This document shows, piece by piece, positions 1-64,000 of a stretch of 64,000 bases of DNA. Source of the stretch: Sipunculus nudus (taxonomy: Eukaryota > Annelida > Sipuncula > Golfingiida > Sipunculidae); the NCBI GenBank assembly GCA_026874595.1, contig CM049318.1, positions 38,959,956 through 39,023,955 of the forward strand, given 5' to 3'. Numbering within the stretch: position 1 is the stretch's first letter; each line of letters begins with the position of its first letter. The notes under the pieces were generated by a model. It saw only the letters and a list, made by a program, of their open reading frames with translations. It searched no databases and was not told the DNA's origin. Position numbers and translations under genes: made by a program.

Positions 1-2790
1 TAAATTTTCCTTGAAAACCAAACGAACTGCTGGTAACCCTGTATTAGGACCGAACTGCTCCGAACCACACCATTTCTGACCAAAAGGGAGGACTTTTATA
101 CCCGCGTATAGGGTACCAGTCTAACTGCTGGGAGGTGGTGTTGTAGTTTCCGGAACATAAACACGATGGCTCCGGCATCTAGCAGATTTTATGTTTTCCG
201 TATTATGTATCGTATCGTCAATGAAAGTAAAATTATTCAGATACGTATTGTATCGTGGTGTGATGTATCGTTACAGCCGTGTGAATCAGACGTCATAACA
301 CTAGTGTTCTTCAGCACGAGAGCAAAGTAAACCCCTACTCGGTATATACGGGATTAATATCAGTCAGGCACGTTAGAGTTATTGGTCACACGGCTATTAG
401 AAGTGGTTACTCACATGGACTGACCGCGGGCAACACCAATTGATCTGTCCATCCCTATGTTTAATTGAAACTAGATCCTGCAGTGATTCGATTAACACTC
501 CCGTGTCGTTGCCCCGCCGAATCACCTATAACTCCCTGGTACTGAAGAACAATTTCATCCTGCAATACGCCACTATTGACAATTTGTTGATATAATCAGC
601 CGCCTACAAGTGATCACACGAATCGCTGTCCATCTTGTAAATTGGCAGTAGAGATTTATCGACAAGGATAACTGATGCATCAAATCATAGGATTACTTCT
701 GAGTCCAATCATTTATGTGTTAAATTCAGTCGGAACTTTTAACTATGTCATACGTATATTTGTTAAATTTTATCTAAAAATTTTTAGTTAATTCTGAACA
801 AATTTAAAAAGTTTATTTTCTGTGTCAAAATTATATTTCTGACTTTTCTCCGCTGATCGGCTTCGCCCGTTTGTCTGTCCGTCTATATGCTCATCAGCCT
901 TTCTGTCTGGTCAATTTTTTAGTTTTTGCTACAAATTTACAATTTTAAATTTCAAATGGGAAATTTTATACGATGTGACATCTCAAGAACTATTACTCAA
1001 TCCGTCAACATGGAATGTGTACATTATATATATTTATCCTATGAGGGTCCAACCTTATTCTGGGTATGTGCATTCTTTGTCCAATTTATGATTCCTAAAG
1101 TAATTCTGCTGTAAGCCAATTCGCGAAACTTCGGATTCCATGATGAGCATAAGCGCATGTTTCCCACATTCTCGCTCAGAATGGACTTTGGTATTCTGGT
1201 TTAGAGAAAAAACAAGAATTCTTTTTTTTATGATTAAATTTTCTACTTATTAATATTACCCAGAAATTAATTTTTAAATACTTAATCCTTATATGTGTTC
1301 CGGAATGTTCATAACTCCATCCTGTGGATATGCACTTCCTCACGTTCAAATACAGGGCTACTATAGAGCCCGGATCCGCGTCAGCCACTATAATGTGGCA
1401 ATTATTCGTAGCTCAACTTGGCTTGGGAAAAAGTCGGCGACTTAAAATGGCTTCAAAGAATCTGTCGATGTTGTAAAATGAATAGTCAAAAAGTTGGTTA
1501 TTTTTTAAGTGTAAATTGATGTTCATTTTAAGGAAAACACATTTTATACACTATGATTAAAACTAAAGGTTTTTATTTATATGGAGCAATGTTGATGGTA
1601 TTCATCAAATATATGTATTGTTATAATTAGATAATCACCCTTACATTGTCTTTTCTGGATCCACTAAAAGCAAATGTCTCATTAAATTCTAACATACAAG
1701 CACACATCTTCATTGGCCCAGCCGGAATTTCAACCTTTCATTGAGCCCATGCAATACCACATCTCTGTCATTATACTGTTAATGTCGTAATTCTGTAGGT
1801 ATACGATATGTCCCTATGCCAGCTCAACATTATAAAGAGAGATCTAACAATCGGTTTTAGGATCAGATTTGACCTCTGGACTACCGTTAAATTGAAAGTG
1901 TCAATATAAGCTATGAAATAGGCCTATTTGTCGGTTTCGTCATATTTAAAAATCGCACTATTGTTTTCTCAAGATGTGCAAAATCGGCTTACTTTAATTT
2001 ATAAATTTCGGCGGAGGCTGCAGGTTAACTCGGCTCGGCTTGACCCTCTTTCGGCTGGAGGCGGCGCAAAATGATTGCAGCGCCAGTCTCTCACCTTACA
2101 CTAAATAAATTAATCATTTACATACTGCAGTGTATATAATTCATAAATTTATGAACACAATTTTTAACTAGTGATTTTATTCAAGAAAACAAAAGACAAA
2201 TCAGCCGCTCTGAACATTTTATAATACCCGGATATTTGAGTCCTCCTGGAACAGCTATGCAGGGAAGGGCCGACAATCATCCGATCGTGGATGCCAACAG
2301 CTTTGTCAACAAACACTGCTTCATCACTAACCCACGCTTGAACTGACGGTAGATTGTTCTCTCACATCAAGCAGAGTAACATTTATCCTGCCAGAAAGTC
2401 AACAACCTCTTCAGCAGGCATGGCGGTACCGGTCTCTGATTAAGATTCAGTGCAAAGGCTTACCCGAAATATTAACAGTACGACGGATTTTCTTATCCGC
2501 AATCTACTTTCCCCGATGCTTGTTTGGACTTCTTTCTGTTTGCAGTTTCAGTTTAAACGCCTACCCTTTTCACAACTTTGATAGCGATTTTTTTCACCTA
2601 TATATTTGTCTGTCTGTTTGTTTGTCTGTCCGGCTGCTGTCCATGAGCTGCTGATGGCTTCGTCTTTTGAATAAAGATGAAGGTATTTACGTGAAGAGAA
2701 TGATCTATTTATACGCGATTAAGGCATTAAATACAGCTCTGTTACAGATAGATATATATCTTGTGTATGGGATATTTAGACTGCTGATAA
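1..2790. other. Intergenic, no gene recognised
   Basis: AT-rich sequence without an exon I can support. The longest open frames (about 60-70 codons at 926-1114 and 1176-1388) have no recognisable domain and lie in low-complexity AT-rich DNA. No repeat family was identified here. Confidence 0.5.
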
Positions 2791-2797
2791 TTTAGCA

Positions 2798-2800
<3 letters not shown>

Positions 2801-2846
<46 letters not shown>
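2801..2846. repeat. (AT)n microsatellite
   Basis: Perfect alternating AT tract of about 23 units in intergenic DNA. Confidence 0.95.
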
Positions 2847-2849
<3 letters not shown>

Positions 2850-3879
2850 TGCGCATTTTTGGTTGACTCGGTGACTCTGAATGACATCTGTTCTTGGAGC
2901 AGAGAATGACGGTGCCGTTTTGTATGATGGACAGTGTACTTTTTTTAATTGTAGGATGAGGTAACCCCTCCATTTTTTATGCTGGCTTAACTAAAAACTA
3001 TGTGCTTCTACAGAATTCCATTCAGGTTTCCGACAACGTGACAGGATCGAAACCCATGTTTATTGATTTGGTAGGACAAATTTATTGAAATGTGAGAACA
3101 CATATGTAAACTGATATCAACCATGCAGGGTCATCCTTCATTGCCAGGGAGATGGTTCTATCATTTTGGGACTGGGTACCGCGGTGACGTAGTCAGGGTT
3201 CAGTGTGAAATGTGGGTTCTACCAGCTTATAGATAGCACTGGATAGCACAGGGTAAGAAATATTCGAGTGAGTCAATAATAATAGTATAGTATATAAGCA
3301 CATATATATTGTTCGGCAGATATAGTGCCTGTTTCACCGTGATTTTCATATTTAAACACTGTTAAATTTAAAACTGCCATGCTTTTATTCTCTGCGTTTG
3401 TTAATATATGCAAGTATATGTGTGTATATGCAAGTTGAGACACCCTTGTGGGAAAAGCCACTGCAGTTCGATACAAGTACTAAAGTCACCCGTTTCACGC
3501 ACGAAGGATTCGAGTATTGTCAGGCAAGTAGGGCATGCATTTCCTTATCCCAAACCCATAAGATAAAATCGTGTAGAGCATAACGTTCTGATTTCTCTCG
3601 ACATAACTATTGGTCATTAACATCTCTTTCTGAAGTACCTACTCCAACTGTCAACCAGTCTGCTCCAGGTAACAGACGACCGACAGTGGCCGGATACAAA
3701 TACTAGTGTTTATGAAACATCGATATTCCTTTCTAAAAGCAATGTCCCATTCCTATGGGCGTAATGTACCGTCATTGTTGACCAAGTGATATACTGCGAA
3801 TAGGTCACGCTGCCGGTTATTGCTCCCACCAGCAGCGTACGTATGCGTTCGGTCCCGTTCGTGTTGGGCATTTCGGGAA

Positions 3880-4072
3880 TCGGCCATGAAAGAACTGATT
3901 AGATTTTGGTGTGGATCCTAAACGTTCATCGGGTTTAGGAACGCTATCAAGGTATATTCACAAATGTTCAGTCACTTATCCACGATGGAACCTCGGAATA
4001 TGGGTCAAATAAGTTAATACCTACATGGCGGAGACTTGTATTCCTTAGAATGCAGATTTCTAGTATTATACA
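3880..4072 (+). repeat. Dispersed repeat family A, copy 1
   Basis: Shares the diagnostic segments GATTAGATTTTGGTGTGGAT, a CACTTAT block and the end AGAATGCAGATTTCTAGT with the copy at 38160-38467. Two further copies in the opposite orientation lie at 17690-17990 and 56040-56255. The copies are 60-75% alike by eye, so this is an old family. No terminal inverted repeats or coding capacity are visible. Confidence 0.7.
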
Positions 4073-4419
4073 TGCACTTTCAAAGTAACCTCTGAACAGA
4101 AGACAACCAAGTGGGGTAACACTAATAGAAAATGGAATAAGAGTCACTATGTGGAAGGAAGAATTCCAAGAAACTTATATTGCCTTTTGAGAAAGAACTT
4201 TCTAGAAGGGATACACCAAAAAATGATTGTATTTTCCGAATCAGAAAAGGTTGTCTACAGGAAAACTATATTGTTTAAATTCTGGCCAACAATTCATCTA
4301 ATGAGCATGCGCACTGAGGTCGTCCGCAGTCGGCATGCAGCAGGCCATCACTGCGGTTTTCACACGCCCGTCTGTGACATGACGTATAATGGTATACCCA
4401 CCGCCCGTCCTTCCGTACG

Positions 4420-5010
4420 TCCGTTTGTCCGTCCGTTAACGTTTAGTGTCGCCGCGATAACTTACCGGGACTTTCATGGATTTTCACGAAACTGACCATA
4501 ACAACTTACCAAAACATTATCTCGCCCGAGTTTGATTATGGGCAAAATCCGCGCATTTTTATTAAGGTCAGAGGTCACTAGGCTACCTTGTAGTTTCGCC
4601 ACGATAACTTACGAGGAATATGATGGATTTTGATATAACTCTACAGAAATGTTAATCAATAAAATATTTCGCATAAGTTTGATTTCCAGCAAAATCCGCG
4701 CATATTTAATGAGGTCACAGGTCATCGCACTTTGTAGGCACCGTGGTGACTTACCAAAAATCCTATGGATTTTCATGAAACTCATTATACATATTTACCA
4801 AAAGAATTTCTCACCTCAATTAAATTCTCAGCAAAATGCATGCATATTTAATGAGGTCAGAGGTCACCACACTTTGGTAGCACCACCAAGACTTACAAAA
4901 ACATCTTATGGATTTTCAAATAACTCATGATGAGTGTTATCCAATACAATTTCTCACTTGAATTACATTTTTAGCAAATGCACGCATGTCATGAGGCCAG
5001 AGGTCACAAA
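4420..5010. repeat. Tandem array of 140-147-base units, four diverged copies
   Basis: Each unit carries an 'ACTTACC...ATGGATTTTCA' block, then 'AGCAAAATCCGCGCAT', then an AGGTCA-N-AGGTCA block. The latter occurs at 4565, 4712, 4854 and 4994 (spacings 147, 142, 140). The units differ by 15-25%. Open frames across it (4649-4930) are by-products of the repeat. Confidence 0.85.
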
Positions 5011-7023
5011 ATATGCAGCGGGCGTATTATGCACCATTTGTGGTGCTCTTGTTGTAAAATATAACTACAGACATATGCCAGAAAACTGGCAATTACATCG
5101 TTTTCAATGTTAAATTTATACTTGACCCGTTCACACTCTGTATGTCGTTGCCAATAGATGTGGCTCATGTAGGTATTATTTATATCTTCGTCCGTTCCAT
5201 GCAGCACATTATTTCGGCGGTCAATGTATATTTTAACGAATAAACGGGACAAAGGAGCAATAAGATTAAAGGGAAAGTAGCTTTATTATTGGCGATAAAG
5301 GCTGGACGGTCGAAAATTAACATAGGAGAAAAATATAGCATAGACGAGTTATTCAAACCATTTTAATGTAATGATAACCCAATAATATGTAGAAACAAGT
5401 CCTAAATCTGCGGATACCAGTGACAGGATTTTCATGAATGTGTTTTAGAAAATGTAATCATTATTACAATGAGTGGAATTTCCGGAGGACGGGGGAAGGG
5501 GGGGGGGGCAGAGGGGGTATTGGCCTACGCCCATGGTTAAATAAGTAAATAAGTATACAATTTTTCCACGAGCATGCGCCCTTCGTGTACTGATCTGGTC
5601 TATCGGAACGAGCCTGTATATTGTAACGGAAAAAGACAGAAAGGACATAGGCTCAGACATGAACCTCGTCGTTATAGAAAAGGTTACTTTTTACGTTTAA
5701 CATAAAATATCAGAATAGACGTTTTTCTTCCATATACAAGACCCGAACAGGCGTCACCAACAGATGTCACTAAATTTTTTATTTATAGAGTATTGTTTGA
5801 TTCCCTGCATCCCGTCAGTCACATGTATTATTTTTCCATGTTTTCGGGATTGTCTTTCATATCTATGGTATAGATAATTTAAGCTACCGTACTTTCATAA
5901 CTATATACATGTTTTTATTAAGTCATGACTAAGGTAACACAGATTTATGGCACCCATCTCTTTTTGTCCCGACCGGCATTTCACAACATGTCGTAAACGG
6001 GCCGACTCGGCCCTTTGAGATAATTCTCTGCCAAGCGAGGTTCTCTTAGCCGGAGCTTTATTGTAGTTGTCGGTAAATAGAAATTTACCGACTATATATA
6101 TGATTTTGGTAACACGTTTATCGTTACTTGTTTAGCCCCCTTTTAACTGAACCTTTGCGGGCTTCTGGTATATACATAAATCTGGTAAGAAATGAATACT
6201 TGTATATTTTTTTTTCAACTGTGAGCAAATATATAAATTTCCCCACGGGAGATAATTGCCACATGTACGCTGTTAATATAATTGGTAATCAAATTGTATG
6301 CTACTGCATGTACACTACTCAAAGTAGACTGTTATTGATCAGAAAGCGGATCCAGGGGAGGGGTTCAAGGGGTCCTTTTAACCACAGCAACCTCTTTTCA
6401 AGGGTTTCATACTAATTTTTCCGGACCTGGGGACCCGTTTTTTTTGTATTGTCATTAGTTCTCCTTGGTTGGATCCCTCTTTTTCCTAAATCCTAAATCC
6501 GCCCTGGATGATCGACAGGCTATGGTCAAATCCATCAGCTCCGGTGTTATTCAGAAAGTGCCAGCGCTCCTCCCTGCGGTAGTGACATCTGTTTGTAGCA
6601 CTATGCACTATTACCTGACTTCGTTTCCATACGTCCAGAAACACCCTCCTTCTCCATTTGAATTAGAATGACCTCGACAGAAAACTATTATGCGTTCCCC
6701 TGGGTTCTTTGGTTCGAATGTCTGTAAGAAACTTTAAGAAAAAAGCTATGAACAAATTTTGATGGAATCTTCTGGAAGATTAGAGAAATACACAATAAAC
6801 AATCCATCATGGTTTGGAGGTAATCTGGATTACGATAATATATTTATGATATAATTCAAAGGATTACATGCAAATGGAGGTTGAGAAAGCGCTTCATTCA
6901 TATCTTTTAGAGCCAGCTTTTGTCAAGCAACTGAACAGGAAAAATCGTATTACTGAAGCGTGACAATGTAGTTCAGTACATGAATACATGCTTAGGTGTA
7001 TCCTGACGGGGTATCCAATAGCA
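5011..7023. other. Intergenic, no gene recognised
   Basis: Mostly unique AT-rich DNA. A G-run sits at about 5498-5510. Near 6347-6510 is a block with GCGGATCCAGGGG at one side and ATCCGCCCTGGAT at the other, which resembles the remains of a short repeat. No exon was supported. Confidence 0.4.
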
Positions 7024-7650
7024 GTGAATACAGGACTCAATATAGGCATTTATAATATTGGTCTGGTAGCCTAACTTGATCCATGATGCAATCCATATAC
7101 GGGGGAATGTAATGCAACGGTCTTACATCCTGTTTCAGTGATATCGTTGTAAACAGCCGATAATCTTAACAAGATGCTACGGGTGATGAATTTGAACACA
7201 AAAGAACGCATGTAAACTCAAAAACTAAACTAAAAATCAGTCTCTATGATAACAAGTCATTTCCTGTACAAGTTTGCTGTCGTCCGGTAACCCGGGCGAG
7301 CCATGTTTGTGTTCATGCGATCAGAAATTCAACAAACATACAGGGGGATTAACCAATATGCTGAGGTAAAATGGGGTGTTTCTTCGCACATGGCAGCTGT
7401 CGGTAGAAATTATACTTAAAAGCTAACGACTGGTCTTGTTCATATGAGGTGACAACGTATTTGTTGGCCAGGAGGCGTCGTCAAAAATAACGAAACATTT
7501 GCATCCTTGTAGGGCCTACAATGCGGTCCTGGTTGCAGGGTGTAAATCCGCTTCGACGCTGGTACGCTTGTCATTTAGGCTCCCTAATGTTAGAGGGCCG
7601 AAATAGAGCTAGGTAGCCATATACTCATGTTGTCTTGACAGTGGCACTGG
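7024..7650 (+). repeat. Long dispersed repeat, copy 1 (partner at 57716-58290)
   Basis: About 600 bases align collinearly and in the same orientation with 57716-58290. Shared landmarks: GTGAATACA near the start, GCCTAACTTGA, TAAACAGCCGATAATCTTAA, GAGTCATTTCCTRTA-like, GTAACCCGKGCGAGCCATG, ATTTGCATCCT and AGAGGGCCGAAAT near the end. No open frame survives in both copies. The family and its class are unknown to me. Confidence 0.8.
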
Positions 7651-7982
7651 GGCTAGGAAAATAGCCTGCAAACAAATTTTGTATACTAAAATTACCATCA
7701 AAGGCGCAAATAAAAAAAATCGAGTTCAGATATCATAGATACACAAATCATTGATGGGATGTTGAATTCTTGATTTTATATTTCCACAATTACGTGTGCT
7801 GTGGATACTGTACAGAAGTATACAAAAAAAAGTAAAATTCCGCCCAACGACCTACAAAAAAACGTGACCACCATGTTGTCCTTACTTGAATTCAAGACCA
7901 TCCCTCTGTAAGAACCATTTTGTAACATTTATATCTTAAATATACTAACCAGAATAAATACGTTGGAAGGGGATTAATTTCT

Positions 7983-7994
7983 AATATATATATA

Positions 7995-8048
<54 letters not shown>
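7983..8048. repeat. (TA)n microsatellite
   Basis: Alternating TA tract of about 65 bases with one interruption. Confidence 0.95.
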
Positions 8049-8051
<3 letters not shown>

Positions 8052-8054
8052 TTA

Positions 8055-8160
8055 CACGGGAACCTCTCCTATAGTGTTTAACTCCATAAAGTGGGCATCT
8101 CTTTAAAGTAGGCAATTTGACCAGTCCCAAGGCTGCCCACATTATACAAGATTCACTGTA
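8055..8160. mobile_element. Fragment of a short mariner-style element
   Basis: The segment AGTCCCAAGGCTGCCCA followed by TTCACTGTATAT recurs, diverged, at 21775-21825. The end sequence resembles the ACAGTGGAAC end at 11484. I take both as decayed miniature elements; the assignment to mariner rests only on the end motif. Confidence 0.4.
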
Positions 8161-9913
8161 TATTCTTATCTACATTCCATTCATGACAGACAAGCTGTCA
8201 CCGTGGTGGTTTTTTTTTCTTCTTTGTTTTTGCAAAATTCTTGCTCTGTTCTTGTCCTCGGTCCTCACCGTCATAAAGACGTGTCCATCGACACCACTTG
8301 TGTCCTCTCTGTGATGAAAATGGGGACTCTGGACACCGGAGAGAAAATGGTATGAAGACTGCATATTTTACGTATGGATGAGATGCATATCAAGTCAACA
8401 TTTTGTAAACAGGTTAAGAAGTCACACAGCGACGACTTAATTATAGTAAAAATAACAGAGAGAAAATTCTGCAGTATGAACACAGAGGTCACTGTGTGAA
8501 TTCGTGTGCATGGTCATTCAGGACACAGGGGAAATGAAACACTTTCTATACCAATCAACGGCTTAATGGGAACTAAGCTTCCAGCGCATTCTCCTAGTTC
8601 CGGATTCTAGCCGTTGTTATTTGTGGTAGGATCGGTTGTAAAATCGTGTTCGATAAATGAAAATTAAAGAACGACATATGATTGAATATTAATTGATTAT
8701 TTATGTACCGTCAAAATAATCGCGAACATGTTGTAGAGAATTTTAACCTACATATTGACGGAGTAAACTGAGTCAAACCTCTACATCACGCTGAAAGGTC
8801 AAAGAATTGCCGAGTTGTTAAAACGTTCGTTGCACAAGGTTAAGTTTTAATGTTGTTTTGTGCCCCGTCTTTCTCATATCTGTGACATAAAAATATATTT
8901 TATCGGGATAATATGACTTCTTATATGTGCATACTTAATCGTTTATAATCGATTATGCAAAAAGCTTCCAACTGAATTAATTGAGTTTGAAATCGACGAA
9001 TCATCAATATATTAGTACGTGTAATCGATTTATGGCCACGTACCCGACCAGTGGCTACACATTTGGCAGCCACATGCTACCGAATGCAACGACCATAACA
9101 TATGCAAATCTCCTGGATGTAGCATTTGAGAATAATGTACATTGTACAGTGAAAAAATGTACTTATCGCCTACGTTATTTATCCGCAATTAGCAATTAGA
9201 ATCTGTGTAAAGGTGTTCAAAATTCCGCCTGCTCTAAGCGGTCGTGGACATTGAACCAACAAGCGCAGCACCCGCACGACAATCAAGTTAACTGCTAATG
9301 CGCCGTGATTGACCTAATTAAGATTATCAATAATCACATATAGTCATGGTATGGGAGATAACGGGACCTGTGATATATTGTCGTATCAAAGTGTTGCTCT
9401 TCGTTTGCCTTATCAGTCACCTAACCCTCGTGTATTTCACATTGCGTCTTCACCTGATCGAGCCCATTCAGCGCTTGGATGGTAACGGGTACAACAAAGC
9501 ATTCGATACGGTCGAGTGAAATTTAATGAAGTAACAATAAGACAAATTTTGAATAAGGTTTACATTTAGAAGTGCACACAGGTGAGTGAGTTTATTTTAT
9601 ACACACACATATATACTATGTCCATTTATACGTGATGTTTATGTCTACATATATATGTTTTTATGAAAGCACAAGAGAATAGGTAGTGGAAATCTGTGCC
9701 ACCATAGACATTCATGATATGGATTTTAAATTCTATACTGACCTATATTCGATAGACACAAGGATAAAATACTCGATACGATGTCAGTGCATAAGTGCAT
9801 AACTATTGCAAAATCTTTTTCTGAAGCTTGCTTGTTTACTTGTAATCTGCAACATAACTTAACCTTTCACGATGCAAGTAATCTTCGTTTCAGACTTGAC
9901 AAAAAAAGTCGTC
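8161..9913. other. Intergenic, upstream of the dipeptidase gene
   Basis: AT-rich and unique; no exon or repeat recognised. It should hold the dipeptidase promoter, but no TATA box or initiator could be called with confidence. Confidence 0.35.
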
Positions 9914-9937
9914 ATGAGTGACTATGCAAAATATGAG
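9914..9937 (+). CDS. DPEP1: Proposed initiator exon of the dipeptidase (8 codons)
   Basis: ATG AGT GAC TAT GCA AAA TAT GAG is followed directly by a GTGAGA donor in phase 0. It joins the exon at 11130, which opens with GAG CAA ACC after a run of about 16 T and an AG, to read [16 protein letters not shown] at position -3 relative to the ATG is favourable for initiation. I chose this start because it is the only ATG-donor pair I found upstream in the right phase and it completes a plausible short cytosolic tail. A possible acceptor (TTCGTTTCAG) lies about 25 bases upstream, so the 5' UTR may itself be split. Confidence 0.6.
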
Positions 9938-12900
9938 GTGAGATTTGCATAAACATCCAATATTTACTAAGCCCATTCAACTTGCCAAGTTGTTATAAAC
10001 TATTATATGTGGATTAAGGGAGACCTATTAAAAGTTGGACTATGCATACCTTTAATATTGACAAGGGAATCTACGTTCGGTTTAAGTAGACCAAACGAAC
10101 ATATATTGAGGGAATATGGCCTCATCTTAATTATTTTGGCCGATTTCCACCGTTTACACTATTTTGGAAATACTCCAACCACTGGCTTGTATTCTTGTGT
10201 AGGCTTTTGCCTTGTTATTATTATTCCCCTCTATCGGCAACACAGTGTTCCAACAACACCGGTTTTTTACCCCCCCCCCTCCCCAAACCTTATATTGACT
10301 GTCCGTGTGTTATGATATTTATTTACTTAATCAGTTACCCCAGTCTGTTGACTCTAGATCTGTGTTACGAAAAGGGTTAGATTGACGCAGCTAGGTTACA
10401 TAATACACGGAGGTTTGCACTTTTGATTGTATTTTCACAAACTATGTCTTAGCAGACTACTCAACATGATTTTAGTTATTCACAAAGTGCTGTATGATCT
10501 CATCTGTTACAACATACATACCTGTTCACACGGCCTATATATACACCCGGCTCATATCATAAGATCTCCTGTACTCCTGTAAAATAAAATCACCATCAAT
10601 ACGGGTCAGTCAGCATTCTGTAACAGGTCTGCAAATATTGGTAACATTCAGTAAATTCCAGCTGTAAACTCATGCAACATGTGTCCTTGTACATTAACAG
10701 AATATTTTCAATTTAAATTGAGCACATTGACGTTATCTTCCTTTTTCAATTAAAAATGTACAACAATCTTGCCTGGTTCATCGACCAGAAGTAAAGAATC
10801 TTACACACTCTCAATTCATATCCTCTTATTCAACTAATTATTGAGTAATATATAAAATAGTGTTTATTTGTAATATATTTCCCGTCATATTGCAAAAATA
10901 TACTGCTGCAAAATAAGTAAATCTACTTTTTCACAGATATATATTAGGATTTACATGCCTATTGGGTTTCACTCCACACCATTTTGTAAGATGAAAATTC
11001 GTTATTTTTATATAAATTATTTAAAATTTAACAAGATTAAAGTACTCATATAGTGCTGGACTTAGCAGCCCCTTCAATGCAAGAAATAACAAATATATTA
11101 CTGGTGTCATTTTTTTTTTTTTTTTTGAGGAGCAAACCCCATTAATTCAGCGTTTCCCAAACAAAATACAGGTGAAAGACGGCAGCCTTGTTGGCGACAC
11201 CCCGCGGACGATCATAACCCGGCCGTGGTTTGTTGTTCTCATCATCTTTCTAGCAGGTACGCATGCGCCTTTGTAAATGACTTTCTATGTCTTAACGCAT
11301 CTCTATCGATCTGTGTCTCTGTTTCTGTCTGTATATTTTCAGTCTACCTTTCTATATCTGGTTGTTACTGCCTTCTCCTTATTCTCCCCTCTTTCCAAAT
11401 ATTCCACCTGTCTGTTTCTGTCTATATGTAAATAGGCTTATACGCAAATATATACTGTACATAAATATAAATAATTGTTTATGACAGTGGAACCTGTCTG
11501 AATGGTCATCAATCCAATGAGAGCACCAGCATTTGAAGACCGCCTTTGAGTAAACCATAAGCAATCACGTTGGTTATAACTTAATTACCTGTCTGATAAG
11601 TGTATCTGTAAATTAAGACCACTTTGGTCATTACATGGGGCGGTCTCATTATCCAAGTTCCGCTGTAGTACAGTCTATATATTGATCGTGTTTATTATTA
11701 AATATATCTCCAAATCACTGTATCCCTGTTTAGTGTATTTCTTGGCTGATGGTTTAATCTTTCACAAAGTCTCTAGTACGTACGTCTTTTCTATGAATCT
11801 CAGCAAAACCGAGGCTCTTTATATTCTGTATAACCTCCGCTGTGTATTTTTAAAGGGGCCCATTCGCCTACCTTTTGAAAAATAATTTATGTGATTTCTG
11901 GCTTCCTCTGTATATATATTAATGATCTAAGGGTAATTTTGCTTGTGAAAAGTTCTTAAAACGCCTTTGTGAAGGAAGTATGGACTTGTTTATCAACAGT
12001 ATGTTTGTAAACACAGCAATGTTGATAAACGGGAATAACATGTAACCTAAGGTGGTAGGTTGCATATATAAGGAGGTAAAGAGGTCACTTGTAGCAAAAC
12101 GCAATTCGCAAAGCTATGGCTCATCTTAATTGCTGCCAGATGCCCTTGTTGAATTTGTTTTGATTTTTTCGAGGGTCCCCTAATATTATAACCACGCTGA
12201 TATTAACAAAACAAGAAGCCTGTGTGCGGTGATATTAATGTTTTCTGGCATGTTTTTATAAAAAAAAAGCTCCAAGGGATTACCTTTAGTTTATAAAAGT
12301 CAGATAGGTGATTGCGCCCCTTTAAGTCGTATCATCCGCATGCTGTATTAATTACCAAATATTACCATGTAATATACATTAATTATCGCTGGGTTCTTTA
12401 CATCATCAATTTGCATAACACAATCTACGTGTCTAACAATTGAATAAATTAATATCCCTTTGTACAACATTCCACTGTGTGGTTGGACTGTATACATATA
12501 CACCCTTCACGTTACATATAATTACAAAATTTAAGGAGCACAATGTCTAGAACGTTGTTACGTCTTGTATATCTCTACACTGTGCTAATCGGAATCTCAC
12601 ATGTAAAAGGAAAGTTAATGTAGATAAAACAGAAGACATTACAGACTTTTGTGAATTATGAATCTACACCATTTCAGAAACATCATTTGGTAGAAAAGGA
12701 CATAAAAAAAACATTTTTATTAATAAGCTCATATAATGTTAACATCAACTGCAACCATAATGATTTAAGTATTCTGTGAATAAACACGTTAATGTTTACC
12801 TACAAAGCATAATGATATTAGTATTCTGTGAATAAACACGTTTATGTTTACCTACAAAGCATAATGATATTAGTATTCTGTGAATAAACACGTTTATGTT

Positions 12901-13349
12901 TACCTACAAAGCATAATGATATTAGTATTCTGTGAATAAACACGTTTATGTTTACCTACAAAGCATAATGATATTAGTATTCTGTGAATAAACACGTTTA
13001 TGTTGACACTTTTTTCCTTGCACCGTTGCTGCCTTGCATGTTCTGGTTTAGGGACCAATTGTTTCATTATAAGCAGGTCGTTTGACGAAGGTTGAAACCA
13101 TGGATTCTGACGCAGTGAGAGCCATCGAGGCCTGGTGATGTTTCTATATTTATTTTTTTCTGGCAAATTTAGTCACGAGGGGTCGGGCTAGTCTGGTTTT
13201 CGTTTGTATATATATATAACCTTTCCGATATAGTGTGTGTCAGCGTGGCAGTTGCTGTGCCGCTGACCTTGGCCAGAACTCGAGATGACAACATGAACCG
13301 CGCACTACGTATACTGAATGAGGTACCGCTTATAGATGGGTAAGTCTTG

Positions 13350-13412
<63 letters not shown>

Positions 13413-14211
13413 TTATTTATACAGTTAAACTATTATATATATATATATATATAAATATATATATATATACAGTAAACCTGGCCTAACGACCGCCTCGGTT
13501 CAGCGACCACCACAAAATAACGATCACTTTTACATGGTTCCAATTCAAACTTGCTCTATATATCAGAGCTCGCGTAGACGACCACCTCGAAAAATGTGAC
13601 CACTTTATCGAAGTTCATCATACACGCCTATATTCCTTAACTATAACTGATTGATTCGGGGAAAAATTGGTAAATTGTTGAGTTAAAACACAGGGGACTT
13701 TCACCATATATTGAAATACAATCAAAAGGTATAAAAATTCGGCCATTATCCGAGAACAAAGTTTCAGACATGTTGATATTACCTGCAGTGTTCTATAAAA
13801 AGTCAAAGCATTTGTCTAAAACCTAAAATTGATCTGAGTAATAAAGGGTTAAACTCTGGATAAGCGATGGACATGAGAATGGGAGCGGTTTCCTCCACCT
13901 TAAACAATCATTGATACCAAACAATATTCTGATGTCAAATTCTATATTCACGAATTATCTAACAAGACAATAACCAATAAGTTCGACTGATTTTTTTATA
14001 TAATGATTACAATACAATATGCATCATTATTCACTGATCTTCACTAATTGGCAGCCACAATGACCTACCATATAACCTACAATTGAACTCGGGCGGTGAG
14101 CTGAGTCTGATCGACCTCAACAGAGACACCTGTGGTCAGTTCTGGAGGGGTCCTTGTCAAACAGATATACCGCGCATGCTCAGTGGAAAGGTGGGAGGTC
14201 AGGTGGGTCAA

Positions 14212-14278
<67 letters not shown>

Positions 14279-17200
14279 GTGTGTGTGATTAATATGAAAT
14301 ACTACCTATACAACAACAACAACAACAACTACTACTACAACTACTGCTACTGCCACTATTAATTCTACTATACTATAATAAATATAGTAATTGTAAAAAT
14401 AATAAAAAATATTATAATAAATATTCATCCTCAAACACAGGAAGATAACAAACATGTAAGATTTTGTCACCTTGGTCGTCTTTTGTTGGTGAAAAGATTG
14501 TAAACTCTGTGTATCATTTTAGTTCTGGTCTGTATTCACAAGATGTAACACCCAGTACAAAGATGGCGTCCAGAAAGCGATGGAACTGGCTGATATCATC
14601 CACCGGATCTCCACGGAGTATCCGGTTTTCACCATGGCCTATACTGCCGACGGTAGATAAACACAAACAGATAGACAAACTAACAAACAAACAACTGTCA
14701 AGGTCTGTTAACTCATTATTTAAAAAAAATGTTTTTTACCCTGACCTTGCTGGGCGTACTTTCATTAAATCATTCATGTCACTGACATCACAGGCACTTG
14801 AATTGCTATTAGTGTAGATTTCGTTTAAGTTTGATGCTTTTCTATGTCATTTCCGTATAGGTATTACTTATCTGACATATTCGTAGCGTTTTTCACACCA
14901 TATGATCTATCTCTGTATTATTTACTTACTATTTGAGATAAGCAGACAAGAAGCCTCCGTCGTTAGGTCTGGCAGTCATGGTATACCAACCGAGGACGCG
15001 CTTTCTGATTGGTTGGCACGTTTACTTCTCGAGTCTTCAAATGGTGACACCGCTGACGTAACAACGGTTCACCCAATCACGCATGTACTTCAAACGATCG
15101 GCTATGGCTGTTGGGCCTAACAACGGGGGCTTCTTGCCTGCCTATCTCAAATATCATCATATATCGCAGTGATGATGTTCTAACCCTAACCCTTGAAAAG
15201 AAACAATTCATCATAGTTTGTCACGCAAAAAAATTTAGTTGGCTTCCCCTGAAGAAGCTTAGAATACTGGTGGGACGTCAGGGTCACACAGATGTTCCAA
15301 AATTTTATCTCAAACGCTTTTTTTTAAACAAGGATTAAACTCTTTAAGGATGTTTTTAAATACAAATATGACAAAAAATAAAATCCGCATTACTTTTCTT
15401 GGTTCCAGATATCGTGCGGGCTAAACAGCAGAATAAAATCGCGTCTCTGATTGGCGTGGAAGGTGGACATATGATTGGAAACAGCATGGCTGCGCTGCGC
15501 ATGCTCTATCAGGTCGGCGTTCGGTATCTGACCTTGACCTGGAATTGCAACACCCCATGGTGAGTGAATGCCCCTAAATACTGGCTCACGAATCACCGAT
15601 GTCACTCCAACGTGTCCCTATATTACCCTGATATCAACCCAATGTGCCCCAAATGTCAACCAAAGTTAGGTCCAAAAACCTTTTCGATTACAATTTATTT
15701 TGTGTTTTCAGAAAAAAAGTAATCGATTACAACTGCACTTATTGTAACTGCACTCCATTTACATTATGATAGCAACAGCAACTAGGTCAGAATTCGGTTT
15801 GAACCCATAATTTTCACTTTCAACAATTTCTCGACAATATATAAATTGATACAGTTAAATAAACCTGATTCTAAATTTTGACCATGTAATGAATGTCCCG
15901 ATCTTCTCCGCTTCCCGATGTCATCACGATGTGTCCCGATATGTCCCCGATGTTTAACCGATGTTAACCCGTTATTAAACCGATGTTTACCCGATGTTAA
16001 CCCGATGTAAGTTCGGGACACTTTGGAGACGACAGTTCGAATGCCAGCCGAGGCGGTAAGATTTATCCCGATCGGTCTACACCCAACTAAAGAGAGCGCT
16101 CTGCAGGCTTAATTGATAGGCCGTGCCCAACGGCCGAGTTTCACTCATAGTCGAGTCCTGGGTGGTATGACCAAGCAATTGGGTCGATTACACACCATTG
16201 GCTCACAGGTGCAGTAGTCACCGGGCTTGGTTAACACCAGGATATAAAATCGGAGGTAGCGTGCAATTCTGCACTGTCAAGTTGTCCTAAACCGGAATCG
16301 AATTCCGCAGATGTACATATACTTTAAGCATAAAAATGGCGGTGGTTACCTCCAGAAAATTATTTTAAAAAGCTTTGTTACTAAATTATGTTAAAACATT
16401 TTCCCTGAATCTTTCTTACCTGGACAATATGACAATGGAAGGAAAACTACAGCTTGTGTATCTCTTTTCCATACAATATTGAACTGAATGCAGTAAAGCC
16501 AAAATGACTCATCCAAGCAAATCCATACAATCATTTTGATTGGACAGAGATTTAAAAAAAAATAATCGACCGACAGTATCAATTTTATAACAAGATCATG
16601 TTAAACATAAAAATGAAACATATTTTATTTTAATGTCATATTGGAAAACGACTTGAGTCAATCATAATTGTCCTATGACAAAAACTGAAACCAGAGGGCT
16701 TCTTGATAAAATTTCATATCCCATGGTTATGCTTGTTAATAACAGTGAAATATTACAAAGTGCCAACCGTGTTTTGACGCGATTGTCTCCGTGTCTGTCC
16801 TCTGTATAACTCTCTGCACCGAGTTTGCGAATATAGTTTGCTAGTATCATATAACATTACATAGTAATATCACTAACTATGTATTGTTTCTGCCGGCAAA
16901 GCCATGGTGCAAGTAGACAAAGATTGACAGTGTTATATTTATAAGCCTGTTATTCAATTTTTTTCAGTTTTGTTATATCAGCCCTCGATGCTAAACACCC
17001 TTTATAGATAACCACAGTACACATTCATAGATAACCTTTCTTTTCTGTTTTCGATTGTTAGTGTGACCCCTAACGTGATAAAAGAGTGTTCGTTTGACTC
17101 GGCGTGTCTGCGACGTAATGTACTCTGGGACAAGCGAGGCACAGCCGAGCGCGCATAAATCGTGACCCCCCCCCCCCCCCGCAAGGTTTTTTTTATTTTT

Positions 17201-20200
17201 ATTATCAACAAATATTTACAAATCTTTAGTTCCAGTCGCTCGGACATCTCTTCCAAGAAATGTAAAATAATACAATTTTGATAACATTTCCCTTTGTCAT
17301 GTTGTGTTTTTTTCGCAAATCATTTGTGTCATTATCATGTTTTCCTCTAAAATAATTCGACAAAATACAAAAAAAAAGTAAAAATAGTCATCCGCCCGCC
17401 GTGATTTGTGAAATTACGTGTCTTAGAAATATCACGTCGTTTTTTGCCTTAGGCATTACAGAACGTACATCAAAGGTTTCATCTTAAACTAAACCTGATT
17501 CTGTGAAAAAAATGGGCACATAAGTAAAGATTTCTGTTAAAAACTAAGAACGGAAAACGGATGATTAATTTACCCCTAAAATGGAATAAATGAGGCCCTT
17601 CACACAAGATATTCAGAATCTGTCTTGTGCCTTTTTCTACAAATCGCCCTTTCCATATTTAAACTAGAAATCTGCATTCTAAGGAATACAAGCCTCCATC
17701 ATTTAGGGACATCTTTTGTCGGATGCTCCCAAAACCGTATTTGCCTTTATTCCCAGTTTCAATCGTGCTTAAGTGACTCTATATACGCTCCAGAATCCCC
17801 ATCATGTTCTGGATCTACACACATATCTGATCGATTCCTAATTGGCCCATCCTCAAAATGTCCTGAGAATATCATGGGTTTCAGTGTCTTTTTGCATGAA
17901 TCATGTTGTGAACAAACACACACAAGCGCACACACGAACTGGGATGAACGCATACTCGCCTGTTGGAGGCAATCAGGCACTGTGTATATATAATTAAAAT
18001 GATATCATCGGTCTCAAAATGTGAATAATGACAGATTTGCAATTAACAGTGCGCCAAAGGTAACGAAGATAACAATGGATCATGCATAATCTGCTACTTT
18101 TTACCAGAGGCTGAAAAGAGTAATTATAAATCAAAAGGTTATATCTTTTTGTCAGTACTACGTCAGTTGAAGTATATAAGTTAAACCTTTCACGAGATAA
18201 CAATATAAAATAGGGCAGAGCATAACAGGTCACAAACACAGCTCAAGACTGACATATCACTCTCTTGATACCAGAGTTGCCTTCAAAGGAAACTGATAAT
18301 ATTGGTAATGAATCACGCGCATCTTTGCGGTCCCAGACAGCTTTACTTTTAAAACTAATTAGCTGAAGGGATATTTGTTAATTTTCATGTTGATTTAATT
18401 ATGTTATGTAATTTTCCCTGTAAAACCAATATAAAACATATAAAAAAAATAAATTTTCGAATGGACTAACGTTGCACCAAATCATATATATACATAAATA
18501 ATTAAGCAATAATAAATCGGTATGAATTTATTCATGACAAAAAGATCAGAATTCTCTTTTCATACTCATCGGATGTTCGATACTTTTGGATGTAACTGTA
18601 TCTAATAAACTCTCCTTTACGCCCGGGATACAGACCGTCGAAAGAGGTCGTATACTGGTAATTAGATGTGAAATCGCCACGGCTGAAAACCGCCGTAGTA
18701 GCTGCGTTCCTTGAATGCAAGTTATACGTATATCGGACCAATGCGTCATAACTGCTTTACTGAATCAGAAAATATAGTTTATAGTTAAGCTTGACTCACA
18801 ATCAATATGAACCATCCGTTATCAGTGCATGGCCAACATATGAAAGTTGATATATTTTTCGCATGAACATTTGGTTTTAAATTAATCCATATAGGCATTC
18901 TCAAGAAGTGGGTCAAGTGATCTAGCTCTTTGTGACCTAAATCAATAAAAGTTGGGAAGATATGAAAGATGAAATATATATATGTGAAACATGAAAGGTT
19001 TTGAATGAAAAATCATTGTCTTATAATGTGTCCATAAGCTTTTTCAAGATGTTGCCCTTTGACCCCATGACCTCAAAAATCAATAGGATTCTTTACATAT
19101 AGGTAGGAGAACCATGTTTTAAAGAAGAATAGGTGTTGGATGAAAACTTGGATTACATGACTTACATTGCATCTACAAGTCAATATAACGCACGGATGGC
19201 AGGACGGACGAACAGATAGGCTACGTTACTTAATCCCCTCGTTGAGAAGTTGAATAAAAGCTGAATTTGATATAAGAATAGATGAAAAAACAACTTTATA
19301 ACTTTATAAAATGCAATAGCTAGCTAATACTTTTTTTTCGAAGGGCTGACCAATCACGACCAGAGAGAGACAGTTGTACGTCATCTAATGGAGGCCTGAC
19401 GTCATGGGGCAGACAGGTCGTCAGGGAGATGAACCGACTGGGCATGCTCGTTGACCTTTCACACGTGTCCAACGACACCATGATGTCAGCCCTGAACGAG
19501 AGCCAAGCTCCAGTCATATTCAGCCACTCCTCCGCGTACGCTCTGTGCCCACACCCTCGAAATGTTCCGGATGAGGTTCTGCGGAAAGTAGTGAGTACAT
19601 TACTAACAGGGAAAAGGAGGGGCGTTTGGGAATGAAAACTATTAACTTGGACCTATTTTACAATCCTACCCCACTAAAGACGCCTGCCGGCGAAGACCGA
19701 CATTGCGGTCGGTCTTTTTACCGAGCGCTATCGAGCGTACCGAGCGCTACCCTGGATTCACTCAAGGCATTGCTCTGACCCGCGTGGGGCTACCGAGCGC
19801 TCGGACTTTTTACCGAGCGCTACCCTGTCCTAGCAACGGACAGTGTTCTTACATACTCGGGACTACCGAGCGCTAGGGACTTTTTACCGAGCGCTACCCT
19901 TGATTCACACCAGGCATTGCTCTGACCCGGCAGGGGCTACCGAGCGCTCGGACCTTTTTATCGACTCGGAGCGCTACCCTGCTCTAACAAAGGGCAGTGT
20001 TCTTACATACTTGGGACTACCGAGCGTTAGGGACTTTTAACCGAGCGCTACCATCGCGCACATGACAGCTATTTTTTTTACCGCATTCAGCACAAACCAC
20101 CATTTTTAGTATAAAGCATGTTTTTTAGTTAATCCAGCATACAAAATAATTAACGATGTCTACACCCTGGATGAGATCGATGATTTCTTTATGATATATT

Positions 20201-20337
20201 TATATATATATATATATTACTATAAACATACATATAAATTCGATATATGTATGTGTAAACACATTTATTCATATATCAGTAGTCCTATATAAATATAATA
20301 TATAATTTAAAATTATGCTATATATTTACATATATCA

Positions 20338-20381
<44 letters not shown>

Positions 20382-20671
20382 GAGAGAGAGAGAGAGAGAG
20401 AGAGTAAAGAAATAAAGAAAGAGAGAGCGCTATACCATATATAATATTTATCCGATATAGGCTATAAAGGAGAGAGAGAAAGAATGAAAGAGAGAGAAAG
20501 AAAGAGAGACAGAGAGAGAGAGAGAAGAACCTGAATTAGAGGGAAAGGTAACAAAGACCTATACTATATATAATATTTATCCGATATATATAGGAGAGAA
20601 AAAGAAAGAAAGAAAGAGAAAAAGAGACAGATGAAAAAAGTAAGGGGGAGAGAAAGAAAGAGAGACAGTAG

Positions 20672-20728
<57 letters not shown>

Positions 20729-22208
20729 TGGGAAAGATAACATAAGCGGTGCTTATTCATGTTATATATAAAACAAATACAATGTAAATAATTGAATATG
20801 ATATTTTGTGTTGAATGCGGTTAAAACTACTTATTTGTCAGGTGCGCGATGGTAGCGCTCGGCAAAAAGTCCCTAGCGCTCGGTCGTCCCAAGATGTTTG
20901 AAGTATGTAAGAACACTTCCCGTTGTAAGAGCAGGAAAGCCCTCGGTAACTAGTCCCCAGCACTCGGGAAATGACTGGTGTGACCCTAGGGTAGCTCTCG
21001 GTAAATGACTGGTGTGACCCGAGGGGTAGCGCTCGGTAAAAAGTCCGAGCGCTCGGTAGCCCCACGCTGGTCAAAGCGATGCCTGGTGTGAATCAAGGGT
21101 AGCGCTCGGTAAAAAGTCCGAGCGCTCGGTAGCCCCACGCTGGTCAAAGCGATGCCTGGTGTGAATCCAGGGTAGCGCTCGGGAAAAAGACCGACTCCCG
21201 ACATTGCATCATGGAGTTTGTCTTGTGGACAAGAAATGCGATCTCTTGTTAAATATACATGTATTTCAAATGATAAATTTGGAATTTATTAGCCTACCTT
21301 ATTTATACTTAATGGTGAGGTTGCAGTCGGAACCAATGTTTTCTATTTATTTTCAACTGACAAAAGCCAAAATACTTTTACATTGGAGCTGAAGACGCCG
21401 AAAGTTCAATACATCTGACCTCCCGGTGACCTTCCACTCACAGTTAGTGTAGCGAATAGTTAAGCATAGCGTAACCGCTGCTTATGGAGCGTATATCAGA
21501 CGCGGACTTTTCTTCATTTTGGTGCGCAAGCGCAGAACAGGCTAGACCATGCACTCGCGCTTGGAACAGCAATGCCTAAGATGAGGTTCGCTTGTCGATT
21601 GAATAAGTCAGATAAATGTTGTATCGATACAGACCGTTTTATAGGTGATGTTTCAGTAAATCATATTTTTCTTTCAAGACATAAAAATTAACTATATGTC
21701 AATGTCCTTCTGAGTCTTATTATTTACGTTGCGGTCATGACCTCCATATAGTGGATACCTCTATAAATAGACAGTTCGGCCGAGTCCCAAGGGTGCCCAT
21801 AGTACAGAGGTTTCACTGTATATAAAATCTTACCGCTTGAGGCAAATAGAAAATCTGTAAAACTTAATTTGTAAGACCTTGCGGTCGTGTTGCATGTATA
21901 AGACCCTGACACAGCAAGCATTTTGTTATCCTTTGAAGAAAACCAACGGAGGTATCGTCATGATCAACTTTTACAACAAATTCATCAACTGTACGGCCGA
22001 GAATCGCTTTATTTCTGGACAAAGGTCTGCCAGCATTGACCAGATAATCGGTGAGGAACCAATCACGTCATCATATATATGTCTGAATATGCATTAGATT
22101 ATCGATCACGTCAAATTTACCGCGTGAATATATTATAACGTAAATAAATGTTCCATTTATGTTCAGTCTCTCGCTTTGGTATTGCTTTCGATAGACCTAA
22201 TCATGTCC

Positions 22209-22259
<51 letters not shown>

Positions 22260-23849
22260 AATTAATGATGTCCTTAATTTGTTCAAGATCACATGGACCA
22301 CATCAAAAGAGTTGCTGGAGTGGACCATATTGGGATCGGGAGCGATTTTGATGGCATTTCTTAGTGAGTATATACCTGCAAACGAACATAATTACCTAAA
22401 TCCCGCGTACATAGGCTGAATCAATGTGTATGAGATCATTTTGAAAGACCGGCCAAAAATGAAGAAAAATCACACTGAAAATATAAACTGCTCTGCTGCA
22501 TGTAAACAGCCATGCAAAACTTTAGACAATTTCGGCCAAAGTTATGGATATTATACACACTTTTACCATCCAGTAACCATGTCTAACGATATTCATGTTT
22601 TCAAAATACAATGTACAATTATTCCCATTATAATTTTGATTAAAAAAATTTGAAGGCAGGGGAAAAAGAATATATTCTAATTTATTTTCCATTTTAATTA
22701 GTATGAAGAATATTTTAATTCAATATTTCGAATTTAACACAAACGCATACATAATAACCAAGAAATAAGCTGAAACACCTTCCCTGTTTAAGTGTTCCGA
22801 CCGATTTAGAAGACACGTCAAAGTTTCCTAACCTTGTGGCCGGTATGCTGCGTCGTGGGTGGCCTGAGGCGGACGTCAGAAAGGTTGTCGGGGAAAATAT
22901 GCTCAGAGTTATGAGGAGAGTGGAACAGGTAGGTGGAAGGGACGAAATGGAAGTATATCTAGGTACGAGGAAAAATGGAACAGCTAGATGGGATTTGATA
23001 GGCCAAATAATATAGATTAGGAGGAAAATTAATGGGTAGATGGTAGTGGTAGGAATTGGTTTTAATATCATAATCGATGATTGAAAGATTTAAATGACCG
23101 TTGATCGAATATTAAACGATTATTTTATGTACTTGGAATATTATCTAGAAATCTGCTGTACATAGTACCTATACTATTAACCCCGGTAAACAGATGTACA
23201 TCGGTAATCATAATGAACCATCAATCCACCTGCATCCAAGATCGACTTGCCGTCGGACGATTGTTTGCTGCACAAGGTTCCGTTTTGTTCTGATGCTGTT
23301 CGTTACTTTGTGTTCACACATCTGTGACAGGATTAGATTCATTGCATGTGCATACTACATAACCGTTTTAAATCGATTATGCAAAAATGCAACCGATTTA
23401 ATCCATTTTGAAAGAAAACGATCAATCATCGATTTAATCGATTATTCGGTACACCACTAATAGATGGAATGAACGAAAAGGGAACATGCCTCAGATTTTG
23501 AGGGTAAAGGAACAATTATGTAAAATTGACTGAGGGAAATATATTCCAATTAATGAGGGAAAAGGAAGATTGGTAAAATGGACAAAAGGGAAATGCAAAC
23601 ATCTTGTTATAATCCTTTATGCCTCTTCCAATGAAAACATATTTAATTAAACTTTATACACGTTTCTCCATTCTCCCTCAGGTTCGTGACGACATGCGTG
23701 ACGTCAGACCGTATGAGAAGCCCCTGAATTACTCCCTCATCCCTGACAGACGCTGTGTCGTTCAGCCATGGACTGCTCCAAGCACATGTACCCCGGGAGC
23801 ACAAACCGTGGACGCTGAACCAGACGCCATGCCGTGTGAAACACTCTGA
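9914..23849 (+). CDS. DPEP1: Membrane dipeptidase (renal dipeptidase / DPEP family), type II membrane-anchored, 11 exons, 474 aa
   Basis: Zinc dipeptidase of the M19 family, which cleaves dipeptides and, in vertebrates, leukotriene D4 and cystinyl-bis-glycine. Coding exons: 9914-9937, 11130-11256, 13234-13339, 14055-14202, 14523-14652, 15409-15559, 19344-19590, 21939-22050, 22288-22363, 22793-22928, 23682-23849 (stop). Every junction is GT-AG and all phases agree, giving 1425 nt. Residues 1-40 are hydrophilic and presumed cytosolic, with EQTPLI at 9-14. Residues about 41-64 ([10 protein letters not shown]... to ...VPLTLA) form one hydrophobic segment. The catalytic domain then shows HNDLP (H87, D89), GVEGGH (E196), DLSHVS (H269), FSHSSA (H290) and GSDFDG (D368, D370). 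These are the family's zinc and substrate ligands, and the 21-residue spacing of the two histidines matches mammalian DPEP1. Sequons are visible at NES (280), NCT (328) and NYS in the last exon. The protein ends in a hydrophilic tail without the hydrophobic GPI signal of mammalian DPEP. The family is certain; the closest paralogue (DPEP1, 2 or 3) is not. The first two exons are inferred from phase and topology. Confidence 0.9.
11484..11666. mobile_element. Miniature inverted-repeat element, about 183 bases
   Basis: Ends are ACAGTGGAACCTGTC on the left and, inverted, ACAGCGGAACTTGGA on the right, giving a 10-base terminal repeat with one mismatch. It lies in dipeptidase intron 2. Related fragments are at 8055 and 21730. 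Confidence 0.5.
11854..12321. mobile_element. TTAA-flanked miniature element, 468 bases, copy 1 (piggyBac-like)
   Basis: TTAA stands on each side (11850-11853, 12322-12325). The inverted ends are AGGGGCCCATTCGCCTA and, from the right, AGGGGCGCAATCACCTA. The interior aligns throughout with the copy at 53827-54294, which has the same length. A TTAA target duplication is the mark of piggyBac-type transposition. No transposase is encoded. It lies in dipeptidase intron 2. Confidence 0.8.
12751..13003. repeat. 52-base tandem repeat, about 4.5 copies
   Basis: The unit begins GTATTCTGTGAATAAACACG and starts at 12769, 12821, 12873, 12925 and 12977. Copies are almost identical, so the array expanded recently. 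It sits in dipeptidase intron 2, about 230 bases before the next exon. Confidence 0.95.
13354..13470. repeat. (TA)n microsatellites just after the exon 3 donor
   Basis: Two TA tracts (about 13354-13408 and 13433-13470) begin 14 bases after the GTAAGT donor at 13340. Confidence 0.95.
14216..14274. repeat. (TA)n microsatellite just after the exon 4 donor
   Basis: About 29 TA units begin 13 bases after the donor at 14203. It is followed by (TG)n and a CAACAACAACTACTACTAC triplet stretch. Confidence 0.95.
15895..16016. repeat. Degenerate minisatellite of GATGTTAACCC-like units
   Basis: Repeats of about 10-12 bases (CCGATGTTAACC, CCGATGTTTACC, CCGATATGTCC) in dipeptidase intron 6. A 79-codon minus-strand frame over it is repeat-derived. 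Confidence 0.7.
16030..16330 (+). repeat. tRNA-derived SINE, plus-strand copy
   Basis: Carries a B-box-like GTTCGAATGCC, then AGAGCGCTCTGCAGGC, GGTGCAGTAG and the end GCAGATGTACAT. All of these recur in order, inverted, at 42560-42895. It lies in dipeptidase intron 6. The A-box part is decayed. Confidence 0.6.
17690..17990 (-). repeat. Dispersed repeat family A, copy 2 (inverted)
   Basis: Read on the minus strand it starts TGCCTCCAACAGGCGAGTAT and contains TTTGTTCACAACATGAT and AATCGATCAGATATG, matching copies at 38160 and 56040. Copy in dipeptidase intron 6. Confidence 0.7.
18900..19225. repeat. Decayed dispersed repeat with CGGACGGACG-type tail
   Basis: Contains GACCCCATGACCTCAAAA and GGCAGGACGGACGAACAGATA, the pattern of low-copy molluscan repeats also seen at 31230-31310. 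It ends about 120 bases before dipeptidase exon 7. Confidence 0.45.
19700..21207. mobile_element. Foldback element with ~400-base inverted arms
   Basis: Left arm about 19700-20096, right arm about 20806-21207, inverted relative to each other. Both arms are built from alternating ~75-base subunits sharing ACCGAGCGCTAC. One subunit type carries TTCACACCAGGCAT and GTGGGGCTACCGAGCGCTCG, the other AGTGTTCTTACATAC. The outer ends are GTCGGTCTTTTTACCGAGC versus GTCGGTCTTTTTCCCGAGC, and the inner ends share ACCGCATTCA. The loop (20097-20805) is TA- and GA-rich with no coding capacity. Long inverted arms made of short direct repeats match foldback (FB/Galileo-like) elements. It lies in dipeptidase intron 7. 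Confidence 0.8.
20341..20724. repeat. (TA)n and (GA)n tracts in the foldback loop
   Basis: (TA)n at 20341-20378, (GA)n at 20382-20404 and 20676-20724, with impure GA/GAAA sequence between. A phrase ending ATATAATATTTATCCGATAT occurs twice (about 20438-20457 and 20567-20586), so the block has duplicated. The frame encoding serial Ser-Leu is meaningless. Confidence 0.9.
21730..21825. mobile_element. Fragment of a short mariner-style element
   Basis: GAGTCCCAAGGGTGCCCATA and TTTCACTGTATAT match 8128-8162. It lies in dipeptidase intron 7, about 110 bases before exon 8. Confidence 0.45.
22211..22255. repeat. (CT)n microsatellite before dipeptidase exon 9
   Basis: About 22 CT units end 32 bases before the exon at 22288. 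They may reinforce the acceptor's pyrimidine tract. Confidence 0.95.
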
Positions 23850-24838
23850 ACTATCTGTTTAGTTGACCCGGTTGTTAAAAAGTATTTATATCCGGTTCTC
23901 ATCGAACAGGCATCATTTATTAAGATTAATGATTCTTGTTTTTGCCGAACCTAATGGGTAATTTGAAATTCCGATACATGTTAGTGGTGACGTGGGATTA
24001 AGCAGCTTTGGGTGAGAAGGCTGGTTGACTGTGTCCTTGAAAGCTGGAATTTGGGAAAATCGGGGATACAGCCAGCAGGGCGGGATGATTCAATCATTAT
24101 TGATCTTCAGATGATCTTCTTATAAACAAAAATCCACGGTGAACTCGAATACATCCGCGGACATCCAAAGGATAAAAGGACAGGAAGAAGATATTTTTTG
24201 GTAGAATATGCGGCAGTTAGTGGGTTTCATGTTAACATATATCTAGATTGCACACATGCTTTCATCAGCAGGATATTATGCCAAGGACTAGAGCCCCTCG
24301 TACTTCTTACTTTTCCCAGGATTGTCAGTGCGTGAACGAGGATAGCTGTGTATTAACCGTTCTTAAAAAATATTTCATATATTAACACTTTTAATTTCTG
24401 GAATACAATGGTAACAGTTTAAAATCGGCATATTATATATACATGTATTTAGTCAGAGACAAGGCGTACTTTTACCATGTTAAAGGGTTTACGTGGACAA
24501 TTCTTAGACTGATTTTATGTTGGTATTTGGGTGTATTGTATCCATACTTTTTGTACTGCATTTTCTGTTGCCTTTCGACTGTCTTGTTTACAGTCAATCA
24601 AAGGGTGATATTCCCGTAATTTACACAAATATAAGTTAAGTACCTTTCATTTTATTATGTTGATTAAATTATTATATTAAAGTTATTATTGTAATACTGA
24701 TTTATCTTACGCAACACTTGCAACGGAGTAATATGGGTTGTTTGCGAAGGTAATAATTATATCAATGTAGGACAAAAAAGACCAAGCAATAAGACAGACC
24801 ATTATGAGACAGGTGAATACATAAATCAATTGACAAGG

Positions 24839-24844
24839 AATAAA
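24839..24844 (+). terminator. Candidate polyadenylation signal AATAAA for the dipeptidase gene
   Basis: A canonical AATAAA hexamer lies about 990 bases after the dipeptidase stop. A closer ATTAAA variant also occurs near 24675, so the true site is unsure. Confidence 0.3.
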
Positions 24845-25903
24845 ATTTCAACACTTTATTGTGCTGGACACACCCAAGTAATAATGAACCTTTCATAAAC
24901 TATACAGTGTATCGTACAATAACTGAAAGGACTGTCTGATATGTGACATGTGTAACTCTGTATAAGAAGCAATCTATATTACAGTGTATTATGATGTAAA
25001 ATTTGGAACAGTTGGCACTTTATTCAATTATTTATCACAGGCAAAAGACCTCTGGTCATCCTATTATAATCACATGTATATAGTATAAAGCTTGATCTTT
25101 GTAAGTGTCCCAGTAATTTATAATGAGCAAATATCTTATATAGTTCTACCGTTAATTTGTTAGTTCAAATGAGAGAATGGATGAACAAGTTTTGCTCTTT
25201 GGCATATTATATGAATCCATTTTTATAAACTAGGAAAATGAAAAGTCAATGATATTCTCTTAAACTGTAACATCAAGACCTAAACAAAATAACCAAGACA
25301 AGCAACACATGCAGAAAACTGAAATTCAGGTGTATAAAGTTTGAATTCTAGATCATGTATGCATAATCTGAGCCAACAAACACATGCTATAAGTTTATGT
25401 TCCATTTATAATTAAGTTTATGGATCAAACATTTTTTGAATGAACAAACTACTAACAAATATCTCATGTGTGTGTAATGATTGGGATTTGTGTGTCTTGT
25501 ATATCTACTTGTAAACGAGATGAAACGCTAAGTATTATGAAAGTGGCAAGTACCCATCATAATTTAAACTTAGAAAAAAGGTTTTCTCAGGCACACCCCA
25601 TCAAATTCTAACCCCTCTATCAGAAGTTTTTATTTTGATTTTTTAGTAGAAATTTACCTTTTCAGCTAAACAATTCTGCCCTATCATCTTGTTCATTAAT
25701 CAAATAAATTTTTTTTATCGAAAACTTAAAATATTAAAAACTTCTGAAGGAAGGTAACTGAGAAACCAAACTTTTTTTCACAATATACTGAAAGCACCCT
25801 CATGAGGAGTGACTATTTGCTAGCTTCGAACAATTCATGCTGATCAATACTGACTACAAACCAAACAGAATGGTCAAGCTTTAACAGTGATATAATGAAA
25901 ACA

Positions 25904-25909
25904 TTTATT
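25904..25909 (-). terminator. Candidate polyadenylation signal AATAAA for CFAP221
   Basis: TTTATT on the plus strand is AATAAA on the minus strand, about 200 bases beyond the CFAP221 stop codon (26112-26114). It is the first canonical hexamer I noted after the stop. Confidence 0.35.
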
Positions 25910-26111
25910 AAATAATACTGAAACGTTCATTTAGTACCTGAAATGTCCAGTGTAAAATAACAACTTGCATTATCCAGCTTTACAAAAACAAAGAATGGCC
26001 TCTTTATAAAATACTCTTCAGATTTATATACAATAGCCAAAACATATAATAATCTGTACATCCGTTCATATATTTATATGATAATAAACTCTCCCAAAAT
26101 CAATGTATGGA

Positions 26112-29100
26112 CTATTTTAACACCAGATCAGGATTCGTTTTTATGCCGTTCATATGATCAATTCGCTGTTGTATCCGGCTTCCAAGCTTGTTGTACTTTT
26201 TCTTCAAAAAGAAATCCAACTCTTGTTCACGAATTTCTCTGCAACAAAGTACCAGAAACATTTCAGGATGGATCAGATATTCAGCTGATGATTTATAACA
26301 TCCCACTTCAAAATAATGATTACGATTTTGCTATAATTTAAACTTAAATTATCAGCTCAAATTCTTTATTTTTTTTATTTTCATCCAGAATGACTACGAT
26401 GATGTATGACTCTTCACATTACAGCAATGTTCCTTCACAACTGAACTGAAGTTGGCCGTCTCAAGAACACCTGTCCTCAGGGGTAGCATGTCACTTTGTG
26501 GTTAAAGAACTTGAGTTTGTAGATGACAGTCTCTGTTTTGTCACCCGAGCCCAAATGAAACAATGACAAGAAGGTGACGCCATCAACAGATCCCTCATCA
26601 ATTTTATTTATAGGTTACAAGATTACTTCATTAATCCCCCTCTGTGCGTCAAAGATTCTGTATCCAGAGTTATCACAACAACATATAAACCTAATCAGAG
26701 GAGACCGTGACTCACCTCGGAACTGGACCATTACTGGACACAGGGATGTTGGTGGAGGGCATCTTATTTCCATGTGGGAACAAATCCCTGTTAAAGAAAT
26801 AGATCATATATATGATGTACTGCATACAAACAAGAGAATCATCCTATTTGATCATTTACTTTCCAAATTGCATTAAAGGTCTCCAAAATATGCCTTTCGG
26901 TACCGGTAGTTATAGTATGATAACCCACGAATAATTGATATTAGAAGTTGGATAATGAAATCTTGTGTGCACATTCTGCAGGATCGGAAACTTCATCTGA
27001 CCGCAGACAAAGATCTTGACAAAAAACACGGCAGCTTACTTTACGTATTTATATACTATTGTAGGGTGAAATTAATACAATAGTATGTAAGCATGATATG
27101 TCAAGGATGTAACTTTTAAGGATACAGATTTATTGAGTTAATATTAATTTCCTAAAATTAAAGAACAAAATTTAAAAAAAATAAACATTGTTTTTTTATT
27201 ATTGGACCTCAAACCAGCCTTTTTTCAATAGTTAAACTTGATCAATACTGATTATTCATGATATGTATTTTGAAACCATCATAAAATAGCATATATATTT
27301 TATACATAGCAAATATATTCTGTATCTTTCAGTGTATGCATACTGGATCACCAAGCCTTACCAAAGACCAAATGTTCTAAATAATAAGGCTAGATTATTT
27401 TGCAATCTCCTGGACTGACAACACAAGAAACCACAATATATATTAACCTAAACACTGCTTATGAAAACATATCCATAATGTTTAAAGTCCATAAAATTTT
27501 CTGTTTTACAGTATATAGAGTTATACATACTCTTTGTTGACTCTGTCATCCTGAATGCCTGTAGATCTGTCCACCTGGGCAAACTGAGCATTGACCATTT
27601 CTGGAGTCAGTTCCAAACCTGATGTCTCCTCACTGATACATGGAAATTAAATAACTAAAGGTGTTACTGTGAATCTGTTATATGAATAGTATAGTTTTGC
27701 CATTTTGTATTTTATCACAAGAATGAAAACTTCTTTCAGGTAATTTTGAAACTTTACAAAATTTTCACTGGTTAGTTCAAATTTATTCAAAAATATTCCA
27801 ATACTACATGACCTTTATTGTGGCACAATATGAAAATATTTAATGTTAACAATTTTTCATGGAATGTATTTCTTTTTATACAAAGTAATCATGAGTCTAT
27901 AGTCCGTTCCAGCACCCCTGTCCACCTGTTTTTTCTTGATTATTTTTTTTATAATAAAAGAAAGTCCAAACTTTTTAATCTTAGGGCAGAAAGAGGAAAA
28001 AGCGTAATTAACTTTTATGGAAATAATAGCGTACCTCGTGTCATTTTCCTGTAAACAATTTAAAACCATTTTATGAGTAACAAGTCTATTCTATAGCGAC
28101 ATCGTGCCACTAATCTGTGAAATGGGCATATCAGGGATTAGTGATGACGTCATAATAGACGTGACGTACTAAAGAGGCGCCCATATTCATGGGACCAATA
28201 ATCAAGAGCTGCTGACCCCTGTTTATAGCGAGACTTATATTCTCCACGTGCACGCGCTTCACTGTTACGTCACATTACTTTATACAAGGAGGATAAACAA
28301 TGGCCACTTATTAGGGACGCCATGAACCACGGATATATATGAGATATGTCAACCAGGCCGTAAAGTGAATAATATTTATATTTTGAGTAGGTAAGGTACC
28401 AAAAATTACGCTTTTGCCTTTTAATGCCATTGGTGCAAATTTTGATTTGCAAGTTTGTCTTATGTAGAGATAAACGCGAAAAAATAGGTGGACAGGGGTG
28501 CTGGAACGGACTATAGTAATTTTCAACAGTTTAGAATTCTGACTTGGATATATAATTATTGCAACATAACATAAAATAATCTTCAAATTATGTAATTTTT
28601 TAATATATTGCAACAGCAATTACTCAATATTCACACTTACAAAAGACCAAAGACCAAACAATTTAATGAAAATATAAACTCAAAATTTGAATAGAAAGTT
28701 ATTAATAGATGTAATGCACTTTAATAATTTTCTACATATAACTGCTTCTATCCCGTGTATTTAAAGAGTAAAATGGACCACAGAAATTCAGTCTTATGTA
28801 TAAAAATTAAAAATAAAATTAAAATAAAGGTTATTACTTCTAAATTTTTCCTTGCCAAGTGCATATAACCCTGAAATCCAGAAGACCTGGCAGTTACCTA
28901 TCCTTCTCATTGTAAGGTAATGCATGGCAATATATATTTAGTTAAAAGGCAGAACAGTATTTGCATTTTGTAATCTGAAAATGAAGCTCTGGTAGGATGT
29001 TAAATTTTGAAATATCAATGTAGAAAAAAATAATAAAATAAAACAAATGACTTCAAACAGACAGGAAGCAGGTATATTTTCTAGGTTGGCTATACTGCAA

Positions 29101-32100
29101 TCATGTAAACAATAATTATGTTCAAACAAAACAATAGTGAGTACTTAACGATTGGAGTCCTACATCATTACCCAAGTGTTCGTGCTGATTCAGCATCTTC
29201 CTGATGATTTAGACACTCACCCGTCAGACTCCACTATATTCTCTGCCTCCTCAGGGGGTAGACCATCAAATAAACTGGGTACATCTTCAGGTAGCATCTC
29301 TGCACCAAAAGGATCAGTCCTAATAACATACAGACATCACATTCACTAATATTGCCGAGGGAACACAGTGGACACTCAAGGTTGGTGCAGTTATGGCTTG
29401 CTACAGGGGGGAAAATGTCCATAACCATAATCACCCAAGGTCTGGCTATCTATTATTAATAAAATACTGATATATGTATGACAAAGAGAATATCTTAAAT
29501 TTTTATAAGGTTTTGCTGATTGATCAATGTAGTAGAAAATACGGAGGGTCAAACTGGGTCACAGAGACAAGTTTCTGCCACTCTCTCTCTCTCCACCCAA
29601 AGTAAAAAGTACAAAAAAAGGCTAGGATTTATGTGTCTGGTATCCACATATGCTATGAAGAAACCATAAAATACAGACTGAACTCAGTATGGTATTGTGC
29701 TTGCTACAGTCCTGATCCTAGATACCTGCTGTTAGACACACTACTTTCACCAATTAGTGCCATTTAGTGGATTCTTAAGACATAGAGTATTAAATATTTG
29801 CCTCTTACAGTAATGTAGCCTCATCACCTGCAGACTGCTATACTGGCAAAAGGGAAATTATCGTGAAATTAAAAACTTTGTAAATATGACTCCTGTTTTA
29901 TACACAGGTAAACAGCCACTTATATTATAGCCACACTGGCATCTCATAATGTGCCAATATATTATGCCTGATACTTCAATGCCAATATATTTTTATATTA
30001 GCTGTCAGTCACAGATTGATATTATAAAATGTATCAAATCTTTCATATATCTGCCACCAATGAAGTATATTTACCACATATTCTCTGTTTCCTTAGGTCC
30101 CCATAATTTTTTAAAGCTTTTGCATGCAAACTAGGTAATTTATATAATAATGGTTATGTACTTATGTAAGTTAATGTAAGGTAAAAATTAAATCCTCACA
30201 AAACACTGGCTAATTGGAAATTGTGAAAAGTTAACCCTGTGAATACTAAGCCAACCACAGTATATATTGGCACTTTTTAACTAGAATATCAGCAGAAGCT
30301 GACAAAAGCCCTCAGCCAAAACAACAGTGTTTAGAGGTGGTAACAGTTACAAGTACTAAATATCTGTTCTCACATGGATGAATATCTGTACATGTCTCAG
30401 GTTATAAATTTAAAATGGAGAGGTATGTACCATGATTCATAACAATCCACCAAATGCTTCCTGAAAAATAAGCTTCTAAGTTTTATTCTATTATAAGCTC
30501 TGTGACCTTGAAAGTAGGTCAAGGTCACCCATCTTCGAACTTGACCAAGATTTTGTAGATATACGTCTTCACCAAAGAAATAAAATTCCTCTTGTGATTC
30601 CTTTTAGAGATATCCCGCTCACAAGGCCAAAGTTGATAAATCCAAGAAAAATTCATTAAAAATCAGAAATTGCAGGTGGCGCCCAAAACTTCTGCAGCAG
30701 TTACAGACCATCAGTCCCTATGATCATAGTAAGAATTGTGAAAATCCACCCAATGGTTTCTGAGAAATAAGCTTCTATATGTTTTTTCTATAATCAGCTC
30801 TAAAACGTAGAAAAATAGGTCAAGGTCACCCATCTTCGAACTTGACCGAGATTTTGTCAATATACATCTTCACCGAAAAATAAAATTCCTACGGTGAATC
30901 CTTTTAGAGATATCCCGCTCACAAGCCCAAAGTTGAAAAATCCGATAAAAATTCATTAAAAATCAGAAATTGTAGGTGGCGCCACCAAACTTGTGAAGCA
31001 GGTACAGACTATCAGTCTCAATAATCATAGTAAGTTTTGTGAAAATCCACCAAATGGTTCCTGAGTAATAAGCATCTAAGTGTTTTTCTATAATCAGCTC
31101 TAAAATGTAGAAAAATAGGTCAAGGTCACCCATCTTCGAACTTGACCGAGATTTTGTCGATATACATCTTTACCAAGGAAATAAAATTCTGACGATGAAT
31201 CCTTTTCAAGATATCCCGCTCACAAGGTAAAAGTTAACGGACGCCGGACGGACGGGCGGACGGACAGCTTGGGTGACGACAATAGCCCATCAGCCTAAGG
31301 GCTGAGGGCTAAAAAGAGGAACAGGGCGAGCAGATACTGACCATCTGGGTACCCAGACATTGGTGAGTGTGGGCGTGTTGCTGAGGGAGGTCAAGCCTTG
31401 TGATGGGAACTTCTTCCACTGCATTACCCCTTTAATCACTTCCTGTAAAACGTGCAAAAAGAAAGTCACATTTGTGGATGTCTGATGAATTCTGATAATC
31501 ACACAGTATTTGAAAACAGCATTGGTGTCAACAGAAAACCATGCAACCAGATGCAACAGCAAAGAGAACAAATTCACATGTTCTCAACCATCTAGAATAT
31601 TGATAAACATACACATAACAACAACATGACAGAAAATGAAAGATTTTTTCATACAATTAAAGATATGATCCTATGAAAACTAACAGAACATAGCTACAGC
31701 AGCAGCAGGAAAACTAACAAAAGAACATACATATGATTTAAAATACCAATTTTACCTCTGCAATCTCAAGAATTGTTACAAATTTTAATATAAAAGGGAA
31801 ACTAGAATAAGTTTGTTGCAAAAACAGGTACATGTCTCAACTCATGGGCCCCCATCCCCAAATCTGAGTGGGAAAATATGCACTGTTTCAAAAGTTATTA
31901 TGTTTACAATTATCATATTTCAACAGATTTGACCTTAAAGATCAATTTCAAGGTAATAAGTTTTCAAACTCCTTAGTTTTCAAACTCTCTGGGCACTTGG
32001 TTGAAACATATGGTGTATCAACCTTGAGGAAAAAATATGCAGTATATCAACAGTTATGAGGTTCACAAAAATCCTAGATTTTTGAAAAATTGATGAAGAA

Positions 32101-35100
32101 GATGAAGGTAAAAATCTCCAGTTTTTAATTTTCCCACAGGTTTTGTTTGAAACAATCAGTGTACAATATTTGAAGAAAAATGTGCAATACCTCAGAAGCT
32201 ATGGGGTTCATAATTTTTTTTATTTCAGCTTATTTGACCTTGAAGATGAAGGCCAGGCTCATTGGTTTACGAATTCATTTGAGATTTTGGTTCATAATTT
32301 TTTTTTATTTCAGCTTATTTGACCTTGAAGATGAAGGCCAGGGTCATTGGTTTACGAATTCATTTGAGATTTTGGTAGAAACAATTATGTATTATATTTC
32401 ACTAAAAGATTAATTAGTGGTTCCAAAGACAGAGTTCTAAAAAAAATCTCTCTTTTAGTTGATTTGACCATGAAGATGAATGCCAAGTCGTTTAAGATCT
32501 TAGTTGAAACAACTTTTGTTTCAAATCTGAGCTTGTCAAATTTGATAAGGTCACATTTGAGGGAAAAATATGCAATAATGCAATAGTAATGGTGTTCACA
32601 TTTTTTTCTATTTTGACTTATTTGACCTTGAAGATGAAGGTCAATGTCACTGGTTTTTTAACACATTCAAGATATTAGTATATCAATTTTACTATAAAAT
32701 TTCTTGTAAAAAAAAATGGTTAAAAAGTTATTGCATTCACAAGAAATGACACACACATCAACAGACTTTACAGTCTCCCCATGGGAGGGGACCAAACACT
32801 TTCTCCCCCATGGGAGGGTAGACATAATTCAAGAGAATGACATCTAATCAGTAAGAATCAGCAGAAAATAAGGATGTGAAAAAATGTTATTTCGAATTGT
32901 GGCAGAAAATTTTCCTTTTTTCTCCTACCTCTCTGTCCAGATATTGTCGCTGTGTGCTCATGTGAGGATTATTAGAGTCCAGACTCGTATACCTGGGCAG
33001 CGGACACAGGTGAAAGTCAGGGTCAACTTCTGCATAAGGCATGGGAGCATGAAATACCTGCAGACCAGGTGCTGGATTCTGAAATGTAATAATTATACTC
33101 ATATAATCATAAAAATAACAAATAAAATTTAGTGTTCAAAGGCCATGTTGCTCAGGTGAATGTGCCACATCACTGTAGATTACAGCATATTATACAGATC
33201 ATACTGACCTAAGTTTAGGTATCTGAGGAATCTGAGGCTTTTAAAGCTTCCTGGGACAAATGGTAACAATTAAAGCCTTTAACAGAACAATTGAAAGAAA
33301 AGGCTGACACAAAATGCTTTAATTTAAACAAGCTTCCATCATAATATGGTTTCATTATAAACATTTCAGACACTAAAAATAATATTTTTACTGAAAACTA
33401 TTGTATTAATTGCAGAATTTATATTTCATCAAAAAGTCATTTTATAATCTCAACTGACAAGTACATCTGAAAAAAAAATCACCTTTATATGTGTCAGAAG
33501 TTATGACAGACAGAAGAACAAACAACAAAGATCTTGGGATATTTGGAATAGTTTAACATGAGCCTACTGAATATTTTCATTTTTTTAAACTGAAATTTCA
33601 ATTAAAGATGAAAATCTTATTTTTTCAGTTTTTAATCACAGTAACTTGATATGACATTTGGTAAAATATGACATTTAATTTATGGTTCTGCCATCATTCA
33701 ATATTTGACTGATTATATCAATATTTTTTTAAATCACCAATCCATACAAGGTAGTACTGCAAAACTTACAAATATATGGAGAGATGGGTACTCCATGGGC
33801 TGGAACAGTGCCTGGGGTGGAGTCAGAGCCAGCACTTCTTGCTGCTGCTGGGTTTCTGCAGCCTCTGTCTCCATTGCTGGTTCTTTAACAGCTGCTGGTG
33901 CTTCAGGAAGTGGCAGGGAGATCACCTCATCCTGCAGACAGAAAAACAAATTGTCTATAGCCTTTCTGTGTTCTAAAATGAGAATTATAAATAAGTTTAT
34001 CATTCAAACATAAATAAAACACCTGATACCACCTAACTTCAGAAAATTCCCTGTAAGCTTCAAAAAACAATTTTTAAAGTCACTCTGTATTTTTGACATA
34101 AAAATATTTGTACACACCTAAAAAAACTGCTAAGAAAGTCTTTGAGACATATCAAAGAAACATTACAGTTCCCAAAGTGGGTCGAAAAAAGGAAGAAGAT
34201 CTTGTTTTTAAAGTTGGAGTGATGGGCATACATTACACAGACTTGAACCAGGGAATGGAAGGGTCAATGCAGGTGTGAATCTGGGGGTTGGGGAAGATTT
34301 GGGGGTCAAGACCCCCCCCCCCCCCCTTCCTGCTTCCAAGCACCAACCTTTTTTTAGACAAATTTTAAACCATGACAGGTAAATTCCATGGAATGATCAC
34401 ACAATGTCACCCGTTGCCGCCCCCCCCCCCCCATCTGCAAAAAAACCTGGATCCAAGCCTGCAATGTCTCAAATATTGTGCATGATAATGGGTAAGAACA
34501 GCAGTCTAAGACAGGGGTGGAGCGTGAATGGTTACCCTTAGCAAGCTGATAATGGTAACAAAACAAATGGAACACTCTTACCTCTGCCCCTGTTCTGAGT
34601 GTTCGACAGAGTTTTGGTGGCACATATCCACTTGAGGCATCATGGACACTGTGTCTCTTGTATCCCATTAGTTTGTACTGTTGTGGAACCTGAACAAACA
34701 CCATAAATTAGGAATGATCACTCTTTAACACACTAAATATTTATTTAAACAGAATGTCCATGGACAGTAGCATAACCTGCTGGATGGCAGACCTACAAGT
34801 TGAAATGGTAAGTATTTATTAAGTATTTCAGGTTGTCTACAGGTAGGTCTACAGATGACCAAGGTATCACACCCTGTAGTTAAGACTGTTAATTTTAGAG
34901 GTTTTGTTTTGTTAAGATTGTGCATTTAAGTTGCCAGAGGGATTTATATGTTTTTTATCCTACTGGTAAAAATTGTGTACATCTACCTAAAGTGTACTAT
35001 ATAATCTTAAAACATGCACTCTATATAATTATATAGTGTGTGAATTTTGCAAGACCACAGTATATATAAAATTCCTGTCTGTTCAGGTAAATAGAACTAT

Positions 35101-38100
35101 CAATGAGACATAAAAACTGTCTATTTAAACATTTTTAACTCAATGTTCATTTAAACATTTTTAACTCAAAAACATGTTCATAACATGTTTATTATCTTTT
35201 TACATGTAAAATACTAGTTTTGAAAAAACTTATCATTTTGTATGTTCTTGATGCAAAAGAACAGAAAATTATTTTGTTTCATCAAGTAAATATTACCAGA
35301 GGCTAAGGCCCTTACCTTTAACTGGAAGTAAGGAACTTTTGTCTGGACAATGACTTCTGTTGGTTTGAATGGTACCACTCCCAACGCATCAACAGCCTGC
35401 AAGAAACAGCGTACACACTGTTTTTATATGTGCTGAAAAGTTTGGGCCTGGGACTATGAGTTAAAAAGCCAGAAACAGCAGTATATAGAAAATAATCAGG
35501 CCCAGATGAGTCAAACAACAGGCATTCCTTGCTGGGTAAAATTCCTTTCAAAGCTACTTCTGCTGCGATCTCAGTTTGTTCTTACCACACACAGGAAAGT
35601 GCTGCTGGGATAGCTGGATCCATTTCTGGCATCAGTTCATTGTCATTACCAATACTAAAAGTTTAAAATTCTTTCTGCTGTATATCTTTAACTGCTATTA
35701 TAATTAGCCAACTGCTGAACAGGTACCTAATGACTAAATGAGCAAAGTTGGTTATGATTAAATTTCTTGGAAAGACCTTAGTTCAGCAAGGCAATGATGT
35801 GTGATGCTGTCTTTGTAAAAACCGACTTGGGATAGTCAAAGAGTCAAAAATTAGTTATTTAATTTGACATCCAATGCCAGTACCTGTAGTAAGTGTTCCA
35901 ATACAGCAAGAGTAAGTTTGATAGCTCTCTGAATGTTATCAATTTTATCAACTGGTCCAGGCTAGGAAATTCTTCAGTTCAAACAATTTTTTTTTTCATG
36001 ACAAGGTTTTCAGTCTAAATCTAGATATCTAAACTATAGGCCGATGTTATAATTAATGTGTTCAGGTTGATTATATGTATTACCATATCATCCTTCTGGC
36101 TGGGTGGCTTGTACGTGGGGAATGTTATGCTCTTGACTTTGTGTGGAGCAAGTTGGAAGTCCTCCAGGCCTGACTTGTCATCTTTCTTTTCTTCAGGTAA
36201 AGGCACTGTCAACACAGTCATATGTGTAACATTAGCCTCTATAAACAATAATTAAATAACCTTCATATACATTTTCATCCACATAGAAAATAAAACAATC
36301 AACACTACTTATTCATTCATTCTAACTGCATTTGAGACAAAATAACAAGTATAAAAATATGAGACACAATGAAATTTAATGGGTCAAGTTTTTATACTTG
36401 GTGTAGGGCACTGACAGATACATTTATAAATTAGTCATACAGAAATACAGCATAAGCTGTTTCTCACAAACCAAGGGGGCGGAAAGAGCCCATCTGGTGG
36501 TTAATGTGTTTAAATTTGGAACTAAGGTTCTTGGAGAGATCTCTACTGTGACACAGAGGAAAGACTGTGAACTCTAGAAAGGACCTTACCTAATAGATTC
36601 ACTTTGTCTTAACTCAAGTTATGCATGCTGTGTTTTTCTTTGCCTCATAAATATAAACCTTATAACCAGAAGGTAAAATAATAATAATATTGCTCTTGTC
36701 ATTTGATGAATATCCTCAACCTCATTAAATAAATATCACCCTCTACAGGCCTGGCCATGGACCTATCCATTTCACAGGATTTTTGATGAGTTAATAAAAG
36801 CAGTAACTCACCTGGTAGTTTTCCATCTTTACTTTTACGAGCCCAAGCCAGCAGGGTTTGTCTGAGAGACAGCACCTTCCTGTCTGCACGTATCCGTACA
36901 ATGATCTGTATATACAGAAGAAGGAAAAGCCATCAATAAACACGGCTATAGTTAAGTAAGCCAGTCTGGGTTAATACCAGTAAGCAGTATAAAGTACTGC
37001 TCTGTCCTTGTGATCTACAGTTTAAACCAAAGCATTGTCTATAAAGGTAGATCTATTAGGTACATCTAATTATTTCATGTTTTTTAAGAGAAAAACCAGA
37101 CATTTTGAGCAATGAGTAAAAGAAAGCAATGTGTAAAAGAAAACACAAGTTGCCAAATAAAAAAAAGAAAATACTATGCATGTGTATATATAAATAACAA
37201 AATGAAACAATGACCTGACAATCAAAGTTTCCTGATAATTTTTTAACAATTTTAAATGACAATGACAGTTAGTAACAGTACCAAGTACACTGAAATAAAC
37301 AGTACAGCAAAAATACTTGTTCTTTACTTCATTCATCATTATTTGCAATTAAGTACATAAAAAAATTCATGTTTACTACTGTATTTAAGCTTATAACATT
37401 CTAAACCACCAATACTGAATTATATATCACCATACATAACCCACATCTATGAGTAAGGGAACAAATAGTGAGGTAATCTTCAATGGGGTTAGGTGGTGTG
37501 TGGTTTTCTAAAGCTTACACTACACTGACAAAGAAACTATTGCTATGACCTCACAAGGTTTATAAATTTTTAAATTATGAAAATGCAGTAAACCCTAATA
37601 TATAATGTTTTTTTAGTCAAGATGTCAAGAAGTTCCATTTTGACCATAAAGGGGCATGTGTCAGGGGAATAATATGGCATGCCACAATAAAGGATGTTTT
37701 TATATGGAATTGCTGAAGATAAAATAGAAAAAAATAAGGAAGACTCAGCAATATCTTACCTTTCTTGCTGCTTGGATGAAGCGACTGAGAGCTGAATGAC
37801 GTGTTGCCCACAGGTCATTGGTGTACATGTCAAACTGGGTACCCTCAGAGGCCAGCTGGGGAGACAATTAGTGAATTTCAAAATCTTCTAATATTAAAAA
37901 AGTGTTATGATACTACCCATAGTATTTAAGCACATTGTTAATCCAATTTTATTGAACAACAGAGGTAAATTAGTCATTAATTTAGTATCACTGAGGCAAA
38001 AATAAGGTGAGAATTCTTTAAATGAAAGATAATTTACAGAACTGTTGTCTGATTTTAACTTGTGGGTAAAACTCCATAATTTTTTAAAATAATCTTAAAT

Positions 38101-41100
38101 ATGTAAATAAGTAGATGTGCCAGTTTATGTCGTTATGTACTGCATATCTTTGCTTCTGCTAAGAGGGTATGCATTTATGCCCATTCGTGTGTTTGTTCAC
38201 AACACACTCACACAATCATGAACAGAACCTCATGTTATTTTCATGGCATTTAGGGAATAGGCTAATGAAGAATCAATTAGATTTTCTTGTGGATCCGGAA
38301 CATGATCCAGATTCAGGAATGTCATCAGAGAATCTTCACAAATGTAGTCACTTATACATGAATGGACCTGGGAATATGTGCTGAATAAGTACTTTTGGAA
38401 GCATCTAACAAAGGGATCCCCCCTCACATGGGGGAGGCTTGCATCCCTCAGAATGCAGATTTCTAGTTAACATTTCCTTACCTGTGAGGCGTCTCTGAAT
38501 GTCCTCCTGTACTGACAGGCTGTACAGCTCCTGTCCAGCTCCTTCTCCTCCACAGGGTCTCCACGTTTTAACTGTAACAGAAGGCGATATTAGTCAGTGG
38601 TAATTGATGGAAGAATGATGACTTTAATCTGTCCTACCAACCATGGGTCCACTTGTTTTTTTTAGAGATTGTTTACTTAAAATGTTATATTTTTCAATAA
38701 TTTCCTAGTGCTCCCTGTGGAAAAGAATAACTAATACAGCAATCACAAATTTTACAATAATTCTCAAGTTTATGTTTCACAGTATTTTTACTCTTTACAA
38801 TGATCTGACAGATCAGATGTGTCCCTGCATGAGAAGCCATCTTTGTTTTGGCTGGTCACACTGTTTTGGGTATGACATCATTCAATCAGCAGTTGTTAAC
38901 TGAAGCCGTTCTTTGCATGTGAACAATGACCTAAGACTGCCATAAGTGCAGCTGATATATTGTAAAGTGTACCCGGTAGCTTGTTTTCTCATATTTTAAA
39001 ATAATTCTGTTTCATAAATACTGTGCGAGGTAATTTTTCATTTCCCTAGTTGAAAATTGGGTCTATAAATTTTCTACCCTATATAACCATTTTTCTCACA
39101 AATGTAAATTTATAAAAAGTGTTCATTGCAAAAAAAAAAAAACAGGTGAACATGAGGGAATGAAACAATCTTATAACATGAGGCATGATTAAGTTTTAGT
39201 TTGCAATCAAGATTATTTCTCTTTCCACAGAACCTGTTTAATGTCAACAGGTAAAAATTAATATAATTAATGTAACTCTGACCCAGCTTTAAGTGGATGA
39301 CTTACAAAGAAATAATCTCTGGGGATTCAGGCCAGTTGTGTCTGATATCATTGGGCAAGTCAGCAGAGGCAGCGCCACCTGTCTCCTAGATATATATTAA
39401 GACAAATATGAAACATGGCCAAGAATAACTTTGCAGTTAGTCCAGGTCTGCAGCCTAGAATTATGACTTATATAAAATACGACTAATTTTCACCTTGTAG
39501 TCAATCCAAGCCTGCTGCCTCCTCTCCAGCACCTCCAGTCTCTCGTTCTGTTTCACTGGGTCAGCACCGAGCTTAACCTGCCACCTCAGCTGGTTCTGAC
39601 GCTCCTCGTACACATCCTGTCTCACAGCCTGCTCAAACACAGCCTCCTGTAAAACAAATAAAAAACATGTCCTGTCTCATGGCCTGCTCAAACACAGCCT
39701 CCTGTAAAACAAACAACAAACTGGAATGGCATTCTGATTCTGTAAGATGTGTAAAAGCTGTACCTCTGCCACAGATAAACAATCACACTTGATCAATCCC
39801 ATGACTCCACCAAAGTCAAATAATCCTGCCTTGTCCTCCCTTCTTTATGGACCTGCACCTAAACTAATTGGTGTTTTCCTTGGCCCATGCCCTACCCTTA
39901 AACAACCTTTTTTTGGAAATTTGTTCCATCCTTTATCATTATCCTGCCGACAGACAAACAAACCAACAAACCAGAGTTTCACTCAGTAGAACTAATACCT
40001 CCACCAAGGCAAAACAATCCTACTGAATTTGCTGGTTTATTTAGATATGCACCCAAATTTAACGCCCCATCCCTCCATAAAAATTTTGTGGAGATGGTTC
40101 AGTAGTCTTTTTATATTCCTATTAACATAAGAAAACAGGTTTAAGTAAAATCATAATCACCTTGGCAGAGGTAACAAGCACAAGTGGACACATAAGCAAA
40201 GAACCTGCATACTTTGTATGTGAACAACAGTCAATAACCATCACCAAGCTGTAAGTCTTGTGAGCCATAGAGTTTCTAAATACAACAGTTTGCTTTTGAT
40301 GTCAATAGTCTATGTAAATTGCCAGTACATGTTTTCAGAAGGCAAGGTGGCAGCATCATGGTACTGAGCATGGTGCCCCCCAGTGGAAAAATGGTAAATA
40401 TGCCATCTGACACTTATAACTGGGTTGCTCCAGGCATGGATTTATTTACAATATTTATTTATGTATAACTATTCATCAAATAGACCTATGTTTCATTAAG
40501 AGCCAAGACACTTTTCTCCAGATGTTCCTTTTCTAGAAATTCAAAAATAACCCTGCTTTGTTTCCCGAAAAATGAGAAAATCAAAACCTTTCACAAAGTT
40601 TAATCCAAAATGGCCCAAATCCTTCAATATCAAAGGAAGAAAATGCCATATATGGGCCTTAGACAGCTAAAGGCAGTTATCTGAGGAGACAGTTATAATT
40701 AATTTCTTTACCTGACATGTTCACTACTGATACAATGGCTTTGTGAAATAGTGAAATAAATGGGGAACATCTTCGTGATTTGTGTCAAAAGCATATTGTT
40801 ATGTCAGAGCAACAAGGTGCTTGCTCAGCCAGCCTTAACAACATTTTTTTTTTGCATTTGTGATGTGCTACACAGATGCTGGTATCTATTGCGTGACAGA
40901 AAGTTAACTGCCAGAAGTGTCTCAAATAGAGTACCATAATATCAAAGTGCAGGAATTATTTGACGAAGTGAACAGTTTCAACATCATGAAGACAATTGGA
41001 TGCAATTTCATATAAAAAAATTTTGAAATTTTGCAGCAGTACAAATAATGTTTTCTCCTTAAATAATGTAAAATGTGCAATACAAGTATGCATTAGCACT

Positions 41101-44100
41101 GCAAGATGTGCCTACTAAAATAATCATTTGCATCATGCTTACGTTAACCATACTTTACCAGTTTCCTTTTGTAAGCTTTTTAAGGGTAAAAGAAACAAAA
41201 TTACCTTCATTTGTCTTGTGATATCTTTGCCACTCTCCTTTTTTGCTAACATAGCTGCAATTAATAAACACATGGTGAGCAGTCTTATCTGACAAAGCAA
41301 CTGCTACTTAAGGGGTGCTTTAAAACATTTCCTGTTTTCAACATAAGAAAATCTAAAAATCCTTTCGTTAATACCAACATGTACTGATGACATACTTATA
41401 CTCCCAAAAGATCAAATAATTGTTTAAGAAACCTATTTAAATTCCTAGGACCTCTCATGATAATTTTAAATGTGTTGCTTCCTTGTGAAGGGCATGTACT
41501 GTAATAAATGTTATCTATGATCCAGAATACTTAATAAATATTAACAAAAAGACAGTCTGAGGTAAATAAATGATTTTTTTTCTGTGTAATGTTTGTTTCA
41601 CAATAAACACAGTCATTAAGCTGTTTGGTGGACTCCACAGTGCACTATATTATTGACTTTATGATCTTCTCCCAGTATTTATAATTAAATTAACTTATAT
41701 TCTGGCTGTTAAATAAGGATAAAATAACAGTAAGTACAATGTAAATAAACTGAACCTCCTCTGCTTTACTAATACAAAATAATAAATAATGTATGATCAG
41801 TAACATTGAAATTTTTAATGAAGTGGCACAAGTTTAGTTAAATGCCTAAAATGCTAACCCTAACTAAAAAATGTCATCACTCATGTAAAAGCTTTAACTA
41901 AAATGATACCCGGACTGAAATTGTCAGATAAAAAAAAGGTTAACACTAACATGGTAAACTTTAAAAAAAAATATACACAAATTTGCAGTTATTTATATAC
42001 AATATATTTTAAAAGGATCTAACACAGAAGGCAAGTACATGTGTATATCATAGACATGAAAACAGGTAGTGCTATACTTTCAAGTGTGATGCAGAGGACA
42101 CTAATATTCATTTCTTCATTAGAAATAATACTTGATAGTTCCTAACAGAGTCCTCAGTCCCTACCTTCCCTGAGGTCTTTAGCTTTGAGTTTTCCAGGTT
42201 CTTGGTTTAGAACTTGTGAGACAGCGTGTGGTGTGTCAAGGTTGGAAGGGAAACGGATGCCGTTTCTGACAATATCCTTTGACGGGGCAGAACTCCTGGA
42301 GCCTGCTGATTTCTTTGCCTTCTCTTTCCTCCTTTGTCGCATGCGGTCAATGGGAGTGACGCATCTCGTTTCTGTGGGGGATGGTTCCATTTCTTGTGAT
42401 TTTTCCATTAGTTCTCTGGAAGACCTAGAATGTTTTTATTCTAAGTATGACATATAAAAATGTTTCAGCTGAGGTCAATTATTATTTTTTTTTATTTTTT
42501 ACTTAGATTTTTTTGGTGGAGGTAACTGCTTCCATTTTTTTAATTTTGATTTATCTAATTCTTAAGCTAATTATTTACATCTGCAGAGTTCCATTTAGGT
42601 TTGAGACTATGTGACAGGGCAATAGCACTCGCTTGCTTGATTTTATTTTATAGTGTTACCCAGGCATGGGTGTCTACTGCACCAGCAGGTCCTGGGTGGC
42701 ACTCATTTGTGAATGATACACAGCTGTACCCCACACAGCTGTGGGGTACAACCTTCCCACTTAGCCTGCAGAGCGCTCACCCTGGTTTGGAGCCAAACGT
42801 GAAAATCTGACAGCTCTTCAGCTGAGATCGGAACTTTTAACCTCCCGGCTTTAAGTTGTGTGCTCTACCTCTGAGCCACAGAAGACAGTTTCTCAGGTTA
42901 ACTCAGGCTTGAAACCTAGACCTGCCTTATTTGGCCAGTTAATAGCAAATTAAACTGTTCATAATTTGGTAAGAAAATCATGAAAAATCTGTTAGATATT
43001 ATCTGTACTGTAAATATATGTCATCATATGTCATAAATCTAAATTAAATGTGAGTAGTAAAGGGTTAAAGGTCTCATTTATCAACAAACTCAGGTATCAG
43101 AGGAGCTTGATTCCAGTTGCATATAGTGCACATTTGGTACATCCTGGACAAAAAAAATCACACTCTGAAAAATTTAAAAGTCTTTTCTACGAAGACTGGC
43201 ATTAATTTTTTTTTAAAAGTTAAGAATGCAACAGTGACACACTTCACACAGCCCTGTGTATTGAATAATCACAACATTTCCAGTTTATCTCAAGTAACTT
43301 GAGTAAGTGCAGGAAATACTATTAATTAATTCAAGCAATATTTCTAAATCAAATTATATGATGTATACTTGTTGTTGTCATACTCTTGTTGCCTACTGTA
43401 ACTGTTAGAATTTGGTGACATTTACAGATCTCTCCGGCAAGAAAATTTAAATTACCTTATTTGTGAATGGTATTTCATATTAATTATCATTACAAGACCA
43501 TATGCAGTTGTGCAACTAACCTTGCTAGACCAGGGGAAGAGTAGCCAGTGACAGAACAGAGGAGAGGTTTAGCGTTGAACTGTGACACCATGAGTTGTAA
43601 CTCCATGTTAGCTGTGTTGAACTCTGTTGGGGAGTAAGTGATGGCCACCTTCACCTCACTGTTTGCAGGTACCACACCTTCATACAGAAGAACAGAAAAA
43701 GCAAACCAATTACACACATTTACAATATCAAAATCTTGCTAGAATATATGTAGACAGTTAACCAGCTGAATAAAGTCTAAATGAATAAACAAATACAGTA
43801 CTTTTCAGTTTGTAATTTGCAGGTATTATTCTGATCTTACTTTTAACAAAATCTAAAATCTTTCAATGAAAAGAAAAGATAAAATACTCTTGATATATGA
43901 AAAATACAACAAGGCCTACGGACCTAATGCAAACCTGTGCAATGGGATATACATCAGGTAACATGCTTGACCATATTTAAAATATTATCTGTTACCTTTA
44001 ATGTACATGTATGACACATACATATACAAAGTAAGTACTAAACATTTTGAACCTGAGTACAAGCACAATTTACAAAAATGTCACTCCTGAAATACTGGCA

Positions 44101-47100
44101 TGGATGTACACAAGACAAAAATGATTGTAGGTGGAACCATCAGTTTTGTGTATAAGAAAAGCATCAAAGATGCATGGACATGCAAAAATTTCACGCACAA
44201 ACTTCAAACCACTCTTGAGCTATGTGCACAGATGCATGAAACCCAAAAACAATTGTAGGTGGCACTATAAGTCATTTTTATGACAAACCTATCCAAGATA
44301 CATGTACAGATATGCACAATTTCGGCAAATATATCAAATCCCCCCTGAGAAAAGAGTAGGGACACACACTTGCATATTGAAAGCAAAACCAGAATACAAA
44401 TACTGATGATATTTTATTCATGGATTTATCTTACACATAAGTAGGATACGGACACCAATTATTTATACTGCCTGTACAGCTCTGCTTATATACCAACACA
44501 GCTCAATTTGTTACTAAAATAAATCTACTAGCTTTTTATAACAAAAGTATCTCACAGTCCTTTCATTGATAAAGGTCCAATAATTCAGCCAAAAAGAACA
44601 CCTAAGAATAATTTTTGTGTAATGTTACAGTATTTGAAACAGCACTTTTGCAGAAGAAAACTATTGCAGCCCTCAGTCTGATATAGGCTTACCTGGCCAC
44701 AAGACCAACTTCAGCTTTCTATGACTGTACTAAAAATCAAAGAACTAAATCTACTCTTATACAACTGAGAGAACCCTACCCTAGGATAAGTCTTGTGAAA
44801 AATTAAACCATCCAGCTGGACATTTTTATCATAAAACATTTTTAATGTAGAAGCTGAAACAGGCAAAAATTAATGAGGCTTTTGCCCGTGAAAAACAGGT
44901 GGCTGTAGGAGGCGCCACAAAAACCTAAATTTCAAATATAAGTCATGTGACCAACATTTGCACAAAACTTAGTGGGGCTTGCCCCTGTCGTTTCTGAGAT
45001 TGTAATGTTAGTATGCTTACTTGGCCAAATGACTAAGTTCAATTTCCTGTAACTTGACCAAAATTCATTAAACCAAAATCATTTATACAAACTTATCTCT
45101 AGAACCATTTCTGTGAAATATTGAACAATTTGGCTAAATGATTTCTGGGCAGAAGATTTGAAAAGTCGATACAGGTGGTGCCACAAAAAGCTCAATCCAT
45201 CAACATTTGACATGTGACAGAATTTTGCATTAAATTTGGGGATGCTAGCTTCTGCTGTTCCTGATGACAACAATCAACTGGCCATTGCATGAGCTCACAG
45301 TTTCACTTAAAAATGAAGATTTGTATAGGTTAACTAACATCATCCCTACCAGCATAATATTTAGCTACCACCTGAAAAGGATAATTTTTTAAGGGGCCCC
45401 ATTCATTTTGATCTTTATTTAAAACCTCACCTAGACAACCACCTTACAAATGCAACCACTTCACGAGGTCCTGATTGTGTTCATAATAAGGAGGTTTTAC
45501 GGTATATGTTTTATATACCCACAGCTTACCTTCCAACGGATCTACAGTGAAGGCAGCATGAGGGTGTAGAATTGTTAGACGATACTCAAAATCAATTGGT
45601 GCCTCACATCGAAGTGGGATGGTCTTGGTTTTACTTGAAAAAAAAATACATAATGAATGAATGCTGTGTATGTGTATATTAACATATTAACAGGATTAGT
45701 GGACTTTATATAAATAAAATACTTCATCTGAACACATCTCTAAATTTCAAGTTATGTAAGGAAATGTAAAATAATTCCTTAATATTATTAATATTTGCTC
45801 TATATTTTAGTCATTTAAACATTCATTATGAACATATCATTATGCATTTTGAATCATGGTATCATGCATCATTACAGCCTTACAGGTGTACATGCCACCT
45901 TACCTGTGACCAACTGGAACAGCTGGGAAGTCTATATGTGATGGAAAGTCGGCCGTGCTCATTACAGGGTAGGCATGGATGGGGATAACCAAGTTTTCCT
46001 CATCCTAACATATAAAAGAAACACTTTCATGTTATTATATCAGTGACATTACCATTAACTGCATATAAAAGGCTAAAACAAAATATTAAATCACAATTCA
46101 TAATTTGAACAATATGATTCACGTTTCAATACAAACATAAATATGGTAGATCATCACCTCTGTGCATCATCAAATGTTCAATAGTTCAATTGCTAAGGCT
46201 GGTTCCAAATTTGGGAGGCAATTTTTCACAATTTCCATACTTTAATGAGGTTCTATTTTCTCGATCAGTAACCTAACATATTGTATTAATCATCATATTG
46301 ATTATTTAATATGCACTTAATCCTACAAATTTCACAAGGATCCACTAGAATGAATTTAAATGCTTGTCCCCTATAGGCAAATAATCTGGAAAATCTGATT
46401 AATCTACAATGTCAATCTTTGATTTACACATTACATAAAATATATGTTATTTATTTATAATATGTCTTTTTGCAAATCTATATTATAATCTAAATTGCCT
46501 TTTGACTTTAAAACCTGCAGGTGTGCTTGTGTGGATAACATAATAAAATGCCAATGAGCAGGGCTGGTAAAAAATCGACTTTTATAAAAAAATCATGATT
46601 TTTTACTTTTTTTATTTAAATCGACTTAAATTGATTTAAATCACCTAATCATGAATTAATCACTTCCTCTATTTTTATCAACTAAATTAACAGGTTTTAT
46701 AATGCAGGTTATTATAACGGTATTCCAAAGTCTTTTAGAAAGTAATATGTACTGGTAGATTAAGAGGAACTTAATAGAAAGTTTATTGTTATTAAATTGT
46801 GAACATTGCCAATCTGATTCCAACATGTCATTTCAGGCTGCTCATGTACTATTACCCTTTAATATTCCTGCATACTTACATTTAATAGCAAAATCAAATT
46901 GAAATAATAAAATTATGTAAAATACAGTGTTTGAATGATCTGTCAGTCTTCTCTACTTAGTTTTAGTTTATGAGAATAGAATGTGTGGCATGTTAATCCT
47001 ATGCAACATTGCTGGTTTTGTTCACCACTACTGGGTCTTTATCCATTAGAATCTATGTAAATAATTCTGCATATCTTCCTTACATTTTATCAGTATATTT

Positions 47101-50100
47101 AAAAATAATGCAGCATTGGAAGACAATCTTCTTGATAAAACAGCTTGATAGTTTAACATGTCCTGTATAGGAAACTGGTTCCCAAATTAACTTGAATGAT
47201 AGTGTTAATTTGAAGTATGTATCATGGTCAGTGTAAATACAAAGCTTACAACAAATAATTTCAGACTATTTTAAATTTTTGTCACAAAGGATCTGCAGCG
47301 GGTGATTTTTTTATGTTATGTAATTCATAATGTAGTAATATCTATCGCATTTGGTCAATTAACTTAAAAAAAATCAATTTTGATGATTTTTATGACTTTT
47401 TTACAGTGATTTAAATCATGATTTAAATAACAATTTAAATCATGCGATTTAAATCATACCAGCCCTGCCAATGAGACTACACATAGATGACCTATCACCT
47501 GTGTGGGTGAACTGTCTTATTTGTGAAGGTTTATTTTTCTGATATTTTCCCTTTTGTGAAGATTGTAATTTTTAAACCCTTACAAACATTAAACCAACCA
47601 CTGTCTGGCATTAATGTACGGCACTGATGTAAACTGGTTTCTCATACAATAGGGGGAGCAAAGATAACATTTCCAATATAAATTTTTATTCCAGCCATAC
47701 ACGGTACCTTTGTATGAATGCGGATGCAGTCATAATAATAACGCCACTCATTTGGTGTGAATTCCACTACACAGTCCAAAGTAAGCCCTGGTACCAACCG
47801 CTCCTAAAATAATAAAGCTAAGATTTATTCAACTCATTCACTGAAAACACCATAATACCAAGTGCACATCAATACCCAGAGGTATTGCATTTTCATAATA
47901 CTGGTAATCATGCTTCATGTTATACACCATATCTCTTTGGACATTGTTCACAGGATAAGATAACAAGTACATATATGTATTTTAAATGTCTACCCAAATT
48001 TTTTAAACATAAACAGAATAATTGCCTCTAAAAATTAAGTGAAGCACTGAATGTTGTTTGCTGTGTGTAGTCTACGGACTCACAAGTTTTAGCAATGCCA
48101 TATTCAAATAAATAAGAAAAAAAAAACACATTGATTAAGCTAATCCTTGGATAATCAGCAGTACATAGATGTATTCTATTCATGAACCAGATTTTTTATT
48201 CCAAGTTTACAGACTGATATACTTAAAAGTATTTTTTTAAATTTAACATTTTCAGCCTTGTACATACCCCTTTTGTGTATTTGATGTAGAAAAACTTGGT
48301 CTGAGGTGGAATGATATGCATGTTCTGAACTTCAGTAGAGACATTTGCCAAGCGAAGAGTCTGTCGATGTGTCTTGTGAAGTTCATAACCACCAAAATGA
48401 AGAACTGCAGGTCTGGCTTGTACAATTGTGTTCTGGGCAACTTTGGAGTAGATTCCTGTAAGATGTAAAACATTAATATATTGTTTGAAGCAATATATAT
48501 AAACAAGACATTAACTAACTTTATCTGACACACACTCAGGCACGTCTGTTTTGTCTCCTTTATTTTCACTGAAATCAAGCAAAGCAAAACAAAAATCCAA
48601 ATTTGAGTCACAGTTCAACAGAGAGAAAAATACCTTGTTTTCTTAATGACATACTTCTTATGTTTATAGGTATGTCGCAACCATGTAAAATCGGCTTGCA
48701 TTCTCACAAAAACAAACTCTACAGTTTTCTTCCAACCCTTAGACATGGCACTTTCGGTACATGCAAAGCAGAAGGGACTTTAAAAAAATCTGGCATAGGT
48801 TAATAAATTGTCATCTGTTGCATATGTCAATGCAGAATTGTGCCACTTCTGTAAAAAAAAAAAAAAGAAAGCAATAGTGTTTTGCACAACTGACAAGTGG
48901 TCTGCTTGTTTGTAACTTGCGCCACTAGGGGGCAGCGTCATAGCTGGCATTAATGGCTACTGTGTCCTCCGATGAACGGAAAACGGCACAAAACACTCTT
49001 TTTATCTTTATTTCATAAATTTATGACACCATATTGCAGCGATATATTTATCAGATGATTATTTATCGATTGGTGTTACGTTTCGGGTTCAGGTTTGAAC
49101 TTAAGTGGGTGTTTGGTCACAGCTACCCACAACACCAGTGTTTTGGGTGTTTAGGGGGACCAGGTCTCTTGTGTTTATCCTTGACATTCATGACAAATCT
49201 TCTGTATTGAGAATGAAGTGTCATACGGTCGCCACCTGGTGACTGTCCCAACTTTTGGAATAATTCCAAAGCCAGGGAAGCTTAACTCATAAAGTGAGTA
49301 CAGTTTAGGATTTTCAGCTTAATTTCTTTTTCATTCAAGTGCATTAACATATTATGCCCCAAAATGCATAAGTTTCCCTGTCGTACACACAATATTTGAT
49401 TTTTTAAGATTTTTAGTCCAGTACAGGATTTTCGTTCTCCAGATTACTTGGTGCTTTTAATGCAGTGGGTATCCGTGGAACTGGATATCTTTGCCATATA
49501 ATTTGCAGTTATTGTAAGTCCTGCTTTAATTGAAGTTACAATTCCCGCGATACACTAATAAATCTGCACTGCTGTTATAAATATATTGCCCTGTTTAGTA
49601 TCAGTAAAATCTGTTCCCTAAGTATAAATATCAATTTTCCAGCAGACACCTATTCTGTATCATATTATCAATTATTATCATGATCACTCTATTGCGACCC
49701 CCCTATAACATCTGGTGCAATTTTCACGGAATTTTCCTGCCTGGATTACTTGGCTTCGTGCGACCCTGGCCTGAGCCTACAGTGTCACGTGACATGACCG
49801 AAACTAGTAAAGTCCACCGTGTAATCACTTAAGGTTTTGCTTAGCGTTAATTAAGCACTGACACCATTATTTTCTATTCTTTCAATTATGAAACCTTTGT
49901 ATGTTCTTATACGTTTGTTTAGCATTCGTTTTTGTTTTTGCAACCATGCTACTGTTAATTAAGTACCGACACCATTGAGTCGTGTCAATCAACATCAGAG
50001 TTTTATGGCGTCTTTGATGATAACCTTGTTCCGTTGCAATAATAGAATGCGTGCGAGAGTGTTGTAATGAAAATATAATCATCACATAGGGATGATTTGT

Positions 50101-51851
50101 TAATAACTTAGAATGAAGTGCACAAGGTATAGTATATGATCACTCACGAGGTGAATTAGGTTTACATTTTCTTTCGATCTATCACATATTGGGTGAGTAC
50201 CGCGGCCGCCTATGAGGCCCCGGCTTCGTGCGACCACGCTTTGCCAACACAGGTCGCACGAAGCAACCACTCAAGCATACCAGGTCACGTGAGGGGGTCG
50301 CAGGAAAGTCTGCCATTTAATTTTCATTCAACGTTTCACTATATCAAAATGAAAGGGTATGAATATAGAATACCTCAAGCACCTAAACCGGCCAACTTAA
50401 CTGGCCCACCCTGTCTGTTGCAAGAGATGTATGTACTTAGTAACACATACCTTTACTAACAACTGTCTATTTGTCCATTCCTTCTAAGTTTTCTATCATT
50501 TGTATCCTGTATTCTTCCCCCTCCGTCTTTCCTAAACCAATGTCGCTATAGGCTTCCCTTACTTTCCCCATAACGTCATTAGGAATCACCTTCTCACACA
50601 ATCTCATCCATTCACTATCTCGCTACACTTCACCTCGTTCCTGTGCCATTTCTCTATGATCTTATCCTACTGATTCATTGATCTATCATTCAACTATTCC
50701 TCCCACACAGGGGGGGGGGGGGGGGGGGGGGGGGTTTGGGGGGTCTCCCCCCAATTATTCCTCATTATTTCATTATTTATCATTCATTCTTAGCATTCTA
50801 CCTATTACAGGGGGGGGGGGGGTTTGGGGGGCGTCTCCCCCCATCATTATTCCATATTATTTATCATTAATTATCATTCTACCTATTACAGGGGGGGTCT
50901 CCCCCCATCATTATTCCACATTATTTATCATTCATCATTTTCATTTATATTATATTTTTTTTAATATCATATTGTTACCATTTTCACTTTCATATCTATT
51001 TAGTACCACGTCATACTAGCCCTACTACTAATTTCCATGTCAAACATATGAATTGGTGATTTGGTCTAGGGAGGATTTCGCCCAGTATAAATGACGTCAT
51101 CACAACTGGGGTTCCCCCAACTCTTTGACAACGAGAACAACTCACATGATCATGCTCATTCACCCATAAACATCTTTTGTCAAAACTTAAGTACCCCAAT
51201 TTCCCAACAACTTTCAACAAGTCTTCATAGCTCAGTGGTAGAGCTCAGGACTTCTCTACAGACGGTCCCTGGTTCGAGTCTTTCTCATGGATATGTTCAC
51301 TGAATGTCATGTATAATAATCACATATATCTCTGTCTCTTCCAGATCGAACAGTACCGCACTTCAGATAGGTACAAGACATACCTAACAGTCAGAAACTT
51401 AGACGTTACAAGTCACATCACAACTGTTCTATTATTTAAAATGAACCCCAAAAAGACTTGACACCATTTTTCCTCTCTATCCCCATCAAATGTATCGCCC
51501 TCTTTAGGACGTTCTGATTTATAACCAGGGTGCCTGAGGTATTCTATATTCGCTCCAATGAAAGTACAGAGGTGGCTTTGACTTGAATAATACATAGCAA
51601 AACTGTAAGATCATTAATGAGGCATAAGTGAGCAATATATTTAATATGACTTCAAATGACAAGTGAAATAAAATTTTTGTTTTAGTCTGGACTAACTTAC
51701 GTGATTCCAAGAGGTGGTTGGGAACAGCCACAGGTTTTCGTGGTTCCACATATTCCAATGTCTCCACTAAAATTGGACCCTTTAAGGTTGTCCTGTTTAG
51801 ATCTTGGCCAGTGTTGAGGCCAAATGACCTGTCAAATTCTGTGGCGGCCAT
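26112..51851 (-). CDS. CFAP221: Cilia- and flagella-associated protein 221 (PCDP1), 22 exons, 898 aa
   Basis: Component of the C1d projection of the axonemal central pair, acting with CFAP46, CFAP54 and CFAP74 to control ciliary beating; vertebrate PCDP1 binds calmodulin. Coding exons, in transcript order: 51851-51701, 48455-48268, 47803-47708, 46004-45904, 45633-45530, 43677-43521, 42424-42165, 41254-41205, 39646-39494, 38571-38482, 37855-37760, 36905-36812, 36238-36084, 35396-35316, 34689-34582, 33931-33770, 33078-32929, 31442-31342, 29319-29221, 27632-27531, 26787-26716, 26238-26112. All junctions are GT-AG and in phase; the sum is 2697 nt. Recognised blocks include VPNHLLES (exon 1), [13 protein letters not shown] and IPPQTKFF (exon 2), WRYYYDCIR (exon 3), IPIHAYPVM (exon 4), VSQFNAKPL (exon 6), [16 protein letters not shown] (exon 7) and [17 protein letters not shown] (exon 17). 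Exons 2-6 form the N-terminal beta-rich ASH/MSP-like region. The last exon encodes a basic helical tail. Human CFAP221 has 840 residues, so the length fits. The ATG at 51851 (MAATEF) is taken as the start. Confidence 0.95.
27900..28513. mobile_element. TA-flanked miniature element, 614 bases, in CFAP221 intron 19
   Basis: Terminal inverted repeats of about 35 bases start TAGTCCGTTCCAGCACCCCT at both ends, each bordered by a TA dinucleotide (27898-27899, 28514-28515). Imperfect inverted homology continues inward (AAAAAGCGTAATT on the left, AAAAGCGTAATTT from the right). A TA target site suggests Tc1/mariner-type mobilisation. No transposase is present. Confidence 0.75.
30426..31226. repeat. 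300-base tandem repeat, about 2.7 copies, CFAP221 intron 18
   Basis: The phrases AATAAGCWTCTA, TAGGTCAAGGTCACC, ATCTTCGAACTTGACC, ATATCCCGCTCACAAG and AATCAGAAATTG recur at a period of 300 bases (landmark at 30519, 30820, 31120). Copies 2 and 3 are closest. The array is followed by the GGACGGACGGGCGGACGGAC tail. Confidence 0.9.
31227..31310. repeat. GGACGG-type tail of the 300-base array
   Basis: A run of GGACG/GGCGG units, then CAGCCTAAGGGCTGAGGGCT. It ends 30 bases from CFAP221 exon 18, so the repeat abuts the splice donor region. Confidence 0.6.
31870..32760. repeat. Diverged tandem repeat with a recent 84-base duplication, CFAP221 intron 17
   Basis: A phrase TTATTTGACCTTGAAGATGA recurs several times. 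An almost exact copy of 32207-32290 follows at 32291-32374 (period 84). Older copies flank it. Open frames here are products of the duplication. Confidence 0.75.
34310..34432. repeat. Two C-runs in CFAP221 intron 15
   Basis: Runs of about 16 C (34311-34326) and 12 C (34421-34432) in a locally unusual stretch. On the transcribed (minus) strand these are G-runs. Confidence 0.85.
38160..38467 (+). repeat. Dispersed repeat family A, copy 3 (most complete)
   Basis: Starts near TATGCATTTATGCCCATTCG, includes TTTGTTCACAACACACTCAC, GATTTTCTTGTGGATCCGGA, and ends AGAATGCAGATTTCTAGTT. It ends 15 bases from CFAP221 exon 10. Copies at 3880 (+), 17690 (-) and 56040 (-). Confidence 0.75.
39614..39723. repeat. 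55-base tandem duplication across the 5' edge of CFAP221 exon 9
   Basis: CCTGCTCAAACACAGCCTCC and TGTAAAACAAAYAA occur twice, 55 bases apart, with few mismatches. The duplicated unit includes the first ~30 coding bases of exon 9 and its splice acceptor, so an almost identical acceptor stands 55 bases upstream of the used one (39701 versus 39646). Confidence 0.9.
39740..40175. repeat. Two diverged copies of a dispersed repeat, CFAP221 intron 8
   Basis: The blocks TACCTCYRCCA, AATCCTRCYT and a run of 'RCACCYAAAYT' recur about 250 bases apart. The second ends with CCTTGGCAGAGGTAACAAGC. No inverted ends found. Confidence 0.4.
42560..42895 (-). repeat. tRNA-derived SINE, minus-strand copy in CFAP221 intron 6
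   Basis: On the minus strand it opens with an A-box-like TGTGGCTCAGAGGTAGAGCA and a B-box-like GTTAAAAGTTCCGATCTC, then GAGCGCTCTGCAGGCTAA, GGTGCAGTAGACACCC and ends AACTCTGCAGATGTAAAT. The body matches 16030-16330. It contains an internal hairpin, GTACCCCACA-CAGCTG-TGTGGGGTAC. Confidence 0.8.
44080..45300. repeat. Diverged tandem repeats, CFAP221 intron 5
   Basis: At 44080-44350 units of about 120 bases share AATTGTAGGTGG and CATGSAYATGCA. At 44680-45300 two units of about 330 bases share CTTACYTGGCCA (44689, 45018), GGYGCCACAAAAA and a GGGGMTKSYC-like phrase. No gene is seen in this 1.9-kb intron. Confidence 0.6.
46559..47467. mobile_element. hAT-like non-autonomous element, 909 bases, CFAP221 intron 3
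   Basis: Terminal inverted repeats CAGGGCTGGTA at both ends are flanked by the exact 8-base direct repeat CCAATGAG (46551-46558 and 47468-47475). The subterminal regions carry several GATTTAAATC palindromes. An 8-base duplication with CAGGG-type ends is characteristic of the hAT superfamily. No transposase frame is visible. Confidence 0.85.
49693..50302. mobile_element. Possible inverted-repeat element with GCTTCGTGCGACC hairpin
   Basis: TGCGACCCCC at 49693-49702 and its inverse GGGGGTCGCA at 50293-50302 bound 610 bases. Inside, GCTTCGTGCGACC occurs at 49753 and 50223 and inverted at 50252. A phrase GTTAATTAAG..ACACCATT occurs at 49848 and 49955. No clear target duplication was found. It lies in CFAP221 intron 1. 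Confidence 0.45.
50361..50383 (+). repeat. Left half of a 23-base inverted repeat
   Basis: Matches the inverse of 51529-51551 with one mismatch; the core is AATATAGAATACCTCA. Both halves lie in CFAP221 intron 1, 1.1 kb apart. Confidence 0.7.
50700..50930. repeat. Poly-G tandem repeat, three copies, CFAP221 intron 1
   Basis: G-runs of 25, 13 and 7 bases, the first two followed by TTTGGGGGG, then TCTCCCCCC and an AT-rich ATTATTTATCATTCAT block. Copies 2 and 3 are preceded by CCTATTACAG. The G-run shortens from copy to copy. Confidence 0.85.
51221..51290 (+). repeat. tRNA-derived sequence (SINE head or tRNA pseudogene)
   Basis: A perfect A-box-like TAGCTCAGTGGTAGAGC (D-arm GCTC..GAGC pairs) and a B-box GGTTCGAGTC are spaced as in a tRNA. 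The anticodon and T stems do not pair, so this is not an intact tRNA gene. Confidence 0.65.
51529..51551 (-). repeat. Right half of a 23-base inverted repeat
   Basis: Partner of 50361-50383. No target duplication was recognised, so whether this pair bounds an element is open. Confidence 0.7.
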
Positions 51852-52386
51852 TTCGTCAATTAATGTCCACTTTGTGTCGATCACATAATGTTTTCTGAGA
51901 ATGTTTTCAAACCGCGTCCCTCGTTTCCTAATGTGACGCCATGTTGTTTAGCCAAATCACCCAACGTCAGATATTACGGCGCAATGAAAGGCAGTGCGTT
52001 TCACTGGTTCGAGAAATATCGTTTAATCAGTTAGTTCAGTCAGTTTTATGAATGTTGTTCTTGCAAACGATATAGACAGACTAGTAAATAAACACGACAG
52101 AACGTGAGTATCAATAGGGATTTCGTAGTCGTAGTAATATACGGACTTCTTATGTTGCCTGGAAACCAACCGGAAGTCAATCTCCGGCGCGAGAACGTAC
52201 TGAAGGAAAATTCAGACGTTCGATCTGTACGGTACTTCCTAAATATTTTTACTAAGCCTTAATCTTGCAAATTTATTGTTTTGGTTTCTCAAACGGTTAA
52301 ACCAGTGAGGGTGTCATAATTTCTTTTAATACCCAGTGACAAAATGTTACTTTTACGAAGAAAGGTGTATGAACACTATGAAAAGA
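51852..52386 (-). promoter_or_regulatory. Putative CFAP221 promoter and 5' UTR region
   Basis: The sequence between the CFAP221 start codon and the next mobile element is unique, with several CpG dinucleotides (51905-52210), and carries the X-box at 52154. No clear TATA box is seen. The transcription start cannot be placed from sequence alone. Confidence 0.4.
52154..52166. promoter_or_regulatory. RFX-type X-box upstream of CFAP221
   Basis: GTTGCC-T-GGAAAC fits the RFX-family X-box consensus of two inverted half-sites, RYYNYY and RRNRAC, with a 1-base spacer. It lies about 300 bases upstream of the CFAP221 start codon in unique sequence, where X-boxes of ciliary genes are expected. RFX factors drive many ciliary genes in animals; that this one is used is inference. 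Confidence 0.65.
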
Positions 52387-53338
52387 GGGTCTGTCTAAAA
52401 CGCGGAGAATCCGCGGAGAGATGGAGAATTCGGGGGGGGGGGAATTCGTGGAGAATTTGCGGAGAATTTTAATATTCAATGATACATTTAAATGTACATT
52501 AAAATCCAACTATATTATTCTTAACATATTTGTTCATTGTTAAATGACCGTAATAATTAAATATCTGTACATTCACATAAAATCCAGCTCTCAGTTTTTT
52601 GGGAAAGCAGGTCACTCTCTTAAGATTTTATTTGTACCACGCCAGAGACAACGAATAACATCAGGAGACATTCTGTATTATTATGGTCAGAAAGAAGTGT
52701 GGTGTTTTTTGTAAAGACTAAAAAAAATATAATTCTTCAACTGTGATCACAATATATTTACAATTTTTTTTTTATTTGAATTAATCCTGACGCAAGTTGT
52801 TTCATTAGCTTAAAGGCGCAATCTTTGTTTGTAAATTGTGTAAAGTCGAATATTTGTGTTTCAACGTTTATTTGTGCATGAAAATGTGGTCTTTACTCTA
52901 TAAATGATGATTGTGTTTTTATCTAACAATAAATGTAGTTAAAATTATTATTTATTTATTATATTATATATTTCGTTCACAACCTGTAAATTTGATACAC
53001 GTTCATGTTTTGTTCATGTTTGCACAATTAACTGTTGAAATATTAGGTGTTTTGCGGTTTCATCAAAAGATCTGTCAGTGTCAGCTGGTGACTCAGATCG
53101 GTGTTAGATTTCGCGTAACGCATTCACTCGGCGATGAGTCTACATTGTTCAGCATAAAATGCTTAATCATGTACAGATTTTTAAATATTTCGGGCATTTA
53201 ACAGTGCTCTAATATGGTAAGAGTAATGTAGTTGGAGATTTTAAGTGATTTTAATGTGTATTGCAAAAGTAATATTGCATATAAAAACTCCGCAAATTCT
53301 TCATCTCTCCGCGGATTCTCCGCGTTTTAGACAGACGC
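52387..53338. mobile_element. Non-autonomous Mutator-like element, 952 bases
   Basis: Inverted ends of about 46 bases: CTGTCTAAAACGCGGAGAAT then CCGCGGAGAGATG at both ends with one or two mismatches. The exact 9-base direct repeat ATGAAAAGA flanks it (52378-52386, 53339-53347). A 9-base duplication is typical of Mutator-like elements. The interior is AT-rich; a 96-codon frame at 52911-53201 has no recognisable domain. It sits just upstream of the CFAP221 promoter region. Confidence 0.8.
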
Positions 53339-53826
53339 ATGAAAAGAACCATTAATCAATAATTTACTTTTGTAAATTAATGGAAATAAATTTTCATTCA
53401 CAAAATATCATCAGTGCATTATCATTTAAAATATGATTATGAGTGCACAGAAATAATAATATTGTCTGAAATCAATATAATGCATATTACTATTTAAACA
53501 TTAATATATTGCTCCTTGCATATCATCTCGGCAGCTATATTAACCACTATGGATATAAGTATCTCATAAACTTGTTAGTGCTATCCTAGGTGCATGTCGG
53601 GATATATGTAAAATATGTCATTGTATTTGGTTATGTAAATTCTGATTGCCTGAATAAAACTATCTATCCATCAATTTGATGAAATATTTCAAATAAGGTT
53701 CCAAATAATATTAATATTGAAAAAAACTGACAAAACCGCGTCCTTCCTCTCTCGTCTCCCAACCCGAACGAGCTTTTTATTCGTTTAGAGTATATGTTTG
53801 TGTTTGCTCAGATTTTACGCGTTTAA

Positions 53827-54294
53827 AGGGACCTATTCATCCCATTTTCTATTGAATTTATGTGAATTCTTCCTTACTCCGGGTATATATTAATAGAACT
53901 ACTGTAAGTTATTCCTCTTTAGAAAAGTTCTTGTAACGTACGTTATTGTGGCGGATATATTTGCTTGTACTTATCTTCAGACTGTCGGTAAACACAGCAT
54001 GGTTGACAAAAACTATGCGATTGTGAGTAGTATATATGTGGATGCAGAAAGGTCACTAGTCGCAAAACGCTTTTTGTAAACATCCGGTTCGTCTGACCTG
54101 CCGCAAGATGTCCTTGTTGATTGTGTTTGATTTATGTTTGCACTTATATGTTGGTAACCCGTGGATATAAACAAAACGAGCAGCCTGTTTCAGATGGAAC
54201 TGGCGTTTTCTTGCCTATTTTTATCTAATGTTCCAGAGATTTTATTTAGTTAAAAGACCTAATTTAGTTAAGTAATTTATTGGAATAGGCGTCT
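53827..54294. mobile_element. TTAA-flanked miniature element, 468 bases, copy 2 (piggyBac-like)
   Basis: TTAA at 53823-53826 and 54295-54298, ends AGGGACCTATTC and, from the right, AGACGCCTATTCC. The interior aligns with 11854-12321 over its full length (GTAAACACAGCA, GGTCACTWGTMGCAAAACGC, TTGTTGAWT, AACAAAACRAGMAGCCTGT). Confidence 0.8.
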
Positions 54295-54523
54295 TTAACC
54301 AAAATTCTCCCCACATTTTACTGATAATTCTACTCCATGCCATGTTAATCCGCATGTTTTTCTTGGAACAAACTTTTTTTTTATTTTGCTTTAATATCGA
54401 ATGAATCTTCCATTAAGTCAGACTGTCCCACTTGTATTACTTTTAAATGGCCAATTCTATTTATCCCATTTCATATACTATCATCATTTTGTCAAAAGGT
54501 ACGGTATTTTCATATTAACATAC

Positions 54524-54527
<4 letters not shown>

Positions 54528-54605
<78 letters not shown>

Positions 54606-54632
54606 CATCATCATCATTATTATTATTATTAT
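54528..54632. repeat. (TTA)n microsatellite
   Basis: About 26 ATT units, then ATCATCATCATC, then ATT again. The 129-codon frame with a poly-leucine run across it is a translation of this tract. Confidence 0.95.
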
Positions 54633-55376
54633 TTCTGTTCTGCTGTCGCAGTTACAATGTTATTAACGATAAATTAGGAAAAGAAAACATATTGAATTGC
54701 TTTAAAATGCCTTCTCGCTGTTTCCTTTCAGATGTTGGACATATTAAAGAAATTTCACAGCCAAGAAATGATGTCTTTAACACATATTAATGAAAATTGT
54801 GAATGTTTTATGGAATCAATTTCCACTAGCAGCCTTTAATACTGTAAAGGTCAACCTATATACGCAACGCTTGATAAATAGTTTTTCAAACAGTCCGGAT
54901 GAGTGCTTGGCGTATTGGTCCCGTCAACAAGGTTTTTGAGTGTTGTCATGCGGTTGGCGACACCTAGGGTCTGCATAAGAAACTAAGCATCGCACAGCGA
55001 AATGCTGTTTGATTCACTTGGGTTTTACTAAAAAAAAACATGTACATATTTTACCTGATTTAAAATAGAACACAGCGTGTTTTTTTTTTAACATCAATTT
55101 GAACTAGGGCACATTTGCTGCTTTTTTCTAAAACATTATTTTCCCACCTCATAGCAATATTTTCTCCTTTTTTGTCACCAGAGATGGTACATTTAATTTA
55201 TGGTCATGAAAAATTAGAACAACAATCACGGTGGCTTCGATTGAGGCTTTTTGGTCGGGGCTGATATTAAGGCAAAGTAGCAAAGGAAAAATCACTTTTA
55301 AAATGTACATATTAGTGATTCGTTGATCAGATAATTATCGGAAAATTAACTGTATTTACACAGATATATAATTATG

Positions 55377-55380
<4 letters not shown>
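54633..55380. other. Intergenic, nothing recognised
   Basis: Unique AT-rich sequence; no exon, repeat or regulatory site supported. Confidence 0.4.

Positions 55381-55432
<52 letters not shown>
55381..55432. repeat. (TA)n microsatellite
   Basis: About 25 TA units. Confidence 0.95.
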
Positions 55433-55435
<3 letters not shown>

Positions 55436-55652
55436 CCAGATGGGTCAATATGACGCTACTATGACATGAGCTTAGCATAATTTGTTATTTAGGTAAAAGA
55501 GCTACCAGTAATGTTATCAGTGAAAATTCCATGATGCCATGAGTCAGTGGTACGTTTAAAACGTAAGTTATGAGGTATCTCCCTACCCCCTTTATTCATC
55601 TGATGTACCCGGTACGGGAATATAAAGCATCCTCCGTTCTATTATACGTCAC

Positions 55653-55821
55653 CTTAATGTTAACTGTCCGTGAGGCCGTGCAGCACGACTTTGACACCCC
55701 ACCGATAGTCCCCTCACAGAATGAGCCTTTTATAAACTGTCCGACAATACGGGACATGATAACCATTCTGATGACAAACGATGGGCCCGTGACGCTGACT
55801 TCCCCTCTCACCGCTACGTGA
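55653..55821 (+). CDS. Possible orphan exon with HYR-domain similarity
   Basis: The frame reads TPPIVPSQNEPFINCP and later GPVTLTSPLTAT, just before a GTGAGA donor at about 55819. HYR domains open with D-PP-INCP and continue to V-W-P-ATDNSG, so the fit covers the first half of such a domain. Base composition is GC-richer than its surroundings. No partner exon with the second half of the domain was found downstream, and the start is not defined. Could be a real exon of a gene otherwise outside the window, a decayed exon, or chance. Confidence 0.3.
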
Positions 55822-55975
55822 GATTGCATCTATTTAGATGCTTATTGTAGTGTGCTTCCCGTATACCTTTAAGTATATACACATGTGACGTCGAAAGCTA
55901 TTTGATGTGTCTAGTGAATGTTTTCAATGACTTGTCAAATATTGTATATTTTACTTTGTGGTAATTGCATTTTTG

Positions 55976-56052
55976 AAAGAGAGAGAGAGAGAGACAGAGA
56001 GAGAGACAGAGAGAGAAAGAGAGAGAGAAGGAGATAGAGAGAGACAGACAGA
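55976..56052. repeat. (GA)n microsatellite, impure
   Basis: GA repeats with GACA interruptions, adjoining a copy of dispersed family A. Confidence 0.9.
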
Positions 56053-56255
56053 CATGCGTGAATGACTGTATATTTGTGAATATTCCTTAATGTCCTTTCT
56101 GGACCCGGATCATGAGACAGATCCACACCAAAATCTAATCGATTCATCCTTCGCTTGCGAAATGCCCTGACCTTTTCATGAAATTCCCTTCATGTTATCG
56201 TGAGTTATGATGTGAACAAGCAAACACGAACGTGAATTAACGCATACTGTCCCGA
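56040..56255 (-). repeat. Dispersed repeat family A, copy 4 (inverted)
   Basis: On the minus strand it starts GCCTCCATCGGGACAGTATG, and contains TGTTCACATCATAACTCACG and CGATTAGATTTTGGTGTGGA, matching the other three copies. Confidence 0.75.
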
Positions 56256-57715
56256 TGGAGGCAGTAAAGAAACGTAAACTTTCTGTACACGAGTCAGAGA
56301 CAAGGAGATTTGCTACGGACGATACAAGCTCTGCGACCGACCGTTGCTCCAAATTATTTTCGTTGACAATGGGGAGGTATGCACTCTTTGAGGGCTATCT
56401 GGTTTCCAGTATAAACCCGCCGTTTGCAAGCCGCTGTTATGAAATCACGCATACATATTAAGCTCTATAAAATACCACGAAAAGCGACAAACAATAACAT
56501 TAATCACTGCATTAATCCGATGAAAATTGCATTTTGATGATATGATGTTATCATCATTTGGTTTTCCATAACATATCAAACATATCTAAATCTAACTCGG
56601 AAAGTAATTTAGTGAACCATGATACATTAACCCACATACAGCAGAGAGACTGCCCCGGCCTGTCCACGAGATTGACGTTTAGAGCGCTCAACGCTTCGCT
56701 TGAGTCTTGTAAGGAAATCAAGTTTGCGATGAAGGATAGTCGGGGACGGTCCGTCAAGGCAGGCGTGCCTCGTTCGAATGGCCTCACCAAAGGTCAGATG
56801 ACTACAGTACTGAATTGTAAGAAAAGGGAGACAGAATTATTGGGGTCACCTATCATTAACTTGGCACAGCATGCCGAGGTGTTCTAATATGACACCTTAT
56901 GACAAATAGGTCTGAAACGGTTGGTAGTTAATTGAAAACCTGTCCAGAGGTGAACATGAAAATTATGTTTTCATAGAAAGGTTCTTCACATATTACAATC
57001 CATCAGTATCTGTTAGATATAATGTTCAAAGCGAATTGACAGAACAAAAATAAGAAAAAGAATAATCATGCATAAATCTCCGGACACTGATTTATTTTAT
57101 ATTTTATCATTTCTTAATTGCTGGCCCTAAAAATTCAATCTCCTAAATATCAGTTATATACTATAGGACAAATATAGTCAGATATAGGCACAACAATGGA
57201 CAGCTTTAAGGTTGTGTTCGCAGACCGTTTAAATAGTTAACTTGAAAATTCATAACATTTTAGACAATGGCGTGTAATAAACCATGAAATTAATTACATG
57301 ATAGTTCGAAGAATCAATGACTTATAACGACTCTGATCTTCTCCCACAAAATTGCATTATACAAAAAAAAAATAAATATGTAACGTCCTTACAGTATTTA
57401 AAAAAAGTCAGTTATCAGAATTTGGGCCTTAGGTACATTCTAAAGCATAAAAGGCATACTTTTAATTTCAGACAGGAACGAACGTATGCAGGGGTAAAGC
57501 GTTGAACTAATGATTGAAAGGTCCGCGGTTCAAACAACGACAGCCTTAGTACAAAATTATGAAACCTCCGTAGAACCTAGCTTGAAAATCGCTCCAATGT
57601 CTTAAAGACAGTTTAAGAGTTCTGGACTGCTCTTAGCCGGCTAATGCATTCTAATGCTATAAAATCCAGGCGGCTAAATAAAAATATATCAGTCTTGTCG
57701 TATAGTTACTAGAGG
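56256..57715. other. Intergenic; one CpG-rich open patch at 56640-56820
   Basis: The patch at 56640-56820 is open on both strands (plus frame with STRLTFRALNASLESCKE, minus frame with FGEAIRTRHACLDGPSP). I cannot assign it to a family. Near 57470-57535 a tRNA-like GTAAAGCGTTGAAC and GGTTCAAAC suggest another SINE head. The rest is unremarkable. Confidence 0.3.
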
Positions 57716-58290
57716 TGAATACAAGTCTCAGTAGGCTTTATACTGGGTTGGTAAGCCTAACTTGAGACAGTTACAAGCCATATTTTGGGATCAGCTGCAA
57801 CGTTCATCCATCCTGTTGCATATAGATACCATGGTAAACAGCCGATAATCTTAATATTAGACTACGAGTGATGAATTAACACAAAAGAGTACATGTGCAC
57901 TCAAACCCAAACTGAATATCCGTCTCTTTGGTAACGAGTCATTTCCTATATTGTGTACGTGTTGGCTATGGTCCAGTAACCCGTGCGAGCCATGCTTGTA
58001 TTCATGCGGTAGAATAAAAAACAACACACATGCAGAGTGATTTACTATTATACTTAGTTAAAACGGACTTTTTGCTCGTAGATGGTAGGTGTTATTAGAA
58101 AGTATGTCGTTGTAAAAAATGACGAAAATATTTGCATCCTCATAGACTGTTACAGTGCGGTCCCCATTGCAAACTGTAAAGGCACTCGTACGCCAGTACG
58201 CTGGTCGTAGACTCTCTAATGTCAGAGGGCCGAAATGGCGTTATATAGGTACCTTATTCCTTGTTCAACAGACAGTGCCACCGACAGGCC
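57716..58290 (+). repeat. Long dispersed repeat, copy 2 (partner at 7024-7650)
   Basis: Same landmarks in the same order as copy 1, including GCCTAACTTGA, GTAAACAGCCGATAATCTTA and TCAGAGGGCCGAAAT. The copies are about 50 kb apart and visibly diverged. Confidence 0.8.
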
Positions 58291-59883
58291 TCGCCCCATG
58301 GTCTTATTTGCTGAGAAAATGTGAGGGGATTATCAATATGAAAAGCATTATTGAAAGGTTATTGAGGAAAATACAAAGACAGCAATTGCTGGAAAACGTT
58401 TTATTTAACCAAACTTTTTTTTCGCAAACAACACATTTCTCTTGACATAAGCAATCTGTGAAATGATAATATCTGTGTCTGTCGTGATTATATCTTCGGG
58501 GAGTGTATGAACTATGAAAAACACACATCCATAAAACATATATACTCCATAATCTAATGACTGCATCTAAGACATCATCTACATGTGTAGATATCCATGT
58601 CATGCTCTAAGTATGAGATTATTTCTCCAGTAGATCAGTTGTAAACTTAGTTATTTTTAATTTAAAAGTGGTGAAACGCTCGGCGCTCTCCGCTGATAAT
58701 CCAGATTCGATCCAGGTTCGGCGTGACTGTGAGAGTGGTTTGAATTGGACCATGCAACGCATTAGTCATTACAACTTGTTGTACAATCCATGTAAACAAA
58801 AAAGTTTATATATTATTATAAACTTACATTGGGTGCGTCCTCGTACCAGATATATTAGTCTGAACATTTCAGTCTTTATTATGATCCACTAATGAAAATG
58901 AGTGCTGCGATAAAAAACGAACAATCGTGAAAAGGTCGTGAAATCTGGGAATCAGAGGAGTAATTTAATTATGTTCCCATCTTTTATAAATGCTATGAGA
59001 CTAACTATGAGGCAGTACCAGGGCTCCACTGAGGGACATGATAGGTTGGCACCTCCATGTCCGTTCTTCTTTCAAGGTGTCACTCTTGGTCAGCCAACCC
59101 TGGTTTTACCCTAGCTGTCAGGCCAATGGTTCATCCAGGAATGAGTGTTCGTGCTTGTCACACAATCAGTCATATTCAGTTAGGTCGAGAGCAAAGTCTA
59201 AAAGAAAACTGAATGGAATCCCATATAAGGGACAGAGGATTTCGCATACAGAAGTAGGTAACAAAATGATGCGAGATGTTTCTGTATTAAGGATGTCTTA
59301 CCCCCCCCCCCCCCCCGGCCCCTTCAATCCGCCCCTGACATAAACTGGAGAGCTCCCTCTTTACCTCAACTCACCTCCAAGATTTCAGGTATTACCTGAC
59401 ATAAACTATTTCAAAACAAAACAGAGCTGAGATATAGCTATATTGTAATGACCATTGAAAGCAGAAGTGATGAATAAAAGAGTTTTTGAAATGAATAAAC
59501 TCTGATGTACATACGTAGCTTATGAATCAGATAAGTTGGCATTAAAAATGGAGGCGGTTACCTCGACGAAAAAATCTAATAAAACTTAATAAGGACATTT
59601 TAATTAGACCGATAGGCATATTTTTATATCGTGACACTAGTTATACAGTGGCCGTCCATGGCGTTGAATGATATAGCTGTAACAATCAGTAATCTTATCA
59701 TTTTGTTATTCTAAAGGACAAGACAGCAGTGAGGCTGTGTAAAAAATACTTAATCAACTTCCTTTTTTTATAGAATTTATTCCTGGCAGTTTCAACCAGG
59801 CACATGGTGCAATTCAACATCTCAATAAAGACTTCCTTTGTGAGCGGGGCAAAAGTGCCGCCTGATAATATCATGAAAATAAA
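58291..59883. other. Intergenic, no gene recognised
   Basis: A tRNA-like phrase with GATTCGATCC lies near 58700. A run of 16 C at about 59301-59316 precedes CCTTCAATCCGCCCCTGACA, the end type of a common short repeat. No exon supported. Confidence 0.35.
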
Positions 59884-59902
59884 AATAATAATAATAATAA
59901 TA

Positions 59903-59946
<44 letters not shown>
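59884..59946. repeat. (AAT)n followed by (ATT)n, self-complementary
   Basis: About seven AAT units run straight into about fourteen ATT units. The arms are complementary, so the tract can fold back on itself. Confidence 0.9.
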
Positions 59947-59947
<1 letters not shown>

Positions 59948-60079
59948 AAATTAAAGGAAGTAGTAGCAATAGTAATAATAATAATAAAAAGATAATAATA
60001 ATAATAAGATAATAATAATAATAAAGATAATAATAATAATAACATTTTCCATTTTGTAAACAGTAAAATCCAGAATCAG

Positions 60080-61660
60080 GGAAAACCAAACAAGTTGAGG
60101 CAACCAAACAGAAGTAGAGCATCCCAAACAGAAGTAGAGGAAACCAAACAGAAGTTTAGAAAACCAAAAAGAAGCAGAGGAAACCAAACAGAAGTAGAGG
60201 AAACCAAGGAGAAAAGAGAGGAAACTCAAACAAAGATAGAGGGCACCAAACAGAAGCAGATGAAACCAAACAGAAGCAAAGGAAACCAAACCGAATCAGA
60301 GAAAACCAAAAGTTAGTTGATGAATCCAAACAGAAGTAGAGGAAACAAAACAGAAGTTTAGAAAACCAAAAAAGAAGCAGAGGAAACCAAACAGAAGTAG
60401 AGGAAACCAAGGAGAGAAGAGAGGAAACTCAAACAAAGATAGATGACACCAAACAGAAGCAGATGAAACCAAACAGAAGCAAAGGAAACCAAACAGAATC
60501 AGAGAAAACCAAAAGTTAGTTGATGAATCCAAACAGAAGTAGAGGAAACAAAACAGAAGTTTAGAAAACCAAAAAGAAGCAGAGGAAACCAAACAGAAGT
60601 AGTGCAAACCAAGGAGAAAAGAGAGGAAACTCAAACAAAGATAGAGGACACCAAACAGAAGCAGATGAAACCAAACAGAAGCAAAGGAAACCAAATAGAA
60701 TCAGAGAAAACCAAAAGTTAGTTGATGAATCCAAACAGAAGTAGAGGAAACAAAACAGAAGTTTAGAAAACCAAAAAGAAGCAGAGGAAACCAAACAGAA
60801 GTAGTGCAAACCAAGGAGAAAAGAGAGGAAACTCAAACAAAGATAGATGACACCAAACAGAAGCAGATGAAACCAAACAGAAGCAAAGGGAATCAAACAG
60901 AATCAGAGAAAACCAAAAGTTAGTTGATGAATCCAAACAGAAGTAGAGGAAACAAAACAGAAGTTTAGAAAACCAAAAAGAAGCAGAGGAAACCAAACAG
61001 AAGTAGTGCAAACCAAGGAGAAAAGAGAGGAAACTCAAACAAAAATAGATGACACCAAACAGAAGCAGATGAAACCAAACAGAAGCAAAGGAAACCAAAC
61101 CGAATCAGAGAAAACCAAAAGTTAGTTGATGAATCCAATTAGAAGTAGAGGAAAGAAAACAGAAGTTTAGAAAACCAAAAAGAAGCAGAGGAAACCAAAC
61201 AGAAGTAGAGGAAACCAAGGAGAGAAGAGAGGAAACTCAAACAAAGATAGAGGACACCAAACAGAAGCAGATGAAACCAAACAGAAGCAAAGGAAACCAA
61301 ACAGAATCAGAGAAAACCAAAAGTTATTTGATGAATCCAAACAGAAGTAGAGGAAACAAAACAGAAGTTTAGAAAACCAAAAAGAAGCAGAGGAAACCAA
61401 ACAGAAGTAGAGGAAACCAAGGAGAAAAGAGAGGAAACTCAAACAAAGATAGAAGACACCAAACAGAAGCAGATGAAACCAAACAGAAGCAAAGGAAACC
61501 AAACAGAATCAGAGAAAACCAAAAGTTAGTTGATGAATCCAAACAGAATCAGAGAAAACCAAAGGTGAGTTGAGGAATCCAATATAGAGGCAGAGGAAAC
61601 AAAACAAGCTTAGGCAACAAAACAGAAGCAGAGGAAACCAAACAAGCTGAGGCAATCAAA
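60080..61660. repeat. Minisatellite with 202-base higher-order unit
   Basis: Basic units of about 17-20 bases (GAAACCAAACAGAAGCAGA with variants) are arranged in a higher-order unit. The landmark AGTTAGTTGATGAATCC recurs at 60311, 60514, 60716, 60918, 61120, 61322 (variant) and 61524, spacing 202-203. Units are nearly identical. The strand is strongly purine-biased. Minus-strand frames of 110-130 codons (Phe/Ser/Leu-rich) shift frame each unit because 202 is not a multiple of 3. Confidence 0.95.
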
Positions 61661-62082
61661 CAGAAGCGTATGATCATATTTTAATTCAAAACAATTCCAA
61701 TCACTGTTCTTAGTACCCGTTGACTCCGGTTGTACTTCTTGAACAGTGACCCAGTTGGAATTGTCCTCAAAGTTGTTGGCCTGGAAACATGACAGGTGAC
61801 ATGGTCCATGGCGCGGTCCATCTTAGATATGCCCGAGAGATCGTTCCGTGTCGCGTGCTCCGTGGACACACCGTTCCTTACCCGTGCCCCTTAGTCCGAA
61901 AACCATCCACATGTAGAGGATTTCAGCTTCCAATCAAGTTATTGATATAGGTAAGATGTTTATTGTCACAAACTGTATACATTACCTAATTAACCTTTTT
62001 TTCGAATGGAACTTAACGTGAGTAAAAAGACCCAGAAAGTAAAGATCATCTTCAGGTCACTCATGTATATGATATGATGGTC

Positions 62083-62085
<3 letters not shown>
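61661..62085. other. Intergenic with one open patch on the minus strand
   Basis: On the minus strand a TTTCCAG acceptor-like site near 61783 is followed by an open frame reading ANNFEDNSNWVTVQEVQPES. A second frame is also open here. No family recognised; could be an exon of an unrelated gene or chance. Confidence 0.2.
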
Positions 62086-62087
<2 letters not shown>

Positions 62088-62146
<59 letters not shown>

Positions 62147-62268
62147 CATGCGTGAGGATGGTTTTTCCTAGTTATATTTTATTAACGCTTATATATATAT
62201 ATATTTATGTATATATATATATTGATATATAAACATACTTACTTACATAGTATACACACGTTTAATAA

Positions 62269-62300
<32 letters not shown>

Positions 62301-62396
62301 CACACAGTATACATATGTATATATATATATATATTATATAGAGAGATGAATTTCTGTGAATTTCTGTGTATTCATGTTCGATTTATACATATAGTT

Positions 62397-62440
<44 letters not shown>
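62088..62440. repeat. Cluster of (TA)n microsatellites
   Basis: Main tracts at about 62088-62144, 62268-62293, 62318-62335 and 62399-62439, followed by (TG)n at 62448-62462. Confidence 0.95.
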
Positions 62441-62444
<4 letters not shown>

Positions 62445-62559
62445 CTTTGTGTGTGTGTGTGTGGTTCTAGATATAACTAATCCAATAAAAATCCATTTGT
62501 GTCGTGGAACCGGCAACGCCATGTAGGTACACAGAATGTTAGGTGTAAATTTCTACTTG

Positions 62560-63110
62560 GGAAGCAAACAGACATCTCCGTCAATCCAGTGTACAGGTTG
62601 TCATGTTTGTGATGTCAGTCGGTGTTACGGCTATCTAACATCACGGCGACGAGACACTGAGTGATAGAAAGGTATTTGCACACTGACGCGTCCGTAAAAA
62701 GGGCGACGTTTGCGCTATATATGTGTTCGCTGATGTGGTGAGCACGAACAAAATACGGCGGCAAGACGGCCGGCTTCGTCATGCATAGTAATACAGGCAG
62801 TGAAAGCTCGTCTTATGCCAGGGCGAGTGCGGGTCGCGGGCTAAGTCCTTCTGGGAATACCATGTTTTGCAGAGAATATTAACTACCAAGAATGGATTTA
62901 ATATAAGAGCGCCCACCAGTGCTAGCTAAGGGGTAAGTAAGCATTTATATGGCCCTACTTTGATCATAAATAGTGAGATTTGGCAATTGAGGAATACTAC
63001 ATACTATAAGTGATTATCAGCGTTTGCCGGCCGGTTTGGTCCTCAGCTGACGTGCTCTGTTTGACATGAGTTACGCCTCGCTACTTTCTCCCCCGCAAGC
63101 CGCAAGTATC
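62560..63110 (+). promoter_or_regulatory. CpG-enriched patch, possible promoter/first exon of a gene to the right
   Basis: Compared with its surroundings this patch has many CpG (ACGGCGGCAAGACGGCCGG, GGGCGAGTGCGGGTCGCGGG). A GCTAAGGGGTAAGTAAGC string at about 62925-62942 looks like a strong splice donor. There is no coding frame leading to it, so at most a non-coding first exon. Confidence 0.2.
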
Positions 63111-64000
63111 GAAAAACTATAGATATCAACCGCAAGACTTCCCTGTGTACCTAACTAAGACTCTTAGAGGAGTCTTTACGGCACATTAAGATGTTGTGAA
63201 AGATGTTAAGTTTTTATGAAGTACTGGTTGGTATTTATCAACTAATAAGAGCTGTGCTGAACACTTTATTACGAGACCGAGGCGCCCAGGGATCTGTACA
63301 ATATTAATTGGGATCACCATTTGAGCTTTTATTTTTAACACTTTTTGTGGCCTAAACCTATTTTGAATATTGAAGAATAATTGGTTATTCCTCAATATTA
63401 AACTACACATGAAACCTAATTTTATTTTAAAATTCTGGCAGAAAATATAATCATCGGTACTGCAACGTTTTAATACCCTCTATGTAGTGAGCGTGTATGT
63501 AAAAGTTGTCTTGGCAAAGGCCAAAGTTTACTGGGATCACCATTTTGGTCCTCTTTCTCACATACGGCTGCAGGGCTAGTATAACGTATTTGACATAAAA
63601 GATTATTCAGCAGTAAAACAGAACACAAGGGTCGTAAGTTAACCATATTATGACAGAAAACATAGCTATCGTAGCTGCCGCCATATCATGCCGACCATAT
63701 AATGAGCGAGTGCGACTCATGCAGCCTGGGTCGTGACCTGACAGTTACGGGCCCTGTTCTTTTCGTGGGTCATTAGCACGGTACGTCATATTAACTCTAC
63801 CACTTTGCCACCGATGTTGGATAGATGGCTGTTTATTTACTTGTATATACATGTGTGTTATCAAATGCCTTGAGAAACATTTAACTTTTGCGGTTTTCCA
63901 CACATTAATCATCCTTTGCTGTGCTAGAAATAAAATAATAAATAATAAAGCCCTGGACAACACAGTAGCAAATGTTGAATACAAAGGCATTAACTAAACA
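63111..64000. other. Right edge, nothing recognised
   Basis: AT-rich unique sequence; open frames of 74-81 codons lack any recognisable feature. Confidence 0.35.

Follow-up and report, generated by a model that had tools for sequence, protein, structure and literature searches.

The window analysed here, a stretch of 64,000 nucleotides from Sipunculus nudus (C13:38959956-39023955), contains the gene of a membrane dipeptidase (DPEP) homologue of peptidase family M19. The best reading, to which we assign a probability of slightly less than one half (about 0.48), is that of an M19 protein in type II orientation, whose hydrolysis is impaired or altered and which may be sorted by means of its tail. 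An uncleaved N-terminal signal anchor, and no GPI anchor, would hold the protein in the membrane, with the tail in the cytosol and the M19 domain on the luminal or extracellular side. Owing to two extra exons the tail is longer than in the three known paralogs, and its one acidic dileucine match could bind AP-1, AP-2 or AP-3. A tryptophan takes the place of an active-site histidine that M19 relatives nearly always keep, and the protein would most likely bind metal with weak, altered or no dipeptidase activity, while being taken up from the surface or cycling through endosomes. The N-anchored layout as such looks ordinary for the DPEPs of this animal. Of these points, the reading frame with its consistent splice sites, the hydrophobic span, the motif match, the His-to-Trp change, the intact metal ligands and the contrast with the paralogs can be read directly from the sequence, and the orientation in the membrane, the lack of cleavage, the loss of activity, the binding of adaptors and the endosomal location are inferred.

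Gene structure and domain organization

The gene lies on the + strand (9914-23849) and, in the spliced model, consists of 11 coding exons encoding 474 amino acids, with all ten introns flanked by GT-AG. A Pfam profile search identifies the product as a member of peptidase family M19, the PF01244 domain spanning residues 78-415 (E=1.3e-119; 399.5 bits against a cut-off of 26), with profile positions 3-318 of 319 aligned. The best solved relatives are the DPEP1 chains 1itq (human) and 9h0b ('Dipeptidase 1', which we take to be the mouse protein), with identities of 49% and 48%, respectively. Coding exon 1 (9914..9937) encodes MSDYAKYE, exon 2 (11130..11256) the predicted cytosolic tail and the first half of the transmembrane segment (TM), and exon 3 (13234..13339) the remaining TM, the stalk and the start of the M19 domain. 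Active-site positions are found in exons 4 (14055..14202), 6 (15409..15559), 7 (19344..19590) and 9 (22288..22363). The model is completed by exons 5 (14523..14652), 8 (21939..22050), 10 (22793..22928) and 11 (23682..23849), the last of which encodes a hydrophilic C-terminus and the stop.

Upstream of exon 1 there may be a 5' UTR exon ending at 9581, where the candidate donor CAG-GTGAGT has the top score among the 120 GTs in 8001-9890 under a donor matrix; the next exon would start at 9894. If this splice is used, the frame is closed upstream by a stop and M1 becomes the first Met of the chain; without it, the tail would be extended to an in-frame ATG located 14 codons further upstream.

The acceptor of exon 2 consists of a T tract followed by GAG-GAG, and GAG acceptors are generally rare. 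Use of a second AG three bases downstream would result in one Glu fewer and would keep the dileucine motif; with either AG, a Glu stands four residues before the LI pair. The G+C content of the exon is 0.50, compared to 0.36 for the introns and 0.51 for the coding sequence, with 98 of 1239 intron windows being equally rich. In the exon's own frame no ATG is present as far back as a stop at 11022. Skipping of exon 2, a case raised in the original prediction, would join exon 1 to exon 3 and thereby disrupt the frame. An alternative first exon, encoding a signal peptide and directly adjoining exon 3, was rejected for the adjoining sequence, where the upstream frame is stopped at 13170 and lacks an ATG. 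When the window was searched for a second DPEP with tblastn (E up to 10), two matches came up apart from this gene, both at chance level (E 1.8 and 6.0).

N-terminal anchor and C-terminus

A single hydrophobic span precedes the catalytic domain, at residues 40-64 (11223..13274, interrupted by the intron 11257-13233), very close to residues 41-64 as originally predicted. The span is 25 residues long, free of charges and preceded by 39 residues, and its best 19-residue Kyte-Doolittle mean is 3.06. At the other end of the protein, the 11-exon model shows no GPI-type tail: the most hydrophobic 15-mer within the last 60 residues scores 0.18, and the chain ends in ...PDAMPCETL, in agreement with the hydrophilic C-terminus that had been described for it. 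The charges flanking the span do not by themselves favour a type II orientation, with a net charge of 0 in the 15 residues on its N-terminal side and of +2 on its C-terminal side; in the paralogs described below, the N side of the span is the more positive one. A type II orientation is nevertheless favoured by the homology to outward-facing enzymes and by the layout of the family.

Mammalian DPEPs have a cleaved signal peptide and a GPI anchor, and the window DPEP differs from DPEP1 in having a predicted N-terminal anchor instead. The predicted departure from the mammalian topology is borne out with respect to the single N-terminal hydrophobic span and the absence of a GPI-like end, but it is not peculiar to this gene, being found in three paralogs and in a clam; the topology claim is likely to be right, although in this genome it describes nothing out of the ordinary. 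The clam protein, Tegillarca granosa DPEP1, was cloned by RACE and comprises 452 amino acids with a predicted TM at 30-52 and an M19 domain at 68-421 (PMC6062768). Its abstract mentions a 22-residue signal peptide, whereas the results place the TM at 30-52. As far as the described layout, rather than the sequence, can be compared, it shows the same N-anchored organization as the window DPEP (PMC6062768). The recombinant clam protein lowered glutathione, with a maximum at pH 6, and staining was reported for the most part in epithelial cells along the periphery of the tissue, a tissue-level observation that says little about the compartment (PMC6062768). In a literature search conducted mostly at title level, no other paper on the topology of a mollusc DPEP was noticed. 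In fly CG6154 the first ligand is reported as H71, compared to H36 in human DPEP1 (PMC6372189), so that this protein also has a longer N-terminus. That the clam protein and each DPEP gene identified in this genome share the N-anchored layout suggests that animal DPEPs are not as a rule GPI-anchored.

Comparison with the tandem paralogs

A Pfam search of the genome of the animal itself (1.43 Gb in 153 contigs) gave at least 14 matches, of which 3 belong to the window DPEP and 11 lie on C11 between 1824358 and 1933465. Within 130 kb of this contig (C11:1815001-1945000), tblastn resolves three tandem DPEP genes, A, B and C; the resulting number of four DPEP genes is a lower bound, because 20 candidates were scored. 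A TGA interrupts the frame of paralog C at 1933436, within its last-but-one exon, which makes this gene a possible pseudogene. In paralog B, at approximately C11:1911590-1912090, the 3' end of the last-but-one exon is tandemly repeated several times, about every 116 bases, and paralog A contains one or more additional copies.

The first recognisable coding exons of A, B and C read MGRGTGKGNGLDWFVDRKR-TM, MGKAKGSGRYDMFGQRR-TM and MEKAKGSGQYDQKRR-TM, with tail, TM and stalk encoded in one exon. The tails, of 19, 17 and 15 residues, are basic and are followed by uncharged runs of 24, 25 and 22 residues. Their last exons end in NTSCRIVNW, NTSCRVPW and NTSCRVLHW, without a hydrophobic tail; exon 11 of the window DPEP is similar to them by eye (VRD...LIP...C...W) and continues beyond their stop. 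The four genes found in the genome thus have in common the N-terminal span, the absence of a hydrophobic C-terminal tail, an exon ending after ...P-L-(I/V)-D-G and a related last exon, so that the N-anchored, GPI-less layout is not special to the window DPEP. They differ in that the paralogs have short basic tails, a His at the position of DPEP1 His152 and a TM without an intron, whereas the window DPEP has a tail of 39 residues, a Trp and a split TM. The long tail is the window DPEP's own, given that the paralog tails are short, basic and devoid of an acidic dileucine clear of the membrane.

Additional exons of the paralogs were looked for at both ends. Comparison of the downstream DNA of A with that of B and C (about 15, 15 and 12 kb) returned the last two coding exons and repeats of one of them, and no GPI exon; between A and C one weak open reading frame match was obtained (E=0.009, position 14065). 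Since the stops of A and B overlap donor-like GT sites (by eye), a further 3' exon has a small probability in these two genes. Upstream, the sole block shared between A and C is an interspersed repeat, and a tblastn search with the tail of the window DPEP against the 130 kb cluster gave a best E of 0.63.

The acidic dileucine motif

The sequence EQTPLI (residues 9-14, 11130..11147) fits the pattern [DE]xxxL[LI], as originally noted, and is the sole match to [DE]xxxL[LIVM] in all 474 residues. It is located in the predicted cytosolic tail, with 25 residues separating LI from the span. Motifs of the type [D/E]XXXL[L/I] are described as being recognised by AP-1, AP-2 and AP-3 (PMC5297682). In pattern and in its predicted cytosolic position, the motif resembles those of LIMP2 (DERAPLI, in which a Pro likewise precedes LI) and mucolipin-1 (ETERLL), but the latter two are reported as working signals, whereas that of the window DPEP is a match at the level of sequence (PMC5297682). 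Matches to [DE]xxxL[LI] arise by chance in 3.1% of shuffled tails and in 6.0% of random 40-mers of average composition (200,000 each). With Pro before the pair the rate falls to 0.3%, a refinement that was picked after the motif had been seen. These statistics are suggestive and not more.

Sorting-like matches in DPEP tails are not confined to the window DPEP, as DRKRLL occurs at the membrane edge in paralog A and a tyrosine-type match, YDMF, in paralog B (C11 near 1897970). Of the proposed endosomal or lysosomal signal, the fit to the pattern therefore stands; as a signal it consists of one match, which has no counterpart clear of the membrane in paralogs A-C. Sorting of the window DPEP by its tail is possible. 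N-terminal anchoring is shared with the paralogs and has already been reported in the clam (PMC6062768); the sorting-like tail and the loss of the histidine are the window DPEP's own.

Active site

All metal ligands of DPEP1 are intact in the window DPEP: H20 and D22 correspond to H87 and D89 (exon 4), E125 to E196 (exon 6), and H198 and H219 to H269 and H290 (exon 7). Also kept are R230 and D288, as R301 (exon 7) and D368 (exon 9). His152, a residue to be expected in an active DPEP1-like enzyme, is replaced by Trp223, encoded by TGG (15540..15542, exon 6). Among the best 80 of at least 588 confirmed bacterial or archaeal stretches, the residues equivalent to H20, D22, E125, H198, H219, R230 and D288 are kept in 80/80, a count that for H20 and D22 is partly built in, because both lie in the pattern that seeded the scan. 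Position 152, which lies outside the patterns, is occupied by His in 79 of the same 80 and by Tyr in the remaining one. A scan of prokaryote genomes with a single sequence had yielded 12 pattern-matching stretches, none of them a relative. Of the solved M19 chains inspected, 9h0b, 1itq, 3id7 and 5lx0 (this last chain having a score similar to that of GliJ 5lwz) carry His at position 152, and the DPEP3 chain 6vgo carries Phe. A search of the literature, mostly at title level, brought to notice no M19 protein with Trp at this position. The paralog codons are CAT, CAC and CAT, all for His; TGG differs from each of them at all three bases, which makes a sequencing error hard to invoke.

By the title of a mutagenesis study (Keynan 1997), membrane dipeptidase is said to have three essential histidines. 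Of these, two are described as acting in catalysis, and a role in the binding of substrate or inhibitor is ascribed to the third (PMC7804941, reporting Keynan 1997). Judged by its spacing, the binding histidine would be His152.

The window DPEP shares the lack of His at position 152 with DPEP3, which is described as GPI-anchored, unlike the window DPEP, and which reportedly lacks dipeptidase activity, according to the title of a paper. DPEP3 also has Tyr for H198, Leu for R230 and Asn for D288, and in view of these three further changes the Phe at 152 may not by itself be the cause of the reported lack of activity. The window DPEP keeps all three residues, and its hydrolysis is therefore expected to be impaired or altered, and not with certainty absent. 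The label 'dipeptidase' used in the original prediction is made doubtful by Trp223 at a position where the paralogs keep His.

In a small tree the branch lengths are 0.46 for the window DPEP, 0.44 for human DPEP1 and 0.73 for DPEP3. The paralog sequences in this tree are incomplete (341, 348 and 255 aligned residues), and the branching that places the window DPEP with respect to A-C and to the genes of vertebrates has a support of 0.16. The gene is intact and not fast-evolving, which speaks against decay. If the Trp were conserved among orthologues, the lineage of this animal would add to DPEP3 another M19 copy in which the active-site His has been lost or changed, in this case with all metal ligands kept. 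The copy-specific tail would then point to trafficking or binding rather than to the breakdown of glutathione or leukotrienes.

Alternative interpretations

An unlikely, though quite credible, alternative is that the protein is a plain cell-surface type II M19 protein, with a dileucine match that arose by chance and a tail without a role in sorting. The chance rate of 3-6% fits this interpretation, as do the paralogs, which lack a match clear of the membrane while DRKRLL in A illustrates how easily the pattern arises, and the mainly peripheral epithelial staining of the clam protein at tissue level (PMC6062768). The Pro before LI, as in LIMP2 (PMC5297682), argues against it with the chance rate of 0.3%, subject to the post hoc nature of that refinement. 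Rather improbable is the active endolysosomal dipeptidase that was originally proposed. Such an enzyme would be consistent with the intact metal ligands and R230 and D288 positions, with the fit of the motif and with the activity of the clam relative on glutathione at an optimum of pH 6 (PMC6062768), but the Trp at the place of His152 argues against it, this being, to judge by the spacing, the histidine for which a role in substrate or inhibitor binding is reported (PMC7804941).

Two further alternatives concern the N-terminus. The span could be a signal peptide with a long leader, which is cleaved to give a secreted protein: the span ends in a Pro followed by LTLA and, after it, RT, which by eye might be taken for a cleavage site of signal peptidase, the net charge of the flanks does not favour a type II anchor, and the abstract on the clam protein speaks of a 22-residue signal peptide, although a TM at 30-52 is given in the results of that paper (PMC6062768). 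Set against the 39 residues that precede the span and the length of the uncharged run (25 residues, and 22-25 in the paralogs), cleavage appears distinctly improbable. That the N-terminal exons are mis-modelled, with another first exon or acceptor being used, is the least credible of these alternatives. It could account for the GAG acceptor, for an exon 1 of just 24 coding bases, for the paralogs' ATG, which lies in the same exon as their complete TM, and for the failure of the tail to find a better match than E=0.63 in the cluster. However, exon 2 keeps the frame, contributes the N-terminal half of the TM and resembles exons in its G+C content, and no in-frame ATG occurs between the stop at 13170 and exon 3.

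A more specific reading, which we regard as very doubtful, is that of a pseudo-dipeptidase acting as a sorting partner, which would retain the fold and the metal site, form disulfide dimers with the active N-anchored DPEPs and carry them through endosomes by means of its dileucine. C444 of the window DPEP aligns by eye with the Cys of the paralogs' NTSCR, and the window DPEP is the only one of the four known copies whose tail carries an acidic dileucine at a distance from the membrane. Porcine membrane dipeptidase is said, by the title of a paper, to dimerise through one such Cys.

Repetitive sequences in the window

The intron that splits the TM contains a 52-base tandem repeat at 12756-13004 (4.8 copies, 98% alike). 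Intron 7 contains, at 19738-21194, a large imperfect inverted repeat of 73-154-base tandem units (TACCGAGCGC...), with arms of at most 145 bases that are about 1.1 kb apart, which looks like a non-autonomous mobile element. Downstream of the gene, at 27897-28516, a MITE-like element is bounded by 47-base terminal inverted repeats that are 91% complementary and 526 bases apart.
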